Positions 1-64,000 of a DNA stretch of 64,000 nucleotides are shown piece after piece. The DNA is from Flagellimonas chongwuensis (GTDB lineage Bacteria > Bacteroidota > Bacteroidia > Flavobacteriales > Flavobacteriaceae). The stretch's first letter is position 1, and the number at the start of each line of letters is the position of its first letter. Made by a program: the position numbers and the translations under genes. The notes beneath the pieces were generated by a model, which made no database searches, was not told the DNA's origin, and saw nothing but the letters and a program-made list of their open reading frames with translations. Location of the stretch: the NCBI RefSeq assembly GCF_013376415.1, contig NZ_WYET01000001.1, positions 310,001 to 374,000 of the forward strand, written 5' to 3'.

Positions 1-568
1 CACGGCAAGGGATATATTTGTGAGCGATGGCCATGTTTATGTAGCAGGAACTTACTCCGATGGAAATACAACAAAAGCGGTATTATGGAAAGATGGTGAA
101 ATCAGTTTTCATGAGGAGCAAGCCTCCGGAGCCAACTCGCTATATGTGGACGGGGACACCGTTTATATGGCAGGCTATTTAGGTAGCGGAAACAGCAGAG
201 AAGCCACGGTTTGGGTTGATGGTGTAGTCTTCAATGCTTTTCAAGGTGTAATAAATGGAGAAGTCTTCAGCGTTGCCAATTCCGTGTATGTACATGAAGG
301 CAACAAACATATAGTGGGCTATGTAAACAATGGCAGTAATAACTATGGCTTTTACTCAAAAAATGGTGCACTGAATTTTGATCCTTTTGATCCAACAGCA
401 CAAACCTATACCTCTATATATGTCAGTACTTCTGGAACTGATTTGTTTGGCGGATATACTCCGGACAATTTCGCTTTTGCAGGTTCATTCAGTAATAATG
501 CCGATTTATCTTTTGCTACAGATGGATTAAACCCTGCTAGGATATACTCCGTGTTCCTTAAGGAATAA
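1..568 (+). CDS. Repeat-containing surface protein, C-terminal part (cut by window edge)
   Basis: The reading frame is open from base 2 and runs upstream out of the window, so this is the 3' part of a larger gene; the GTG at 20 is only the first possible start codon inside the window. The visible 180 or so residues are made of imperfect repeats of about 45-50 residues, each with a VYVAG-like strand followed by an LWKDG-like strand, which suggests a beta-propeller-like or solenoid surface domain. The same repeat type fills the C-terminal half of the lipoprotein at 1121-2878, so the two are tandem paralogs and this one probably also starts with a lipobox and Ig-like domains. Its function is not recognised. 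Confidence 0.8.
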   Translation, partial: TARDIFVSDGHVYVAGTYSDGNTTKAVLWKDGEISFHEEQASGANSLYVDGDTVYMAGYLGSGNSREATVWVDGVVFNAFQGVINGEVFSVANSVYVHEGNKHIVGYVNNGSNNYGFYSKNGALNFDPFDPTAQTYTSIYVSTSGTDLFGGYTPDNFAFAGSFSNNADLSFATDGLNPARIYSVFLKE

Positions 569-595
569 ACAATATTGGTTAACCATTTATAAGAT

Positions 596-631
596 TAAGC
601 CTTCCGTGCGAGCGGGGGGCTTTTCTTTTTG
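596..631 (+). terminator. Rho-independent terminator
   Basis: AAGCC at 597-601 pairs with GGCTT at 618-622, with an inner CCG/CGG pairing, followed by a T-rich tract. It lies 28 bases after the stop codon of the first lipoprotein paralog. The terminator at 2908-2944 behind the second paralog is almost identical in sequence. Confidence 0.85.
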
Positions 632-717
632 GTAGATATTAGATGGGAGTATTGAGATGTGAGATAAAAGAGGATAGACAAAAGAGCCAAGAGTCAAGAA
701 CCAAGACTCCGAACTCG

Positions 718-958
718 ATAGCAACTTTTGTCATTTCGAAATGAGGTGCAGCACACCGATTGAGAAATCTTCTTTGCCACACATTACAAGATTTCTCACA
801 TCCGTTCGAAATGACACTCGGAACCTTTTACCCTTCACCTTTTTCCCTTTGGCCAATAGTTCGTGATAATCCGTGTAATTCGTGTCCATTCAATGTACAA
901 TCAATAAAATGTCGCTTTGACTCCGCTCAGCGACCGTCAACCGACCTCTGATAGCTCA
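718..958. repeat. REP/MITE-like intergenic repeat, copy A
   Basis: About 125 bases from 718 recur nearly unchanged from 3102. The core is a double inverted repeat: an 11-base arm at 730-740 (GTCATTTCGAA) is perfectly complementary to 805-815, and an inner 11-base arm at 761-771 (TGAGAAATCTT) to 788-798. Further along, GTCGCT and AGCGAC (from about 911) form another small hairpin that is also repeated in copy B. Elements with the GTCATTTCGAA and GAGAAATCT words are common intergenic repeats in Flavobacteriia, by my recollection. No transposase is nearby. Confidence 0.85.
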
Positions 959-1021
959 ACCCACCCCGTTTTCTCACTTCTCAATACTAAAATCTCACTT
1001 CTCCTAAACCCAAAACCCCCA

Positions 1022-1051
1022 TCCGTCAATTCAAACGGGGCATCCGTCAAT
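1022..1051 (+). promoter_or_regulatory. Putative LytTR-regulator binding site (two direct repeats, 21-base period)
   Basis: The 11-base word ATCCGTCAATT occurs at 1021-1031 and again at 1042-1052. The 9-base core TCCGTCAAT agrees with the known LytTR consensus [TA][AC][CA]GTTN[AG][TG] at seven of eight informative positions, and the two copies are separated by exactly 12 bases, the spacing bound by AgrA-like dimers. The pair lies 70 bases before the start of the lipoprotein gene at 1121, a fitting position for an activator site. Which regulator uses it is unknown; the LytTR gene at 21555-22289 is one candidate. Confidence 0.6.
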
Positions 1052-1120
1052 TGGTGCCCTTGAAACACCTTCGCTTGCCCTTACTTTGTTGGCATTGATA
1101 ACTTTAAAAAAGGAATTCCA

Positions 1121-2878
1121 ATGAAAAAATTCAGTATTTGGGCCGTTGCGGCCCTATCGGTTTGCCTGTTCGCGCTTTCCTGCGGCAAGGACGATAGCCC
1201 TGACACGCCCAAGACCGGCGATGAAAACCCGACGATAACCAGCTTTACGCCCCTTTCCGGCACCGTGGGCACTTTGGTCACCATCAACGGGACCAATTTT
1301 GATGCCACCAAATCCAAGAACACCGTAAAGTTCGGCAACGTGGCCGCCAGCGTTACCACTGCCAGTGCCACCAAGCTCGTGGCCGAGGTGCCCGAGGGCG
1401 CAGAGACCGCGAAGATATCCGTTACCGTGGGCGGGAAGACCGTTACCAGTAGCGACTCCTTCACCGTTACAGAGGATGTTCCCTTGACCATTGCCCTTAA
1501 CGAAGAGGCGGTGACGTTATATCCTTACCCCAAATATACCGCCATGCTGGAAGTGACCACCGACATAGGCGAGAACACCGTAGCATGGAGCAGCAGCGAC
1601 GAGACTATCGCCACCGTGGACACCGACGGCGTAGTGACTGCATTGAAAATAGGCGAGGCCATTATTACCGCAAACGCGGGCGGAGCGGAAGCCACCTGTA
1701 CCGTAAGCGTAGTGGACGGACCGGTGACCAAACTGGAACTGGACAAGGAGGGCATGGAGCTTTACACCGGCGATACCGGGGAGCTCTCCATTTTTGCCCT
1801 GGAGGCAGACGTAGAGGAGACAAGCACGCCCGTTTGGAGCTCGGACAACACCGATGTGGCCACTGTGGACCAAGAGGGCAACGTTACCGCCGTTGCTGAG
1901 GGCGAGGCTGTTATTACCGTTACCGTGGACAATGCAAGTGCAACTGCAACTGTGGTGGTGAAAACAGATGTGTTTCCCGAAGGGACAGATGTATATGTAG
2001 CAGGCAATGATGGTTCCAAACCAGTATTTTGGAAAAACGGAGAAAAGACCGTGCTCTCCGAAGAAAATGGTCTAGCAAGGTCTGTTTATGTGGACGGGGA
2101 GGATGTCTATGTGGTCGGCCAATTGAATGCGCACCCCGCCCTTTGGAAGAACGGGGAGCTTACCATACTTGCTGAGAATTCAGAGTACCTAGAAAATACG
2201 GCTGCCTCAGTTTTTGTGGACAATGGCGGCAATGTTTACGTTGTTGGACATGAATATAGAGATCCAAACTTGGTTGCGTTATTGTGGATCAATGGGGTAG
2301 AACAAGTGTTGGAATCCAGTCAAGGGTATGTTGCTAAATATGCCAATTCAGTTCAAGTACTCAACGGAGATGTATTCATTGCCGGGTCTAGCTCTGAAAA
2401 CCAAGTTCTAAAGGCAACCCTTTGGACCAATGGAACACCTGCTATATTGGATGCTATCACTACAAGTCATCATACCTATGCTGTTTTTGCGGATGGCGAC
2501 AACAATGTTTATGTGGCAGGAAAGGGAGGTAATCCAGGGTATGCTGCTTATTGGAATAATGGTTCCATGAAGTTTCTGCCCGACCCTATTTTTAATGGTA
2601 GTGCCCATTCTGTTTATGCCAGCAACGGCAATGTGTACTTTGCTGGATATGTTGATGATGGTACTTTTAAACCAGTACTCTGGAAGAACAACGATGCACC
2701 ACAATACCTTTCCGATACTTTTGGAAGGGCAGAGGCAGTTTTTGTACATAACGACAAGGTATATGTTGCGGGGATTATGAGCGACAATGGGTACAAACCA
2801 ACTTTATGGATAGATGGGGAAAAAGTGTTTTTACCCTCGGATTTCGAAGGTTATGCTTATTCGGTATTCGTAAAATAA
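1121..2878 (+). CDS. Surface lipoprotein with TIG and Big2 domains and VYVAG repeats
   Basis: The protein of 585 residues starts with a lipoprotein signal peptide; the lipobox is LFALSC with the acylated Cys at about residue 21, and the acidic GKDD that follows resembles the export signal of surface-exposed Bacteroidetes lipoproteins. A TIG/IPT domain covers about residues 37-117, and two Big2 (Ig-like) domains follow (about 125-198 and 203-280; each ends in a VSVVDG- or VVVKTD-like strand). The C-terminal 300 residues are VYVAG/LWKNG repeats as in the paralog at the left window edge. Base composition breaks inside the gene: counts of 60-base rows give about 65% and 60% GC near 1141 and 1861 but about 43% near 2341-2520. 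A structural or binding role at the cell surface is likely; the ligand is unknown. An adhesin is one possibility. Confidence 0.85.
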   Translation: MKKFSIWAVAALSVCLFALSCGKDDSPDTPKTGDENPTITSFTPLSGTVGTLVTINGTNFDATKSKNTVKFGNVAASVTTASATKLVAEVPEGAETAKISVTVGGKTVTSSDSFTVTEDVPLTIALNEEAVTLYPYPKYTAMLEVTTDIGENTVAWSSSDETIATVDTDGVVTALKIGEAIITANAGGAEATCTVSVVDGPVTKLELDKEGMELYTGDTGELSIFALEADVEETSTPVWSSDNTDVATVDQEGNVTAVAEGEAVITVTVDNASATATVVVKTDVFPEGTDVYVAGNDGSKPVFWKNGEKTVLSEENGLARSVYVDGEDVYVVGQLNAHPALWKNGELTILAENSEYLENTAASVFVDNGGNVYVVGHEYRDPNLVALLWINGVEQVLESSQGYVAKYANSVQVLNGDVFIAGSSSENQVLKATLWTNGTPAILDAITTSHHTYAVFADGDNNVYVAGKGGNPGYAAYWNNGSMKFLPDPIFNGSAHSVYASNGNVYFAGYVDDGTFKPVLWKNNDAPQYLSDTFGRAEAVFVHNDKVYVAGIMSDNGYKPTLWIDGEKVFLPSDFEGYAYSVFVK

Positions 2879-2907
2879 ATTCATTTTCTTCAATTTAATT
2901 ATGTTAA

Positions 2908-2944
2908 GAAGGCCTTCCGTGAAAGCGGGGGGCTTTTCTTTTTT
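2908..2944 (+). terminator. Rho-independent terminator
   Basis: AAGGCC near 2909-2914 pairs with GGGGCTT-type bases near 2929-2935 and is followed by TTCTTTTTT. It lies 30 bases downstream of the lipoprotein stop codon and is a near copy of the hairpin at 596-631. Confidence 0.85.
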
Positions 2945-2951
2945 AGATTTC

Positions 2952-2993
2952 AGAGGTCAGAAGTCGGAGGTCAGAAGTCTGAGGTCAGAAATC
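2952..2993. repeat. Three tandem copies of a 14-base unit
   Basis: The units agaggtcagaagtc (2952-2965), ggaggtcagaagtc (2966-2979) and tgaggtcagaaatc (2980-2993) follow each other without spacer and differ at one to three positions. They lie between the terminator and REP copy B. Single degenerate words of the same kind (cagttatcagttgtcag, aatctgacttctgaagtc) occur at about 8088-8126 between sufD and sufC. Confidence 0.8.
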
Positions 2994-3101
2994 AGTATGA
3001 AGGTTTGTGGAAATTCGTGGAATTCGTGTCGGTTTAGTAGACAATGAACAATTATCAATTAACAATGGGCGGGTTGGGTAGAATCAAGGCTTCATTTCTT
3101 C

Positions 3102-3358
3102 ATAGCAACTTTTGTCATTTCGAAATGAGGTGCAGGGCACCGATTGAGAAATCTCCTTTGCCTCTCGCATTACAAGATTTCTCACATCCGTTCGAAATGA
3201 CACTCGGAACCTTTTACCCTTCACCTTTTCCCTTTGGCCAATTGTTCGTGATAATTGGTGGAATTCGTGTCGGTTCCATTAATAGAGGGAAAAATGTTGA
3301 TAACATGAGTGTCGCTTCGGCTCCGCTCAGCGACCATCAACTGACTTCTGAAAGCTAA
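3102..3358. repeat. REP/MITE-like intergenic repeat, copy B
   Basis: This is the second copy of the block at 718-958. The outer arms at 3114-3124 and 3191-3201 are perfectly complementary, as are the inner arms at 3145-3154 and 3175-3184. Similarity is highest for the first 125-130 bases; the rest shares only words such as ttcgtgataat, gaattcgtgt and the GTCGCT...AGCGAC hairpin. Together with the paralogous genes and shared terminators it suggests that gene and downstream spacer were duplicated as a unit. Confidence 0.85.
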
Positions 3359-3361
3359 AAA

Positions 3362-3868
3362 CTACTTCTTGCGCTTAAACAATGGTACCGAAGAACAGGC
3401 CTCACCGTACATTACACTTTTGGCCACTTCCTGGATTTTGGCCACCGCCATGAGATAGGCGTTTTCAGGAACAGGTTTGTTGGAACACCCTTTTATGATT
3501 ACGGGTTTTTCGGAAAATTCACTTACATCCAAGTTTTCCAAAATGGATTGGTAAAGTGCTGTTTCCAAGGTTTCTAAATTTCCTTGAACTATTTTTTTAG
3601 CGTAAGGTTGCAATTTGGAGGCAATCAACATAAAGGCCCACCCTGGGATAATAGCATCCGAAGAACATTGTAAAGCCACATAAGCATCTTGATACGTTGA
3701 CCAATCATGCTCTTCAACATGGGCGCGAAACTCTTTTTCACGCAATATAAAGCCTTCGTAAAGCCAATCCTTAATGTCAAGTACCTTGCGCTCCCCTTTT
3801 GGATAATAATCCTCCAGATTGAAGGTAATCAACTTGCTTTGGGCTACTCTGTTTACAATTTCGCTCAT
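3362..3868 (-). CDS. DUF2480 family protein at the end of the suf operon
   Basis: This 168-residue protein is soluble, without signal peptide or membrane segment. I recognise it as DUF2480, a family found in Bacteroidetes and commonly placed with suf genes. Two cysteines in its C-terminal half are notable, in VIIKGCSNKPVPENAY and YGEACSSVPLFKRKK; these could bind metal, but that is inference. It is the last gene of the suf cluster, 53 bases downstream of the DUF59 gene, and is presumably co-transcribed. Its biochemical role is not known to me. Confidence 0.8.
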   Translation of the reverse strand: MSEIVNRVAQSKLITFNLEDYYPKGERKVLDIKDWLYEGFILREKEFRAHVEEHDWSTYQDAYVALQCSSDAIIPGWAFMLIASKLQPYAKKIVQGNLETLETALYQSILENLDVSEFSEKPVIIKGCSNKPVPENAYLMAVAKIQEVAKSVMYGEACSSVPLFKRKK

Positions 3869-3921
3869 TGGATTTGCGTATTGGGACTATCTAGCTTCTC
3901 AATACTAAATGCTAACATCTT

Positions 3922-4251
3922 TTATAACAGACCCAGTTCCAATTTAGCCTCTTCGCTCATCAATTCCTGGGTCCAAGGCGGATCGAAAGTGATTTCAACT
4001 TCAACATCCTTCAACATGTCAATGGACTTTACCTTCTCCTCTACCTCCACTGGCAGGGTTTCCGCCACAGGGCAATTGGGGGAAGTAAGGGTCATTAAGA
4101 TTTTTACTTCGTATTCCTCGTTGACGAACACATCGTAAATCAATCCCAATTCGTAAATGTCCACAGGAATTTCTGGATCATATATGGTTTTGAGCACTTT
4201 AACGATCTTTTCGCCCAGCTCTTGTGTATCTATGGTGGTTTCTTCGCTCAT
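3922..4251 (-). CDS. DUF59 / MIP18-family Fe-S cluster assembly factor (SufT-like)
   Basis: The 109-residue product belongs to the DUF59/MIP18 family, which helps mature Fe-S proteins. The family core is visible: a DPEIPVDIYELGLIYD strand-helix segment at about residues 25-40 and the conserved Cys60 in TSPNCPVAETLP. The length is that of a single-domain family member without the ParA-like partner domain. The gene begins 7 bases downstream of sufE, in the usual flavobacterial suf order, so a role in Fe-S cluster carriage or transfer is well supported by context. Confidence 0.88.
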   Translation of the reverse strand: MSEETTIDTQELGEKIVKVLKTIYDPEIPVDIYELGLIYDVFVNEEYEVKILMTLTSPNCPVAETLPVEVEEKVKSIDMLKDVEVEITFDPPWTQELMSEEAKLELGLL

Positions 4252-4258
4252 TCTGAAT

Positions 4259-4681
4259 TTATTTTAACTGTGTTTGATAAGCAACCGCATACAATTTTAA
4301 TTGCTTGATCATACTTACCAATCCGTTTGCACGTGTTGGTGACAAATGCTCTTTTAGACCGATTTCATCAATAAATTCCACATCGGCATCGATAATGTCC
4401 TGTGGTTTTTGGTCGCTGAACGCCCGGATCAAAATGGCTATGATTCCCTTTGTGATAATGGCATCGCTATCCGCTGTAAAAACCAATTTATCGCCATCCA
4501 GTTCGGCATGCACCCATACCTTGCTCTGGCAACCTTTTATCAGGTTGTCATCTGTCTTATATTGTTCTTCTATCAATGGAAGGGATTTTCCGAGTTCTAT
4601 CATGTACTCGTAACGCTGCATCCAGTCGTCGAACATGGAAAACTCCTCTACTATCTCTTCCTGTATCTCTTTTATGGTCAT
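4259..4681 (-). CDS. sufE: Cysteine desulfuration protein SufE
   Basis: SufE accepts persulfide sulfur from SufS and passes it to the SufBCD scaffold. The 140-residue length is typical. The active cysteine is Cys51 in the motif NLIKGCQSKVWV, which is the family signature, and the C-terminal part contains the usual LSPTRANGLVSMI helix. It is followed within 7 bases by the DUF59 gene and preceded by sufS with a 73-base gap, so it belongs to the same minus-strand transcript. Confidence 0.95.
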   Translation of the reverse strand: MTIKEIQEEIVEEFSMFDDWMQRYEYMIELGKSLPLIEEQYKTDDNLIKGCQSKVWVHAELDGDKLVFTADSDAIITKGIIAILIRAFSDQKPQDIIDADVEFIDEIGLKEHLSPTRANGLVSMIKQLKLYAVAYQTQLK

Positions 4682-4754
4682 GCGATGGTTTTATTCAAAA
4701 GTACAACTCGGTAAGTTGTCATTCAAGTCTTTATGATAAAGATAACCTCTCGGC

Positions 4755-5981
4755 CTATAGCAACATGTTCCTTGCGCGCTTTACGCCCTCTACCAGCTTA
4801 TCTACCTCTTCCCTGGTGTTGTAAAAGCTAAAACTGGCCCTTACCGTCCCTGGGATTTTATAGAAATCCATAATGGGCTGTGCACAGTGGTGACCTGTTC
4901 GAACGGCAATGCCCAATTTGTCCACGATGGTTCCGATATCATAAGGATGGGCACCTTCTATATTAAAGGATATCACCGATGTTTTGTGCGCTGGGGTACC
5001 GTAGATCTTTAACCCATCAATGGCAAGTAATTGCTCCGTGGCATATTGCAGTAGCTCATCTTCGTACTGGGCAATGGCATCAAAACCAATGCTGTTCATA
5101 TAATCCAATGCAGCTCCAAAGGCAATACCTCCACAGATGTTGGGGGTTCCCGCCTCGAATTTATGGGGCAAATCGGCATAGGTGGTCTTTTCAAAAGTCA
5201 CCTCAGCGATCATTTCCCCACCGCCTTGATACGGTGGTAATTTTTTGAGCCATTCCTCCTTGCCATACAACATTCCTACACCGGTTGGTCCACACATTTT
5301 GTGGGCGGAAACGGTATAAAAATCCACATCCAAGGCTTGTAAATCAGCTTTGATGTGTGCTGCAGCTTGAGCACCATCTATTAAAACAGCTGCTCCCACT
5401 TTATGGGCCGCCTCGATAATTTCTTCTATCGGGTTGATGGTGCCCAACGCATTGGACACATGGTTGCAAAAGACCAACTTGGTCTTATCTGACAAAAGCT
5501 TGTGGTATTCCTCAATGACCAGCTCTCCATCGAGGTTCATTGGAACCACTTTAAGGATTGCTCCTGTGCGTTCGCACAACATTTGCCAAGGCACAATATT
5601 GGAATGGTGCTCCATGGCTGAAACGATGATTTGATCGCCTTTTTTCAAGAATGATGTAAAACCGGTAGCCACCAAATTAATACCATGGGTAGTACCCGAG
5701 GTCATGATTACCTCATGGGAATGCGCAATATTGAAGTGCTTTTGGATTTTTTGGCGTGCTGCTTCGTATGCATCGGTGGCCTCTTGAGACAAGGTATGCA
5801 CCCCACGATGAATATTGGCGTTGTACCCTTGGTAATAATCCACAATGACATCGATTACCTGCTGCGGTGTCTGCGAGGTAGCTGCATTGTCCAAATACAC
5901 CAAAGGCTGCCCATTGACCTCTCTTTGGAGGATGGGAAAGTCTTTACGAATTGTTTGTATGTCCAATGTTTTTATAACCAT
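4755..5981 (-). CDS. sufS: Cysteine desulfurase SufS
   Basis: This is the PLP-dependent group II cysteine desulfurase that supplies sulfur for Fe-S clusters. The PLP lysine is Lys228 in VSAHKMCGPTGVG, a histidine stacks on PLP in SAMEHHSN (about 124-126), and the catalytic cysteine is Cys366 in RTGHHCAQP. The 408-residue length is normal. Its ATG shares one base with the TAA stop of the beta-barrel gene upstream (TAATG), so the two are translationally coupled although the upstream gene is not a known suf component. Confidence 0.97.
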   Translation of the reverse strand: MVIKTLDIQTIRKDFPILQREVNGQPLVYLDNAATSQTPQQVIDVIVDYYQGYNANIHRGVHTLSQEATDAYEAARQKIQKHFNIAHSHEVIMTSGTTHGINLVATGFTSFLKKGDQIIVSAMEHHSNIVPWQMLCERTGAILKVVPMNLDGELVIEEYHKLLSDKTKLVFCNHVSNALGTINPIEEIIEAAHKVGAAVLIDGAQAAAHIKADLQALDVDFYTVSAHKMCGPTGVGMLYGKEEWLKKLPPYQGGGEMIAEVTFEKTTYADLPHKFEAGTPNICGGIAFGAALDYMNSIGFDAIAQYEDELLQYATEQLLAIDGLKIYGTPAHKTSVISFNIEGAHPYDIGTIVDKLGIAVRTGHHCAQPIMDFYKIPGTVRASFSFYNTREEVDKLVEGVKRARNMLL

Positions 5982-6646
5982 TAAAAAATAAGATATCCTA
6001 AAGAAAGTTGAAACACAGAATTGTTCTCCGTTGAATCACCTATAATAGCTTTTCTATGTAGATTGGATAGCCCATAAAAGTAATTAAGCTGTATAGATGT
6101 ATTGGTTGTAAAATAAAAAGTTATACCTGCCATAGCTCCATAATCCAGAAAGAAGTCACCTGATCCCTCCTGTGGCACATCTCCCTCCGCAAAATAGCCT
6201 TCTCCATCGACTTTTGTAATCACATGTTTGGAATACAATAAGAAAGCGATTTCTGGCCCCAAATCCAAACTAAGATTACTCATTAACTTATACTTGAACA
6301 ATATGGGTAATGACAGATAGTTATTTCTATTAGCATATTTTATAAGTGTTTGCGTTGATGGTTGTTGAGATGGATTATCAAACTCGTTTAAATCTATTTC
6401 ATTATTATAGCCTTTGGAAGACAACAGTACTCTAGGTTCCAAAGCTATCCTATCACTCAATGAAATATTTGAAAAGACTCCAAAATGATAAGCAGTTCGC
6501 CAACTATTGTTTGTAAAATCCGTTCTGTCTCCTCTAATATTGGCATAATTTAGCCCTCCGAGAACTCCAAAATTCCTTTCTTGGGCGTTCACAAATAAAC
6601 TGCTCGCTAATAAAACAATTACAACAACACTTACTGATTTTTTCAT
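5981..6646 (-). CDS. PorT-like outer-membrane beta-barrel protein inserted in the suf operon
   Basis: The 221-residue protein starts with a cleavable signal peptide (cut probably after VNA before QERNFG). The rest alternates polar and hydrophobic residues with many aromatic ends and closes with LSLGYLIF, which fits an eight-to-ten-stranded barrel of the porin/PorT-like family. Mutual pattern with Bacteroidetes OM barrels is clear, but the specific role is not. It sits between sufD and sufS and overlaps the sufS start by one base. A 60-base row near 6001 has only about a third GC, lower than the neighbouring suf genes, which suggests later insertion. Confidence 0.8.
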   Translation of the reverse strand: MKKSVSVVVIVLLASSLFVNAQERNFGVLGGLNYANIRGDRTDFTNNSWRTAYHFGVFSNISLSDRIALEPRVLLSSKGYNNEIDLNEFDNPSQQPSTQTLIKYANRNNYLSLPILFKYKLMSNLSLDLGPEIAFLLYSKHVITKVDGEGYFAEGDVPQEGSGDFFLDYGAMAGITFYFTTNTSIQLNYFYGLSNLHRKAIIGDSTENNSVFQLSLGYLIF

Positions 6647-6744
6647 ATTTAATCAAACTTGAATTTAAAGCCACCTTTTAATTATTGTAGCTTTGATTAA
6701 TAAAAACAGAGTAAGGTTGAAGTATTATTTAAAAAACTTATTTT

Positions 6745-8061
6745 CTACAGGTCAAATCCCATGCGTACACCCAATTTATCAGCGATGATTTTATTTATTC
6801 TCACCTTTAGCTCTGGAATACGAACACTCTCCAAAACATTATTGGCAAAAGCGTACATCATCAAAGCCTTGGCTTCTTTTTTCGGGATTCCCCTTGATCT
6901 TAGATAGAAGAGTGCTTCATCGTCTAGCTGACCAATGGTACATCCGTGAGAACATTTTACATCGTCCGCAAAGATTTCTAGCTGTGGTTTTGAATTGATG
7001 GTCGATTTATCGCTCAACAAAATATTGTTGTTCTGCTGAAAGGCATCCGTTTTCTGGGCAATTTTGTCCACAATGATCTTTCCATTGAACACCCCTGTGG
7101 AACTGTCGCCGAAAATGCCTTTGTAATCCTGGTGGCTCTCACAATTGGGTTGTGCATGATGAACCAAGGTATGATGATCCACATGTTGCTTGTCCCCCAA
7201 AATGGTCACACCTTTCAAGGTAGAGTCGATACGTTCTCCGTTCTGATAAAAGTTCAGGTTGTTACGAATCAATTTTCCACCCAATGAGAAAGTATGTACT
7301 CTTACTACACTACTATCCTTTTGTGAGATATAGGTATTATCCACCAAGGAAGCAGTAGGCTCATCATTCTGAACTTTGTAGTAGTCCACAATGGCATCCT
7401 TTCCGGCGAAAATCTCGGTCACGGAGTTCGTGAAGACTTCATTACCGGTCAAACTCTGGTGGCGTTCTATAATCTGAACCTCAGCGTTGTCCTCCGCAAC
7501 AATCAAGTTACGGGGTTGCAACATCAAGGCTGCCTCATTGCCCGTGGCCAAATGCAAGATTTGGATAGGCTTCTTGGGCATTTTGTTCTTTGGGATGTAG
7601 ATATATGCTCCTTCTTTACTGAAAGCTGTGTTCAACGAGGTCAACGACTCATCTTTAGAGGCCGCTTTGTTGAAATATACCTCGATTACCTGTTTGAACA
7701 TTGGCTTACTGAAGGCGGAGCTCATCAAACAAACATCTACTCCATCATGTGTGGTCTCTGAGAGGTAAGAACTATAAACCCCATCAACAAAAACAATTTT
7801 GTAGGTATCTATTTCGTGAAGGAAGTATTTTTTCACATCCTTGTATTCCAAGGCGGTTTCATGCTTCGGAAAGATGCTGAAATCTATCTTTTGCAAGCCT
7901 TTCAACGAAGTATACTTCCAAGCTTCGTCCTTTTTGGTAGGGAAGCCCTTGGTCTCAAAATTTTTCATGGCATTGGACCTTTCTTCATGAACTGGATGAT
8001 CTAAATCCAGGCCATCTTCAAAAGCCATAAAAGAGGAGACTAATTTTTCCTTTAAATCCAT
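6745..8061 (-). CDS. sufD: Fe-S cluster assembly protein SufD
   Basis: SufD forms the scaffold complex with SufB and SufC. The 438-residue protein has the beta-helix core of the SufBD family and the conserved C-terminal block KCSHGCTIGQLDDEALFYLRSRG-type sequence at about residues 370-395. Its N-terminal third is diverged from SufB, as is usual. The gap to sufC upstream is 76 bases and carries degenerate repeat words (8088-8126), while 98 AT-rich bases separate it from the inserted barrel gene downstream. Confidence 0.95.
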   Translation of the reverse strand: MDLKEKLVSSFMAFEDGLDLDHPVHEERSNAMKNFETKGFPTKKDEAWKYTSLKGLQKIDFSIFPKHETALEYKDVKKYFLHEIDTYKIVFVDGVYSSYLSETTHDGVDVCLMSSAFSKPMFKQVIEVYFNKAASKDESLTSLNTAFSKEGAYIYIPKNKMPKKPIQILHLATGNEAALMLQPRNLIVAEDNAEVQIIERHQSLTGNEVFTNSVTEIFAGKDAIVDYYKVQNDEPTASLVDNTYISQKDSSVVRVHTFSLGGKLIRNNLNFYQNGERIDSTLKGVTILGDKQHVDHHTLVHHAQPNCESHQDYKGIFGDSSTGVFNGKIIVDKIAQKTDAFQQNNNILLSDKSTINSKPQLEIFADDVKCSHGCTIGQLDDEALFYLRSRGIPKKEAKALMMYAFANNVLESVRIPELKVRINKIIADKLGVRMGFDL

Positions 8062-8137
8062 ATTTTTTCAGTTATCAGTTGTCAGCTTTCAGCAATATGT
8101 TTTCCGAAATCTGACTTCTGAAGTCTTACATCTTATT

Positions 8138-8890
8138 TTATACCGCAGCTTCTTCTTTTAACCAATCGTATCCCTTTTCTTCCAATTCCAAAGCCAATTC
8201 CTTGGTTCCGGATTTTACGATTTTCCCGTTGTACAATACGTGTACAAAATCAGGTACGATATAGTCCAACAAACGTTGGTAGTGGGTAATTACAATGATG
8301 GCGTTGTCCTTGCTACGCAATTTGTTGACACCATTGGCAACTATACGAAGCGCATCGATATCCAAACCTGAATCGGTTTCGTCCAAGATGGCCAGTTTGG
8401 GTTCCATCATCGCCATTTGGAAGATTTCGTTACGTTTCTTTTCACCTCCGGAGAACCCTTCGTTCAAGGAACGTGAAAGGAATTTTCTGTCGATTTCCAA
8501 CATTTCCGACTTTTCACGGATCTTCTTAAGCATTTCGTTGGCCGGCATATCCTCCAGACCTTGCGCCTTTCTTGATTCGTTGATGGCGGTCTTCATAAAA
8601 TTAGTCACCGACACCCCTGGAATCTCCACTGGGTATTGAAACGACAAGAACACTCCTTTGTGGGCTCTTTCCTCTGGGGAAAGTTCTTCCAGGTCCTCAC
8701 CTTCCAAAAGAATGTTTCCTTCTCCAACCTCAAACTCCTCCTGACCTGCGATTACTTCGGCCAAGGTACTTTTACCTGAACCGTTAGGGCCCATAATGGC
8801 GTGTACCTCTCCTGCGTTTACCTTTAGGTCTATTCCCTTAAGGATTTCTTTATCGTCTACGCTTGCGTGTAAATTTTTGATTTCTAGCAT
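8138..8890 (-). CDS. sufC: Fe-S cluster assembly ATPase SufC
   Basis: SufC is the ABC-type ATPase of the SufBCD scaffold. The Walker A motif is GPNGSGKS at residues 34-41, the signature motif is FSGGEKKR at about 145-152, and the Walker B motif reads [12 protein letters not shown]. The 250-residue length is that of SufC proteins. It lies between an AT-rich hypothetical gene upstream and sufD downstream on the same strand. Confidence 0.97.
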
Positions 8891-8947
8891 CTGCTTTTCT
8901 TCTGTATTATTTTAAATAATCGGGTTATTTCTCAGAATAATTTTTGA

Positions 8948-9406
8948 TTAATAGTGTATCCTTACATTCTTTAGAGATAATACCCTGCTTGAATCTAGCA
9001 CGGCAATGTCTACAACTTTTTTTTCACTAAAATGATTTATCTCAAAAAGAGGGGAATTGGTTCTATTATCAAATATGGTATCATTTATATTAAGCCTGAA
9101 TTCGTTCAAATCCACCCAATCGAAACTAATCTTACTATTTTGTTCGTCTTTTAATTCAATCTGTGATTTAGAAACATTTATAAAGAAGCTATCATTCATA
9201 TAAGGGTCTTTTACATACCATTCCTTCCCTTCTTTCTTTTTTAGATATAGTATTGATTTTTTATAGTAATGTTTCCATACATCAATCTCTCCTTTTTCGT
9301 CTAATTGATAGTTTATACGGTCCATGGTTATTATAGCTTCTTTATGTTTTGCATCTTCTAGATTAACCGCAAACAACAAAATCAAAAAAAAATACTTCTC
9401 TAACAT
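8948..9406 (-). CDS. AT-rich hypothetical protein between sufB and sufC
   Basis: I do not recognise this 152-residue product. It opens with a short hydrophobic stretch (KYFFLILLFAVNL) that could be a signal peptide or membrane anchor, and continues with charged beta-rich sequence typical of small exported proteins of Bacteroidetes. A 60-base row near 9121 is about 25% GC, against about 45% in sufC, which marks it as foreign to the operon. It starts 8 bases after the sufB stop and ends 57 bases before sufC, so it is probably transcribed with them. Confidence 0.65.
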   Translation of the reverse strand: MLEKYFFLILLFAVNLEDAKHKEAIITMDRINYQLDEKGEIDVWKHYYKKSILYLKKKEGKEWYVKDPYMNDSFFINVSKSQIELKDEQNSKISFDWVDLNEFRLNINDTIFDNRTNSPLFEINHFSEKKVVDIAVLDSSRVLSLKNVRIHY

Positions 9407-9414
9407 CTCTCTTT

Positions 9415-10860
9415 TTATCCCACTGAACCTTCCAAACTGATTTCCAATAGCTTTTGGGCTTCTACGGCAAATTCCATTGGAAGTTTGTTCAATACTTCCT
9501 TACTAAATCCGTTTACGATCAGGGCAATGGCCTTTTCGGTATCGATTCCCCTTTGGTTGCAATAGAAAATCTGGTCTTCCCCAATTTTACTGGTGGTGGC
9601 CTCGTGTTCTATCTGTGCAGATTTATTTTTGACTTCTATATATGGGAACGTGTGTGCTCCACAACGGTTACCCATCAACAGGGAATCGCATTGGGAGAAA
9701 TTCCTTGCATTTTCCGCACGACTGTTCACCTGCACCAATCCGCGGTAGCTGTTTTGCGACTGACCTGCGGAAATACCTTTGGAAATGATGGTACTTTTGG
9801 TGTTCTTTCCCAAATGAATCATTTTGGTCCCGGTATCCGCTTGTTGGAAGTTGTTGGTCACTGCGATGGAATAGAATTCTCCAATAGAATAATCCCCCTT
9901 CAAAATACACGATGGGTATTTCCATGTTACCGCAGAACCTGTCTCAACCTGTGTCCATGAAATTTTGGCGTGCTTTTCGCACAATCCACGTTTGGTCACA
10001 AAGTTGTACACCCCTCCTTTTCCTTCCTTGTTGCCAGGGAACCAGTTTTGAACGGTGGAGTATTTGATTTCCGCATTGTCCAAAGCTATTAGTTCCACAA
10101 CGGCTGCGTGCAATTGGTTTTCGTCTCGCATAGGTGCGGTACATCCTTCCAAATAACTCACGTAACTGCCTTCTTCTGCCACTACCAAGGTTCTCTCGAA
10201 CTGGCCTGTTCCCGCTTGATTGATTCGGAAATAGGTGGAAAGTTCCATAGGACACCTTACGCCTTTAGGGATGTAGCAGAAAGACCCATCGGAAAATACT
10301 GCTGAATTCAATGCTGCATAAAAGTTATCCTTTTGCGGCACAACGGTTCCGAGATATTTTTTGACTAGTTCAGGGTGTTCCTGAATGGCTTCGGAAATGG
10401 AGCAGAAAATAATTCCCTTTTCGGCCAATGTCTTTTTGAAAGTGGTGGCCACGGAAACAGAGTCCATTACGATGTCCACCGCAACACCTGCCAGCTTTTT
10501 CTGCTCATCCACGGAGATTCCCAACTTTTTGAAGGTATCCAACAATTCTGGGTCCACCTCGTCCAAGCTATTGTACTTGGGTTTTTTATTGGGTGCGGAA
10601 TAGTAGGAGATGTCCTGAAAGTCCGGCTTTTTGTAGGTTACGTTGGCCCACTCCGGCTCTTCCATTTCCTTCCAAGCACGAAAAGCTTCCAACCGCCACT
10701 CCGTCATCCACTCGGGTTCTTCCTTCTTTTTGGAGATGGCAATAACGATTTCCTCGTTCAATCCTTTGGGAAAGGTGTCCGATTCAATGTCGGTATAGAA
10801 ACCGTACTCGTACTCTTTGGTCTCCAGTTCTTTTTTTAATTCTTCCTCTGTATAAGCCAT
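9415..10860 (-). CDS. sufB: Fe-S cluster assembly protein SufB
   Basis: SufB is the scaffold on which Fe-S clusters are built with SufC and SufD. The 481-residue length is standard. Conserved blocks include [18 protein letters not shown] in the middle, [20 protein letters not shown] near residue 400 and [20 protein letters not shown] behind it, which are the most conserved segments of the family. It is the second gene of the operon, 40 bases downstream of sufA. Confidence 0.97.
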
Positions 10861-10900
10861 ATATCTTTAAGTTAGCCAATTACAGGCCTTTTGTCAATGT

Positions 10901-11230
10901 TTATAGTGAAAAACTTTCTCCACATCCGCAGGTTCTTTGGGCGTTGGGGTTGTTGAACACAAATCCCTTTCCGTTTAAACCTCCAGAATATTCCAATGTA
11001 GTGCCTACCAAATACAAAAAGCTTTTTTTGTCGACAATGATTCTTACATCATTATCTTCAAAAATCTTATCTGTATCCGTTGCAGAATTGTCAAACGTCA
11101 ATTCATAAGACAATCCACTGCACCCTCCGCTCTTTACGCCAACACGCACATAATCCTTGGTAGCATTAAAACCTTCCTCGGTCATAAGCGATACCACTTT
11201 GTGCCTTGCTGATTCTGAAACCTTAATCAT
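10901..11230 (-). CDS. sufA: A-type Fe-S carrier protein (SufA/IscA/HesB family)
   Basis: This 109-residue protein carries the three invariant cysteines of A-type Fe-S carriers: Cys37 in SGGCSGL and Cys101/Cys103 in TCGCGESF. The frame is open further upstream to 11344, but the family starts at MIKVSESA, and the promoter-like sequence at 11259-11266 lies inside the possible extension, so the ATG at 11230 is chosen. It is the first gene of the minus-strand suf operon and probably accepts clusters from SufBCD. Confidence 0.93.
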   Translation of the reverse strand: MIKVSESARHKVVSLMTEEGFNATKDYVRVGVKSGGCSGLSYELTFDNSATDTDKIFEDNDVRIIVDKKSFLYLVGTTLEYSGGLNGKGFVFNNPNAQRTCGCGESFSL

Positions 11231-11256
11231 CTTACTTGAATTTAATCTAAATAGCC

Positions 11257-11279
11257 TACAAATATACTGTATATGTAGG
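11257..11279 (-). promoter_or_regulatory. suf operon promoter with overlapping near-palindrome
   Basis: On the minus strand TATATTTG (11266 to 11259) fits the Bacteroidetes -7 element TAnnTTTG and lies 28 bases before the sufA ATG. No TTG is found 20 bases upstream; the bases there read ATG (11289-11287). The stretch 11257-11279 is nearly self-complementary (CTACAAATATA against its mirror TATATGTAG with small shifts) and could be an operator over the promoter. The regulator is unknown. Confidence 0.5.
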
Positions 11280-11465
11280 GTTTTACCATGGCAACTAACA
11301 TTATTATAACGAATGATTCCATAGGTGTTTCTTATGGAAAACAAAGCTGATTTACGGTAAGTCGCATCAATGGCGTATTCCCAACAATTTACTATGATTT
11401 TTGATACGCTTTCCCCAAAAAAATTTTATACCCCTCCGGACACCAGAATTTACGATTATCCTCAT

Positions 11466-11473
11466 TATTTTTG
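11466..11473 (+). promoter_or_regulatory. Possible -7 element directly in front of thiL
   Basis: TATTTTTG fits TAnnTTTG and is followed by four bases and then the thiL ATG. If it is functional, transcription would begin at or one base before the ATG, giving a leaderless message. There is no TTG at the 20-base spacing, so the call is weak. Confidence 0.35.
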
Positions 11474-11477
11474 CAAA

Positions 11478-12524
11478 ATGCTAGAAGACAAGAATCAAGA
11501 ACGTACATCTTTGGAAGAATTGGGCGAATTTGGCCTGATCGACCATCTTACCAAAAATTTTGAACTCAAACAACCATCATCCCTTATCGGGGTGGGCGAT
11601 GATGCCGCTGTTATGGACTACAATGGGAATAAAACCATTGTTTCCACAGACATGCTGGTGGAAGGGGTTCACTTTGACCTGAGCTATATGCCCTTGAAGC
11701 ATTTGGGCTATAAATCGGTAATGGTCAACCTTTCCGATATTTACGCCATGAACGCCATGGCGACACAGGTCACAGTTTCCTTGGCCATTTCCAACAGGTT
11801 TCCTTTGGAAGCGCTCGAAGAATTTTATGAAGGTGTTGCCCTTGCCTGCAAACTGTACAACGTAGATTTGGTCGGTGGAGACACCACCTCATCTACTCGG
11901 GGGATGATTGTTAGCGTAACTGCCCTAGGCGTGGCAAAAGAAGATGAGATTGTTTATCGCAAAGGAAGCAAACCCAATGATTTGCTCGTCGTCACCGGAG
12001 ATTTGGGCGGAGCTTATTTGGGCCTACAAGTTCTTGAAAGAGAGAAAGAAGTCTTTAGGGTAAACCCGAACAGTCAACCCGACCTTGAACCCTATTCGTA
12101 CATTGTGGAGCGCCAATTAAAACCAGAAGCCAGAAAGGATATCGTGGAGCTACTCAAAAAATTGGAGGTACAACCTACATCTATGATAGATATAAGTGAT
12201 GGGCTCTCTTCCGAAGTAATTCACTTATGCAAGCACAGCGATATTGGTTGCAATGTTTTTGAAGAAAAAATTCCGTTGGACCCCACAGTGATTTCTGCAT
12301 CCGAAGAATTTAAGATGGACAGCACAATGATTGCATTGAGCGGTGGCGAGGATTATGAACTATTGTTCACTATTGACCAGGCTGACTTTCCAAAAATAAA
12401 AGGGAATCCTAACTTAACGGTGATTGGTCACATGACCGAAAAGAGCGAAGGCGTTCATTTGATTACAAGGGCAGAGACCAAAATTCCTATTACGGCTCAG
12501 GGATGGAATTCTTTTAACAAATAA
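11478..12524 (+). CDS. thiL: Thiamine-monophosphate kinase ThiL
   Basis: ThiL phosphorylates thiamine monophosphate to the active cofactor thiamine diphosphate. The 348-residue form starting at the ATG 11478 matches the family, which begins close to the LGEFGLIDHL segment; the frame is open up to 11370, but those residues look non-coding. Motifs include GVGDDAAV for nucleotide and Mg binding at about residue 38, STDMLVEGVHF, LVGGDTT and DISDGLSSE, and SGGEDYELLFT near the end. It is divergent from the suf operon. A -7-like TATTTTTG lies at 11466-11473, only four bases before this ATG. Confidence 0.95.
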   Translation: MLEDKNQERTSLEELGEFGLIDHLTKNFELKQPSSLIGVGDDAAVMDYNGNKTIVSTDMLVEGVHFDLSYMPLKHLGYKSVMVNLSDIYAMNAMATQVTVSLAISNRFPLEALEEFYEGVALACKLYNVDLVGGDTTSSTRGMIVSVTALGVAKEDEIVYRKGSKPNDLLVVTGDLGGAYLGLQVLEREKEVFRVNPNSQPDLEPYSYIVERQLKPEARKDIVELLKKLEVQPTSMIDISDGLSSEVIHLCKHSDIGCNVFEEKIPLDPTVISASEEFKMDSTMIALSGGEDYELLFTIDQADFPKIKGNPNLTVIGHMTEKSEGVHLITRAETKIPITAQGWNSFNK

Positions 12525-12528
12525 AAAA

Positions 12529-12612
12529 ATCCCGAAAATCAAGGGCATCCCTACATCATGGCATTGGGGCACGCAACCATTAGCAGTAGGTAATTACTTA
12601 AGTTTCCGGGAT
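12529..12612 (+). ncRNA. Candidate structured RNA downstream of thiL
   Basis: Five bases after the thiL stop a sequence begins that can fold into nested helices. The outer helix joins ATCCCGAAA (12529-12537) with TTTCCGGGAT (12603-12612) with a single bulged C. Inside, CCTAC (12550-12554) pairs with GTAGG (12586-12590) and ATGG (12558-12561) with CCAT (12577-12580), enclosing the loop cattggggcacgcaa. A possible terminator hairpin follows at 12618-12645. It does not match a riboswitch I know; it might be an independent small RNA (for example of the flavobacterial Flavo-1 type) or a 3' UTR structure. Confidence 0.35.
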
Positions 12613-12616
12613 AAGA

Positions 12617-12646
12617 TTTGGGCCTTTTCCTAAAACAAAAAAGGGC
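12617..12646. terminator. Probable bidirectional terminator between thiL region and a minus-strand gene
   Basis: GGGCCTTTTCC and GGAAAA/AAAAAAGGGC-type arms around 12619-12646 form a hairpin with T-rich tracts on both strands. It lies at the 3' end of the plus-strand thiL region and at the 3' end of the small minus-strand gene at 12646-12900, whose stop codon it touches. Confidence 0.5.
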
Positions 12647-12900
12647 TATGCCACTTGGTGGACTACCCTACTTTGTCTTTTTCTGTACATGTCTTCCAGT
12701 GTACTGTTTATCTCTTGCATTTGAGGTGTCAAGGCAGAGAGCTTTCCGCTGACATCTGTTGTAACTTGTTTTTGGCAGTGAATGCATTTGTACTCCTTTA
12801 TGTGATGAGTAACTTTCTTGGAAACCGTGTAATGGTGTCCGAACAAGCTGCAAAAGAATGAAGAAAATTTGTTGCCATGTTGCGTAGTAGTTGTTTTCAT
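12646..12900 (-). CDS. Small Cys/His-rich protein, possible zinc ribbon
   Basis: The product of 84 residues starts at the ATG 12900 (MKTTTT...); the frame is open to 12927 but this internal ATG gives the family-like N-terminus. A LFGHHYTVSKKVTHHIKEYKCIHC segment holds several His and a CxxC pair (residues about 43-46), which suggests a small zinc-binding fold resembling DUF1660-like proteins. A charged helix forms the C-terminus. Related short proteins occur in flavobacteria as far as I recall, but I know no function. It stands alone between thiL and brnQ. Confidence 0.6.
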   Translation of the reverse strand: MKTTTTQHGNKFSSFFCSLFGHHYTVSKKVTHHIKEYKCIHCQKQVTTDVSGKLSALTPQMQEINSTLEDMYRKRQSRVVHQVA

Positions 12901-13143
12901 AGGCGGGTGGTTTTTGGAGAAAAGCATTGTATTACGAAATGGGGCTTCGAAAAATGCTTACATTGGTTAATGGTAATTTTTTGTTATATAAATTATTTTT
13001 GAGATTCAACTTTTTACAGGAACGGATGTTGATAACTTTTTATTTTGTGAATGTATCGAGATAACATTTTTTTCGATGAAATACCTTAAAATCGATTAAA
13101 AGTTGCCTTTTTCCGTCCAAAAACGCTTTTGTAAGATACTGTA

Positions 13144-14433
13144 TTGAAAACAAATTATCAACAACCCATCGGTAAAAAATCGTTAACCGTCACTGCATTT
13201 GCACTCTTTTCCCTGTTTTTTGGAGCGGGTAATCTGGTTTTGCCACCATTGTTGGGATTTAAATCGGGTAATTTATGGTGGCTGGTGGCCTTGGGCTTCT
13301 GTATTTCGGGAGCGCTTGTGCCTATTTTAGGGATAGTGGCCCATTCCAAACTACAAGGAACCTTATTCGATTTTGCCAAAAAAGTATCGCCGACCTTTAG
13401 TGTTGTGTATTGTTATTTGATTTACGCCATTTCCATTGCTTTGCCATCACCACGGACAGCATCGGTTACGCACGAAATGGCCATCCAGCCCTTTTGGGAC
13501 TCATCATCGTTACTTACAAGCCTTATCTACTTTATGTTGGTTTTTGTTTTTGCCGTAAATAGAACCAAAGTTTTGGATGCTCTGGGCAAAATATTGACCC
13601 CTGGCATCCTTATCATCCTTTTGGTCATTATCATGACCACCATATTTACTTTGGATTTTGATTTTGCTCCTTCTCATATGAGTCAACCTTTTAGCTCGGG
13701 TATTTTGGAGGGTTATCAAACATTTGATGCCATCGGTGCAGTTGTGGTTGGTGCCGTAATCATAATATCGGTCAACATCAAAGAAAAATCTGCATCTTAT
13801 GAAGAAAAGCGAAAACTTATAGGAAAAGCAGGTCTTTGGGCTGGTGCCGGTCTATTTTTAGTGTATGGAGGACTGATCCTCACCGGAGCCTTGTTTGGGA
13901 ACTCTTTTGATAATGAAATAACCAGAACAGCACTCTTGCGTGGAATTAGCACAAATACCTTAGGCCAAACAGCCAATCTTTTATTGAGCATATTGGTAAG
14001 CCTGGCCTGTTTTACTACTGCTATAGGAATTGTAACAGGAACTTCAGATTTTATAAAAAGTCGGTTCAACGATTCTTTATTGGCATACAGAATTACAGCC
14101 TTTATAGGTTGCGTGCTAGGCATTTTGATAGGACAGTTCAATGTTGGTTACATCATCGATGTGGCGGTACCCGCATTGATGTTCATTTATCCCATTACCA
14201 TTATTTTGATAGTGTTGAACTTTGCCCCTGACAGATACGCTTCCGAAAAAGTGTTCAAGTGGGTCGTTGTCACAACAATCCTATTCAGTATTCCTGATTT
14301 TTTGGGAAGTATCGGACTGGGCAAATATGTTTCGCCTTATGTTGATTGGGTTCCTTTGGGACAATATCAAATGGGGTGGATTTTGCCTGCATTGATTGTT
14401 TTTATCCTCGGAAATTTAGGTAAGAAAAGTTAG
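13144..14433 (+). CDS. brnQ: Branched-chain amino acid transporter BrnQ
   Basis: This integral membrane protein of 429 residues belongs to the LIVCS family of Na+ or H+ coupled leucine/isoleucine/valine importers. The N-terminus KKSLTVTAFALFSLFFGAGNL carries the family signature, and about twelve hydrophobic segments follow. The predicted start is TTG at 13144; no ATG occurs until about residue 107, so a TTG start is likely real. It is a single gene with no partner nearby; the upstream 240 bases are AT-rich without a clear promoter match. Confidence 0.92.
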   Translation: MKTNYQQPIGKKSLTVTAFALFSLFFGAGNLVLPPLLGFKSGNLWWLVALGFCISGALVPILGIVAHSKLQGTLFDFAKKVSPTFSVVYCYLIYAISIALPSPRTASVTHEMAIQPFWDSSSLLTSLIYFMLVFVFAVNRTKVLDALGKILTPGILIILLVIIMTTIFTLDFDFAPSHMSQPFSSGILEGYQTFDAIGAVVVGAVIIISVNIKEKSASYEEKRKLIGKAGLWAGAGLFLVYGGLILTGALFGNSFDNEITRTALLRGISTNTLGQTANLLLSILVSLACFTTAIGIVTGTSDFIKSRFNDSLLAYRITAFIGCVLGILIGQFNVGYIIDVAVPALMFIYPITIILIVLNFAPDRYASEKVFKWVVVTTILFSIPDFLGSIGLGKYVSPYVDWVPLGQYQMGWILPALIVFILGNLGKKS

Positions 14434-14610
14434 AAGGTCGCCCAATATTCAAACCTGTCAGCCACATTGTCCACATCGGTCTTAGGCTGCCCCCTCCTTT
14501 AAATTCTCCCGCCATTCTGTTCAGGTATGTTTAAGGTTTATAAATTGACCTATAATGCCCACTGGGCAATGAATGACCCTTAGCTTTTTTAATTGAAAGG
14601 TAAATTATTC

Positions 14611-15240
14611 TTAATCACAACAACAGTATTTGTCACTGTTAGCTTTCTCGAAGCATTCCTTCCCTTCAGTAAATGCGAAATAGGCCAAGCCCAAGGTTCC
14701 CAAACTATCTATATAGGGTATTTTGAAAAGTTCATATACGCCACTACTCATCAAAAGAATAATGGACATGTATACACAGACCATGGTGCAATTGGCATCA
14801 GCTAAAATCGGTGCAGAATCAAGCTCCCGTCCCACTTTTCTCTTCCACCATACCAAAGTCCACATAATGAGTATGGATATGGAGGAAATGATGACACCCC
14901 ATAAAGTGGTCAGTGGTTTATGACCTGTCCAAATATTGTATATACTCGATACGACAAGACCCACAACCAAAATATAAAAGGCAGTACCTGTAATTTTCAA
15001 GGCTGTACGTTCGAACCTATCGCGATCGCTCTCTGGGTTCTTTTGGATGCGCAGCACCATATGGGCAATGCCCAATCCCGAGATGACCTCGATAAAACTG
15101 TCCGTTCCAAAACCAAAAAGGGCAAGGCTTTCATCTTCAAAACCGAGATATGTGGAAACTATGCCTTCAGCCACGTTATAAATAATGGTGAACAAGGCAA
15201 GGGCAAATGCAGTTTTATACAATTTTACATCTTGGGTCAT
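14611..15240 (-). CDS. Short cation-efflux-like membrane protein (CDF-like)
   Basis: The protein has four to five membrane segments and resembles the transmembrane half of cation diffusion facilitators: GFGTDSFIEVISGLGIAHM holds the His/Asp-type metal ligands (here D and S) and LADANCTMVCVYMS is the second family segment with Asp and Cys. The cytoplasmic C-terminal domain of typical CDF proteins is missing, and the sequence ends in a Cys-rich tail KYCCCD. The start is uncertain: ATGs at 15240, 15261 and 15276 and a TTG at 15306 are in frame; 15240 lies just before the first membrane segment. The transported metal is unknown. Confidence 0.7.
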   Translation of the reverse strand: MTQDVKLYKTAFALALFTIIYNVAEGIVSTYLGFEDESLALFGFGTDSFIEVISGLGIAHMVLRIQKNPESDRDRFERTALKITGTAFYILVVGLVVSSIYNIWTGHKPLTTLWGVIISSISILIMWTLVWWKRKVGRELDSAPILADANCTMVCVYMSIILLMSSGVYELFKIPYIDSLGTLGLAYFAFTEGKECFEKANSDKYCCCD

Positions 15241-15317
15241 TGGAAATGTTTCGGTTATCATTTCTTTAGGGACCATGAATTTCCGGGATTCAGGAACAAA
15301 AATCAAATGTTTTTCGA

Positions 15318-16409
15318 CTACTTATCGGAATCCCTACTATTCATGGCCATTTTAGCTATATCCCGTGTGATTTTTGTGGGTGAGTTGCAATCACAGTTGC
15401 TCAAACCTATCACATAAATATCTTCCTTTGGCAAATAAACTCCCATAGATTTATATCCAAAGATAGACCCGCCATGCTCAAAGCTTTTTGTACCGTTCAA
15501 AGTTTCAACATGCCATCCATAACCATAATCGGTTTGCTCTCCATTGTTCAACCTATAATTGACAAAGGCTTTGTTCATAGTTTCTTTACTGAGCAATACA
15601 TTGTTTTTGATTGCTTCCTCCCATTTGAGCATATCATCCACAGTGGACATCAACGAACCGGATGCAAAGGGTATAGAATAACTGATATGCCTAGAGTTAG
15701 TATATGTCTTTCCTTTACGATAACCCGAAGCTCTGTTAGGTATCACCTTTGAGTGGCTCGCATAGTAGGATGAAGACATTCCCAATTTTTCAAAAATCCG
15801 CTGTTCCACAAAACGGCCATAGCTTATCCCCGAAGCCTTTTCAATTATGTATCCTAAAATGACATAACCTGAATTGTTGTATTTGAATTGATCGCCTGGA
15901 GCAAAGTCCATTGGCTCGTTTTTAAAAAAATCGATTACCTCCAAGGGCTCCATATCATCGTTGGCAATGGCATTGAGTCCCTTGACGCTTGTAAAACTCT
16001 TTATTCCCGAAGTATGGTTCAACAGGTGGTGGATAGTGATTTTATGGCCCCGGGTCGGATAATCAGGGATGTATTTGGTTATTTCATCATCCAAACGGAG
16101 CTTTCCTTTTTCCATCAACATTAAAATGGAGATAGCGGTAAACTGTTTGGTCATGGAACCGATTTCGAAAACATTATTTGTCTCCATCGGCACTTGAAGT
16201 TCGAGGTCTGCCAATCCAAAAGCCTTTTTGTAAATAATGTCCCCTTTTTTAGCTACCAAAAAAACGGCCCCTGGATTATTATCAGTAAATTTCTCTTTGA
16301 GCTTGTTGTCTATTTGGTACGATAGGTCTTGAGCATTCAAACTTAATTGAGACCCTACTAAAACAATAAACCACAAAAGCCCCGCTCCCTTACAAATTCC
16401 GATTTTCAT
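15318..16409 (-). CDS. Serine hydrolase of the class C beta-lactamase family
   Basis: The 363-residue protein has a signal peptide (cut about after SLNA) and the serine beta-lactamase/DD-peptidase fold. The nucleophile motif SxxK is SMTKQF at about residue 85, the YxN motif is KYNNSGYVILGY, and the third motif is HGG in FEHGGSIFGYKS. Such proteins in Bacteroidetes are usually esterases or D-amino-acid peptidases in the periplasm, so antibiotic hydrolysis should not be assumed. It lies 77 bases downstream of the neighbour cation-transporter gene's start and is on the same strand. Confidence 0.85.
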   Translation of the reverse strand: MKIGICKGAGLLWFIVLVGSQLSLNAQDLSYQIDNKLKEKFTDNNPGAVFLVAKKGDIIYKKAFGLADLELQVPMETNNVFEIGSMTKQFTAISILMLMEKGKLRLDDEITKYIPDYPTRGHKITIHHLLNHTSGIKSFTSVKGLNAIANDDMEPLEVIDFFKNEPMDFAPGDQFKYNNSGYVILGYIIEKASGISYGRFVEQRIFEKLGMSSSYYASHSKVIPNRASGYRKGKTYTNSRHISYSIPFASGSLMSTVDDMLKWEEAIKNNVLLSKETMNKAFVNYRLNNGEQTDYGYGWHVETLNGTKSFEHGGSIFGYKSMGVYLPKEDIYVIGLSNCDCNSPTKITRDIAKMAMNSRDSDK

Positions 16410-16481
16410 TTTTACCTTACGTTTTTCGATTTGTAAGGTATGACGGCACTTTGTCAGAAAAGGTTACAATGTTCAAGGAAA

Positions 16482-16655
16482 TTATTCAGAGCCCCGCTTT
16501 TTCTTATTGAAATGGTATATGCCGTAAGCGATAACCACCAAAACCACAAAAGGGAGATAGCTCCCGATGACCACACCTATTTCGTAGGAGCTATCGGGAG
16601 CTTCCGCTATCTTTTTTTCAATGTCGGATTGTTGAATGAATAATAGGAACTTCAT
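16482..16655 (-). CDS. 57-residue single-pass membrane protein behind pepP
   Basis: This frame is too short for most gene callers but is convincing by context: its ATG at 16655 lies 5 bases after the stop of the aminopeptidase gene. The product has a polar N-terminal third, a single membrane segment (IGVVIGSYLPFVVLVVIAYGIY) and a basic tail NKKKRGSE, which fits an inner-membrane microprotein with the tail in the cytoplasm. A perfect 10-base inverted repeat (AGCTCCCGAT at 16559-16568 against 16593-16602) lies inside the frame. The function is unknown. Confidence 0.6.
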   Translation of the reverse strand: MKFLLFIQQSDIEKKIAEAPDSSYEIGVVIGSYLPFVVLVVIAYGIYHFNKKKRGSE

Positions 16656-16660
16656 AAGGA

Positions 16661-17953
16661 TTATTTATTCATCAACTCTTCGATTTCTTCAATTTCAATA
16701 GGAATATTTCGCATGAGGTTAAATGGTTCTCCTTTTTCTTGGATAACCACATCATCCTCCAAACGGATGCCCATTCCCTCTGCCGGAATGTAAATTCCCG
16801 GTTCCACCGTAAACACCATATTGGCCTTCATCGGTGTTTTTAATTCGCCGTAGTCGTGTGTATTCAAACCGATATGGTGACTGGTGCCGTGCATAAAGTA
16901 TTTTTTGTACGCTGGCCAATCTGGGTTTTCATTCTGCACATCAGCTTTATCCAAGAGGCCGAGTCCTATTAACTCGGAAGTCATGAGCTTGCCCACTTCT
17001 TTATGGTACTCCGCCCAAATGGTACCCGGAACCAACATTTTAGTGGCTTCATCCTTGACGCGAAGTACCGCGCTGTATACTTCTTTTTGCCTGTCGGTAA
17101 ATCTACCGTTGGCAGGAATAGTTCGGGTCATGTCACTAGAATAGTTGGCGTACTCAGCGGCAAGATCCAACAAAATCATATCGCCATCCTTCACTTCTTG
17201 GTTGTTCTCCAAATAGTGTAGTACGTTGGCATTGCTCCCAGAGGCTATAATGGGACTGTAGGCAAAACCTTTGGACCGGTTACGGACAAATTCGTGAAGG
17301 AACTCGGCTTCCATTTCGTGCTCCCAAACGCCCGGTTTCACAAACTCCAATATACGCCTGAATCCTTTCTCTGTAATGTCGCATGCCTTCTGCATCAATT
17401 CTATCTCCTCGGGCTCCTTTACACCTCTAATATTCTGCAAAATGGGATTACTTTTGGCCCATTGGTGAGCAGGATATTCTTTCTTGCATTTTTCTATGAA
17501 ACGATCTTCACGTGTCTGCGTTTCCACCGCTTGGCGGTAATGCTCGTTAGTGTTGAAATATATGGTGTCCGCTTCGGTCATCAAATCAAAAAAGATCTTG
17601 TCAAAATCGGTGAGCCAATACACGGTTTGTATTCCCGATACCTCGGTGGCTTTTTCCTTGGTAAGCTTTGCGCCTTCCCAAACAGCGATATGGTCGTTGG
17701 TTTCCCTAACAAACAGAATCTCCCTATGTTTTGAGTCCATAGCATCGGGGAACAATAACAAAATAGTTTCTTCCTGGTCCGCACCGCTCAGATAAAATAG
17801 ATCACGGTCCTGTTCAAACGGCAAGGTGCTATCGGCACCTATGGGGTAGATGTCGTTGGAGTTGAATATCGCAATGCTCTTGGGCCGCATATGGGCCATA
17901 AATTTCTTACGGTTTTTCACAAAAAGATTACTGTCTATCTGGAAGTATTTCAT
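16661..17953 (-). CDS. pepP: Xaa-Pro aminopeptidase (aminopeptidase P family)
   Basis: This is a metal-dependent M24B peptidase of 430 residues that removes N-terminal residues before proline. The five metal ligands are visible: two Asp in ILLDLAAEYANYSSDMTR, His in HGTSHHIGLNTHD, Glu in VFTVEPGIYIP and Glu in GIRLEDDVV. An N-terminal aminopeptidase-P domain precedes the catalytic part. No signal peptide is present, so it is cytoplasmic. The gene has the best promoter of its region (17973-18003), and the small membrane protein at 16482-16655 follows at once. Confidence 0.93.
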   Translation of the reverse strand: MKYFQIDSNLFVKNRKKFMAHMRPKSIAIFNSNDIYPIGADSTLPFEQDRDLFYLSGADQEETILLLFPDAMDSKHREILFVRETNDHIAVWEGAKLTKEKATEVSGIQTVYWLTDFDKIFFDLMTEADTIYFNTNEHYRQAVETQTREDRFIEKCKKEYPAHQWAKSNPILQNIRGVKEPEEIELMQKACDITEKGFRRILEFVKPGVWEHEMEAEFLHEFVRNRSKGFAYSPIIASGSNANVLHYLENNQEVKDGDMILLDLAAEYANYSSDMTRTIPANGRFTDRQKEVYSAVLRVKDEATKMLVPGTIWAEYHKEVGKLMTSELIGLGLLDKADVQNENPDWPAYKKYFMHGTSHHIGLNTHDYGELKTPMKANMVFTVEPGIYIPAEGMGIRLEDDVVIQEKGEPFNLMRNIPIEIEEIEELMNK

Positions 17954-17972
17954 AGTTGTATTTTGATTTCCC

Positions 17973-18003
17973 CAAATTTAGGTAATTGCGTTACCGAAGA
18001 CAA
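17973..18003 (-). promoter_or_regulatory. pepP promoter (Bacteroidetes -33/-7 type)
   Basis: On the minus strand TTG (18003-18001) is followed by exactly 20 bases and TAAATTTG (17980-17973). The -7 element lies 19 bases before the pepP ATG at 17953. The same two boxes with the same spacing occur in front of sdhC, which supports both. Confidence 0.75.
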
Positions 18004-18032
18004 ATTCTTACCTTCCATATCAAATTGAAAAA

Positions 18033-18422
18033 ATGCAACTCAACCTAAGCATACCTGCCTTACTTTTTCCCGCTATTTCCTTGACCATGTTGGCCTATAA
18101 TGCTAGGTACTTGGCCATTGCCGCGCTCATCCGGCAATTGCACAAACAGTTCGAAGAAACCTCTGCCCAGCCCTTAAAACAACAGATCAATCAATTAAGA
18201 AACCGGCTAAGCATTATAAAGAACATGCAAGCTTCGGCCATTATCAGCTTTTTATTGGCGGCGGTCACGATGTTCCTTGTATATGTGGAGATGGAGGTTT
18301 GGGCCAACATTATTTTTGGTATAAGTCTGATTTTTCTCATGATTTCGCTGATTCTCTCACTTTTAGAGGTTCAACTTTCTACCAAAGCCCTTGGCATTCA
18401 GTTGAAGAATATGGAAAAATAA
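18033..18422 (+). CDS. DUF2721 family membrane protein
   Basis: The 129-residue protein has two or three hydrophobic segments (about 7-30, 70-90, 95-115) separated by a charged helix with RQLHKQFEETSAQ, the layout of the DUF2721 family. Its function is unknown. It is divergently arranged to pepP with an 80-base shared intergenic region and has no clear partner downstream. Confidence 0.75.
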   Translation: MQLNLSIPALLFPAISLTMLAYNARYLAIAALIRQLHKQFEETSAQPLKQQINQLRNRLSIIKNMQASAIISFLLAAVTMFLVYVEMEVWANIIFGISLIFLMISLILSLLEVQLSTKALGIQLKNMEK

Positions 18423-18562
18423 TAAGCTATTTAAACAAGGTGTGTAGGAATACTTCTTCGTGCGCTCAGTGCTTAAAAATCAACCGTCAATTGAAAAGGG
18501 CCTTGTACCAATTCTAAAGGGTCATTGGTAAACCCGATTCAAATAAAACTTCTGCTTACATC

Positions 18563-18570
18563 TACTTTTG
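18563..18570 (+). promoter_or_regulatory. -7 element upstream of the gene at 18605
   Basis: TACTTTTG matches TAnnTTTG and lies 34 bases before the ATG at 18605. No TTG is seen 20 bases upstream, so only the -7 part is supported. Confidence 0.4.
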
Positions 18571-18604
18571 CGCATAAATTTTATACATAATATAGAGAAG
18601 GATT

Positions 18605-19033
18605 ATGCAGCGCGTTAGGGAGTTGGAGTTTTTCAAAAAAATAAAACAGATCAGGGAGTATGAGTTTGGGACCTTCTATTTTTTCGATGGTTTGGTCATT
18701 TCAGAAATGAACGAAGGTGAAACTTTTAATTGGGACATAGCGGAAACCATAATTAAAGTTGCTTACGAAGTTTTGGGAAAGGACAAACCCATTGCCTATA
18801 TCAGTAATCGCATCCATAATTATTCGGTAGTGCCCACAGATTGGCTAAAGTTTTATAAACATCGCCACAAATTGGAATTTTATTCCATTGTAGCCTACAA
18901 CAATAGTGGATTGACGAGCGTGATTTTAGAAAAGTTATTTTTTAAGGATAAAATACGTCAGTTTTCCAATCTTGAAGACGCCATTAAATGGAGTCTGGCC
19001 AAAGTGAGCGATGAAATAGACTTATCTGCTTAG
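18605..19033 (+). CDS. Conserved hypothetical protein, STAS/SpoIIAA-like
   Basis: The 142-residue soluble protein alternates short strands and helices; segments such as YEFGTFYFFDGLVISEMNEG and FYSIVAYNNSGL resemble the STAS/SpoIIAA-like small domains that are frequent in flavobacteria. No catalytic motif stands out. It is convergent with the rimK-like gene. The family call is tentative, and I know no function. Confidence 0.6.
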   Translation: MQRVRELEFFKKIKQIREYEFGTFYFFDGLVISEMNEGETFNWDIAETIIKVAYEVLGKDKPIAYISNRIHNYSVVPTDWLKFYKHRHKLEFYSIVAYNNSGLTSVILEKLFFKDKIRQFSNLEDAIKWSLAKVSDEIDLSA

Positions 19034-19043
19034 AACCCTTTCA

Positions 19044-19931
19044 CTATCTACCTCGTTTTGCATTTTTCTCCACAAATTGAACAATGGTTTTGGCCACGTT
19101 TACACCAGTGGCCGCCTCAATTCCTTTTAAGCCCGGCGAGGCGTTTACCTCAATAAGCAAAGGGCCGTTTTTGGAACGGATCAAATCCACTCCGGCCACA
19201 CCCAGCCCCAAATGTTTGGTAGCATTGATGGCGATGAATTTTTCACGGGGCGTCAACTGCACTTTTTGAGTCTCGGCACCACGGTGCACATTCGACCTAA
19301 AATCGTCCAGACCGCTGGTCCGCTTCATACTGGCCACAATTTTGTTGTCCACGACCACAATCCTGAGATCTTCCCCATTGGCCTCTTCAATATACTCCTG
19401 CAACAAAATACTGGTGCTCATGTTATACAATGTATCTATGACGGACTTGGCAGATTTTTTGCTTTCGGCCAAAATAACACCCTTGCCCTGGGTGCCTTCC
19501 TGTAGTTTGATGATCACCGGGGCTCCGCCCAAAAGCTCAATCTGGTGCTCCACATTATTGGGGTTGATGGAAAACACCGTTTTTGGCACTGGAATTCCTT
19601 TCTTGAACATCATTTGCAAAGTGGAAACCTTGTTCCTGGCCCGAATGATTCCAAGAGACTTTGCCGTACTGAATATATTGTTCATCTCGAATTGCTTCAC
19701 TATCGCAGCACCATGTCTTGTAACTGTGGTTCCGATTCTTGGCACAACTGCATCAAACTCATCGGTAATGTTGTCGGCTTCATAAAAAATCTGGGGCTTT
19801 TCTCCTCCCAACTGTACGGAACACTTGGTGTGGTCTATATGCTCCACATAATGGCCTGCTTTTTCAAACTCCTCGGCAATCCTGGAAGTGGAATACACGT
19901 TGAGGCTTACGGAAAGTAGGGCAATGTCCAT
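19044..19931 (-). CDS. rimK: RimK-type ATP-grasp glutamate ligase
   Basis: The 295-residue protein is an ATP-grasp ligase of the RimK family, which adds glutamate to the C-terminus of ribosomal protein S6 or to related acceptors. Visible motifs are VIIKLQEGTQGKGVILAES (glycine-rich ATP loop, about 140-160), QEYIEEANGEDLRIVVV, and GPLLIEVNASPGLKGIE with the metal-binding Glu and Asn near the end. The length is close to the 300 residues of E. coli RimK. The protease partner RimB/RimP-like is not next to it in this window, so the exact substrate stays open. Confidence 0.85.
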   Translation of the reverse strand: MDIALLSVSLNVYSTSRIAEEFEKAGHYVEHIDHTKCSVQLGGEKPQIFYEADNITDEFDAVVPRIGTTVTRHGAAIVKQFEMNNIFSTAKSLGIIRARNKVSTLQMMFKKGIPVPKTVFSINPNNVEHQIELLGGAPVIIKLQEGTQGKGVILAESKKSAKSVIDTLYNMSTSILLQEYIEEANGEDLRIVVVDNKIVASMKRTSGLDDFRSNVHRGAETQKVQLTPREKFIAINATKHLGLGVAGVDLIRSKNGPLLIEVNASPGLKGIEAATGVNVAKTIVQFVEKNAKRGR

Positions 19932-20012
19932 TGATATTATAAATTTTATCCAAATTCGAACAATTATTTGGATTTTCCTTTTACCAGCCGTTTTTCTTTT
20001 GATGCAAGAGGG

Positions 20013-21545
20013 TTATACCGTAAGTTTAGGCAGGTTCATAATTACCGTTGTTCCCAGTGCCTTTCCAGTTTCTTCGTCTTTTATATCGTAAATGGTATAG
20101 CTGAAATCCTCGTGGTATTTTTTGGAAAAAAAATCCAATCTATCCTGAACGATGGTCAATCCCAAGGATTGCCCCTTCAAGGGATTTTGGCGGTTTTTAA
20201 GACGGGATGCTTCCCGCCCAACACCGTTATCCTCAACGATAACCGTAAGACAACCCCCTTCATCGGTTTCTTGGACTTTAATGACCAACTGTTTTTTGCC
20301 TTTTTTTGTGGTAAGTCCGTGCCAAATGGAATTTTCCACAAAGGGTTGAAGTATGAGGGAGGGAATTAAAATATCATCTGGAGCTATTCCTTCATCAATT
20401 TCAGCATTGTACTCAATGTTGTTTTTGAATCGGTCACTTTCAATTTCTGTGTACATTTCAATAATGTCCAACTCCTCTTTTAAGGTCACAAGGTCTTTTC
20501 TTGAACTTTCCAAGATGCCGCGTATCAGTTTGGAGAACCTGCCCAGATAATAAATGGCCTTCTCTTGGTCGTTTTCTATTAGATAGGATTTAATGGAATT
20601 GAGCGCGTTGAAAATAAAATGAGGGTTCATTTGACTTCGTAAAGCATCGAGCTTGAGCTGTGCGAACCTATTTTCCATTTTCATGGTAAGTTTTTCGGTC
20701 CGCTCCCTTTGGGCCTCCGAACTAAGACCCTCTATTTCTGCTTTGGTCTGTAAGAGCTCATCCGATAGGGTTCGGTTGATACTCTCCTTGATCACTTGGT
20801 TTTCCTCCAATTGCTCAATATATTTTTTCTGTACATGGGCCTTATCCCTGTAGACCATTTTTTGCTCCAGTCCGATGGCCAGGGCAAACAATAAGCTTTC
20901 AAGCAGTACACCAAGATAAAAGATGTACAATGTTTCGTCGCTGGCCCTACTTTCTTCAAAAGAATACAGGGTGATGATAAGATACGAAACAAAAAGCGCC
21001 GACATGCCCGAGAGAATATACCACTTGATGATACGGTCTTGTTTGAGAACCAAATAGAACCCTCCCACAAAAACGATCAGGCTCATGGGCAAAAAGAAGA
21101 ATCCATGGAAATAATCGATTAAATAAGACCTGGGATTCATCAATTGGACGGCCCATAAGACCAAATATAACGGCGCGACCCCCAAATAGGCCCGGTATGC
21201 CCATTTAACAAATTTTGGATGGTCGTTCTTGAGCTGCATGATATCCAGGACAAAAAAGCTGAACAGCATAGAGGCAAACAATTGTGTGGGGTAATGAACC
21301 CAGGCTACAAAGCCTCTTCCGGAAGGACTATGAAAAAAGTCCGAAAAAAAGACACCTTCCACATATTTCATCAACGTAACGCCGGTAACCAAGGCATATA
21401 GGGAGTAAAAAAGGTAAAACCGCTTCTTGTGCTGAAAAAACTGAATCAGAAAGAAAACAAAAAGATAGAACAGTACGGAAACCACAAGGAACCCAAATCC
21501 ATTCTGGTTACTTTCCTTGAAAAAGTCTGTCAAATTTTTCAGCAT
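20013..21545 (-). CDS. LytS-type sensor histidine kinase with seven-helix membrane sensor
   Basis: The 510-residue kinase begins with about seven membrane helices (residues about 10-240) of the 7TM-DISM type, then a coiled coil (about 245-290) and a His_kinase (LytS/YehU) domain. The phospho-acceptor His lies in SQMNPHFIFNALNS at about 310. The ATPase domain has the N-box QPFVENSIWHGL and the G-box VIVEDNGVGRE, so it is intact. It is the partner of the LytTR regulator whose gene ends 9 bases upstream. The signal is unknown. Confidence 0.9.
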   Translation of the reverse strand: MLKNLTDFFKESNQNGFGFLVVSVLFYLFVFFLIQFFQHKKRFYLFYSLYALVTGVTLMKYVEGVFFSDFFHSPSGRGFVAWVHYPTQLFASMLFSFFVLDIMQLKNDHPKFVKWAYRAYLGVAPLYLVLWAVQLMNPRSYLIDYFHGFFFLPMSLIVFVGGFYLVLKQDRIIKWYILSGMSALFVSYLIITLYSFEESRASDETLYIFYLGVLLESLLFALAIGLEQKMVYRDKAHVQKKYIEQLEENQVIKESINRTLSDELLQTKAEIEGLSSEAQRERTEKLTMKMENRFAQLKLDALRSQMNPHFIFNALNSIKSYLIENDQEKAIYYLGRFSKLIRGILESSRKDLVTLKEELDIIEMYTEIESDRFKNNIEYNAEIDEGIAPDDILIPSLILQPFVENSIWHGLTTKKGKKQLVIKVQETDEGGCLTVIVEDNGVGREASRLKNRQNPLKGQSLGLTIVQDRLDFFSKKYHEDFSYTIYDIKDEETGKALGTTVIMNLPKLTV

Positions 21546-21554
21546 AAAGTCATC

Positions 21555-22289
21555 TTAGCTCATCTTGTTTAAAAAAGCCTCTTTTTTGGTTCTAGAAACG
21601 GGTATTTTCTTTTGGTTCAACAATACCAAATATCCATCGGACCGTAAATACTCCTTCACCTTGAGCAAATGAACAATATAGGAATTATGTACCCTGAAGA
21701 ACATTCGGTTGGGAAGCATGTCCTCCAGCTCCTTCAATTTTTTTGATACCAACAACTCTTCTCCCGATTCCAAAAAGGTTTTTGAATAATTCCCATCCGA
21801 TTCGCAATACACGATTTCGTTCACACGCAGGAACAAGATTTTTCCACTTACAGGAATCTGAACAATCTGTGGTGAACTTGCCCGGGAAAGGGCTTCAAAA
21901 GTCTGTTCAAATTGGTGTTTAAAATTTTGTGCACCGTTCAATTTTTTCAGCTTTTCCACAACGCCCAAAATATCATCTTGATCTACCGGTTTCAAAAGGT
22001 AATCCACCGCACTCTCTTTAATTGCCCTGATGGCATATTGATTGTACGCTGTAGTGATTACAACGGCGAAGTTGCGGTATTCCAATTTTTCCAAAAGGGA
22101 AAACCCGCTCATTTCGGGCATTTCAATATCCAAAAAAACGCAATCGGGCTTTAAATAGTTGATTCCAGATATGGCCTCTACCGGGGAGGTAAACGTTTCA
22201 ATGATCGAGATAAAGTCCGAGTGTTTTCTCAATTCCCAAGAAAGGCTATTGATGGCAGCCAACTCGTCATCCACAATAATTACCCTCAT
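21555..22289 (-). CDS. LytTR-family response regulator
   Basis: The 244-residue protein combines a receiver domain and a LytTR DNA-binding domain. The phospho-acceptor is Asp54 in DCVFLDIEMPEMSG, with acidic residues in VDDEL at 7-9 and Lys100 in DYLLKPVD. The LytTR domain runs from about 140 to the end with YCESDGNYSKTF and FFRVHNSYIVHL. The frame is open to 22340, but MRVIIVDDE at 22289 is the family start. LytTR domains bind paired direct repeats 21 bases apart, such as those at 1022-1051. It is co-transcribed with the kinase gene downstream. Confidence 0.92.
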   Translation of the reverse strand: MRVIIVDDELAAINSLSWELRKHSDFISIIETFTSPVEAISGINYLKPDCVFLDIEMPEMSGFSLLEKLEYRNFAVVITTAYNQYAIRAIKESAVDYLLKPVDQDDILGVVEKLKKLNGAQNFKHQFEQTFEALSRASSPQIVQIPVSGKILFLRVNEIVYCESDGNYSKTFLESGEELLVSKKLKELEDMLPNRMFFRVHNSYIVHLLKVKEYLRSDGYLVLLNQKKIPVSRTKKEAFLNKMS

Positions 22290-22543
22290 GATGGTTTCTT
22301 CTTTGTTCCAAATTATAACTTGAATCGTTATAAAACCCACCTATAGTGATGTTTAACATAAAATGGTGTATAAGATGCATATATGCTGTACAGATGGTAA
22401 AACTTACCTAAAAAAGAATGTAATACTCCATCGGTAACAGAAAACCATCGATCAGCATAATCATACATACATATAGTAAGGAGCGAGTTCTTGAGCTGGT
22501 CAATCCATTCTAATTTGCCAGTTGAAACCCAAAAAATTTAAAC

Positions 22544-23158
22544 ATGAAAACAAGTGAATTATCAATTAAAACATTCTTTTTAACAGCAATGTCGGTCGCA
22601 TTGATCGTCTCTTGCTCATCAGAAGATGGTGAGGATGGTGCCGTTGGACCTCAAGGGCCTCAAGGTGAACAAGGAGTCGCAGGGCCTGCCGGAGCCCAAG
22701 GTGAACAAGGGGAGCAAGGGGAAACAGGTACTGCCAATGTGATATACTCGGATTGGATAGCATCCGAATTTGGTGGTCTTGCTGCAGCCGAAGAATCCGA
22801 CCAATTGTTGGTTTCCTTTGGATTAGCTGAATTCAACAATGCAAACGACGTTCTCCTTGTCTATGGAAGACATGAAATCAATGTAATATCAAACGAGGTC
22901 TATCAATTGCCCTTTGAGCTAGTTTCCCAAAATGAAATATATAGGTATAGATTAAACCAAGGTTCAGGTTTCATAGCACTATATGCAGAAGCAGTGACCT
23001 CTGATGGAGGAACCAACGTGTTTACCTATTTTGATGACTTCAGGTATGTACTCATTCCCGGCGGGGTATCTGCTCCTGATAAATCTGCTTCAAGTGCTGT
23101 GGATTATTCTAAAATGAGCTACGAACAAGTCATCGAATATTTCAACATTCCTGAATAA
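22544..23158 (+). CDS. Lipoprotein with collagen-like Gly-X-Y stretch
   Basis: The 204-residue protein has a lipoprotein signal peptide with lipobox LIVSC (Cys at about 24) followed by SSEDGEDG, an acidic start typical of surface export. About eleven Gly-X-Y triplets (GPQGPQGEQG and similar, residues about 30-63) form a collagen-like stalk. The rest is a beta-rich domain of 140 residues that I do not recognise. It is the first gene of a plus-strand pair with the SIMPL-like gene and is divergent from the LytTR/LytS pair, about 250 bases apart. Confidence 0.75.
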   Translation: MKTSELSIKTFFLTAMSVALIVSCSSEDGEDGAVGPQGPQGEQGVAGPAGAQGEQGEQGETGTANVIYSDWIASEFGGLAAAEESDQLLVSFGLAEFNNANDVLLVYGRHEINVISNEVYQLPFELVSQNEIYRYRLNQGSGFIALYAEAVTSDGGTNVFTYFDDFRYVLIPGGVSAPDKSASSAVDYSKMSYEQVIEYFNIPE

Positions 23159-23220
23159 TCAGGTATCATAAAGTTCCCCCTAATTCAAAACATACCTATT
23201 ATTTAAGCTCCGATATAAAG

Positions 23221-23838
23221 ATGAAACAATTATTATACGTTCTCTTGGCATTGATGTCCATTTCAATGGCCGCCCAAGAACAAAGCGCTACCATTAAAGT
23301 ATTGGCCAGGGCCATCCACACAGATTCTTCTCCCACCTATAAAGCCACGGTTTCAATAAGTTCTGCATACTCTAGCTATGCTTCGGACGGCATGGATTTC
23401 GAGGAACTGAGGTCTCTCTACCAAAAAGCCCTTGAACTGAACGGTATTGCTTGGGAAGAGCTCAAGAAAAATCCACACGAGTTTGGCTTTGAAACCATGG
23501 GATACGACAAGGAAGGTGTTATTTATGAGTTTTCAACTTCGTCCATCGAAAAAATGAAAACTTTTTTGACCATAAAATCGTTGGGGCTTCAACGTTTAAA
23601 CAGTGTGGCAGTTTTAAAAATTGATGAGAGCGCAGCAAAATCGCTCTATGGTAAAGCAATGGAAGACGCTATCCATAAAGCATCCTTGATAGCCGAGGCC
23701 CTTGGCAAGGAACTCGGTGATGTAATAACTGTAGAAGACACTCAATATCTAAGCGAACAGGTGGAAACGGCCATATATTATGATCGCCCGGTCAATGAAT
23801 ACATCTATTCCCTTCAAGTGGTGTTCAAAACAAAATAA
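23221..23838 (+). CDS. SIMPL-like (DUF541) periplasmic protein
   Basis: The 205-residue protein has a signal peptide (cut about after MAA before QEQSAT) and the pattern of SIMPL/DUF541 proteins: a repeated strand-helix layout with a helix AMEDAIHKASLIAEALGKELGDVITVED near residues 140-165 that is characteristic of the family. The function of the family is poorly known. It follows the collagen-like lipoprotein after 62 bases. Confidence 0.65.
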   Translation: MKQLLYVLLALMSISMAAQEQSATIKVLARAIHTDSSPTYKATVSISSAYSSYASDGMDFEELRSLYQKALELNGIAWEELKKNPHEFGFETMGYDKEGVIYEFSTSSIEKMKTFLTIKSLGLQRLNSVAVLKIDESAAKSLYGKAMEDAIHKASLIAEALGKELGDVITVEDTQYLSEQVETAIYYDRPVNEYIYSLQVVFKTK

Positions 23839-24023
23839 ACTCCGATCCAGATATTCTCAAATACCTTATAGCTGCCTTTGCCACCATTTTCCGTAAGCTC
23901 TATCCTTTTCAATGGAATAAAATTTAAGCCCAAGTCCCTTTTTGCAGTTTTAATATATCATTTTCAAAGCTTTGCCCCTTCCCTATAATGTTTCTAAATA
24001 AGGGGGGTCTACTTGTTTATTAC

Positions 24024-24054
24024 TTGTTAAAAACTCATTCGTGCCGTAAATTTG
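24024..24054 (+). promoter_or_regulatory. sdhCAB promoter (Bacteroidetes -33/-7 type)
   Basis: TTG at 24024-24026, 20 bases, then TAAATTTG at 24047-24054. The ATG of sdhC follows at 24073, so the 5' leader would be about 15 bases. This matches the TTG-N20-TAnnTTTG layout seen before pepP. Confidence 0.75.
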
Positions 24055-24072
24055 TGTAAAAACTAACTTCTA

Positions 24073-24738
24073 ATGAGTTTGATAAAATCTTCGTTGGCCC
24101 GAAAATATGTTATGGCCCTATCGGGTCTTTTTTTGGTCACATTTTTGATTCTTCACGTGACCATTAATTTGGCCTCGGTATTTTCCCCTGATTTTTTTAA
24201 TGAAGCATCCCACTTTATGGGCTACAACCCCATAGTTCAGTTTTTGATGCAACCAATTCTAATTGCAGGTGTCATCGTACACTTTGTAATGGGCTTTGTT
24301 TTGGAGATTCAGAACAAAAAAGCCAGGAATGTAGGCTATGTTAAGTACAAAGGTAGTGCCAATGCGCCCTGGGTTTCTCGAAACATGATTTATTCAGGTC
24401 TGGTCATCCTTGCTTTCTTGGCGTTGCATTTCTATGATTTTTGGATACACGAAATGGCCTACAAATACGTAGAGGCCAATCCTGAGGACCCAACACGTTA
24501 CTATCATGAAACGGTGGAGAAATTTGCTCCTTTCTGGAGAACCATTCTTTACGTGGTTTCCTTTGTGTTGCTTAGCTTGCACTTGTGGCATGGTTTCGCT
24601 TCCTCTTTCCAATCCATGGGTGCCAATAACAAGTACACCGTTGGATTCACAAAATTTGCTAAAATATTTGCGGTCGTGGTACCCTTGGCATTCGCTTTTA
24701 TCGCCTTGTACCACCACCTTAACCCAATAACACATTAA
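24073..24738 (+). CDS. sdhC: Succinate dehydrogenase cytochrome b subunit
   Basis: This 221-residue membrane subunit has five hydrophobic helices (for example at about 10-35, 50-75, 100-125, 155-180 and 195-215). It belongs to the five-helix di-heme cytochrome b558-type family found in Bacteroidetes, in which His residues on the helices bind heme b: [23 protein letters not shown]. It anchors the flavoprotein and iron-sulfur subunits to the inner membrane and passes electrons to menaquinone. sdhA follows 2 bases later. Confidence 0.92.
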
Positions 24739-24740
24739 GT

Positions 24741-26744
24741 ATGGGCATATTGGATTCTAAAATTCCATCTGGGCCGTTGGCCGACAAATGGACCAAGCAT
24801 AAAAATGACATCAATCTAGTTAACCCTGCCAACAAAAGGAATATTGACATCATTGTTGTAGGTACAGGACTTGCAGGTGGTGCCGCTGCAGCTACTTTGG
24901 CCGAGTTGGGTTACAATGTAAAAACCTTCTGTTATCAAGATTCTCCACGTAGGGCACACTCCATTGCTGCCCAAGGGGGAATCAATGCAGCTAAGAACTA
25001 TCAAGGGGACGGGGATAGCAACTACCGTCTTTTCTACGATACCATAAAAGGGGGGGATTACCGCTCCCGCGAAGCCAACGTTTATCGTTTGGCCGAGGTT
25101 TCAGGTAATATCATCGACCAATGTGTGGCACAAGGTGTTCCCTTTGCCCGCGAGTATGGTGGTATGTTGGACAACCGTTCGTTTGGTGGGGTTCTCGTAT
25201 CAAGGACCTTTTATGCCAAAGGACAGACCGGTCAGCAATTATTGTTGGGTGCCTACTCTGCAATGAACCGTCAGATAAACCGTGGAAAGATTCAAGCTTT
25301 CAACCGTCATGAAATGATGGATTTGGTCTTGGTAGACGGTAAGGCAAGAGGTATCATCGCTAGGGATTTGGTAAGTGGTGAAATTGAAAGGCATAGTGCC
25401 CACGCCGTTGTTCTGGCAACCGGAGGGTACGGAAACGTATTCTTCCTTTCAACCAATGCCATGGGAAGCAATGTGATGGCCGCTTGGAGAGCGCACCGCA
25501 AAGGAGCTTTCTTCGCCAATCCATGTTTTACTCAAATCCACCCGACCTGTATTCCAGTTTCAGGTGACCATCAATCCAAATTGACGTTGATGTCGGAATC
25601 CCTTAGAAACGATGGACGAATCTGGGTCCCCAAGAAAATGGAGGATGCCATTGCCATACGGGAAGGCAAAAAGAAACCGACAGAACTGGCCGAAGAAGAC
25701 AGGGATTATTATTTGGAGAGAAGGTATCCTGCCTTTGGTAACCTTGTTCCCCGTGATGTGGCATCAAGAGCTGCCAAGGAACGATGCGATGCCGGCTTTG
25801 GCGTAAACAAAACCGGAGAAGCGGTATTCTTGGATTTCGCGTCCGCTATAGAGCGTTACGGAAAAGAAAAGGCCTTGACCTCTGGTCTTAAAGACCCAGA
25901 CAAGGCGACCATCACCAAATTGGGAGAGGAAGTTGTTGAGGCCAAATATGGCAACCTGTTCCAGATGTACGAAAAAATTGTGGACCAAAATCCATATAAG
26001 ACCCCAATGATGATTTATCCCGCTGTACACTATACCATGGGAGGTCTTTGGGTGGATTATAATCTACAGACCACAATTCCTGGTTGTTACTCTGCCGGTG
26101 AGGCCAACTTTAGCGACCACGGCGCCAACCGCTTGGGTGCTTCTGCCCTTATGCAAGGATTGGCAGACGGTTATTTTGTACTGCCTTATACCATTGGGGA
26201 TTATCTGTCAAAAGATATCAGAACCGGAAAAATACCAACCGATTCTCCAGAGTTTGACGAAGCTGAAAAACAGGTTCGCGACAGAATGGAAAAGTTGATG
26301 AGCGGTTCAGGAATCCATTCCGTGGATTATTATCACAAGAAACTGGGCAAGATCATGTGGAACAAATGTGGTATGGCTCGTAACGAAAAGGAATTGAAAG
26401 AAGCCATCAAGGAGATTTCCGACCTTAGAAAAGATTTCTGGGAGAACGTGAAAATTCCGGGAAGTATCGAATCTAAAAACCAAGAGCTGGAAAAAGCTGG
26501 ACGCGTTGCCGATTTCTTGGAGTTGGGCGAACTTTTCGCAAAAGATGCCCTACACAGAAACGAATCTTGTGGAGGCCACTTCCGTGAAGAATACCAGACC
26601 GAGGAGGGAGAAGCGCTTCGAGATGACGAAAACTTTAAATATGTGGCCGCTTGGGAATATAAGGGCGAGCCCAAGGATGCCGAATTGCACAAAGAGGATT
26701 TGGTATACGAAAACATTGAACTGAAGACAAGATCCTACAAATAA
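24741..26744 (+). CDS. sdhA: Succinate dehydrogenase / fumarate reductase flavoprotein subunit
   Basis: The 667-residue flavoprotein oxidises succinate to fumarate and feeds the respiratory chain. The dinucleotide-binding motif is [19 protein letters not shown] at about 39-57, and His73 in [11 protein letters not shown] is the likely site of covalent FAD. Substrate residues lie in the conserved [11 protein letters not shown] and [18 protein letters not shown] blocks near residues 430-475. Length and order (C-A-B) are typical for the Bacteroidetes type-B enzyme. Confidence 0.96.
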
Positions 26745-26750
26745 GAAGCT

Positions 26751-27497
26751 ATGAAATTATATCTAAAAATATGGCGTCAAAAGGACGCATCCACACCAGG
26801 AAAAATAGTTGATTATACACTTGACGGTGTAGAAGGAGATATGTCTTTCTTGGAAATGTTGGATATCCTAAACGAAGAATTGGTCTCCAAAGGAGAGGAA
26901 CCCGTAGAATTTGACCACGATTGCAGGGAAGGTATCTGTGGAACATGTTCGCTTCAAATAAATGGAGAGCCCCATGGACCGGACAGATTGGTAACCACTT
27001 GTCAGCTGCACATGAGAAAGTTCAACGATGGGGATACCATTGTTATCGAACCGTTCCGAGCCACTGCATTCCCCGTTATCAAGGATTTGATCGTGGACCG
27101 TAGCGCTTTTGACCGTATACAGCAAGCTGGCGGGTATATTTCCGTGAACACCTCCGGAAATACCATCGATGCGAATTCCATTCCAATCAATAAGCATGCT
27201 GCGGACGAAGCCATGGACGCTGCTACCTGTATTGGCTGTGGAGCTTGTGTGGCCGCTTGTAAAAATGCAAGTGCCATGTTGTTCACATCTGCTAAAGTAT
27301 CGCAATTTGCCCTGTTGCCTCAAGGTCAGGTTGAAGCTACCGAGCGCGTTCAGAACATGGTCCGCCAAATGGATTTGGAAGGTTTTGGTAACTGTACCAA
27401 TACCGGAGCTTGTGAAGTGGAATGCCCAAAGGGTATCTCATTGACCAACATTGCTAGAATGAACCGTGAATATTTATCCGCTACGCTAAAAGGATAA
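26751..27497 (+). CDS. sdhB: Succinate dehydrogenase iron-sulfur subunit
   Basis: The 248-residue protein carries three Fe-S centres: the [2Fe-2S] cysteines in [12 protein letters not shown] (about 62-73), and further cysteines in [11 protein letters not shown] (about 160) and [14 protein letters not shown] (about 220) for the 4Fe and 3Fe clusters. It shuttles electrons from SdhA to the cytochrome subunit. It is the last gene of sdhCAB; a terminator follows 21 bases after the stop. Confidence 0.96.
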
Positions 27498-27518
27498 GCA
27501 AATCATATTTCTATATAC

Positions 27519-27552
27519 AAAACCCAAATTCCAATAGGAGTTTGGGTTTTTT
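27519..27552 (+). terminator. sdh operon terminator
   Basis: AACCCAAATTCC and GGAGTTTGGGTT around the loop AATA form a strong hairpin followed by six T. Only 13 bases separate its T tract from the ATG of the vsr-like gene, so that gene either uses readthrough or a promoter inside the terminator. Confidence 0.85.
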
Positions 27553-27565
27553 GTTATCTTACGGT

Positions 27566-28054
27566 ATGCCCAAAGAATACCCAAAAGAACGCATCAAAGT
27601 CCCTCGGTTCAATGAGGAATCAGGTTTCTATACGACACCGGAGCGTTCCAAGATCATGGGAAAAATCCGTGGTAAAAACACCAAGCCAGAATTAGTCTTT
27701 AGAAAGGCGTTATGGCAATCGGGCTATAGATATCGCATCGATTACAAAAAACTCATTGGAAAGCCGGATATCGCCCTTAAAAAGTATAAGACCGTCATAT
27801 TTATTGATGGGGAATATTGGCATGGCCATAATTGGGAAGAACGAAAAGAAAAAATCAAGACCAACCGTGAATTCTGGATTCCAAAGATTGAACGTAACAT
27901 GCAACGTGATGAAGAGGTGAATCAAGCCCTAAAGGATAAAGGGTACACCGTATTCCGATTCTGGGAAACCGAGGTAAAAAAGAATCTGGATGGATGTTTG
28001 GAACAGGTACTCACCCATCTAAACGAGGTCAAAACTGCTTTTTCTCAATCTTAA
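27566..28054 (+). CDS. Vsr-like very-short-patch repair endonuclease without zinc cysteines
   Basis: The 162-residue protein aligns by eye with Vsr endonucleases, which nick 5' of T in T:G mismatches left by cytosine methylation. Catalytic positions are kept: Glu42 in KPELVF, Asp68 in GKPDIAL, and His86 in YWHGH, as well as REFWIPKIERN. The structural zinc cysteines of E. coli Vsr are replaced (Glu83, Trp90 and Thr135 stand in their places). The start at ATG 27566 is preferred over the upstream 27542 because the latter lies in the terminator. No cytosine methylase is in the window. The gene overlaps the convergent HTH-S24 gene by 26 bases. Confidence 0.85.
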   Translation: MPKEYPKERIKVPRFNEESGFYTTPERSKIMGKIRGKNTKPELVFRKALWQSGYRYRIDYKKLIGKPDIALKKYKTVIFIDGEYWHGHNWEERKEKIKTNREFWIPKIERNMQRDEEVNQALKDKGYTVFRFWETEVKKNLDGCLEQVLTHLNEVKTAFSQS

Positions 28055-28730
28055 ATACCTGTAGTACCTCTTCTAACAATAGCTCAAAATCCTGAAACTC
28101 CGGTGAAGTATTCAGGTTGTGACATTGTAAGGTCTTTTTTTCCTTGTTATACCCTGTAAGCTGCTTACAGATAATCCTATCCGCACAAACCAATATATAG
28201 GACTGGTGCCATAAGGTTTCGTTTCGGGTCAACAATTCTTTTTTGATTTCGAGTCCAAGAACATATGCTTTGTTCGGAATGGATTCAGCACTGGAATCGT
28301 TCATGGAATCACCGGATACTTCGAATATACGGTGGGGTTCTTCCGTTAAAAAATCAATGATAAAACCACCCTGAAATGGATTGCTGAAGTTGTCCTTCCG
28401 TAAATTCTCAATATATTTTTTTTGCCATTCTACCAATATCAAAGGAGCCATCACCAAATATTTACCATGCTCCAATGGGTAAAAAACACTTCCATGCTTG
28501 GTAAATGGTTGACGTTTGGTATAAGCCTCGCCCATATCGTTCACCTCGTGCATGTACAGCTCGGCAATGGTAAGGCCAAAATATTCGGCTATCTTGGTTA
28601 GATTCTTAATCGGGATGTTTGCATCCTTGCGTTCGTAGAGCTGTATGGTACGAAGACTCACGCCGATTTCCTTGCCCAATTGCGATTGACTTATATTATT
28701 TTTTCTTCGTAACTGCTTAATTATATACAT
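28029..28730 (-). CDS. HTH-XRE regulator with S24 (LexA-like) peptidase domain
   Basis: The 233-residue protein has an N-terminal helix-turn-helix (residues about 5-58, with SQSQLGKEIGVSLRTIQLYER) and a C-terminal S24 domain. The Ser/Lys pair of LexA/CI repressors appears present: Ser142 in VSGDSMND and Lys189 in RIICKQLTG, 47 residues apart. Such proteins repress their own and neighbouring genes and may self-cleave or respond to damage. Two palindromes with the core GTAA-N5-TTAC lie directly upstream (28741-28763 and 28796-28810). It could be a phage-derived repressor, but no phage genes are nearby. Confidence 0.85.
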   Translation of the reverse strand: MYIIKQLRRKNNISQSQLGKEIGVSLRTIQLYERKDANIPIKNLTKIAEYFGLTIAELYMHEVNDMGEAYTKRQPFTKHGSVFYPLEHGKYLVMAPLILVEWQKKYIENLRKDNFSNPFQGGFIIDFLTEEPHRIFEVSGDSMNDSSAESIPNKAYVLGLEIKKELLTRNETLWHQSYILVCADRIICKQLTGYNKEKKTLQCHNLNTSPEFQDFELLLEEVLQVFKIEKKQF

Positions 28731-28740
28731 TTATTTCTAT

Positions 28741-28763
28741 ATTGTGTAATATTGTTACGCAAT
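28741..28763. promoter_or_regulatory. Operator 1 (GTAA-N5-TTAC palindrome) of the HTH-S24 gene
   Basis: ATTGTGTAA (28741-28749) and TTACGCAAT (28755-28763) are complementary in eight of nine positions around the spacer TATTG. It starts 10 bases before the repressor ATG on the minus strand, an expected place for self-repression. Confidence 0.6.
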
Positions 28764-28795
28764 ATGCACTCGACGCAGCAATTTATCTAGTTTTC

Positions 28796-28810
28796 TGTAA
28801 TTGGGTTACA
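28796..28810. promoter_or_regulatory. Operator 2 (TGTAA-N5-TTACA) in the same intergenic region
   Basis: TGTAA (28796-28800) and TTACA (28806-28810) are perfectly complementary with a five-base spacer. It shares the GTAA-N5-TTAC core with operator 1. The centres are about 51 bases apart, close to five helical turns, so both could be bound on one face. It lies 61 bases before the divergent gene at 28871. Confidence 0.6.
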
Positions 28811-28870
28811 AGCCAAATATAGAAAATAGGATCTGACCCCGACATATAATTATTTAAACTTGAATTATAT

Positions 28871-29191
28871 ATGGGTTCTATAAAAGGCCTTGGGCCACTC
28901 CTTAAAACCGAACTGATCTTTAAAGATGAAGATTACGGCAAGCCGATTAGTGAAAAACTGTCTGAGACTTTACGTAGAAACACTTCTAAAAACGATTTGG
29001 CCAATATTGCCATACAGAGCAACGTAAGCTTTTCCACCATTCGTGATGTAGTATACAGAACAAATAGTCTAACAAAATTAAACGCAAAGGCAATCTCTCT
29101 GTTGATGCATGCCGCTTTTGAAAATTCCGTGGCGTATAAACTACAGGCCGAGGGGGATAATGTTTATCTGGGTGGACTACTAAATATTTAG
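28871..29191 (+). CDS. Small helix-turn-helix-like protein divergent to the HTH-S24 gene
   Basis: I do not recognise this 106-residue product by name. A central region (SKNDLANIAIQSNVSFSTIRDVVYRTNSL, in parts, about residues 38-66) has the spacing of a helix-turn-helix. It has no signal peptide or membrane segment. It is divergent from the HTH-S24 gene and shares its operators, so the two are probably co-regulated. A role as antirepressor or antitoxin is possible but unproven. Its 3' end overlaps the convergent GNAT gene by 12 bases. Confidence 0.6.
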   Translation: MGSIKGLGPLLKTELIFKDEDYGKPISEKLSETLRRNTSKNDLANIAIQSNVSFSTIRDVVYRTNSLTKLNAKAISLLMHAAFENSVAYKLQAEGDNVYLGGLLNI

Positions 29192-29695
29192 CCGGAGCAA
29201 CCAGTCGGTCTGCCTATCTGAGCCAATGAAATAAGGGTGTTCCCCAAACTTGGCAAAGCCATGCCTTTGGTAAAATTGAATGGCTTTTGGATTGTGTTCC
29301 CAAACTCCTAGCCAAATGTAGTTCTTCTTTAATGATTCTGCTTGGGTCACTATTTTCTTAAGCATCCACGAGCCGATTTTTTTACCTTGATGTTCTTTCA
29401 GCACATAAATACGTTCAATCTCCACAGAATCAGGGTCTTTTATATCAGTTTGGGCGGTTTCAATATTAAGTTTGAAATAACCCACCAGAGTCTCATCATC
29501 ATAAACAAAATGAAAAAGACTATCCTTATTTGCGAGTTCGGCGGCTAGCTTTTTATAATGGAAAGCCTCATTGATATAGGTCTGGAAATCTTCAGGGTCA
29601 TTGTCCTTTTCAAAGGCATCGGAAAAGGTGCTTTTTGATATATTTACCAAAGTATCCAAATCGGCACCCTCGCATTCCCGAAAGTGAAGCGGCAT
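29180..29695 (-). CDS. GNAT-family N-acetyltransferase
   Basis: The 171-residue protein has the acetyl-CoA-binding motif of GNAT enzymes in RIYVLKEHQGKKIGSWMLKKI (in parts, Q/R-x-x-G-x-G/S type) and the following WLGVWEHNPKAIQFYQRHGF. The family acetylates amino groups of many small molecules or proteins; the substrate cannot be told. The ATG at 29695 (MPLHFREC) is preferred to the frame start at 29743, which has non-family residues. It is convergent with the small HTH-like gene. Confidence 0.85.
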   Translation of the reverse strand: MPLHFRECEGADLDTLVNISKSTFSDAFEKDNDPEDFQTYINEAFHYKKLAAELANKDSLFHFVYDDETLVGYFKLNIETAQTDIKDPDSVEIERIYVLKEHQGKKIGSWMLKKIVTQAESLKKNYIWLGVWEHNPKAIQFYQRHGFAKFGEHPYFIGSDRQTDWLLRLNI

Positions 29696-29781
29696 ATGTG
29701 AATGGTTTGCCTTAAAATTATAGCAAAAAAAAGAGCCGAACAAGGTGTTGGCTCCAAATTTTTCAGGGGGATGTAACTGAT

Positions 29782-29985
29782 TTAAAGCATAAAAAGCTTT
29801 TTAATCAAAAGCATAAATCCTGTGAAAAAATCGTTTCGGTAAACTTGGACGTTCTCGTCCATTGTAGTCTGTGTTTTTAGGGCCATGGTCAAATCGGTTT
29901 TGGTGGTGTTAATTTGGGTAAAAATTTCGATATAACCAAATATATAATCGATGAATGGTATTCTAAAACTATTGTTGTGTAATAG
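29782..29985 (-). pseudogene. Short open frame, possible remnant of a small gene
   Basis: Between the GNAT gene and scoB a minus-strand frame is open for 68 codons from 29985 to the stop at 29782. An ATG at 29886 would give 34 residues (MALKTQTTMDENVQVYRNDF...), but the codons before it also look protein-like (IPFIDYIFGYIEIFTQINT) and lack a start codon. It may be a broken gene or a real gene with an unusual start. The remaining bases of this 276-base gap hold only small hairpins. Confidence 0.3.
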
Positions 29986-30019
29986 CTATAAAATGTTGTA
30001 AAAATGCGGTGCATATTTA

Positions 30020-30673
30020 TTAAATCCTCATTTCCGGAACGTCTCCATCCACAACCAGCCTACCTTCGGTTGCTTTCTTGATTTCCTCCACGGAAACGCC
30101 TGGTGCCCTTTCCAAAAGTTTAAATCCTTGGTCCGTTACTTCCAACACGGCAAGATTCGTCACTATTTTGGTTACACATCCTACACCAGTCAAGGGCAAC
30201 ATACATCTTTTTAAAAGTTTTGAATCGCCATCGCGGTTCGTGTGCATCATTGCTACTATGATGTTTTCCGCAGATGCTACCAAATCCATAGCGCCTCCCA
30301 TGCCCTTAACCATTTTTCCGGGAATCTTCCAATTGGCAATATCACCGTTCTCGGCCACTTCCATGGCACCTAAAATGGTTAAGTGAACATGTTGTCCACG
30401 TATCATGCCAAAACTGGTTGCAGAATCAAAGAACGAAGCGCCGGGCAATGTGGTAATGGTCTGTTTTCCTGCATTAATGATATCCGCATCCTCCTCTCCT
30501 TCAAACGGGAAAGGGCCCATGCCCAAAACGCCATTCTCACTTTGAAATTCTACACTGATATCGTCCCGCACGAAATTGGCCACTAAAGTCGGTATTCCTA
30601 TACCAAGGTTCACGTAGTATCCGTCCTTAACTTCTTTTGCTATACGCTTTGCTATTCCGTTTTTATCCAACAT
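30020..30673 (-). CDS. scoB: Succinyl-CoA:3-ketoacid CoA-transferase subunit B
   Basis: This 217-residue subunit of the CoA-transferase moves CoA between succinyl-CoA and acetoacetate. The catalytic glutamate lies in the SENGVLGMGPFP block at about residues 45-56, which is the family EXG motif, and the length is typical. It is followed upstream on the transcript by a four-helix-bundle gene (30711-31073) that separates it from scoA. Confidence 0.93.
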   Translation of the reverse strand: MLDKNGIAKRIAKEVKDGYYVNLGIGIPTLVANFVRDDISVEFQSENGVLGMGPFPFEGEEDADIINAGKQTITTLPGASFFDSATSFGMIRGQHVHLTILGAMEVAENGDIANWKIPGKMVKGMGGAMDLVASAENIIVAMMHTNRDGDSKLLKRCMLPLTGVGCVTKIVTNLAVLEVTDQGFKLLERAPGVSVEEIKKATEGRLVVDGDVPEMRI

Positions 30674-30710
30674 ATAAATAATGTTCTAATTCTATTAATG
30701 GAGCAATGAA

Positions 30711-31073
30711 TCAATTGTGCTTCTTAAGATTCCTCTTGCTCGTACTTATAATTTTGTACATAATCAATCCCAACTCGTTGACATTTTCCTTTAAACTAGT
30801 TTCAAAAGGATAACTTTCCGCTCTTTCACAAAGGGTCAACCAATATTTTACTTCTTCCAATTCTTTCAGGGCTATTTTCACCTTATGGATAAAGTCCGCT
30901 CTACTTTCTGCATTCTGCGCCTCATGGATATTTGCTCCAATACTGGTGCCAGTTTTTAATAACTGATTGGCAACAACGTATTTTTTTCTATTTTCCAGAA
31001 CTTCACAAAAATCAATTATCATCAAGGCAAAATCAACGGATTTGGTAACGATGATATTTTCCCTTTTAACCAT
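30711..31073 (-). CDS. Four-helix-bundle protein of the 23S rRNA intervening-sequence (S23) family
   Basis: The 120-residue protein is recognised as the S23/four-helix-bundle family: TKSVDFALMIIDFCEVL, the GTSIGANIHEAQNAESRADFIHKVKIALKE block and the closing LGLIMYKIISTSKR are diagnostic. The family is also found inside rRNA intervening sequences and as free genes in Bacteroidetes; its function is unknown. Here it lies inside the scoAB operon, 11 bases from scoA and 37 from scoB. A 60-base row near 30781 is about 35% GC, lower than the sco genes, which suggests insertion. Confidence 0.88.
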   Translation of the reverse strand: MVKRENIIVTKSVDFALMIIDFCEVLENRKKYVVANQLLKTGTSIGANIHEAQNAESRADFIHKVKIALKELEEVKYWLTLCERAESYPFETSLKENVNELGLIMYKIISTSKRNLKKHN

Positions 31074-31084
31074 TAGTTCATTTA

Positions 31085-31792
31085 TTACATTGATTCCATT
31101 TTTCGCACTGTTCGTTGCTCAATTCTCTTCTCATATTTCCGGCCTTGGAAAATACGCTGTACAAATATTCCGGGAATGTGAATCTGATTAGGGTCCAGAC
31201 TTCCTGCCGGAAGTAGTTCTTCTACCTCGGCCACGGTAATTGTAGCCGCACCACACATGCAAGGATTAAAATTACGCGCTGTCCCTTTAAAGATGAGATT
31301 GCCTGCCTCATCTCCTTTCCAAGCTTTGACAAAAGCGAAATCTGCTTTAAATGCGGGCTCCAAAACATACATTTTACCATCGAACTCCCTAGTTTCTTTG
31401 CCTTCGGCCACTTCAGTTCCGTAACCGGCTGGGGTGTAAAATGCAGGGAAACCCGCTTGGGCTGCCCTACACTTCTCTGCAAGCGTTCCTTGAGGTGTGA
31501 GTTCCACTTCTAGCTCCCCACTGAGCATTTGACGTTCAAACTCGTCATTTTCGCCCACATAGGAGGATATCATTTTTTTGATTTGATGTTTTTGTAACAG
31601 CAGTCCAAGTCCAAAATCGTCCACTCCGGCATTGTTGGATATGCAAGTGATGTCTTTAATGCCCAATCGCACGAGTTCGTCTATGGCGTTCTCTGGTATT
31701 CCACATAGGCCAAACCCACCCAACATGAACGTCATTCCGTCTTCTACTCCCTTCAAGGCATCGGATACATTGGCAACTTTTTTATTGATCAT
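31085..31792 (-). CDS. scoA: Succinyl-CoA:3-ketoacid CoA-transferase subunit A
   Basis: The 235-residue subunit A has the family start with [22 protein letters not shown] and the [29 protein letters not shown] block that binds CoA. It forms the enzyme with subunit B in ketone-body use. The two subunits are separate genes split by the four-helix-bundle gene, unlike the usual directly adjacent order. Confidence 0.93.
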
Positions 31793-31828
31793 AGCATTCG
31801 TATTAATATTCCCTGAAATTACGATTTA

Positions 31829-31875
31829 AATAAAAAAGCCCCAAGCAAATTAAGATATGCTTGGAGCTTTATTTT
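31829..31875 (-). terminator. Terminator downstream of the PBP1A gene
   Basis: On the minus strand AAGCTCCAAGCA and TGCTTGGGGCTT form a long hairpin around the loop TATCTTAATT and are followed by a T tract. It lies just after the PBP1A stop codon at 31896 and before the scoA gene. Confidence 0.85.
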
Positions 31876-31895
31876 ATCAAAACGGATTGGACGGA

Positions 31896-34220
31896 CTAGA
31901 AGTCTAGGTCATCCAAATCATCATCTGTATCGACATTTTCATCTTTTTGTAGTTGTGAACAATCCAAATTAATGGACATCTCCTCAGGCGCCTCAAAAGC
32001 ATCTTTAGAGACCCCAATTTCTTCGTTGGCATAGTTCTTCTTCATGTAAAGTCCCCAAATAGGCAGAGCCATGGCTGCACCTTGTCCGTATAACAAACGG
32101 TTAAAGTGGATGGACCTATCTTCTCCACCTACCCACACACCGGTCACTAAATTGGGCACCATTCCCATAAACCAACCATCACTCTGATTCTGTGTGGTTC
32201 CTGTTTTACCCGCTATCGGGTTGGTCAATTCGTATGGGTAGCCGGTTATAATTTCCTTATATACGGTGTTGTTCTTTCCGTAAGTATGCCTTAGACGTCC
32301 CCCAGAACCGTATTGTGTAACACCCTCCAAAAGGTTGATCATCGCATAGGCAACATCCTTGCTCAGCACATCCTTGGTTTCGGGTTTGTATTCAAACAGC
32401 ACGGTACCATTTTTGTCCTCGATACGGGTAACCATTACTGGTTTCACATACACTCCTTGGTTCGCATAGGTTCCGAAAGCCCCCACCATTTCATAAACGC
32501 TCACATCTGGAGTACCGAGTGCAATGGATGGCACTGCAGGTATTTCCTTAGTGATTCCCATATTTTTTGCCATGGAAACTACCGCTCCTGGGCCTACCCT
32601 GTCAATAAGTTGAGCTGTGATGGTGTTTACCGAATTGGCCAATGCGTTCTTTAAGGTCATATCTTCACCTGAGTATTTTCCATCAGAGTTCTTTGGCGTC
32701 CAAGCCAACATGTTCCCATGCTTTCCTGGTTCTATACTGTATTGGTTATCAGGAAGGGTATAACAAGGAGAATATCGTAATTGGTCAATGGCAGCGGCAT
32801 ATACAAAAGGCTTAAATAAAGAACCTGCCTGTCTTGAACCTTGAATTACATTATCATACTGAAAATGTTTATAATCTATACCTCCAACCCAAGCTTTCAC
32901 ATGCCCTGTTTGTGGTTCCATGGACATCATGGCGGTCCTTAGGAAAGTTTTATAATATCTGATGGAATCCATCGGGGTCATAATGGTATCCTTCTCATAG
33001 GAATCACTGTTCCAATCAAAAACCGTCATCTCCTCCTTTTTATGGAAGGTAGCCTCAATGTCCTTTTCCGATAACCCTTCCCTTTTCAAATGACGCCATC
33101 TGGCAGAACGCTTCATGGCGCTTCGCATAATGGTATCAATCTCGCCCTTTCTTAAATCCAAAAAAGGCGCGGTAGGGTTCCGGTCCGGTGTATTTTGATG
33201 GAAAAACTCCGCCTGCAAATTACTCATGTGTTCCTGTACGGCTTCTTCCGCATTACGCTGCATTCTGGAGTCTATGGTCGTGTAGACTTTTAGTCCATCC
33301 AGATAAATATTGTAGTTTTCGCCATCCGGTTTTGGGTTTTCACGGACCCATTGGTTCAAATAGCGTTGCATGTACATCCTGAAGTAAGTGGCCAATCCTT
33401 CCCGGTGCGATTCAGGGTTAAAATTGATTTTCATCTCCCTGCTCTGCAACGAGTCCTTCTCTTTTTCTGTAATATATCCATACTTTGCCATTTGACCAAG
33501 CACGGTATTTCGCCTATTGAACACCAATTCCTCCCTCCGCATTGGATTGTACAGCGAAGAGTTCTTGAGCATGCCCACCAAAACAGCGGATTCTTCGGTT
33601 TTGAGATCGGCAGGTTCTTTTCCAAAGTAAATTCTGGAAGCAGAACGGATACCGTCCGCATTGTAACCAAAATCATATATATTAAGGTACATGGCGATAA
33701 TCTCTTGCTTGGTATAGTTCCGTTCCAAACGGGTTGCAATGACCCATTCTTTAATTTTTTGGGTAACTGCCTCAAATAGGTTTCTGGATCTAACCCCTAC
33801 AAAAAGCTGTCGCGCCAATTGCTGCGAGATGGTACTTGCACCGCCCTTTGTGCCCAAAAAGGCCAATGCCCTTGCGAAACCGCGCGCATCAATACCGGAA
33901 TGGTCGTAATATCTGGCATCCTCGGTAGCTACCAAGGCATCTACAATGTTTTGAGGAAGGGTTTCGTAATCTACCCAAGTTCTGTTGTCGTCCAAGTAGA
34001 GTTTCCCCAAGGTTTCGCCATCAGAGGAGATAAACTCGGTGGCCAAGTTGGTCTCGGGGTTTTCCAAACGCTCAAAGGTTGGCATTTCCCCAAACACTCC
34101 CCAAGAGGCCAATAGAAAAATAAGTACTACGGATAGGACGCCTGCTCCGAATATAATCCAGAACCACTTGATAAAAGGGAAAAAATTCTGCTGCTTTTTT
34201 TGTTGACGTTTCTTTGCCAT
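31896..34220 (-). CDS. Penicillin-binding protein 1A, bifunctional glycosyltransferase/transpeptidase
   Basis: The 774-residue protein polymerises and cross-links peptidoglycan. One N-terminal membrane segment (about 17-40) is followed by a GT51 glycosyltransferase domain with the catalytic Glu in TEDARYYDHSGID, and a transpeptidase domain with SxxK in GSLFKPFVYAA, SxN in ANSVNTITAQ and KTG in GKTGTTQNQSD. The C-terminus is strongly acidic. It lies in an operon with gldH (1-base overlap at 34220) and ricT, an order known from flavobacteria. Confidence 0.95.
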   Translation of the reverse strand: MAKKRQQKKQQNFFPFIKWFWIIFGAGVLSVVLIFLLASWGVFGEMPTFERLENPETNLATEFISSDGETLGKLYLDDNRTWVDYETLPQNIVDALVATEDARYYDHSGIDARGFARALAFLGTKGGASTISQQLARQLFVGVRSRNLFEAVTQKIKEWVIATRLERNYTKQEIIAMYLNIYDFGYNADGIRSASRIYFGKEPADLKTEESAVLVGMLKNSSLYNPMRREELVFNRRNTVLGQMAKYGYITEKEKDSLQSREMKINFNPESHREGLATYFRMYMQRYLNQWVRENPKPDGENYNIYLDGLKVYTTIDSRMQRNAEEAVQEHMSNLQAEFFHQNTPDRNPTAPFLDLRKGEIDTIMRSAMKRSARWRHLKREGLSEKDIEATFHKKEEMTVFDWNSDSYEKDTIMTPMDSIRYYKTFLRTAMMSMEPQTGHVKAWVGGIDYKHFQYDNVIQGSRQAGSLFKPFVYAAAIDQLRYSPCYTLPDNQYSIEPGKHGNMLAWTPKNSDGKYSGEDMTLKNALANSVNTITAQLIDRVGPGAVVSMAKNMGITKEIPAVPSIALGTPDVSVYEMVGAFGTYANQGVYVKPVMVTRIEDKNGTVLFEYKPETKDVLSKDVAYAMINLLEGVTQYGSGGRLRHTYGKNNTVYKEIITGYPYELTNPIAGKTGTTQNQSDGWFMGMVPNLVTGVWVGGEDRSIHFNRLLYGQGAAMALPIWGLYMKKNYANEEIGVSKDAFEAPEEMSINLDCSQLQKDENVDTDDDLDDLDF

Positions 34221-34711
34221 TATAATTTTGGTGCTTTTTCTATTTCCAAACCAACATCCGTTATTCCCTCCAAAACATGGAGGCCCTCCACATCGCCATT
34301 TTTTCGCATGGCGTGGGAAATATTCACCTTATATACGCCAGAATCTGGAAAATCGATGTTTTCCTTGAACCAAAGTTTATTTTCTTTAATGCTGCCCATT
34401 CCTTTACCAAGCCATTCACCATTGGGCTCCGCCATTCTATATTCCAACGTGTCCTTAACGGTATTACCGCTAGGATATTCTAACTCGGTTATCAAAAATA
34501 AATTGCTAAAAGCAAAATTGTCATCGTTTCTAATATTGATGAACATGTTGTAGGTTTGGGTAGAATCCAGTTCAGAAAATTGAAAGTCAACATTCTGACC
34601 CATCTCCCATTTTGCTTCCTTAACCGGTTTATAATCTGAATAAACCAAAAATTCGTTGCAAGACGACAGGGTAAGAATCACAACCAAGAGAAACAAAAAT
34701 TTATTTTGCAT
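34220..34711 (-). CDS. gldH: Gliding motility lipoprotein GldH
   Basis: GldH is one of the lipoproteins needed for gliding motility in Flavobacterium and its relatives. The 163-residue protein has a lipoprotein signal peptide with lipobox TLSSC (Cys at about 18) and the family segments FLVYSDYKPV and NMFINIRNDDNFAFSNLFL. Its start overlaps ricT by 11 bases and its end overlaps the PBP1A start by one. Gliding proteins act at the envelope with the type IX secretion system, although GldH itself is a peripheral component. Confidence 0.92.
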   Translation of the reverse strand: MQNKFLFLLVVILTLSSCNEFLVYSDYKPVKEAKWEMGQNVDFQFSELDSTQTYNMFINIRNDDNFAFSNLFLITELEYPSGNTVKDTLEYRMAEPNGEWLGKGMGSIKENKLWFKENIDFPDSGVYKVNISHAMRKNGDVEGLHVLEGITDVGLEIEKAPKL

Positions 34712-35861
34712 TGTGGGGTGCTTTAGATTTTGGTTTTCTACGCTTCTTCTTTCTTCTCTTCTTACTCTTGGGTTTGTCGAAACGGGTAAGACTGTCTTGG
34801 CCTACGACATTTTCGAAAGTAGTTTTTTCTTCCGCTATATTATCTGCGGCGTACTCCTCAAGACTGGCAACCTTATCGCCTTTCTTGTTAAGTTCCAGAA
34901 TTTCCAAAACTTGGTCTTTGGAAAGTGTGTGCCAAGTTGCTGGTTCATCTTTATACGAAAACCATAGTGTTTCTTTAAAGATATCCGCCTTTTGGCAAAA
35001 GGCCAATCCTTTTTGGGTCTTGAGCTTACTGTCAGAAGGTGGGAAATCCTTCAATGCTTCCAGATACATGTCCAGCTCATAGTTGAGGCAACATTTGAGC
35101 TTGCCACATTGTCCCGCCAATTTTTGAGGGTTCAAGGCCAATTGCTGATAACGTGCCGATGCTGTGCTCACCGACCTGAAATCGGTTAACCAAGTAGAGC
35201 AGCAAAGCTCACGACCACACGATCCAATACCACCCAATCGCTGGGCTTCTTGTCGGTAACCGATTTGACGCATCTCAATACGGATTCCAAACGCTTTCGC
35301 CATGTCCTTAATCAACTGTCTAAAATCAACTCGATCCTCAGCAGTATAGTAGAATGTTGCTTTTGAACCGTCTCCCTGAAATTCAACATCGCTAAGTTTC
35401 ATCTCGAGCTTTAACGAAATGGCTATTTCACGGGAACGCTTTTTTATCTCCTCTTCCCTATCTCTGCATTTTTGCCAGATGTCAATGTCCCGTTGTGTCG
35501 CTTTTCGATAAATTTTGGGAATGGTCTTGTCGTCGATGGATACTTTTTTGCGCTTCATTTGAATACGCACCAATTCCCCGGTAAGGGTCACCACTCCAAC
35601 ATCGTGGCCCGATTTGGATTGTGTGGCCACTACATCCCCAATGGACAGAGTGAGATTCTCCGTGTTCCGATAAAATTCTTTTCTACTATTCTTGAAACGT
35701 ACCTCAACGCAATCAAAAGGTTTTTGACCGTTGGGCAACGACATATTGGAAAGCCAGTCAAAGACTGTCAGCTTGTTACAACCATCAGTGCCGCAAGTAC
35801 CATTGTTCTTGCAACCACGCGGTTGTCCATCCTTGCCGGTTGAACAACTGCTACACGCCAT
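34701..35861 (-). CDS. ricT: RicT-like PSP1-domain protein
   Basis: The 386-residue protein contains a PSP1 domain (about residues 100-280). It has Cys-rich motifs: CGRELCCSTWLTDF and CGKLKCCLNYELD, which bind Fe-S clusters in the Bacillus RicT (YaaT) complex, and an N-terminal cluster CSSCSTGK. The C-terminus ends with a Lys/Arg-rich tail. In Bacillus the Ric complex helps RNA processing; the role in flavobacteria is not established. It is first in the ricT-gldH-PBP1A operon. Confidence 0.88.
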   Translation of the reverse strand: MACSSCSTGKDGQPRGCKNNGTCGTDGCNKLTVFDWLSNMSLPNGQKPFDCVEVRFKNSRKEFYRNTENLTLSIGDVVATQSKSGHDVGVVTLTGELVRIQMKRKKVSIDDKTIPKIYRKATQRDIDIWQKCRDREEEIKKRSREIAISLKLEMKLSDVEFQGDGSKATFYYTAEDRVDFRQLIKDMAKAFGIRIEMRQIGYRQEAQRLGGIGSCGRELCCSTWLTDFRSVSTASARYQQLALNPQKLAGQCGKLKCCLNYELDMYLEALKDFPPSDSKLKTQKGLAFCQKADIFKETLWFSYKDEPATWHTLSKDQVLEILELNKKGDKVASLEEYAADNIAEEKTTFENVVGQDSLTRFDKPKSKKRRKKKRRKPKSKAPHNAK

Positions 35862-35963
35862 ATATAATATCTTGATTTAAGGAAACTTAATGGGCTTCCC
35901 TAAAAAGGGTTCATAAAAATTACTAGTTGTAAATATAACACAATTTGTTGCAGCATTGAAATA

Positions 35964-36995
35964 CTACTTCTTGTATTTAAGAACCGGAGAGCGCCCTTTT
36001 TTAAAAATTTTATTACTGGCTCCCTTGCCCTTGCGCAATTCCTTCTGCTCTTCATAGGGCAATGCATGTACTTCCATACAATCCACCGAACAGCAATTGT
36101 TCATTTTCTCGGCGCACTCTTCACATTGTATGAACAACAGATGACAGGCTTCGTTGGCGCAGTTTACATGGGTATCACAAGGTTTTCCACATTGGTGGCA
36201 ATGGGCTATCACGTCTTCGGAGATACGTTCTCCCCTTCTATGGTCAAAAACAAAGTTTTTGCCCAAGAATTTATTCTCCAGCTGTTTTTCGCGAACTTGT
36301 CTGGTATACTCAATAATTCCGCCTTCCAACTGATATACATTTTTAAAGCCTTTGTGCTTGTAATATGCACTGGCCTTCTCACACCGAATGCCACCGGTGC
36401 AGTACATTACCAGCTTTTTATCTTCTTTATGCTCGGCAAGGTCCTGTTCTATAATATCAAGGGAATCTCGAAAAGTGTCCACATCAGGCGTAATGGCATT
36501 TTTAAAATGGCCGATCTCACTTTCATAGTGGTTTCTCATATCTACCAAAACCGTATTCTCATCTTCAATGAGTTCGTTGAACTGTTCGGCGCCTACGTGT
36601 ATGCCCTTGTTGGTGACATCAAAAGTGTCATCGTTCAATCCATCAGCCACAATTTTGTCCCTGACCTTTACTTTCAATTTTAGAAAAGACTTGTTGTCCT
36701 GCTCTATGGCAATGTTCAAACGTACATTTTCTAAAAAGACAATGCTGTCCAAATGTTCCTTGAATACATTGAAGTTTTCTGCCGGTACGGATAATTGGGC
36801 ATTTATCCCTTCGTGTGCGACATAAATACGCCCCAGAACTTCCATGTCGTTCCAAGCCAAAAAAAGATGGTTTCTTAAAATTTGCGGATTGCCGATTCGT
36901 GCATATTGATAGAAAGAGATGGTAAGCCGTTCTTTCCCGGCTTCCTCGATAAGGGCTTCCCTTTCCTTTGCACTTAATGTGTTGTACAGTTGCAT
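35964..36995 (-). CDS. trhO: tRNA uridine(34) hydroxylase TrhO (rhodanese family)
   Basis: The 343-residue protein has a UPF0176 N-terminal domain (about 1-100), a rhodanese domain with the active Cys in VMYCTGGIRCEKASAY (about 195) and a C-terminal zinc-binding Cys-rich segment (CHQCGKPCDTHVNC and CEECAEKMNNCCSVDC). TrhO makes 5-hydroxyuridine at tRNA position 34. The length is typical. A -7-like TATCTTTG lies upstream at 37037-37044. Confidence 0.92.
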   Translation of the reverse strand: MQLYNTLSAKEREALIEEAGKERLTISFYQYARIGNPQILRNHLFLAWNDMEVLGRIYVAHEGINAQLSVPAENFNVFKEHLDSIVFLENVRLNIAIEQDNKSFLKLKVKVRDKIVADGLNDDTFDVTNKGIHVGAEQFNELIEDENTVLVDMRNHYESEIGHFKNAITPDVDTFRDSLDIIEQDLAEHKEDKKLVMYCTGGIRCEKASAYYKHKGFKNVYQLEGGIIEYTRQVREKQLENKFLGKNFVFDHRRGERISEDVIAHCHQCGKPCDTHVNCANEACHLLFIQCEECAEKMNNCCSVDCMEVHALPYEEQKELRKGKGASNKIFKKGRSPVLKYKK

Positions 36996-37036
36996 GCTAT
37001 ACTTTATTAAGTTAAAGAATGGTTCTAAAATTTGTG

Positions 37037-37044
37037 CAAAGATA
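37037..37044 (-). promoter_or_regulatory. -7 element upstream of trhO
   Basis: On the minus strand TATCTTTG (37044-37037) matches TAnnTTTG and lies 41 bases before the trhO ATG. No TTG is at the 20-base spacing. Confidence 0.4.
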
Positions 37045-37261
37045 AAAATTAAAGGGAGAGTAAATTAAAAGGGCCGCGAAGGCCCCCTTAATCCATTACC
37101 GTTTTCATAGCTGAATTTTCTTCCTCATAGCAATTGCGAGCCCTAAATGGCCCTATGGAGATGAGTTAGTGTCCTTAAGATGTATTGTTATTAAAAAGGT
37201 TGCGTGCCCTTTTTTTCATGTGGAAAGAAATGGTATTTTAGCCTTCCTAACAATTTTTACC

Positions 37262-38269
37262 ATGAGCAAAGAGAAAGAAGCAAAATTAAAAGCCCTAAAA
37301 CTTACGTTGGACAAGTTGGACAAAACCTACGGTAAAGGTGCTGTTATGAAAATGGGCGATAGCGTTGTTGAAGATGTAGAAGTAATTCCTTCTGGCTCTT
37401 TGGGATTGGATATTGCCCTCGGCGTTGGAGGTTATCCCAAAGGAAGAGTGGTTGAAATATATGGTCCGGAATCTTCCGGTAAAACCACATTGACATTGCA
37501 CGCCATTGCAGAAGCCCAAAAAGCGGGTGGAATCGCTGCCTTTATCGATGCAGAGCACGCGTTTGACCGTTTCTACGCAAAAAAATTAGGGGTAGATATT
37601 GATAACTTGATCATTTCCCAGCCCGATCATGGAGAGCAGGCATTGGAAATTGCAGATAACCTAATACGTTCCGGGGCCATCGATATCGTAATCGTGGATT
37701 CCGTTGCGGCATTGACACCTAAAAGTGAAATCGAGGGAGAAATGGGGGATTCCAAAATGGGATTGCATGCCCGTTTGATGTCCCAAGCTTTGCGAAAACT
37801 GACCTCTACCATCAGTAAAACAAAATGTACCGTAATATTTATCAACCAGTTGAGGGAAAAAATCGGCGTAATGTTCGGTAATCCCGAAACCACAACCGGT
37901 GGTAACGCACTTAAGTTCTATGCTTCCGTCCGACTGGACATTAGACGCTCCACTCAAATTAAAAGTACCGATGGTGATGTTCAAGGGAACAAGACCAGGG
38001 TAAAAGTGGTAAAAAACAAAGTCGCCCCTCCGTTCAAAACCGCAGAGTTTGATATTATGTACGGAGAGGGAATCTCTAAAATCGGGGAAATACTCGACTT
38101 GGGGGTTGCCTATGAAATCGTAAAGAAAAGTGGTTCTTGGTTCAGTTATGGCGACACCAAACTGGGTCAGGGAAGAGATGCCGTAAAAGCGCTTCTTGTG
38201 GACAACCCAGAGCTATCCGAAGAATTGGAAAGCAAAATTAAGGAAGCCATAACCGCCTTAAGCGAATAA
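37262..38269 (+). CDS. recA: Recombinase RecA
   Basis: RecA performs homologous strand exchange and activates the SOS response. The 335-residue form starting at the ATG 37262 (MSKEKEAK) is chosen; the frame is open to 37169, but those residues are not family-like. The Walker A motif is GPESSGKT at 68-75, and the DNA-binding loops follow with [21 protein letters not shown] and [22 protein letters not shown] in parts. It stands alone; no SOS box could be assigned. Confidence 0.97.
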
Positions 38270-38368
38270 ACCTTTTATCGATTTTTTGGGGAGTTTAACT
38301 TTTGGTTGTGAAAATCCTACGCAACCCCTACGCATACTGCACATCTAGGGAATAAAAGGATTTTTATT

Positions 38369-38812
38369 ATGAAAAAAGTGTTAATGCCCTTTATGTTAAT
38401 TGTGGCATGCTCATGGTTCATCTCTTGTGAGGTGGATGATGATTCCCCCAATTTTTACTTTACTGCCCTTACTACCGTGGAGGCCGAAGTTCCAGAGTCG
38501 TTCGAGTTTGGAAAAACTTACGATATTGAAGTAACCTACCTAAGACCTAATGGTTGTACATTTTTTGAAGGTTTCGATGTGTCGCAAACAGCAGAAACGG
38601 GTCGTGATGTCGTAGTGGTCGGTTCCGTGCTTACCGATGAGGACAGGGCCTGCACCGAAGCTGTGGAAGAAGTAGTGGCCACCTTAAAATTTAATGTAAT
38701 TTACACCAAGGACTACACCTTCCGTTTTTACGCCGGGGATGATGAAGAAGGAAATGCTAAATTTTTAGAATACACGGTTCCGATTGCGGAAGAAGGTGAA
38801 CCGACAAATTAA
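38369..38812 (+). CDS. Small surface lipoprotein of unknown function
   Basis: The 147-residue product has a lipoprotein signal peptide with lipobox WFISC (Cys at about 20) followed by EVDDD, the acidic pattern of surface-exposed lipoproteins. The mature part is beta-rich with two cysteines (in NGCTFFEG and DRACTEAV) that may form a disulfide. It is not recognised as a named family. It lies 28 bases before the ECF sigma gene and may be in one operon with it. Confidence 0.75.
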   Translation: MKKVLMPFMLIVACSWFISCEVDDDSPNFYFTALTTVEAEVPESFEFGKTYDIEVTYLRPNGCTFFEGFDVSQTAETGRDVVVVGSVLTDEDRACTEAVEEVVATLKFNVIYTKDYTFRFYAGDDEEGNAKFLEYTVPIAEEGEPTN

Positions 38813-38840
38813 ATAGCAACAATCCAAAATTGACCAACAT

Positions 38841-39371
38841 TTGGATCTTGAAGAATTGATACATAACTGTCAAAAGGGTAACCGACAGGCACAGGCTGAA
38901 CTATACCGGAGATATTCCAGTATTCTTTTCGGTATGTGCCTGAAGTACTCCCGTAACAAAACGGAGGCGGAAGATAGTCTGCACGACAGTTTTATGACCA
39001 TATTCGACAAAATTGACCAATACGGTTTTAAAGGCTCTTTTGAAGGTTGGATCAAAAGGATAACCGTAAATACGGTTCTTCAAAAGTATAGGAAAGACCA
39101 ACACCTCAACGTGGTTTCGGAAAATACCGAGGATGAGGAGGAGGTAGATACAGAAGATACGGATATAAGCCTCTCTACCCTTTTGGGATACATTCAAGAG
39201 CTACCGCACAAGTATAGGTTAACTTTTAACCTATACGTGTTGGACGGTTACAGTCACAAGGAAATCAGTGAGATGTTGGGGACATCCACTGGAACATCAA
39301 AATCGAATTTGGCAAGGGCCAAGGCCATTTTGAGGGAAAAAATAGAAAAAGCCAAAATAAACATTGCTTAA
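38841..39371 (+). CDS. ECF-type RNA polymerase sigma factor
   Basis: The 176-residue protein has the two conserved sigma regions: sigma2 (about 20-90, with SRNKTEAEDSLHDSFMTIF and FEGWIKRITVN) and sigma4 (about 110-170, with GYSHKEISEMLGTSTGTSKSNLARA). The start codon is TTG at 38841; no ATG occurs nearby in frame. The next gene, 12 bases downstream, carries a membrane segment and is a likely anti-sigma partner. The target genes are unknown. Confidence 0.9.
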   Translation: MDLEELIHNCQKGNRQAQAELYRRYSSILFGMCLKYSRNKTEAEDSLHDSFMTIFDKIDQYGFKGSFEGWIKRITVNTVLQKYRKDQHLNVVSENTEDEEEVDTEDTDISLSTLLGYIQELPHKYRLTFNLYVLDGYSHKEISEMLGTSTGTSKSNLARAKAILREKIEKAKINIA

Positions 39372-39382
39372 ATAGAAAGACA

Positions 39383-40834
39383 ATGGGGAAAAAGAATTTA
39401 GAGCAATTGTTCAAAGAAAGCTTTCAGGACTTTCAAGAAGTTCCGGACGAAAAGGTCTGGGCCTCTATCGAAGCTTCTTTGGACAACAAAAAACAAAAGA
39501 AGCGGGCCGTTCCTATTTGGTGGGGCCTCGGCGGTGCGGCGGCGGCTTTGATCATAGCTTTGCTGGCCATTAATCCATTTGGAGAAGAACAGGAGCAGAT
39601 TATTACCGATGTCGAAAACATCTCAGTTCCTGAAAATCAAACAAATTCAAAAGAAAAGATAAATCGAGATTTTATTCCTCCAACTACTAACCAAAATGAG
39701 CAAAATGGTTTAGCAAATACTTCTGACAAAAACACCTTGAATCAAAAGGAAAATCAAGCAGAAGAGAACGGTTTTGCCAAAACCAAGGCTTCAAGTAGCA
39801 CTGGAAATAATTTTTCCATATCAAACCAAAAGGGTTCACAATTGGCTCAAATCGATAAGAACCGTGCGCCAAAGGATGAAAAACTTTCTCAGGATAAAGA
39901 AGCGATGAAAAAGAACAACAGTGCCATCGTGATGAATATCGATGAGGAGGAATCTGCCAAAAGAAAAACAACTTTATCAACCAAAAAGAACGAAGATCAG
40001 GTTGCTGAAAACACTACAGAAAAAGACGTAACAGAGAAGCAGTCCATTTACGATGCCATTGCGGAGCAGGAACAATTGGAGGAAGCGGTTGCAAAAAACA
40101 ACTCTGGAAAATGGTCGGTTGGTCCATCTTTGGCTCCCGTCTATTTTAATGGTGCCGGCGATGGGTCGCCCGTTGGAGCGGATTTTGCCACCAACTCCAA
40201 AACGGGGAACCTCAACTTGAGTTATGGCGTAAATGTGGCCTATGAGGTTGGCAAAAAAGTAAAGATACGTTCAGGGGTGCACCGAGTAAACTTTGGTTAC
40301 AACACCAATGATGTGGTCTTTTCCTCTACCCTACAGGCAGCGGCGAGCAATAGGATAGCGAACATAGATTATGATCAAAACTCCGAGACCATACTGGTCC
40401 AGAGCAAGGAAAGTGCAAAGAATTCCCCTGTGTTGGGTGCCAAAGAAGTTGCTTTTAATGAAGTACCTAGCTTGGAAGGTAAAATGGTCCAACAATTGGG
40501 CTATATCGAAGTTCCGCTGGAAGTAAACTATGCCCTACTCGACAAAAAATTCGGGGTTGACCTAATAGGGGGTGTAAGCTCATTGTTCCTTGTAGACAAT
40601 TCCGTTTTGTTGGAATCCAACGAACTGGTCACCGAAATGGGAGAGGCCAACAACATTAACTCATTAAACTTTAGTGCAAACTTTGGTATGGGGCTCAACT
40701 ATCATTTTACCCCAAAATTCAGGTTCAATGTGGAACCTGTGTTCAAGTACCAGCTAAATACGTTTTCGAATGTTTCCGGTAATTTTCAGCCCTACTCCAT
40801 TGGGGTGTACAGCGGATTTACCTTTAAGTTTTAG
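39383..40834 (+). CDS. Membrane-anchored putative anti-sigma protein with a C-terminal beta-barrel
   Basis: The 483-residue protein has a short cytoplasmic N-terminus (LFKESFQDFQEVPDEKVWASIE), one membrane helix (about 44-63), a long charged, low-complexity linker (about 70-230) and a C-terminal outer-membrane-barrel-like domain (about 240-483; WSVGPSLAPVYFNG ... YSIGVYSGFTFKF). No cysteine zinc motif of classic anti-sigma factors is seen. It follows the ECF sigma gene by 12 bases, so an envelope-spanning anti-sigma role is plausible. A terminator follows at 40878-40913. Confidence 0.75.
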   Translation: MGKKNLEQLFKESFQDFQEVPDEKVWASIEASLDNKKQKKRAVPIWWGLGGAAAALIIALLAINPFGEEQEQIITDVENISVPENQTNSKEKINRDFIPPTTNQNEQNGLANTSDKNTLNQKENQAEENGFAKTKASSSTGNNFSISNQKGSQLAQIDKNRAPKDEKLSQDKEAMKKNNSAIVMNIDEEESAKRKTTLSTKKNEDQVAENTTEKDVTEKQSIYDAIAEQEQLEEAVAKNNSGKWSVGPSLAPVYFNGAGDGSPVGADFATNSKTGNLNLSYGVNVAYEVGKKVKIRSGVHRVNFGYNTNDVVFSSTLQAAASNRIANIDYDQNSETILVQSKESAKNSPVLGAKEVAFNEVPSLEGKMVQQLGYIEVPLEVNYALLDKKFGVDLIGGVSSLFLVDNSVLLESNELVTEMGEANNINSLNFSANFGMGLNYHFTPKFRFNVEPVFKYQLNTFSNVSGNFQPYSIGVYSGFTFKF

Positions 40835-40877
40835 CACAAAAGAAGTTGGTTAGGAAGATTGCTCCTTTAAGCAATTA

Positions 40878-40913
40878 ATTAAGCGTCCTATTTCATAGGG
40901 CGCTTTTTTGTTT
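40878..40913 (+). terminator. Terminator of the ECF sigma operon
   Basis: AAGCGTCCTAT and ATAGGGCGCTT form a hairpin around TTC, followed by six T. It separates the sigma/barrel operon from the kinase cluster. Confidence 0.85.
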
Positions 40914-40955
40914 GCCTGCAGAGATTAGCTTTTTTCCTTATTTTACGTAATTTCA

Positions 40956-42857
40956 ATGAAAAAGAACATGTTGGCTTCCTTATCCAAGGCTTTATTGATT
41001 TTTTGCCCCATCCTACTGGTAGCAAACAATTTATTGGGTCAACAGCAACAACTAGAAAGCCCTAGCAAAGAGCAACTCACCTTTAAAGTATTTCCAACAA
41101 AGGATTCTCGAATGACCTTTGAAGAGGCTTACGGCAATTTGAACAAATTTTTACCGAAGGAACAAATTCACTATAAGACCCATCCTGATGAGACCTATTG
41201 GGTTATGCTCGATTTTGAGAAGCTGGAGCAATCCTTATCAAAAAATGAAAAATACTTTTTAACGTTAAACTGCTTTGATTACGGTCATGTTTATTACCAA
41301 AAAAATGGGCGCGTATTTAATGAACCTATAGGGCAGTTCAATAAAAATACCCTAAGCAACAAAACAAGCTCTTCCATATATCACTGCGAAATCCCAATTC
41401 CCGAAAATGCTCTAATCAACAATCGCTTTCTGTTTTTGCAGGTAAAGCGTATAAAGTTTATAGAATCCATCAACAATTGGACATTCTGCTTAAAACAGAG
41501 TTCCAATCAAAATTCCTACACCTGGAACAACATAAAATTGTCGATACCCACTTTTATCTACATGGGTGTTGGTTTTATTATGAGCATAGCCATGCTGATT
41601 TTTTATATCTACTTTGGAAAAATTGAGTTCTTGTTGTATTCCCTTTTTGTTTTGTCCATTATAATCTATCTGTTCCATGGGGAGTTGATCTTACCTGAAA
41701 GACTCCAACTGAACAATTCTTTTATCATAAGTTGGCTTTGGGATACCAATGCCATAATTCTGGGAATACTCTACCTAATGTTTGCTCTATTTTATCTTAA
41801 CTTAAAAAAAGAGTACCCCCGAACCTATGTCTTTATCAAAATTGGGATATATGCACACGTACTTCTTTTGATAACAGATCTCTTTTTTTTCGCATTTAGG
41901 TATCATCTAGGACATATCTATCTTTTACAAGTATTAAGGGTCGTTTCGTTTTTGATAACCATTTCCTTTTTGATTTACTTGTTCATTTACAATAAGAACA
42001 GGATAAGTACAATTTTCCTGATTGGCGGAAGCAGTTATATGATAAGTATTTTCATCTATTACTACATTAACTTAGGTTCCGATTCCGACCCCATGCTTTA
42101 TGGAAATTCTTTGGTGTTGATCATTGGCTCGATCCTCGAAATAATATTTTTTGCCTACGGCCTTACCTACAAGGCATTCAACGAATACCTTAAGCGTATT
42201 TATTTTGAACAAGAGGCCATTACCAATGAGAACAAGGCGCTCCGAGCACAAATAAACCCTCATTTTATCTTTAACGCCCTTGGGTCCATTCAGCATCTTA
42301 TCCTTAAAAAGAAGAACGACAGTGCACTAAACTATTTGACCAAATTTAGCCGCATGGCGAGAAATGCCTTAGAAGCATCCGTAGAGGGTACCGGCACACT
42401 GGATGAAGAAATTGAAATGTTGAACGATTATTTGGAACTTGAATCCCTTCGCTTTGACAATGCGTTTTCATACAGTGTAGATATAGATGGGCAACTGGAC
42501 ACTTCCGAAATAGAAATACCATTTATGATTTCGCAACCCTTTGTAGAAAATGCGATCATACATGGTTTACTGCCAAAAACTTCGGGCCAAAAAGAGCTGA
42601 CCATAACCATGAAAGAGGAAGAAGGTTCGTTAAAAATCATAATCGATGATACCGGTGTAGGAAGACATCGGGACAATGAAACCAAAATAACATATCCCAA
42701 TCAAAGAAAATCAAGAGGGCTCGATGTAACGATCAAGAGACTGGAGTCATGGCATTTTGGCTCGGGAAAGGTAGAAATAGTGGACAAATTGGATAACCAA
42801 AGTAAGTCAATGGGTACCAAGGTCATTATTTCCATTCCATTGGAACAATACCAGTAA
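40956..42857 (+). CDS. LytS-type histidine kinase with 7TMR-DISM sensor
   Basis: The 633-residue kinase has a signal peptide, a periplasmic beta-rich domain of the 7TMR-DISM type (about 35-185), about seven membrane helices (about 195-405) and a LytS-type kinase domain. The phospho-acceptor His lies in RAQINPHFIFNALGS at about 430, and the ATPase domain keeps the N-box QPFVENAIIHGLLPK and G-box IIDDTGVGRH. It is a close paralog of the kinase at 44137-46002. No response regulator follows. Confidence 0.88.
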   Translation: MKKNMLASLSKALLIFCPILLVANNLLGQQQQLESPSKEQLTFKVFPTKDSRMTFEEAYGNLNKFLPKEQIHYKTHPDETYWVMLDFEKLEQSLSKNEKYFLTLNCFDYGHVYYQKNGRVFNEPIGQFNKNTLSNKTSSSIYHCEIPIPENALINNRFLFLQVKRIKFIESINNWTFCLKQSSNQNSYTWNNIKLSIPTFIYMGVGFIMSIAMLIFYIYFGKIEFLLYSLFVLSIIIYLFHGELILPERLQLNNSFIISWLWDTNAIILGILYLMFALFYLNLKKEYPRTYVFIKIGIYAHVLLLITDLFFFAFRYHLGHIYLLQVLRVVSFLITISFLIYLFIYNKNRISTIFLIGGSSYMISIFIYYYINLGSDSDPMLYGNSLVLIIGSILEIIFFAYGLTYKAFNEYLKRIYFEQEAITNENKALRAQINPHFIFNALGSIQHLILKKKNDSALNYLTKFSRMARNALEASVEGTGTLDEEIEMLNDYLELESLRFDNAFSYSVDIDGQLDTSEIEIPFMISQPFVENAIIHGLLPKTSGQKELTITMKEEEGSLKIIIDDTGVGRHRDNETKITYPNQRKSRGLDVTIKRLESWHFGSGKVEIVDKLDNQSKSMGTKVIISIPLEQYQ

Positions 42858-42971
42858 GGCTCACATCTCCATAACTGTGGAGCTAAAAGTTAATTAACTA
42901 GGTTTCTTCGCAATAACTATCGATAAATTTCTTACATTCAAAACCTAAACACTAACTAACCCTTTGATACT

Positions 42972-44132
42972 GTGAACTCTGAACAGTTTGAAGACATTCT
43001 CATATACTTTTCCAAATCCTTGATGGGAAAAGAAAATGAAGAAGACATCCTTTGGGATCTGGCCAAAAACTGCATCTCTAAACTGGGGTTTGTGGACTGT
43101 GTTATTTATTTGGTCGATCAAAACAGACAATTGCTTGTTCAGAAAGCCGCTTATGGACCCAAGAATCCTAAGGATAAGGCATTGTACAATCCTGTTTCCA
43201 TTTCCATGGGCGAAGGCATTACGGGAAATGTTGCAAAAACGAGAAGGGCAGCATTGATTCCGGATACATCAAAGGACCCTAGGTATATTGAGGACGATGC
43301 CAATAGACTCTCGGAAATATGCGTTCCCATTGTGCACGAAAACCATCTTTATGGAGTGATTGATTGTGAGCACCCCGAAAAATGCTATTTTAATGAACGG
43401 CATTTAAAAATGCTTTCCGCCATAGCTTCTATCTGTGCCATAAAGATCAAAAGTGTTAGGGCCGGCCAAGAAGTGCTCAAAAAGCAAGAAAAACTTTTAA
43501 AAATCCGAGAAGAGATGCTAGAACTCAAAGTATTGGCACTCAACTCACAGCTCAACCCCCATTTTTTGTTCAACTCACTGAACGCAATCCAATATTTTGT
43601 TACTTCCGAAAAGAAAAAACTGGCACTGGAATACCTGTCCACTTTCAGTAGACTCATACGGTTCTATTTAAGGCAATTGGGGAACGATACCGTTTCACTC
43701 TATAACGAGATTGATATGCTGCACTGGTATCTTAAGCTTCAAAAACTACGGTACGATGATTCCTTTGACTACGTAATCGCCATGGAAAAAAGCTCCGAAA
43801 CACTCCAAGAAGCCATAATACCTTCATTTGTTACCCACACCCTTTTTGAAAATATAATCGAACGTTCCATGTTCAACCAAAAAAAAGGGCAACACTTTAA
43901 AATAAGCTTTAGATCCACCAACTCAGAAGTTGTACTGGTAATTCAATATCAGGAATTTGATTCAAAAAACACTACGCCACCAGAATATCGGGCACGCATA
44001 TTAAAATGGCAAGATCAAATCAAGTTGCTCAATACGGCAAAAGGGTACAATATTAAAAATGAAAGCAAAATCCATAAAATAGGGGAAAGATGGATTGGCA
44101 ACATAACACTTACTCTCCCCAATTTAAGATAG
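42972..44132 (+). CDS. GAF-domain LytS-type protein with degenerate ATPase (likely pseudokinase)
   Basis: The 386-residue soluble protein starts at GTG 42972 and has a GAF sensor domain (about 10-155) followed by a His_kinase segment with the intact acceptor motif SQLNPHFLFNSLNA at about 195. The ATPase part is degraded: the N-box reads HTLFENIIERSMFNQ, where the neighbours have ENAIIHG, and no DxGxG G-box is present in the last 100 residues. It is therefore probably unable to bind ATP, but could be phosphorylated in trans by a neighbouring kinase. The next kinase gene starts 4 bases after its stop. Confidence 0.8.
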   Translation: MNSEQFEDILIYFSKSLMGKENEEDILWDLAKNCISKLGFVDCVIYLVDQNRQLLVQKAAYGPKNPKDKALYNPVSISMGEGITGNVAKTRRAALIPDTSKDPRYIEDDANRLSEICVPIVHENHLYGVIDCEHPEKCYFNERHLKMLSAIASICAIKIKSVRAGQEVLKKQEKLLKIREEMLELKVLALNSQLNPHFLFNSLNAIQYFVTSEKKKLALEYLSTFSRLIRFYLRQLGNDTVSLYNEIDMLHWYLKLQKLRYDDSFDYVIAMEKSSETLQEAIIPSFVTHTLFENIIERSMFNQKKGQHFKISFRSTNSEVVLVIQYQEFDSKNTTPPEYRARILKWQDQIKLLNTAKGYNIKNESKIHKIGERWIGNITLTLPNLR

Positions 44133-44136
44133 CTAC

Positions 44137-46002
44137 ATGAAATTTTACGTGAAGTTTATTTTATCCTTTTTAGCCGTTTTTCCCGCTAATAATCTTTTCT
44201 CCCAAAACCTTGAAAGTTCCTTTTTTAAAAAAGAGATAGGTTTTAAAATTCTAAAAACACAAACTGATACGACCTATAGTGATTTCCTGACCAAGAAAAG
44301 TCAGTTGGTAAAACCCGAAGAAATATCGGAAAAAACTTCCCCTGAGGATACCTATTGGATTCAGTTGGACTTGTATGATCATGTATCAAACCGTTCCAAT
44401 GACAATTACTTTTACCTGACCTTCAACTCATTTGATCATGCCACCATATATCTGGAATCACAAAATAAAATGGTTTCTAAAAAAATAGGCAAGTTTGACA
44501 AAAACAATGAGAGCAGCCAAGTAAATCATTCGTATTACGACTCATTTTTAAAGTTGAGAAAGAGCAATTTGCTCGATAATGAGCATCTATTAATAAAAGC
44601 AAAGCGAATTAGCTTTAAGGAGGATGTCCAGAATTGGGGCTTTACCATTAGCAATGCCTCGCCCAATGCATTTGTTTCGCAAAAGGATTATAAGGACCAA
44701 CTCCCCTACTATTTCTTTACAGGGCTTTGTTTTATCATGTGTTTTACCACATTGTCCTTTTACTTCTTCATCAAAAAATCAGAATTTTTGTGGTACTCCA
44801 TTTACATTGTGGTGACCTTTGTGTATGTGTGCGGACTTAAGTTTGGCATATACGAGTTCATCTTTAACAATAACTACATCTCCTACTGGGTTTCCCAGAG
44901 TTTCTTGTTTGTGGACAACATTGTGTATCTGTTCTTTTTTGCAAGTTTTCTTCAATCTAAAAAAGAATACCCATTTGTTCATTTTTTGGTACAAGTGCTT
45001 GTGGTTCTGAACAGTATAATCCTTATATGTATTGGTGTTTTGTTTGCGCTAGGCGACACCATAGGTTTTATCTTTATTACACAAAACGCCTATGCTATAC
45101 TTAACTTTACCGCACTTATTGGCCTGGCCTATCTCATGTATGTGGGCAAAGATCCTTTGGCCTATGTAATGGCCTTGGCCACATCTGCCTATTGTGCCGC
45201 TCCTTTGATTAGAACATTTTATTCGACCCCTGAAGATGGATTACTGCTGGATGGGCTTTACTATATAATTATTGGTTGTTCTATTGAGATGGTCATATTT
45301 GCATTCGGTCTTTTTTATAAAATCCATTTGGAATTCCGCGAAAACCTGATGCTCCAGCAAAGAGCTCTTTTTGAAAAAACAAGAGCGCTACGGGCCCAAA
45401 TAAATCCACATTTTATTTTTAACTCATTAAGCGCGATTCAACATCTGGTGTCCGTGAAAAAAATCGAAAGTGCTTTAAAATATTTGAACAAGTTCAGTCG
45501 GCTTACCCGAAATGTTCTGGAAAGCTCCATGGAAATCAACATTCTTTTATCGGAAGAAATAAAAATGCTCGAAGACTACTTGTCGTTGGAATTGTTGAGG
45601 TTCGACAACAGTTTTTCCTATATAATTACCATGGACGAAGGTCTTGATCCCGGCGAAATAGAGATTCCTTCTATGATTTTACAGCCCTTTGTAGAAAATG
45701 CATTGATACATGGACTGCTGCCAAAAAAATCCGGAACAAAACAACTCCATATTAGTTTTACGAAAGATAATCATGATCTAATATGTATCGTGGATGACAC
45801 CGGAGTAGGCCGTTTGGCTGCAAAGGATAGGCTTCATATCTATCAGAATGAAAAAAAATCAAGGGGACTGGAGGTTACCAAACTACGATTGCAATCATTA
45901 GGCAAAAACAAAGATTCCATTACCATAGTGGACAAATATGATGATTACAATCATCCAGAGGGAACAAAAGTTATCGTTCGTATTCCCCTAAAAATCCTCT
46001 AA
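44137..46002 (+). CDS. LytS-type histidine kinase with 7TMR-DISM sensor (second copy)
   Basis: The 621-residue kinase has the same layout as the one at 40956: signal peptide, DISM-type periplasmic domain, seven membrane helices and a LytS kinase domain. The acceptor is in RAQINPHFIFNSLSA at about 425; the N-box is QPFVENALIHGLLPK and the G-box is IVDDTGVGRL, so it looks active. It is preceded by the pseudokinase by 4 bases and overlaps plsC convergently by 4 bases. No partner response regulator is seen in this cluster. Confidence 0.88.
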   Translation: MKFYVKFILSFLAVFPANNLFSQNLESSFFKKEIGFKILKTQTDTTYSDFLTKKSQLVKPEEISEKTSPEDTYWIQLDLYDHVSNRSNDNYFYLTFNSFDHATIYLESQNKMVSKKIGKFDKNNESSQVNHSYYDSFLKLRKSNLLDNEHLLIKAKRISFKEDVQNWGFTISNASPNAFVSQKDYKDQLPYYFFTGLCFIMCFTTLSFYFFIKKSEFLWYSIYIVVTFVYVCGLKFGIYEFIFNNNYISYWVSQSFLFVDNIVYLFFFASFLQSKKEYPFVHFLVQVLVVLNSIILICIGVLFALGDTIGFIFITQNAYAILNFTALIGLAYLMYVGKDPLAYVMALATSAYCAAPLIRTFYSTPEDGLLLDGLYYIIIGCSIEMVIFAFGLFYKIHLEFRENLMLQQRALFEKTRALRAQINPHFIFNSLSAIQHLVSVKKIESALKYLNKFSRLTRNVLESSMEINILLSEEIKMLEDYLSLELLRFDNSFSYIITMDEGLDPGEIEIPSMILQPFVENALIHGLLPKKSGTKQLHISFTKDNHDLICIVDDTGVGRLAAKDRLHIYQNEKKSRGLEVTKLRLQSLGKNKDSITIVDKYDDYNHPEGTKVIVRIPLKIL

Positions 46003-46736
46003 TTCTTTACCAAATCCTCCAAAATAACCTGTCTCACCTCTTCACGAAGCGTTGAGGTATCGGAGGCAGCTAAAATTCCTGTCTCGAAAAATGGATGCAC
46101 AATGGCACGTATCGGTCCCGGTGCCCCACTTAAAAAAGTAAAGGAAAAACGTTTTTTATTGTCCAAAAATGTCATCGGCACCACAGGAATGTTGTGGGCA
46201 ATGGCCATTTTAAACGCGCCATCCTTGAACTTGTCCAGAACCACATGCTCTTCCGGAACGCCCCCTTCGGGAAAAATACAAATGCTCAGCCCTTGGTTAA
46301 GACGTTTCTGGGCACGGCGATATACACCAGTACGGCTTTTTACACTATCCCTGTCCACCAGAATACAAACCCGCTTATAAAAGAAGCCAAAAATTGGAAT
46401 GCTAACCAATTCCTTTTTGCCTACAAACACAAATGGATTAGGACTAACTATCAGCATTAACATAATATCCAGCATACTGGTATGGTTTGCCACCAACATG
46501 TAACTTTTACCTCTTTCCATTCGCTGTTGACGCAGAATTTTTGGAAAACAGCCCATTCCATATAGGATTGGCCTCGCCCACAAATTCCGGGCAAGCCAAA
46601 AAAATTGGTGATAGGTCTTCTCCGAAATGGTCAACAGAAGAAGAATAGGAAAAAACAAAAGAATGGGCACGGTAACCAGAATATAGAACCAGACCCTATA
46701 CAACACATGTCCCACATTTTTGATTGCTCCAAGCAT
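45999..46736 (-). CDS. plsC: 1-acylglycerol-3-phosphate acyltransferase
   Basis: This membrane-bound enzyme adds the second acyl chain in phosphatidic acid synthesis. The acyltransferase motifs are visible: NHTSMLD (HX4D, about 75-81), the ILVDRDSVKSR block, FPEGGVPEEH and VPMTFLDNKKR. An N-terminal hydrophobic segment anchors it. The ATG at 46736 (MLGAIKNV) is preferred over the TTG at 46760. A -7-like element lies four bases before this ATG. Confidence 0.9.
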   Translation of the reverse strand: MLGAIKNVGHVLYRVWFYILVTVPILLFFPILLLLTISEKTYHQFFWLARNLWARPILYGMGCFPKILRQQRMERGKSYMLVANHTSMLDIMLMLIVSPNPFVFVGKKELVSIPIFGFFYKRVCILVDRDSVKSRTGVYRRAQKRLNQGLSICIFPEGGVPEEHVVLDKFKDGAFKMAIAHNIPVVPMTFLDNKKRFSFTFLSGAPGPIRAIVHPFFETGILAASDTSTLREEVRQVILEDLVKN

Positions 46737-46740
46737 CCGC

Positions 46741-46748
46741 CAAATGTA
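46741..46748 (-). promoter_or_regulatory. Possible -7 element directly in front of plsC
   Basis: On the minus strand TACATTTG (46748-46741) fits TAnnTTTG and is four bases before the plsC ATG, as in thiL. A leaderless message is possible. No TTG is found 20 bases upstream. Confidence 0.3.
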
Positions 46749-46850
46749 AAGTATTTCCAAAATTTAGCTCTGATAGCGTCCCATCTTTTAGACTAAAAGC
46801 CACTTTTTTTATAAGTAAGGGATGCTTACTTTTACGGGCAAAAATTAGGC

Positions 46851-47819
46851 ATGGCACGAATACTTACCGGCATACAGAGTACAGGAACACCACATTTGGG
46901 GAATATTTTGGGTGCGATTTCACCAGCTATAGAAATGGCACAGGATCCAAAGAATGATTCCTTCCTCTTTATCGCAGATATGCACTCGCTTACCCAGATT
47001 AAAGATGGGGAGCTGCTACGGAACAATACATATGCTATTGCTGCCGCTTGGCTTGCATTTGGACTGGATATTGAAAAAACAGTTTTCTACAGACAGAGCG
47101 ATATTCCGCAAACGGCGGAATTGGCTTGGTACCTTAGCTGCTTCTACCCCTACCAAAGATTGACCTTGGCACATTCGTTCAAGGACAAGGCGGACAGATT
47201 GGAAGATGTAAATGCCGGACTGTTTACCTATCCTATGTTGATGGCCGCCGACATTTTGTTGTATGATGCGGATATTGTCCCAGTGGGAAAAGACCAACTT
47301 CAGCACTTGGAAATGACGCGTGACGTGGCGTCGCGCTTCCACAACCAAATGGGAGAAACTTTTGTAATGCCAGAGGCCAAGGTACACGAACAAACCATGT
47401 ACGTACCAGGAACCGATGGCGAAAAAATGAGCAAAAGTCGCGGAAACCTCATCAATTTGTTCCAGACCGATAAAAAGTTGCGGAAGCAGATTATGGGCAT
47501 TGTTACGGACAGTACTCCTATGGAAGAGCCCAAGGACCCGAGCAAGGACAACGTGTTTGCATTGTACAAATTATTGGGAACTCCAGAACAGGTAGAAGAA
47601 ATGAGTGCCAACTATTTGGCCGGTAATTATGGCTACGGACATGCCAAACAGGCCCTGTACGAACTTATCGTGGAAAAGTTTGAAGAGCCCCGCGAAAAGT
47701 TCGAGTACTACATGAACCACAAAAACGAAGTCGACGAAGCTTTGGCCTTTGGTGCAGAAAAAGCCCGTAAAGTAGCCGATGGAGTGTTAACAAGGGTTCG
47801 TGAGAAGTTGGGATACTAG
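46851..47819 (+). CDS. trpS: Tryptophanyl-tRNA synthetase
   Basis: The 322-residue class Ic enzyme charges tRNA-Trp. The HIGH-type motif appears as TPHLGNILGA at about 11-20, and KMSKS as GEKMSKSRGN at about 194-203. FTYPMLMAADILLYDADIVPVGKDQ and HLEMTRDVASRF belong to the catalytic core. The length is normal for bacterial TrpRS. It is divergent from plsC. Confidence 0.96.
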   Translation: MARILTGIQSTGTPHLGNILGAISPAIEMAQDPKNDSFLFIADMHSLTQIKDGELLRNNTYAIAAAWLAFGLDIEKTVFYRQSDIPQTAELAWYLSCFYPYQRLTLAHSFKDKADRLEDVNAGLFTYPMLMAADILLYDADIVPVGKDQLQHLEMTRDVASRFHNQMGETFVMPEAKVHEQTMYVPGTDGEKMSKSRGNLINLFQTDKKLRKQIMGIVTDSTPMEEPKDPSKDNVFALYKLLGTPEQVEEMSANYLAGNYGYGHAKQALYELIVEKFEEPREKFEYYMNHKNEVDEALAFGAEKARKVADGVLTRVREKLGY

Positions 47820-48152
47820 CCTTTCATCGTCAATTTGATGGAATCGCTTATTATTATCTGGACACCTAAATTAGATAACCCTCCTTATTTGGGGCAAACT
47901 TTACCAAAACCTCGATTTTCTGTGGCTTCTCCCCGCTGAACTACACCCAAAAACAGAGTGACTGTTCTGTTGTGGCTTGCATCGATGAGCTGTTGTTTTC
48001 CAACACTTCAATTCGTTTATGTTGCTGTTTTTTCAGATGAGCGGCAGGCACTAGTGCCTATTTTAAGCTGAAGAATCACTTTTTCCCAAAAATCCAATCA
48101 TCCATCAATATAACCCCTATACCCTTTACCTAAAACTTTTTACCTATGTCAA
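47820..48152. other. Intergenic region without a recognised gene
   Basis: These 333 bases between convergent trpS and dprA hold no gene I can support. A 14-base perfect palindrome (AGGCACTAGTGCCT, 48046-48059) is present. A short minus-strand frame (about 30 codons ending near 47953) shares the word aacagaacagtca with the dprA coding strand, which is probably chance. Confidence 0.6.
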
Positions 48153-49259
48153 CTACACCGCTTCGAACATTTTACCGGGCAATGGTCGGATAACTCCCTT
48201 CATCTCCATGTTCAATAAAGTGGATGAAACCTTAAAAATGGGCAGGTTGCACTCCAAAGCAACGGTATCCAGCAACTGTTTCCCGTTTATCTGCAGGTAG
48301 GAGTAGATTGACTGTTCTGTTTCATCCAACTCGACGAACAGCTGTTTTTGCACCGTTTTTTCCTGTTTTTCTTCCTCAATTTCCCATCCTAAAAGGTAAA
48401 CCAGCTCTGCTGCAGAGGTCAATAAGTGTGCTTTTTGATATTTGATGAGGTCATTGCACCCCTTGCTCCACTTATCGGTCGCCCTTCCCGGAACAGCGAA
48501 GACATCCCGGTGATATCCATGTGCAATATCCGCCGTGACCAGACTGCCGCCCTTCTCTGCTGATTCTATGACAACGGTAGCTTCGCTGATTCCGGCAATA
48601 ATCCTGTTACGTTTTAGAAAATTCTCACGATTGGGTTGACTGTTGCTCCAAAACTCCGTGACAAAACCACCGTTTTTCTCCATCTTGGTTTCATATTTGG
48701 CATGCACCTTTGGATAAATTTGATTAAGCCCGTGTGCCATACAGGCAATGGTCTGCAATCCATGGTCCATTGCCGCCTTTTGAATGGAAATATCCACCCC
48801 ATAGGCGAAGCCACTTACAATGACCGGGTTTAGCGGGGCTAATTCTTCAATAAATTGAGTACAAAATGAAGTCCCGTAGTTGGTTACGTTCCTAGTCCCG
48901 ACCACACTGATAATTTTTTGGTTGTTCAAATCAATGTTTCCTCGTTGGAAAAGCAAAATCGGACAATCCACACAATGCTTTAGACGGGCAGGATAATCAT
49001 CATCCATAAAATAAGAGATGATAATATCTTCTTTGGTCAAAAATTCAAACTCCTTTTGGGCTTCTTCCAGATGGATGGTATCAAATAGACCCTTTAAGGT
49101 CATCTTTCCAATCCCATCAATTTTTAAAAGGTGGTGCAGCTTGTCCTCAAAAATAGCTGTTGAACTTCCGCAATGGGCAATTAATTTTTTAGCCGTAACA
49201 TCTCCGATATTCGGAATGTTTTGCAACCGTAAGGCCGCAATAATTTCAGGTTCAGTCAT
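48153..49259 (-). CDS. dprA: DNA-processing protein DprA
   Basis: DprA loads RecA onto incoming single-stranded DNA in transformation. The 368-residue protein has an N-terminal helix-hairpin region (IPNIGDVTAKKLI), a Rossmann-like core with SVVGTRNVTNYG, VSGFAYGVD and VIESAEKGGSLVTADIA, and a C-terminal winged-helix-like segment (about 305-368). It is convergent with trpS and divergent from the HU/SPOR gene. Whether this organism is naturally competent cannot be told here. Confidence 0.94.
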   Translation of the reverse strand: MTEPEIIAALRLQNIPNIGDVTAKKLIAHCGSSTAIFEDKLHHLLKIDGIGKMTLKGLFDTIHLEEAQKEFEFLTKEDIIISYFMDDDYPARLKHCVDCPILLFQRGNIDLNNQKIISVVGTRNVTNYGTSFCTQFIEELAPLNPVIVSGFAYGVDISIQKAAMDHGLQTIACMAHGLNQIYPKVHAKYETKMEKNGGFVTEFWSNSQPNRENFLKRNRIIAGISEATVVIESAEKGGSLVTADIAHGYHRDVFAVPGRATDKWSKGCNDLIKYQKAHLLTSAAELVYLLGWEIEEEKQEKTVQKQLFVELDETEQSIYSYLQINGKQLLDTVALECNLPIFKVSSTLLNMEMKGVIRPLPGKMFEAV

Positions 49260-49364
49260 TTGATTTGGGCGTCAAAGTTGTCCACAAAATACAGATTTTC
49301 AAATGTTAATAAAAAGTTATCCGGCTTATTTTGTACTGTCCCATTTTTTACAATATTTGTGCCT

Positions 49365-50309
49365 ATGCGGATAGATTCATACATAGAAAAATTGTTGTTC
49401 GATTACAATTGTGTTGTAGTGCCAGGTTTTGGGGCTTTTTTGGCCCATGGTAAATCCGCAGAAATTGATTTGGCGACCAATACATTGGTGCCACCTAGCA
49501 AGACCATTTCCTTTAACGCCCAACTGTCCAAAAATGATGGTTTGTTGGTGTCCCATATCTCCAAAGAAAAGAATTTGGGGTATGAGGATATGCTTCATGA
49601 AGTGGAAAACATTGCCGACGATTGGAACACCAGATTGGCCCAAGGAGATAGCATTGAGCTTTTTGGAATCGGAAAATTGTGGCATAACAGTGAACAACGT
49701 ATCCAGTTTCAACCCGAAGAAAAAATCAATTTTTTGACTTCTTCCTTTGGACTATCCACATTTGCCGCTACTCCAATTCAACGTGAGGTCATCAAAGAAG
49801 AGATAGAAGAATTGGAAGAGCGTATTCCATTTATCATCACTCCAGAGAAAAGGGAACAAACTTCCTTTAGACCTTGGTTAAAGTATGCGGCAGTTATCCT
49901 GTTGGCGGTGTCTTTTGGTGCTACATCCTACCGTACTTATGGGGAACTCCAACAAAAAGAGGTTGCCGCTCAACAAGATGCGCAACAAGAAGTATCCCGT
50001 TTGATCCAGGAAGCTACGTTTTTTGAAAGTGCTCCATTGGAATTGCCCGCCATCAACATTAAAGTGACCAAAAAGAAATTGGGCAAACATCACATTATTG
50101 CCGGTGCTTTTCGTGAAGAGCAAAATGCCGACAAAAAGGTGGACCAACTCAAACAAAAGGGATACAATGCATTTTATTTGGGTGTGAACAAGTACGGATT
50201 GCATCAGGTAGCCTATGATAGTTTTGATGACCCCAAGGAAGCTCTCATATTTTTAAGGGAGGTAAAAAGCAAGGAATCAAGAGATGCTTGGATGCTTTCC
50301 GAGAAATAA
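49365..50309 (+). CDS. HU-CCDC81/SPOR domain membrane protein
   Basis: The 314-residue protein has an N-terminal HU-like (HU-CCDC81) domain with YNCVVVPGFGAFLAHG and a second DNA-binding-like half, one membrane helix (about 198-216, LKYAAVILLAVSFG) and a C-terminal SPOR domain (about 255-305, HHIIAGAFREEQNADKKV) that binds denuded peptidoglycan at septa. The frame is open to 49260, but MRIDSYIEK at 49365 is the family start. Such proteins link the nucleoid or cytoplasm with the cell wall in Bacteroidetes, although the function is not settled. Confidence 0.88.
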   Translation: MRIDSYIEKLLFDYNCVVVPGFGAFLAHGKSAEIDLATNTLVPPSKTISFNAQLSKNDGLLVSHISKEKNLGYEDMLHEVENIADDWNTRLAQGDSIELFGIGKLWHNSEQRIQFQPEEKINFLTSSFGLSTFAATPIQREVIKEEIEELEERIPFIITPEKREQTSFRPWLKYAAVILLAVSFGATSYRTYGELQQKEVAAQQDAQQEVSRLIQEATFFESAPLELPAINIKVTKKKLGKHHIIAGAFREEQNADKKVDQLKQKGYNAFYLGVNKYGLHQVAYDSFDDPKEALIFLREVKSKESRDAWMLSEK

Positions 50310-50343
50310 TCCCGCTTTCCTTTAAAACCATTCCACACTTCAA

Positions 50344-50351
50344 TATCTTTG
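50344..50351 (+). promoter_or_regulatory. -7 element of the acyl-CoA thioesterase gene
   Basis: TATCTTTG fits TAnnTTTG and is 16 bases before the ATG at 50368. A TTT (50321-50323) lies 20 bases upstream in place of TTG. Confidence 0.5.
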
Positions 50352-50367
50352 CGCAAAATTTTAAGGT

Positions 50368-50880
50368 ATGCGCGCTAAAAAACCCAGTGAATCCCGTACG
50401 GTAATGACCGATTTGGTATTACCAAGTGAAACCAACCCCCTCAACAATCTTTTTGGCGGGGAACTCTTGGCCCGTATGGACCGGGCTGCCAGTATCGCCG
50501 CTCGACGACATAGCCGTAGAATTACCGTTACCGCTTCGGTAAACCATGTGGCCTTTAACCGAGCTGTGCCATTGGGCAGTGTTGTGACCGTGGAAGCTGC
50601 TGTTTCACGTGCATTCAATACCTCCATGGAGATTTTCATCGATGTTTGGATAGAGGATCGCTTTACGGGTGAGCGTACCAAGGCCAATGAGGCCATTTAC
50701 ACCTTTGTTGCGGTAGACGATACCGGGAAACCTACGGAAGTACCCGCTCTGGACCCTGAAACCGACTTAGAGAAGGAACGTTTTGCCGCTGCTCTGCGAA
50801 GAAAGCAATTAAGCTTGGTGCTTGCCGGCAAATTAAAACCCGCAGATGCCACGGAACTTAAGGCGCTTTTTACCGCTTAA
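50368..50880 (+). CDS. Hotdog-fold acyl-CoA thioesterase
   Basis: The 170-residue protein is a YciA/BFIT-like hotdog thioesterase that hydrolyses acyl-CoA. The family start ESRTVMTDLVLPSETNPLNNLFGGELLARMDRAA (in parts) holds the catalytic Asn and Asp and the HotDog helix. The protein is soluble. It is convergent with the aldo/keto reductase gene with only 3 bases between the stops and no terminator visible. Confidence 0.9.
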   Translation: MRAKKPSESRTVMTDLVLPSETNPLNNLFGGELLARMDRAASIAARRHSRRITVTASVNHVAFNRAVPLGSVVTVEAAVSRAFNTSMEIFIDVWIEDRFTGERTKANEAIYTFVAVDDTGKPTEVPALDPETDLEKERFAAALRRKQLSLVLAGKLKPADATELKALFTA

Positions 50881-50883
50881 GTT

Positions 50884-51720
50884 TTAGAAAGCAAAATTAT
50901 TAGGATCGGGGCCAAACCGTTTGCCCTTCTCCAATCCATCAAGTAATTGCACATCTTCTTCGGATAGTTCAAAATCGAACAGGTCGGAATTAGCAATGAT
51001 GCGCTCTTCTTTAGATGATTTTGGAATGGTGACCACTCCTTTTTGAAGGTCCCATCGTAATACAATTTGGGCAATCGTCTTATTATACTTGGAGGCCAAA
51101 TCCTTCATAATGTCCAAATCGAAGATATTTCCTTGCATCAATGGAGACCAAGCTTCGTACTGAATACCTTTGGAGTTACAGAAATCAATCAAATCCTGTT
51201 GCACCAAATAGGGATGGAATTCCATTTGGTCCACCATGGGCACAATCTCTGCAGAGGTCAATAAATCTTCCAGATGATGCTGCAAAAAATTGCTCACGCC
51301 AATGGCCCGGACTCTTTTTTCTTTGTATAACTTTTCCAGTGCCTTCCACGTTTCCTTGGAAATTTCGCCCTTTGGCCAATGTACGAGGTACAAATCCAGA
51401 TAATCCGTACCCAATCGTTCCAAACTAGCGTCAAAAGCCTTTAAAGTAGCATCATACCCCTGATCGGTGTTCCAGACCTTGCTCGTTAAAAAAACGTCTT
51501 TTCTGTCCACATTGCTTTCACGGATACCCGTACCAACGCCCTCCTCGTTTTCATAAATGGCCGCAGTATCTATATGGCGATAACCATGGTTCAATGCAGC
51601 TTTTACGGCATTGATCACTTCGCTTCCGTCTTCGGATTGATATACACCCAATCCAAAATAGGGCATCTGAACCCCATTGTGCAATTCAAAAGAGCCTTGT
51701 AAATCTGTTATTTCTTTCAT
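50884..51720 (-). CDS. Aldo/keto reductase
   Basis: The 278-residue NADPH-dependent reductase has the AKR catalytic tetrad: Asp and Tyr in HIDTAAIYENEEGVG (about 48-62), Lys in LTSKVWN and His in LYLVHWPKG. The C-terminal IPKSSKEERIIAN block binds cofactor. The family includes 2,5-diketo-gluconate reductases; the substrate is unknown. It is the last gene of the envelope operon, 4 bases after the EnvC-like gene. Confidence 0.9.
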   Translation of the reverse strand: MKEITDLQGSFELHNGVQMPYFGLGVYQSEDGSEVINAVKAALNHGYRHIDTAAIYENEEGVGTGIRESNVDRKDVFLTSKVWNTDQGYDATLKAFDASLERLGTDYLDLYLVHWPKGEISKETWKALEKLYKEKRVRAIGVSNFLQHHLEDLLTSAEIVPMVDQMEFHPYLVQQDLIDFCNSKGIQYEAWSPLMQGNIFDLDIMKDLASKYNKTIAQIVLRWDLQKGVVTIPKSSKEERIIANSDLFDFELSEEDVQLLDGLEKGKRFGPDPNNFAF

Positions 51721-51724
51721 AGTG

Positions 51725-52951
51725 TTATAGTTGATAAATCCAATCTTCGGGATTCAAACGATTGGAATCCTTATACAAATAGAACTTCAATTTAGTGGTG
51801 CCATCCAACCGATTGGTATTTATTTCTCCCAATGCCTCTTTGGCGGCCACTTTATCCCCTTTTTTTACGAACAGATTGGATAGGTTATAGTATGTACTTA
51901 TGTAGTTTCCGTGTTTGATCTGTACCCCTTTGTTTCCACCTGGAACAGATAAAATTGCGATGACCTCGCCCTCAAAAATGGCCCTTGCTATACTACCTTT
52001 ATCCGTGGTGATGGTAACTCCGTTGTTCCTATGTTTTATTCCTGGATACAATTTATCGGCATACACACCATACCCTTGGCTTTTGATACCTTTTTCTACC
52101 GGCCAAATGAGCCTTCCCTTGTTGGATGAGAAGTTATCGGCCAATAGTTTCGCTTCTGGTGTTAGTGCGAATGTGGCACTGCTTGCAGAGTTTCCTGAGC
52201 TTTTATTGGAACTTGCAATTGCGCTTTTGATCATTCTCTCTATCTCTCGGTCAATTTTGCGGGCCTCCTTTTGCTTTTCTGCGATTGCAGATGTGTATTT
52301 GGCTTCATTTTGTTTTATGCTCGTTAAAAGGCTTCTTTGTGACTCTATTTCTTTGGACAATTCCGCCTTAGCTTTCTGATTTTCGGCTATGAGCTGGTCC
52401 TTTTCTTTTCGTTGACGTACCAAGTCTTGATTCAATTGGGTAAGTTCCTCTGTTTTTTTGACAATTCCCTCACCCTGCTTCTTCCGATGCTTTGCATATT
52501 GCTGCATATATTGAAGCCTTTTAAATGCTTGATAGAAATTTTCCGAAGACAACAGGAACATCAAGCGGTTGTTCTGCGATTTGTTCTGATAGGTTTTTTG
52601 AATGAGCTCAGCGTAATCATCTTTTAAGATTTTTAAATCTTCACGGAGCTTACTGATATTCCTGATATTGACATTGATTTGCCTGTTTAGCAAATTGGAC
52701 TGTTGATTGGTAACACGAATCAGTTCTTGACGGACATTTATTTTGTTGTCCAAAGCTTCCATCTGATCCAAAACAGTTCCCTTTTCCTTACGTTCGGCAA
52801 AGAGCAATCTATTGATTTCCTTGATTTCCTCTTGCAATCGCTCACGCTTCGACTCCAACGCCTTTTGCTCACTGGTTTGAGCAAATGACTTTGTCGACAT
52901 AAAAAATATAACTATCAGACTAAAAGCACAATATGAAAATTTACCTTTCAT
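51725..52951 (-). CDS. EnvC-like murein hydrolase activator with degenerate LytM domain
   Basis: The 408-residue protein has a signal peptide (cut after SFA before QTSEQK), a long coiled coil (about 30-255) and a C-terminal LytM/M23 domain. Active M23 enzymes use Hx3D and HxH zinc ligands; here the positions read GIKHRNNGVTI and TKLKFYLYKD, so the zinc site is lost. In E. coli EnvC activates amidases rather than cutting peptidoglycan, and this protein probably does the same at division. It overlaps neighbours tightly (1 base from the DUF4292 gene). Confidence 0.88.
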   Translation of the reverse strand: MKGKFSYCAFSLIVIFFMSTKSFAQTSEQKALESKRERLQEEIKEINRLLFAERKEKGTVLDQMEALDNKINVRQELIRVTNQQSNLLNRQINVNIRNISKLREDLKILKDDYAELIQKTYQNKSQNNRLMFLLSSENFYQAFKRLQYMQQYAKHRKKQGEGIVKKTEELTQLNQDLVRQRKEKDQLIAENQKAKAELSKEIESQRSLLTSIKQNEAKYTSAIAEKQKEARKIDREIERMIKSAIASSNKSSGNSASSATFALTPEAKLLADNFSSNKGRLIWPVEKGIKSQGYGVYADKLYPGIKHRNNGVTITTDKGSIARAIFEGEVIAILSVPGGNKGVQIKHGNYISTYYNLSNLFVKKGDKVAAKEALGEINTNRLDGTTKLKFYLYKDSNRLNPEDWIYQL

Positions 52952-52952
52952 A

Positions 52953-53732
52953 TTACTTTAATGTAATTTTATCGTATCCATTGGGCACTTTATAGGGAAA
53001 TGTCATGGATTTATCGAGTTCCAAGTTACGAAAACTCAAATCTATCGTTGTCACTTCACCCTTTTCTTCCGCCACTATCTTAATATCCTCAGGAAGTATT
53101 TTTCCAGAAATATCCTGATAGGTATAATTTGCCGTCAACTGTCTTGAGCTTGCCGGTTGGGATATTTGTTGGGAAGCTATTTTGAAGTTTTTGGGCTCCA
53201 ATTGAAACAGTATCTTAAAGAATTCCTGTGCAGCTTTTGGCCTTAGTTGATAGTTGCCATTATTCACCTCCGAGTTGAACTTTTCCTTACGTAAATCCAT
53301 GACTGCATTTCCGAGCAACAGGTTTTGTACTTTCTCAAAATCCAGCTCCGTTCCGAGCATATCACTAAGATAACTAAAGTCACCGTCAAAATATTCGTTC
53401 TGGAGCTTGTTATAGAAAGATACCTTCTCCGGTGTGATATGGGCCTTGACCACACCTAGGGGCGCGCTCATCCATATCACCTTATCCTTTTCCATTCGAA
53501 GACTTACGTTTACCCCTTGGGAATCGTCCCCGTTGGTATAATCAATTTTTACACGACCTCTCAACGTTTTGAACTTGGGCTCATTGGAATAATGGGCATT
53601 GATGATGTTCTTAGCTGAAAGCTTTGGGTTCACTTCTCCACCGGTAATGGACTTGGTTCCCTTACATGCGCCGAAAGTGATCAGTAAAGTCAAGATGACC
53701 GTTATTCTAACAATATTTTTATATAGGTTCAT
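52953..53732 (-). CDS. DUF4292 lipoprotein
   Basis: The 259-residue protein has a lipoprotein signal peptide with lipobox TFGAC (Cys at about 23) and a long beta-rich domain of the DUF4292 family, which is fold-related to outer-membrane lipoprotein carriers such as LolA/LolB. A role in envelope lipid or lipoprotein traffic is possible but unproven. Its ATG overlaps the TPR gene stop (TAATG), so the two are translationally coupled. Confidence 0.85.
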   Translation of the reverse strand: MNLYKNIVRITVILTLLITFGACKGTKSITGGEVNPKLSAKNIINAHYSNEPKFKTLRGRVKIDYTNGDDSQGVNVSLRMEKDKVIWMSAPLGVVKAHITPEKVSFYNKLQNEYFDGDFSYLSDMLGTELDFEKVQNLLLGNAVMDLRKEKFNSEVNNGNYQLRPKAAQEFFKILFQLEPKNFKIASQQISQPASSRQLTANYTYQDISGKILPEDIKIVAEEKGEVTTIDLSFRNLELDKSMTFPYKVPNGYDKITLK

Positions 53733-54649
53733 TATAATCCTGAATTGATTTTGTTCAAATATTCGTTCGCTTTTTGGGCGTTTCCGATTTTGGAATACCC
53801 TTCTGAAAGCTGCCGGTAGATTTTATTCTTCAAACCGTCGTCGTCCAATAAGTAGTCCAGACCACTTTCCAAAACCTCTACACCTTTATTGGGGTTTCCC
53901 GTATTGTTCAAAGCTGTTCCGTATGCATAATAAAAATAGGGCTGCAACGGATAGGCATCCAACGCTTCTTGGGAATCGTTCAATAGCTTCTTAAAATCCG
54001 ATGCTGCTATTAATTGCTCCATCCGGGCCTTTTCTGTGGCCAATGGATCATCAGGGTTTGCGCGGTTCTCTAAGACAGGTGCCGCATCCGGTTGTTTATC
54101 TTTTTGAAGCGAATCGCCTATTTTTTCCTTGAGGTCCGATTTCAATTGAGAACTCTCCAGATCCTCCAGCACTTTTGATGCTTCCCCATACTTTTTCATT
54201 TTGAACAGGGAAACGGCCATGTTCTGCTGCAGTTTTTTATTTTGATAAGGTATTCGTTGTTTAATTCTTTCTATGGGACTGCCCTGCTTGTCCAGAATGG
54301 TCAACAAATTATCCAAATACCAATAATCCGTGGGTTCTGATAACAATGCCGTAACGGCATAATCTTGGGCCTGCACATATTTTTTATCCAACATATACGC
54401 TTTGGCGAGTTCATAATCCACCACACTGTTGTCGGGCTCCAATTGCTTGCATTTCAGGAACAGATCCACGGCCCTATCGTAGTTCTGGATACCTTTTTGC
54501 TTTAAGGCTTCAAAGAAGTTTTCTTGAAACTCATCGGTATATTCTTCAAGGTAGACTTCGGAGCTTTCCTGTTCTTCTTGGGCATAGGTATTATATTGCA
54601 TCACTGTTGATGCTCCCATAACCAACCAAACGAGAAGTTCCTTTTTCAT
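53732..54649 (-). CDS. Tetratricopeptide repeat protein, exported
   Basis: The 305-residue protein has a signal peptide (cut about after NTYA) and TPR-like helical repeats, with a canonical pair around YDRAVDLFLKCKQLEPDNSVVDYELAKAYM and further repeats to the end (for example KKYVQAQDYAVTALLSEPTDYWY). TPR proteins serve as scaffolds for complexes; the partner is unknown. It lies between the nucleotidyltransferase and DUF4292 genes, with coupled translation to the latter. Confidence 0.85.
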   Translation of the reverse strand: MKKELLVWLVMGASTVMQYNTYAQEEQESSEVYLEEYTDEFQENFFEALKQKGIQNYDRAVDLFLKCKQLEPDNSVVDYELAKAYMLDKKYVQAQDYAVTALLSEPTDYWYLDNLLTILDKQGSPIERIKQRIPYQNKKLQQNMAVSLFKMKKYGEASKVLEDLESSQLKSDLKEKIGDSLQKDKQPDAAPVLENRANPDDPLATEKARMEQLIAASDFKKLLNDSQEALDAYPLQPYFYYAYGTALNNTGNPNKGVEVLESGLDYLLDDDGLKNKIYRQLSEGYSKIGNAQKANEYLNKINSGL

Positions 54650-54692
54650 ATAAACATCCTAAGTCCCCATCAAACTAAAAGCTATTCCAAAG

Positions 54693-55709
54693 TTATTCCA
54701 AAACGGAATAATCTCCAATACTAATGGTCTCAAAATTACCATTATAGACCACATGGTTGCCAATCATGGCGTTATCCAAGTTGGCGTTGCTGATCTTGCT
54801 ATTGCTCTGTATCAGACTGTTTTTTACCGTTGAGTTTTCCAAAACGGTGTTAGCCCCAACGGACACATAAGGTCCGACCGTTGTGTTTTTCAAAACAACA
54901 TTCTCCCCAATAAAACAAGGTTCAATAATATTGGCATTTTCCTGCTTTACGGAATTGGCCACCATTTGCTCTCCTTCCTTCTCCAAAAAGCCCAACATAC
55001 GCTGATTGGTCTCCACGGTCACGTTTTTGTTGCCACAGTCCATCCATTCGTCCACTTTGCCCGGAACAAATTTCATGCCCTTGTCCATCATGCGTTTGAT
55101 GCCGTCATTGATTTGATATTCCCCACCGTGTTTGATGTCGTTATCCAGCACGTGTTGTAACTCATCCTTGAGCACTCCCACATCCTTAAAATAATAAATA
55201 CCGATTACGGCCAAGTCTGAGACATACTCCTGCGGCTTTTCGACCAATTCGACGATTTCCTTGTTCTCGTTCAATTGAACCACCCCGTAGGCTTCTGGAC
55301 GCTCCACCTGTTTTACCCAAATAACACTGTCAGCGGATTTATCCAGATCAAAGTCAGCACGAATCAAGGTGTCGGCATAAGCGATCACCGCAGGACCGCT
55401 CAATGATTCTTTGGCGCTCATTATGGCGTGGCCTGTTCCCAATGGTTGATCCTGTCTGTAGATGGATCCCTTGGCTCCCAGTTCATCGGCCAATTCCATC
55501 AAACTTTCCACAACATCCTCCCCAAAAAAGGCGGGGTCGCCCAAAATAAAGGCGACTTCCTCTATGGGCTCTCCCAACACCTTGGCGATGTCGGTAACCA
55601 ATCGGTGCACAATAGGTTTGCCCGCAACGGGTATCAATGGTTTTGGAACTGTTAATGTGTGCGGTCTTAGACGAGATCCCCTGCCCGCCATGGGTACGAT
55701 TATTTTCAT
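54693..55709 (-). CDS. Sugar-phosphate nucleotidyltransferase with left-handed beta-helix
   Basis: The 338-residue protein starts with the nucleotidyltransferase motif MAGRGSRLRPHTLTVPKPLI and has the catalytic core of glucose-1-phosphate thymidylyl/uridylyl transferases (about 1-240). Its C-terminal part has hexapeptide-like repeats (IIEPCFIGENVVLKNTTVGPYVSVGANTVLENSTV, in parts) of a left-handed beta-helix. It makes NDP-sugars for envelope polysaccharides. A hairpin (55713-55733) and a small REP-like palindrome (about 55759-55778) lie between it and dut. Confidence 0.9.
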   Translation of the reverse strand: MKIIVPMAGRGSRLRPHTLTVPKPLIPVAGKPIVHRLVTDIAKVLGEPIEEVAFILGDPAFFGEDVVESLMELADELGAKGSIYRQDQPLGTGHAIMSAKESLSGPAVIAYADTLIRADFDLDKSADSVIWVKQVERPEAYGVVQLNENKEIVELVEKPQEYVSDLAVIGIYYFKDVGVLKDELQHVLDNDIKHGGEYQINDGIKRMMDKGMKFVPGKVDEWMDCGNKNVTVETNQRMLGFLEKEGEQMVANSVKQENANIIEPCFIGENVVLKNTTVGPYVSVGANTVLENSTVKNSLIQSNSKISNANLDNAMIGNHVVYNGNFETISIGDYSVLE

Positions 55710-55712
55710 AGA

Positions 55713-55778
55713 AATGCCCGCTGAGGCGGGTATCTTTTAAAGTTATACGCTATTTAAAAGGTCTCGACTACGCTCGAC
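55713..55778. repeat. Two small intergenic hairpins (REP-like)
   Basis: ATGCCCGC and GCGGGTAT (55713-55732) form a hairpin with a TGAG loop, and GGTCTCGACTACGCTCGACC near 55759-55778 is an imperfect palindrome. The latter type of GC-rich palindrome resembles the GTCGCT...AGCGAC hairpins in the repeat blocks near 920 and 3310. They lie between dut and the nucleotidyltransferase gene. Confidence 0.6.
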
Positions 55779-55791
55779 CTGACATTCTTTT

Positions 55792-56226
55792 TTATTTGGT
55801 GCCGGTACTTCCGAATCCACCTTCGCCCCTATCGGTTTCCGAAAGGGCCTCAACCTCTTCCCACTCGGCTCGCTCGTGCTTCGCAATCACCATTTGGGCA
55901 ATGCGCTCGCCGTTTTCCACGGTAAAATCCTCATTGGAAAGATTCACCAGAATTACCCCTACATTTCCACGATAATCAGCATCAATGGTTCCCGGCGCAT
56001 TAAGCACCGTGATTCCTTTTTTTGCCGCCAGTCCACTACGTGGCCTCACTTGTGCTTCAAAGCCGACAGGAAGCTCCATATAAAGTCCTGTGGGGACAAT
56101 GGCCCTTTCCAAAGGCTTCAATGTTATAGGTGCTTCCAAATCCGCCCTTAAATCCATTCCGGCCGAGGCAAGGGTTTCATAATGCGGCAACTTATGCCCT
56201 GATTTGTTGATGATCTTAATTTTCAC
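55792..56226 (-). CDS. dut: dUTP diphosphatase
   Basis: The 144-residue trimeric dUTPase removes dUTP and provides dUMP for thymidylate synthesis. The five family motifs are present: [37 protein letters not shown] and the C-terminal [10 protein letters not shown] with the catalytic-lid Phe. Its start overlaps the flippase 3' end by 11 bases, so it is in the same operon. Confidence 0.96.
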
Positions 56227-57679
56227 GCTTTATAAATATGCTTTTTAATTTATCTCCTTCCATCTTGTACACTAACCCCAAAAATAACAAAAGTAGTATG
56301 CCACCGGCTATTAAATTTCTATTAAAAACATAGAACGAAAGTATTGAAAATACGAGGGATACGGACATGTAGAATACGATTTTCCGCATATTGTACGGTA
56401 TGGGATAGTATTTTTTTCCATAGTGATAGGATAGCAGCATCATACTTGCGTAGGCCGCCAAAGTGGCCAATGCAGATGCCATATATCCCATTTTTGGAAT
56501 CAAAGTGATGTTGATGGCCAAGGTGATGAAGGCCCCTACTGATGAAATATACGCCCCAAACTTGGTCCGGTCGGTTACCTTGTACCAAACGGATAGATTA
56601 TGGTAAATACCCAAACAGAAACTGGCCAAAAGTATGATTGGAACAACATCCAAGGCTTCCCAAAATGCTTGGTCGCGCACCAATAGTTGTTTTAATGGGT
56701 CTATGAAAACCATTACACCTAAAAATATCATACTTCCCATGATCACAAAATAATTGGTGATCTGGGCATAGGCCTTTTTTGGGTTTTCGGTTTTGGCATG
56801 ACTAAAAAAGAAAGGTTCTACGCCCAATCGAAAGGCGGTTCCGAACAAGGTCATGAAAACGGCCAATTTGTAGCAAGCGGAGTACTTTCCTATTTCGGAT
56901 TTGGCAATGTCCTCCGGCAACAAGTAATCGAGCAGGATACGATCAAAAACCTCATTTATGGTAAATGCCAATCCGGCAAGCATTATGGGCAATGAGTACC
57001 TTAGCATCTCCTTCCATAATAGCTTGTCAAACCTGTATCTTCGTTCGAAATAAATTCCACTGACCCATACAAAGGCCACACCACTGGAAACAACGTTGGC
57101 GATAAAGACGTATTCAATCTGAAAATCCTGCTTATAGATCGCGGTCCACAGCGCTTCCCCATTTTGGGCCATCTTTGGCAACATCGTTAGGAAGAAAACG
57201 TTCAAGAGCAAATTGATCGCCACGCTGACTACCTTTACGATGGAATACCGCAACGGTCGCTCGTTGGCCCTTAGCCAAGCAAAAGGGACTATGGCCAAGG
57301 CATCCAAGACCAAAATAAGGATGATGTATATGACCAATGATCTCTGAACATCTATCAGCGAAGCAAATGTGCCTTTAAAAATAAAGGCTACCGCAAAAAA
57401 TACCAAAGAAGATAACAACAGTGAAATCAATGAGGTCGATATCACTTTCTGTTTGTCGTCATACTTATTGAAAAAACGGAAAAATGCCGTTTCCATACCA
57501 TAGGCCAGGACCACATTAAAAATGGCAAACCATGAGAAGATTACTGAAATTTCGCCATAGGTTTCCGGGTCCATTACAGAAGTGTACAAGGGCACTAACA
57601 GGAACGAAAGCACTCTTGGCATTACCGTGGCCAAACCATAGATAAACGTTTGTTTAAAAAGCCTCTTTAATGGATTCAA
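56216..57679 (-). CDS. Polysaccharide flippase (Wzx/MATE-like membrane protein)
   Basis: The 487-residue protein has about fourteen hydrophobic segments and the family start [34 protein letters not shown] (in parts) of polysaccharide-unit flippases in the MOP superfamily. It moves lipid-linked oligosaccharides across the inner membrane. It heads the operon that includes dut, a nucleotidyltransferase, TPR, DUF4292, EnvC-like and AKR genes. The AT-rich island with a terminator lies directly upstream. Confidence 0.88.
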
Positions 57680-57750
57680 TAGGTATTGCTTCTTTATGGT
57701 GCTACAAGTTACATAAAAGCCGTTACTACCTAAACCTTATTATCCTAAGA

Positions 57751-57787
57751 AAAACAAAAAGGCCACCGAATCGGTGGCCTTTTAATA
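57751..57787 (-). terminator. Terminator downstream of the AT-rich island (copy 1)
   Basis: GGCCACC (57761-57767) and GGTGGCC (57773-57779) pair over the loop GAATC, with A-rich and T-rich tracts on both sides (bidirectional). The 36-base context aaaacaaaaaggccaccgaa...ggtggccttttaatatta differs from the copy at 60709-60746 at two positions only. Confidence 0.88.
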
Positions 57788-57812
57788 TTAATGAATGGTT
57801 ATTTTAACTCTA

Positions 57813-58298
57813 TTATTTGATTGTATTTTTTGTGAATGGAATTTCCCCTATCGTCAATTCTGTTTTGTTGCTTTCCCTGATAATGGATAACATCATCTTC
57901 AATTCAGGATTATCCCATATAATAAATAAAGGGTCGTCCCCAATGCCACACTTCTTTAGGGTGCTTTTAGTCTCTGTGGACGTTGTTCCATTAACTTGTA
58001 TAGCCTTTCTTTGGGTTTCAATTTCATGCTTAAGCATTAGATCGGCCTCTCCAAATTCAAGTACCAAAAACCAATAGAATTCTTCATCCACAATACCTTG
58101 AAAATCGGTCAATAACTGTTTTATAATCCCCTCCTCATCGGTCTTTACCAAAATATGTTTCAATGGTTTGGTATAAAACTCCTGCTTGGCGCCAGTAATC
58201 AAATAGGTTATTGAACCAGAATTTCCCCTCGAGTCAAGCACTTTATATTCGAAAGGAACATTCAATATGTTCTTACTTATCAAGCTTTCAATTTTCAT
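57813..58298 (-). CDS. Hypothetical protein, second small gene of the island
   Basis: The 161-residue product has no signal peptide or membrane segment; it is alpha/beta with charged and aromatic residues (DEEFYWFLVLEFGEADL) and a cysteine in LKKCGIGDDPLF. The ATG at 58298 is taken as start; the frame is open to 58325 at a TTG. It is not recognised. It lies about 285 bases downstream of the immunity-like gene on the same strand and shares its low GC content. It might be a further immunity protein, but nothing proves this. Confidence 0.55.
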   Translation of the reverse strand: MKIESLISKNILNVPFEYKVLDSRGNSGSITYLITGAKQEFYTKPLKHILVKTDEEGIIKQLLTDFQGIVDEEFYWFLVLEFGEADLMLKHEIETQRKAIQVNGTTSTETKSTLKKCGIGDDPLFIIWDNPELKMMLSIIRESNKTELTIGEIPFTKNTIK

Positions 58299-58583
58299 AT
58301 TATGATTAGACACTTTTAAACACAATATTAATATATAAAGAAAAGTCTTTTTCGTGTATAAATACTCTCATCGGTTTTGACCGACCCTATTTAAGTTTTC
58401 GGTGTAATGTTATAAACTATGGGCAGGACTTACTCTTTAATTTCATACAAAAAAAACAGTCCATAAAGTAAAATGGAAGTTGCCGATACCTTTGGGTCAA
58501 TTGTAAAAGACTTCCACTCCGTTGCTGAGCTTAAAGTCTTTTCAACTCCTAATAAAATGCTATGGTTGCAACTAAAAAATAAA

Positions 58584-59192
58584 TCATCTAGCACGTTTAA
58601 AGGAAACCCAAATCTCCTTTTCTTGGAAATTGTTAGCGGGATTTGTCCTGTTTTTAATCAAAAGGTCGGTTAAAACACAATTGTTTTTCTTGTTAATATC
58701 ATACCACGCCAAACTTTGAATTTCATGGAAATCCTTTACTTCTGGTTTGGGTATTTGTTCGTAATATTTATCCAAAGAATCTTTGTGCACTTCAACTGGT
58801 ATTTTAAACCCGTGCTTTTCTAGATAAAACTTGGATAAGCCAGATGTATTGGGCATGCCATATTTACGGACAACTTTTTTATAGAACGGTTCCGCATCCC
58901 ATACCTTAAGTATTACAAGAATTTCCTTGAAATTTTTATCCTTGGCAAATTCTATTTTAGCAGCTATCTTTTCTACAGGAAATCCTAAAAAATGATATTG
59001 CCCTGCCATCCCATCAACTGTGCAATAGTCGTAGGATGTTAGACCAGAATCTACAGAATTGCTCATATTTAATTCTATGTAAGTAGAATCTTTAAACACA
59101 TCTGAGAACGATTTGCATAAAACACTTTCATCAATAACCATTGTCTGAGCGATTAAGCACGATAAAACTAAATACCACGAAATTGAATTCAT
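58584..59192 (-). CDS. Exported hypothetical protein, possible immunity protein
   Basis: The 202-residue product starts at ATG 59192 with a hydrophobic stretch (MNSISWYLVLSCLIAQTMV) that could be a signal peptide and is otherwise not recognised. It starts 8 bases after the stop of the chimeric lipoprotein gene, so the two are probably co-translated. A 60-base row near 58801 has about 38% GC, like the tip of the neighbour (about 38% near 59341). Small AT-rich genes coupled to a lipoprotein with a variable C-terminus fit the layout of an immunity gene, but no immunity family is recognised. Confidence 0.55.
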   Translation of the reverse strand: MNSISWYLVLSCLIAQTMVIDESVLCKSFSDVFKDSTYIELNMSNSVDSGLTSYDYCTVDGMAGQYHFLGFPVEKIAAKIEFAKDKNFKEILVILKVWDAEPFYKKVVRKYGMPNTSGLSKFYLEKHGFKIPVEVHKDSLDKYYEQIPKPEVKDFHEIQSLAWYDINKKNNCVLTDLLIKNRTNPANNFQEKEIWVSFKRAR

Positions 59193-59200
59193 ACATAAAT

Positions 59201-60466
59201 TTAATAACAATCATCAGTATCCGACCAATCTTCTTTATATTGTCTCGGTGTTCCCAACCAACCCAAAGGGGCATTTCTTGTTGCCTGCCCTCCAATTTCT
59301 TGGAAATTTTCCTTTATAAACTGATCCATTTTCAATGCAAGTACACCCGTATTAATTTGACTGCAAGGTTGCTTCTGAAACCATTTCTGCAAATCGAAAA
59401 ATGCACCTGCCAAAGCATCTGCACTTCTTTCAGCTGCATAATTTGGGTTCCAATATGCAGGTAAATGAAAATAATAAGTTTGGTATGATGCAGCAACGCC
59501 AATGCCAGGACATTTGCCCCATTTAGTAACCACATCCCAAACACCATTTACACCAGCTACTTGAACACCTGTATTTCCAACTTTATAATAGTCAAAACTT
59601 TCACAACTAGGGTCTTCCGTTGCATCCTCCTCATTAATCGGCAATAGGGTGTTTTCCTCGGGGCAGTCAGCACTCTTGCCCGTTATGGCAATGGCCTTTA
59701 AAATGCCATCGGTCCCCGGGCCACCAAAATTTCCTTCGCCAACTTCCACAAAAGGTTCGGTGTCGTCGCCGGCACCTCCACCATTGTCCGGCGCATAGGT
59801 GTTCCAATAGTCGTAATAGCTGCCCGGATCATTGCTGCCACCACCTCCAGAACTGGAACTTCCTTCTTCTGGTTGACTGTTGCTACCACCGCCACTATAA
59901 CCGCTGTCCCCGTCGCCTCCATCAGCATTCACTTCCAGACAGGGCTCCGGTTCACTGCCCATTTTGCCGTTCTGGTCCATTTGCAGGCCAAAGGCTTCCA
60001 AAGTATATACCCCTATGGAGCCCTTGAACGGTTTTTCCTGTCGTGGCCCCGCCACATATTCGGGCCAGTAGTCCTCGTCCACCTCGTAGCGCAGCACAAA
60101 GGGCTCCCGCTGTACCCCTTCGTGGGTCTGCTTGGCCACCACGTTATAAAATACGTTGTGAGGGGTATCGGCGACGTACATCCGCAGCGAGTAGGTAGTA
60201 TTCCCCACTGAGTCGGTCACTACTAGCACGCGGCTGCCGTCCAGCACCACGTCCGAACCGTCGTTTTTGGAGGCCCAGCCCACCTTGGAGGTCTGCTGTG
60301 CTATGGAACCAGAAAAATCGGGCAGCTCATCAATGGTCAATGCCTTTAGCTGCACATTGCCTTCTGTTTCTTGGATTGGTTCAAGGTAGTTGGTCTCTTC
60401 TTTTTCGCAGTTCCAGGCCAACAGAGCCAATAGCATTACGAGGAGTAGTTTCTTCAGTAGTTTCAT
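59201..60466 (-). CDS. Chimeric lipoprotein with variable C-terminal tip (possible polymorphic effector)
   Basis: The 421-residue protein has a lipoprotein signal peptide (lipobox LLAWNC, Cys at about 20). An N-terminal domain covers residues 30-175, followed by a Gly/Ser-rich linker (about 180-235) and a C-terminal domain of about 160 residues with several cysteines (CPEEN, CESFDYYK, KCPGIG, PCSQINT, DDCY). The base composition breaks inside the gene: about 65% GC near 60061 (N-terminal half) and about 38% near 59341 (C-terminal half), with the change near 59690. I do not recognise a toxin family in the tip, so an effector role is inference from architecture and from the coupled small gene. 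Confidence 0.7.
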   Translation of the reverse strand: MKLLKKLLLVMLLALLAWNCEKEETNYLEPIQETEGNVQLKALTIDELPDFSGSIAQQTSKVGWASKNDGSDVVLDGSRVLVVTDSVGNTTYSLRMYVADTPHNVFYNVVAKQTHEGVQREPFVLRYEVDEDYWPEYVAGPRQEKPFKGSIGVYTLEAFGLQMDQNGKMGSEPEPCLEVNADGGDGDSGYSGGGSNSQPEEGSSSSGGGGSNDPGSYYDYWNTYAPDNGGGAGDDTEPFVEVGEGNFGGPGTDGILKAIAITGKSADCPEENTLLPINEEDATEDPSCESFDYYKVGNTGVQVAGVNGVWDVVTKWGKCPGIGVAASYQTYYFHLPAYWNPNYAAERSADALAGAFFDLQKWFQKQPCSQINTGVLALKMDQFIKENFQEIGGQATRNAPLGWLGTPRQYKEDWSDTDDCY

Positions 60467-60815
60467 TACTTGTTCAATTTTAATTTATACTAAGATTTGG
60501 GGAATCTTTTTTAAAAAATGTAACGCAACACCTTGTATATGAGCGTTGTGCTTACGTACATTTCTGCTGCGCTTGACAAGTAATGGGGATTGTGTAGCAA
60601 CTAAACTAACAACTTTTTTTGACAATGGATTGGACAAAAACCTTAAAAAAACTGGGGTTTTTCCATAATTGACGGGTAAATCGCCATGAAAAATGGGCCA
60701 AAAAGCTCAAAACAAAAAGGCCACCGAATGGGTGGCCTTTTCATATTATGAAAGTGGTAATCTTATGTTGTGCAAGGCCTCTTCTATTGAATATTTAGCC
60801 TCACTTTGGTTCGTC
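60467..60815. other. Intergenic region with terminator copy 2 and a weak LytTR-like repeat pair
   Basis: These 349 bases hold the terminator at 60709-60746 and the upstream region of the chimeric lipoprotein. On the minus strand CCCGTCAAT (60676-60668) and CCAGTTTTT (60655-60647) are 21 bases apart; each matches six of eight informative positions of the LytTR consensus. No promoter consensus was found. Confidence 0.6.
60709..60746 (-). terminator. Terminator downstream of atpG (copy 2)
   Basis: GGCCACC and GGTGGCC pair around the loop GAATG (60719-60737), with flanking A and T tracts. It follows the atpG stop at 60816 on the minus strand. The sequence is nearly identical to the terminator at 57751-57787, so the island between the two is framed by matching hairpins. 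Confidence 0.88.
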
Positions 60816-61676
60816 TTAATTGTTCAATGCTTCCGCTCCACCAACAATTTCAAGGATTTCGTTGGTAATCGCTGCTTGACGAGCCTTGTTGTAGGTCAAC
60901 TTTAATTCGTTTCTGAGCTCAGCGGCATTGTCCGTTGCTTTGTGCATGGCGGTCATACGGGCACCGTGCTCACTGGCAAAAGAATCCCTAATGGCCTTGA
61001 ACAACTGTGTCTTCAAGGATTTTGGAATCAATTCTTTTACAATTTCTACTTTTGATGGCTCAAAAATGTAATCCGCTGCAATGGCCTCATCACCTTCCGC
61101 TCCAACAATGGGCAGGAATTGTTCAGTCATCACAATCTGGGTGGCAGCGTTCTTGAACTTGTTGTACACCAATTCGATTTTATCATAATCTCCTTTAGTG
61201 AACAAACGCATCAAAAGCTCTGCGATTTCGGCAACATTGTCAAAAGTCAAATCATCATAAACACGGCTCTGGTCACCCAAAATAGTGTGTCTTTTTCTAA
61301 GGATGTCGTTTCCTTTTTTACCAATGGTATAGAAATCGACCTGTTTCCCCGGATACTTATTGGACACCAAATTATTGCTCTGCTTGATGATGTTGGAGTT
61401 GAATCCACCACAAAGACCTCGATTGGATGTGATGGCTACTACCAAAACTTTGTTTACGGGTCTTTTGTCGGCATACTCACTTCCACCGTCTCCTTCCAAA
61501 CTTGCACTAAGCCCTTGCAAGAGCTCGGTCAGCTTATCGGAATAGGGACGCATCGCCGTAATAGCATCCTGAGCCTTCTTCAACTTGGCGGCCGATACCA
61601 TTTTCATGGCACTGGTAATCTGCATCGTTGATGAGATGGATGATATCCTGTTACGTATTTCCTTTAGATTTGCCAT
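60816..61676 (-). CDS. atpG: ATP synthase gamma subunit
   Basis: The 286-residue gamma subunit is the rotating shaft of the F1 motor. The coiled N-terminal helix MANLKEIRNRISSISSTMQITSAMKMV (in parts) and the C-terminal helix KLTYNKARQAAITNEILEIVGGAEAL (in parts) are diagnostic, with VAITSNRGLCGGFNSN in the central Rossmann-like domain. It is the last gene of the atp cluster here and is followed by terminator copy 2. AtpD and AtpC are not present downstream, as is usual for flavobacteria with split atp loci. Confidence 0.96.
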   Translation of the reverse strand: MANLKEIRNRISSISSTMQITSAMKMVSAAKLKKAQDAITAMRPYSDKLTELLQGLSASLEGDGGSEYADKRPVNKVLVVAITSNRGLCGGFNSNIIKQSNNLVSNKYPGKQVDFYTIGKKGNDILRKRHTILGDQSRVYDDLTFDNVAEIAELLMRLFTKGDYDKIELVYNKFKNAATQIVMTEQFLPIVGAEGDEAIAADYIFEPSKVEIVKELIPKSLKTQLFKAIRDSFASEHGARMTAMHKATDNAAELRNELKLTYNKARQAAITNEILEIVGGAEALNN

Positions 61677-61756
61677 ACTATTGTTTAGTATTGAGATTCT
61701 GGTATTGGGTATTGAGCACTTTTACCGACTCAATACTGACTACTGAATACTTTGGA

Positions 61757-63337
61757 CTAATTTTTATACTTGCTTGAAAGGTCTTTACAAACAGCTGTCA
61801 ATGTATCTGTAACCTCATCGGTCAACTTACCTGCCTTAAGGGTATCCAACACATCTCTATGCTTAGCGTTCAAGAACTCCAAGTAATCTTTTTCAAACTC
61901 TTTTACCTTGTCCACAGGAACATCTCTCAATAAGTTCTTGGAACCAGCAAAGATGATGGCCACCTGATCTTCTACTGTGAATGGATCGTTCTGACCTTGT
62001 TTCAAGATTTCCACGTTTCTACGTCCCTTTTCGATTACGTTCAAGGTAGCGGCATCCAAATCGGAACCGAACTTGGCGAAAGCTTCCAATTCACGGAACT
62101 GGGCTTGGTCAAGCTTCAATGTACCTGCCACTTTCTTCATGGACTTGATCTGCGCAGAACCACCCACACGGGAAACGGAGATACCTACGTTGATCGCAGG
62201 ACGAACACCTTGGTTGAACAAGTCTTGCTCCAAGAATATCTGACCATCGGTAATCGAGATTACGTTGGTAGGAATATAAGCGGAAACGTCACCTGCCTGT
62301 GTCTCGATAATTGGAAGTGCAGTTAACGACCCACCACCTTTTACTATCGATTTCAACGACTCTGGAAGGTCGTTCATATTTTTTGCGATATCATCATCAC
62401 CGATAACCTTGGCGGCACGCTCCAACAATCTTGAGTGCAAGAAGAAAACGTCACCAGGGTATGCTTCACGACCTGGAGGTCTTCTCAAAAGCAAGGAAAC
62501 CTCACGGTAAGCAACCGCTTGTTTTGACAAGTCATCATAGATAATCAAAGCCGGACGGCCTGTATCCCTGAAGAACTCACCGATAGCGGCACCAGCGAAT
62601 GGAGCATATACCTGCATCGGAGCAGGGTCGGAAGCGTTTGCGGCAACAATGGTCGTATAGGCCAAAGCTCCTTTTTCTTCCAACGTTTTGGCGATGGCGG
62701 CAACCGTTGATGCTTTCTGACCTACGGCAACGTAGATACAGTAAACCGGCTCACCCGCATCGTAAAATTCTTTTTGGTTAAGAATGGTATCGATACAAAC
62801 GGTAGTCTTACCTGTTTGCTTATCACCAATTACCAACTCCCTTTGTCCACGACCTACTGGAATCATGGCATCGATAGCCTTGATACCCGTCTGCATAGGT
62901 TCGTCAACGGGTTGTCTAAAAATTACACCAGGAGCCTTACGTTCCAAAGGCATCTCGTAGGTTTCGCCAGAAATAGGTCCTTTACCGTCGATAGGCTTAC
63001 CCAAGGTATCCACCACACGGCCAACAATTCCTTCACCAACGTTGATGGAAGCGATACGCTCAGTTCTCTTGACAGTAGCTCCTTCCACGATTTCTTTGGA
63101 TGGGCCCAACAATACAACACCTACGTTGTCTTCCTCCAAGTTAAGAACGATACCTTGCATGCCACCGTCGAACTCTACCAACTCCCCGTACTGGGCATTG
63201 GAAAGTCCATATACACGGGCAATACCATCACCTACTTGTAATACGGTACCTACTTCATCCAAAGAAGCGGATGCTTCGTAACCTGATAACTGTTTTTTCA
63301 AAATTGCTGATACCTCAGCGGCTTTTACTCCTGCCAT
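61757..63337 (-). CDS. atpA: ATP synthase alpha subunit
   Basis: The 526-residue alpha subunit forms the F1 hexamer with beta and binds nucleotide non-catalytically. The P-loop is GDKQTGKTT at about 175, and blocks such as [35 protein letters not shown] (in parts) and [16 protein letters not shown] are family-typical. It lies between atpH (2 bases) and atpG. The 80-base gap to atpG carries degenerate words of the ttgagtattgaga type. Confidence 0.97.
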
Positions 63338-63339
63338 TT

Positions 63340-63879
63340 TTATAGACTATTTGTAAATTCTCTTTTTAATCCGTTCAATTTGTTCGCGATGCTCGCATCG
63401 TATTGGGTATCTCCCACCCTAAGCACAAATCCTCCGATGATACTCTCATCGATTTTATTCTCCAGGGTAACCTTATTTCCGGTGGCCTTGGTGACCGTTT
63501 CCAAAATTTTCTTTTCCAATTCGGATGTCAATGGAACGGCAGTTGTAACATAAGCTACCTCCTCACCCTTCAATTTTTCGTGAAGGATAATGTACTTAAA
63601 GGCCACTTCCTGTAGCATATCGATACGCTTGTTGCTTATCAACGTCTGAAGTAGTCCTTTGGTGATTTCGTTGGCACCTTTGAAGATTTCCAACAAACTG
63701 TTTCGTTTCACCTCTGATTTTATGATTGGGCTCTCCAACATATTTTGAAGCTCCACGCTGTCAGAAATGGTCGCAGCTATTTCCCGCATATCCTTTTCGA
63801 CGGCATCGGCCGCTTTCTTTTCGACTGCGAAATCCAAAGTTGCTTTTGCGTAACGTATGGCTGCCCTGTTTTGGTTCAT
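63340..63879 (-). CDS. atpH: ATP synthase delta subunit
   Basis: The 179-residue delta subunit links F1 to the peripheral stalk. The N-terminal six-helix domain is followed by a beta-hairpin segment, and the typical C-terminal block [30 protein letters not shown] (in parts) is visible. It follows atpF (6 bases between) and precedes atpA by 2 bases. Confidence 0.94.
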
Positions 63880-63885
63880 GGTCTT

Positions 63886-64000
63886 CTAGTTCAGTTTAAT
63901 ATCGCCCAACATATCCTCGACCAACTTTTCCTGTTTGCCTTTATCGGATAGTTCCTGTTTGATTACCTTTTCGGCAATCTCCACAGATAGATTTGCCACC
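63886..64000 (-). CDS. atpF: ATP synthase b subunit, C-terminal end (cut by window edge)
   Basis: Only the last 37 residues are in the window (ending AEKVIKQELSDKGKQEKL VEDMLGDIKLN in sense, then stop), a helical charged tail typical of subunit b, which forms the peripheral stalk. The frame is open to the window end. Its position directly upstream of atpH in the order F-H-A-G supports the call. Confidence 0.88.
   Translation of the reverse strand, partial: VANLSVEIAEKVIKQELSDKGKQEKLVEDMLGDIKLN

Follow-up and report, generated by a model that had tools for sequence, protein, structure and literature searches.

A putative GAF-domain histidine pseudokinase of the LytS family that keeps its phosphoacceptor histidine in Flagellimonas/Muricauda and in other genera

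The LytS/LytTR systems, such as BtsS/BtsR, YpdA/YpdB, LytSR and AlgZR, share the PF06580 domain with its NPHF-type motif. To our knowledge, few histidine pseudokinases are known; RetS from Pseudomonas aeruginosa, which is related to histidine kinases, is believed to work through interaction with another kinase and has an architecture different from that of the protein described here. AlgZ (FimS) from P. aeruginosa is reported to have an H box and no identifiable G1, F, and G2 boxes and is treated as the putative kinase of AlgR (PMC4064291). The LytS-type kinase BtsS, whose boxes are unusual, is reported to show its best autophosphorylation with Mn-ATP (PMC10653868), and DivL from Caulobacter is presented as a functional pseudokinase that retains the kinase fold (PMC4211667). 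Within the parts of the open-access PMC literature that we covered, no paper combined LytS, pseudokinase and histidine kinase, none contained the term "histidine pseudokinase," and, among the listed titles and opening lines of abstracts, no soluble GAF pseudokinase was found as a third LytS component.

Here we analyzed a window (the whole stretch of 64,000 nucleotides under study) that carries, on the + strand, the gene of a putative histidine pseudokinase, hereafter PK (42972 to 44132; GTG start, 386 amino acids, stop codon at 44130 to 44132). Its product matches Pfam GAF_2 (1.8e-15) and His_kinase PF06580 (1.1e-20), the latter with 74.1 bits against a curated cut-off of 25.2 and with the NPHF motif present; judged by its sequence, PK is by descent a member of the LytS-type (PF06580) histidine kinase family. 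The GAF domain (residues 22 to 159; 43035 to 43448, +) is supported both by Pfam and by a fold match to solved GAF domains. It is followed by the DHp or phosphoacceptor domain (residues 176 to 262; 43497 to 43757, +), which is assigned by Pfam, is the most constrained part of PK and contains the predicted phosphoacceptor His197 (codon 43560 to 43562, +). The C-terminal part is a degenerate CA domain (residues 280 to 386; 43809 to 44129, +) with a predicted kinase-type fold and without ATP lid, G1, G2 and GT, and within it lies an altered N-box, ENIIERS (residues 293 to 299; 43848 to 43868, +), whose Glu297 is specific to the family (61/62 orthologues). Pfam found no HATPase_c domain in PK at E≤1. 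This absence by itself does not prove a dead CA domain, since two homologues with intact boxes (L134 and L136) also lack a match at E≤1.

PK is flanked on the same strand by two LytS-type kinase genes of the 7TMR-DISM kind, one encoding 633 amino acids and ending 114 bp before PK (40956 to 42857), the other encoding 621 amino acids (44137 to 46002) and starting, as the first-pass annotation had observed, 4 bases past the PK stop codon. In Pfam, both match 7TMR-DISM_7TM and His_kinase and, at a score under its cut-off, HATPase_c, and both indeed keep the boxes ascribed to them: NPHF, ENAIIHG or ENALIHG, and DDTGVG. Ahead of these genes lies a block (37169 to 40834, +) that is conserved in most species of Flagellimonas/Muricauda and contains what we take, by eye, to be recA, a lipoprotein gene, an ECF sigma factor gene and the gene of a membrane or barrel-like protein; plsC, trpS and dprA are presumptive names given in the same way. 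A tight operon of PK with the upstream ECF sigma/membrane gene was considered but found no support, the gap being mostly larger than 100 bp (with uncertain starts). No LytTR regulator gene adjoins PK in the window; the orthologous regulator of the window species is found on the same contig at a distance of about 345 kb (G000:C2:7034-7780, with PK at 352972).

The proposal that PK is a pseudokinase with an intact phosphoacceptor started from three observations in the first-pass annotation, all of which were borne out: the acceptor motif SQLNPHFLFNSLNA, containing NPHF and His197, is present, the N-box has lost its HG and reads ENIIERS, and no DxGxG box occurs in the sequence. Alignment with LytS kinases, scored for ATP-binding residues, showed that the losses go further than had been described, in that the G2 box, the ATP lid and the final GT are also gone; PK thus lacks HG, G1, lid, G2 and GT. 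Neither HG nor DxGxG was found in any of the 62 aligned PK orthologues, while the phosphoacceptor His, HG and DxGxG all scored positive in 50 of the 52 full-length related kinases, the two failures being a kinase with an HG variant (L117, Arg for His) and one for which the pattern was too strict (L126). When scored by aligned column, these kinases hold the G1 Asp, the G1 Gly and the G2 Gly in 52/52 cases each, HG in 51/52, and each of the two residues of the final GT in 50/52. Within the N-box of the 62 orthologues, the first two residues are largely retained (E in 59, N in 61); ten sequences still have the His and two the Gly, but none has both. More remote members replace even the N-box Asn, by Ser in L132 and by Glu in L297, and retain the equivalent of Glu297.

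The missing DxGxG box had been offered as part of the evidence; the box is absent, but its absence alone is not diagnostic. Of 12 LytS proteins found in the same genome, nine besides PK were inspected, and four of these nine (L001, L002, L004 and L008), ordinary LytS proteins, lack DxGxG as well and still have an N-box of the type EN..xH and a GLxN G2 box. The G1 box thus seems to be dispensable as a marker of the family, and we rejected its absence alone as proof of a pseudokinase. The pseudokinase argument nevertheless holds, because HG, lid, G2 and GT are lost jointly and not G1 alone. The boxes are missing from PK as they are reported to be from AlgZ (PMC4064291); AlgZ is considered to be the kinase for AlgR, whereas PK has a GAF domain and, in the gene clusters described below, an intact kinase alongside.

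Could the G box have been overlooked because of an unusual fold? The AlphaFold model of full-length PK has a mean pLDDT of 83.7. Since GAF matches filled the best rows of the fold search with the whole model, the DHp-CA part was also predicted alone (mean pLDDT 81.2), the region of the former lid being of low confidence. Among the fold matches of this model are GanS (6swk, kinase domain; Z 14.0, rmsd 4.7, 171 aligned residues), many CA domains at Z of about 11 (e.g., 3a0y; Z 11.4, rmsd 2.8, 123 aligned residues) and the RetS structure 6dk7. The predicted CA fold is therefore of the usual kind, so that the boxes appear to be truly absent rather than missed. For the GAF domain, the nearest among the matches listed is the GAF domain of PtsP (3trc, Z 23.2), and the model also resembles the free methionine sulfoxide reductases 3mmh and 3ksf. 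With a predicted kinase fold that is kept, catalytic residues that are lost and sequences that point to purifying selection, PK would fit the pseudokinase class, and sequence, predicted fold and the conservation of 62 orthologues all lend good support to its assignment as a histidine pseudokinase.

These 62 orthologues comprise 54 from Flagellimonas/Muricauda and 8 from other genera; the PK of G040, broken copies, the GAF-less L123, and L132, L297 and L298 were left out of the alignment. Pro196, His197, Phe198, Gln257 and Arg260 are invariant in 62/62 sequences, whereas Asn195 is replaced by His in five. Two positions set PK apart from its relatives: residue 257 (43740 to 43742) is Gln in 62/62 PKs but Glu in 52/52 related kinases, and residue 297 is Glu in 61/62 PKs but I, L or V in 52/52 related kinases. 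Residue 257 corresponds to the Glu position of the LxLExLRF stretch in the DHp domain. In the GAF domain, Cys34 and Cys132 are invariant across the 62 PKs, but Cys132 gives way to Ser in the more remote L298, and the homologues with intact boxes have Ser or Ala at this position. The median pairwise dN/dS was lowest for the DHp domain (0.028, 35 pairs), followed by GAF (0.053, 49 pairs) and CA (0.093, 43 pairs), and for the DHp domain it was 0.035 among PKs from species without a detected homologue of the window kinases (9 pairs; 22 of 23 such species aligned). His197 is kept in all 27 aligned PKs that were scored without an intact kinase in an ORF-based table and in 22/22 aligned PKs from species without such a kinase genome-wide. 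These comparisons indicate that the phosphoacceptor His and the DHp domain of PK are under strong purifying selection and that PK is a selected family and not a product of decay. In this respect PK differs from DivL, which is reported to have Tyr at the phosphoacceptor position and PAS domains (PMC4211667): DivL has also lost the His, whereas the PK family has a GAF domain and keeps the His in 62/62 sequences with the ATP site gone.

To describe the gene neighborhoods outside the window, we use K for a LytS-type homologue of the window's 7TM kinases and RR for a LytTR response regulator; K outside the window and RR outside the window's genome were named by BLAST similarity, to the window kinases and the cassette regulators respectively, and not by Pfam, and the genes in the fetched stretches are longest-ORF calls with uncertain starts. 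A sample of 397 genomes from the family yielded eight genomes outside the genus with full-length PK and one with a GAF-less form. In all nine of these Flavobacteriaceae loci (L115 to L123), PK forms a block with K and a LytTR gene, all three on one strand, in the order PK-K-RR in eight and PK-RR-K in one (L117). Aequorivita aquimaris is a Flavobacteriaceae species that carries the PK-K-LytTR cassette. Spacing is tight, with -4 to +3 bp between PK and the next gene in the nine loci and -8 to +14 bp between K and RR in the eight PK-K-RR loci. A sample of 395 genomes from the class added two PK-K-RR loci from another family: L297, with distances of +4 bp (PK-K) and -4 bp (K-RR), and L298, with a larger PK-K overlap (its start is uncertain) and 105 bp between K and RR. 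Hence, every complete locus outside the genus (11/11, from two families) is a same-strand cluster of PK, K and RR, and in 10 of the 11 the distance from PK to the next gene is -4 to +4 bp. In L132, from a Saprospiraceae MAG, the contig ends early and the gene overlapping PK has no detectable similarity to K. The GAF-less PK of L123 (also L054; 226 amino acids) sits in an otherwise standard PK-K-LytTR cassette. The cassette resembles known LytS/LytTR systems in having a LytS kinase and a LytTR regulator, and differs from them by the additional gene of a soluble GAF pseudokinase before the kinase gene.

Relatives with an intact ATP site suggest where PK came from. Seven GAF-LytS kinases (L133 to L139) from Larkinella, Ferruginibacter, Dyadobacter and Bacteroidota MAGs share the GAF-DHp unit of PK at 34 to 36% identity over the aligned region but have intact ATP boxes, with HG and DNGIG or DNGVG. 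A LytTR gene comes next in 6/7, and 5/7 are proteins of about 1200 amino acids with large N-terminal parts. Most simply, PK would have arisen from a GAF-LytS kinase of this kind.

In Flagellimonas/Muricauda, the picture is more scattered. Of the 71 genus genomes, 66 match PK at 1e-30, some of them only to its GAF part. In the ORF-based table, PK is intact in 55, apparently broken in three (G016, G024 and G027, where assembly errors are possible) and missing from 13; one genome (G048, 75% complete) has neither a PK match nor a recA match and was left out of the species tree together with G028 and G065. In most species of the genus, PK has the recA/ECF sigma genes on one side and plsC/trpS on the other. 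K at the PK locus, defined as adjoining PK or just beyond plsC, is intact in 13 of the 55 species that have an intact PK, split or truncated in two and absent from 40, and some species keep K or remnants of it at the locus without PK. The boxes are intact in the kinases of both G036 and G063. Genome-wide, neither flanking kinase had a match at E≤1e-60 in 23 of the 55 PK species, a search in which at most 18 or 17 candidates were scored per genome and one genome (G055) is 79% complete. An obligate pairing of PK with adjacent kinases was rejected on the basis of synteny.

RR, counted as present when an ORF of at least 230 amino acids was more than 50% identical, sits apart from PK in the genus and is 56 to 66% identical to the query from L119. 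It is found in 52/71 genomes, in 24 of which it lies behind an intact kinase of a second type: in a tree of the kinases (midpoint rooting), the K genes of the PK locus group with the K genes of the cassettes, and the kinases of the RR locus form the second group. In the window species, two K genes flank PK, and the regulator has no intact kinase ahead of it. The receiver domain of RR has the phosphorylatable Asp, the Thr and the Lys in 54/55 rows, the remaining row being a fragment, and the acidic pair near its start is missing in 3/55. RR occurs in 44/55 PK species versus 8/16 without PK (Fisher p 0.026, kinship ignored; 45/55 and p 0.019 when a second copy in G061 is counted), so PK and RR are weakly associated. 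There are 11 PK species without an RR of at least 230 amino acids (10 with the second copy of G061). Among the 23 PK species without detected K, RR is found in 16, in two of them only in part (G003 and G013, where the match begins only at residue 34 to 36), and is absent from seven. Of the 31 RR loci that lack an intact kinase, seven have kinase remnants ahead of the orphan regulator; none was found ahead of the regulator of the window species. At L251, L252, L257, L259 and other loci, the kinase before an intact-looking LytTR gene survives only as remnants or has given way to a gap that can reach about 1100 bp, and such kinase loss leaves an orphan regulator in many species.

How might a protein with an invariant phosphoacceptor and a degenerate ATP site be used? 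On balance we lean, with some reservation, toward the reading that PK is a GAF-sensing pseudokinase of a LytS/LytTR system whose His197 is phosphorylated in trans. Trans-phosphorylation is plausible and probably the likeliest use of the kept His; it is the simplest reading because the His is invariant without an ATP site, and the three proteins are linked because PK, kinase and LytTR genes are clustered in other genera. PK would then be a cytosolic, GAF-sensing third component of the K/RR two-component system, with an active LytS kinase (ancestrally K) phosphorylating His197 in trans, either as a hetero-oligomer or as a relay, and an internal GAF signal that might gate, or add to, the flow that the membrane sensor directs to the LytTR regulator. 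While the GAF domain itself is supported by Pfam and by its fold, the role given to it by the first-pass annotation, that PK brings in the GAF-bound signal, is a reasonable inference. In Flagellimonas/Muricauda, the parts of this system would have become separated in the genome. Phosphorylation specifically by a neighbor, as had been proposed from the window, did not hold as a general rule, given the 40/55 PK species without K at the locus and the 23 without K genome-wide; because PK persists where K was not found, the neighbors are not obligatory. In sister species with PK, often together with RR, in which no K was found, PK may either be served by other LytS kinases or act without phosphorylation as a DivL-like adaptor. 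The same counts weigh against trans-phosphorylation by K itself, as do the weak association of PK with RR and the 11 PK species without a full-length RR. Moreover, non-canonical boxes need not deprive a LytS-type kinase of activity, as is reported for BtsS (PMC10653868), and His197 could be kept for a purpose other than phosphorylation.

This last point leads to a less probable alternative, in which PK is a non-phosphorylated adaptor that, like DivL, uses its DHp domain to bind either K or the (phosphorylated) regulator and switches their activity by conformation, with His197 unphosphorylated or kept merely for phosphatase or docking geometry. DivL provides the precedent, being described as lacking kinase and phosphatase activity and yet binding DivK~P by means of its docking surface (PMC4211667). 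An adaptor would also be consistent with the retention of PK in the 23 species without K, 16 of them with RR at least in part, and with a CA domain that is still under purifying selection (dN/dS 0.093) and carries, like the DHp domain, a family-specific residue (E297 and Q257, respectively), as if repurposed. Against it stand the invariance of H197 in 62/62 sequences, where DivL has Tyr, and the DHp domain as the most constrained part of the protein.

Considerably less probable is that PK is an active but atypical kinase whose binding of ATP or some other nucleotide is non-canonical, as has been proposed for AlgZ (PMC4064291). The Glu and Asn of the N-box, kept in most orthologues, the retained CA fold of the model and the several DxGxG-less LytS proteins of the same genome could be read in its favor. 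However, HG, G1, lid, G2 and GT are lost together in comparison with the homologues that have intact boxes, even the N-box Asn is replaced in L132 (Ser) and L297 (Glu), and the four DxGxG-less proteins retain the N-box His and the GLxN G2 box. Finally, it is very improbable that the CA domain is merely eroding in a decaying gene, since, despite the three broken-looking copies and the 13/71 genomes without PK at the locus or a match, PK is intact in 55/71 genus genomes and found in other genera and another family, all of its domains having median dN/dS values far below 1 and the losses being the same throughout.

Going beyond trans-phosphorylation as such, it is tempting to speculate that PK defines a three-component LytS system and that, where K was lost, it serves as an autonomous phosphoacceptor hub fed by other LytS kinases and is maintained by selection for that reason; we regard this as doubtful. 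If it were true, PK would rewire several membrane sensors onto one regulator under the control of the GAF domain. The family has relatives with intact boxes and an other-genus cluster that names the likely partners, and in Flagellimonas/Muricauda these partners are often missing while PK stays. These features make it possible to test whether a bacterial pseudokinase acts as a trans-phosphorylated receiver or as an unphosphorylated adaptor, and also how well LytS pathways are insulated from each other.

Three further observations concern related proteins. In other Flavobacteriaceae, proteins of about 300 amino acids (L047 to L053) have an N-terminal part that is 42 to 49% identical to PK and are without a full pseudokinase part, and two of them (L127 and L128) lie in another gene context. 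A diverged protein from G061 (L274; 335 amino acids, 30% identical) keeps the His without HG or DxGxG, is encoded next to another LytTR gene and may belong to the ordinary LytS proteins that lack DxGxG. The window itself also holds an ordinary pair on the - strand (20013 to 22340), consisting of a LytS-type kinase of 510 amino acids with intact boxes and a LytTR regulator of 261 amino acids.
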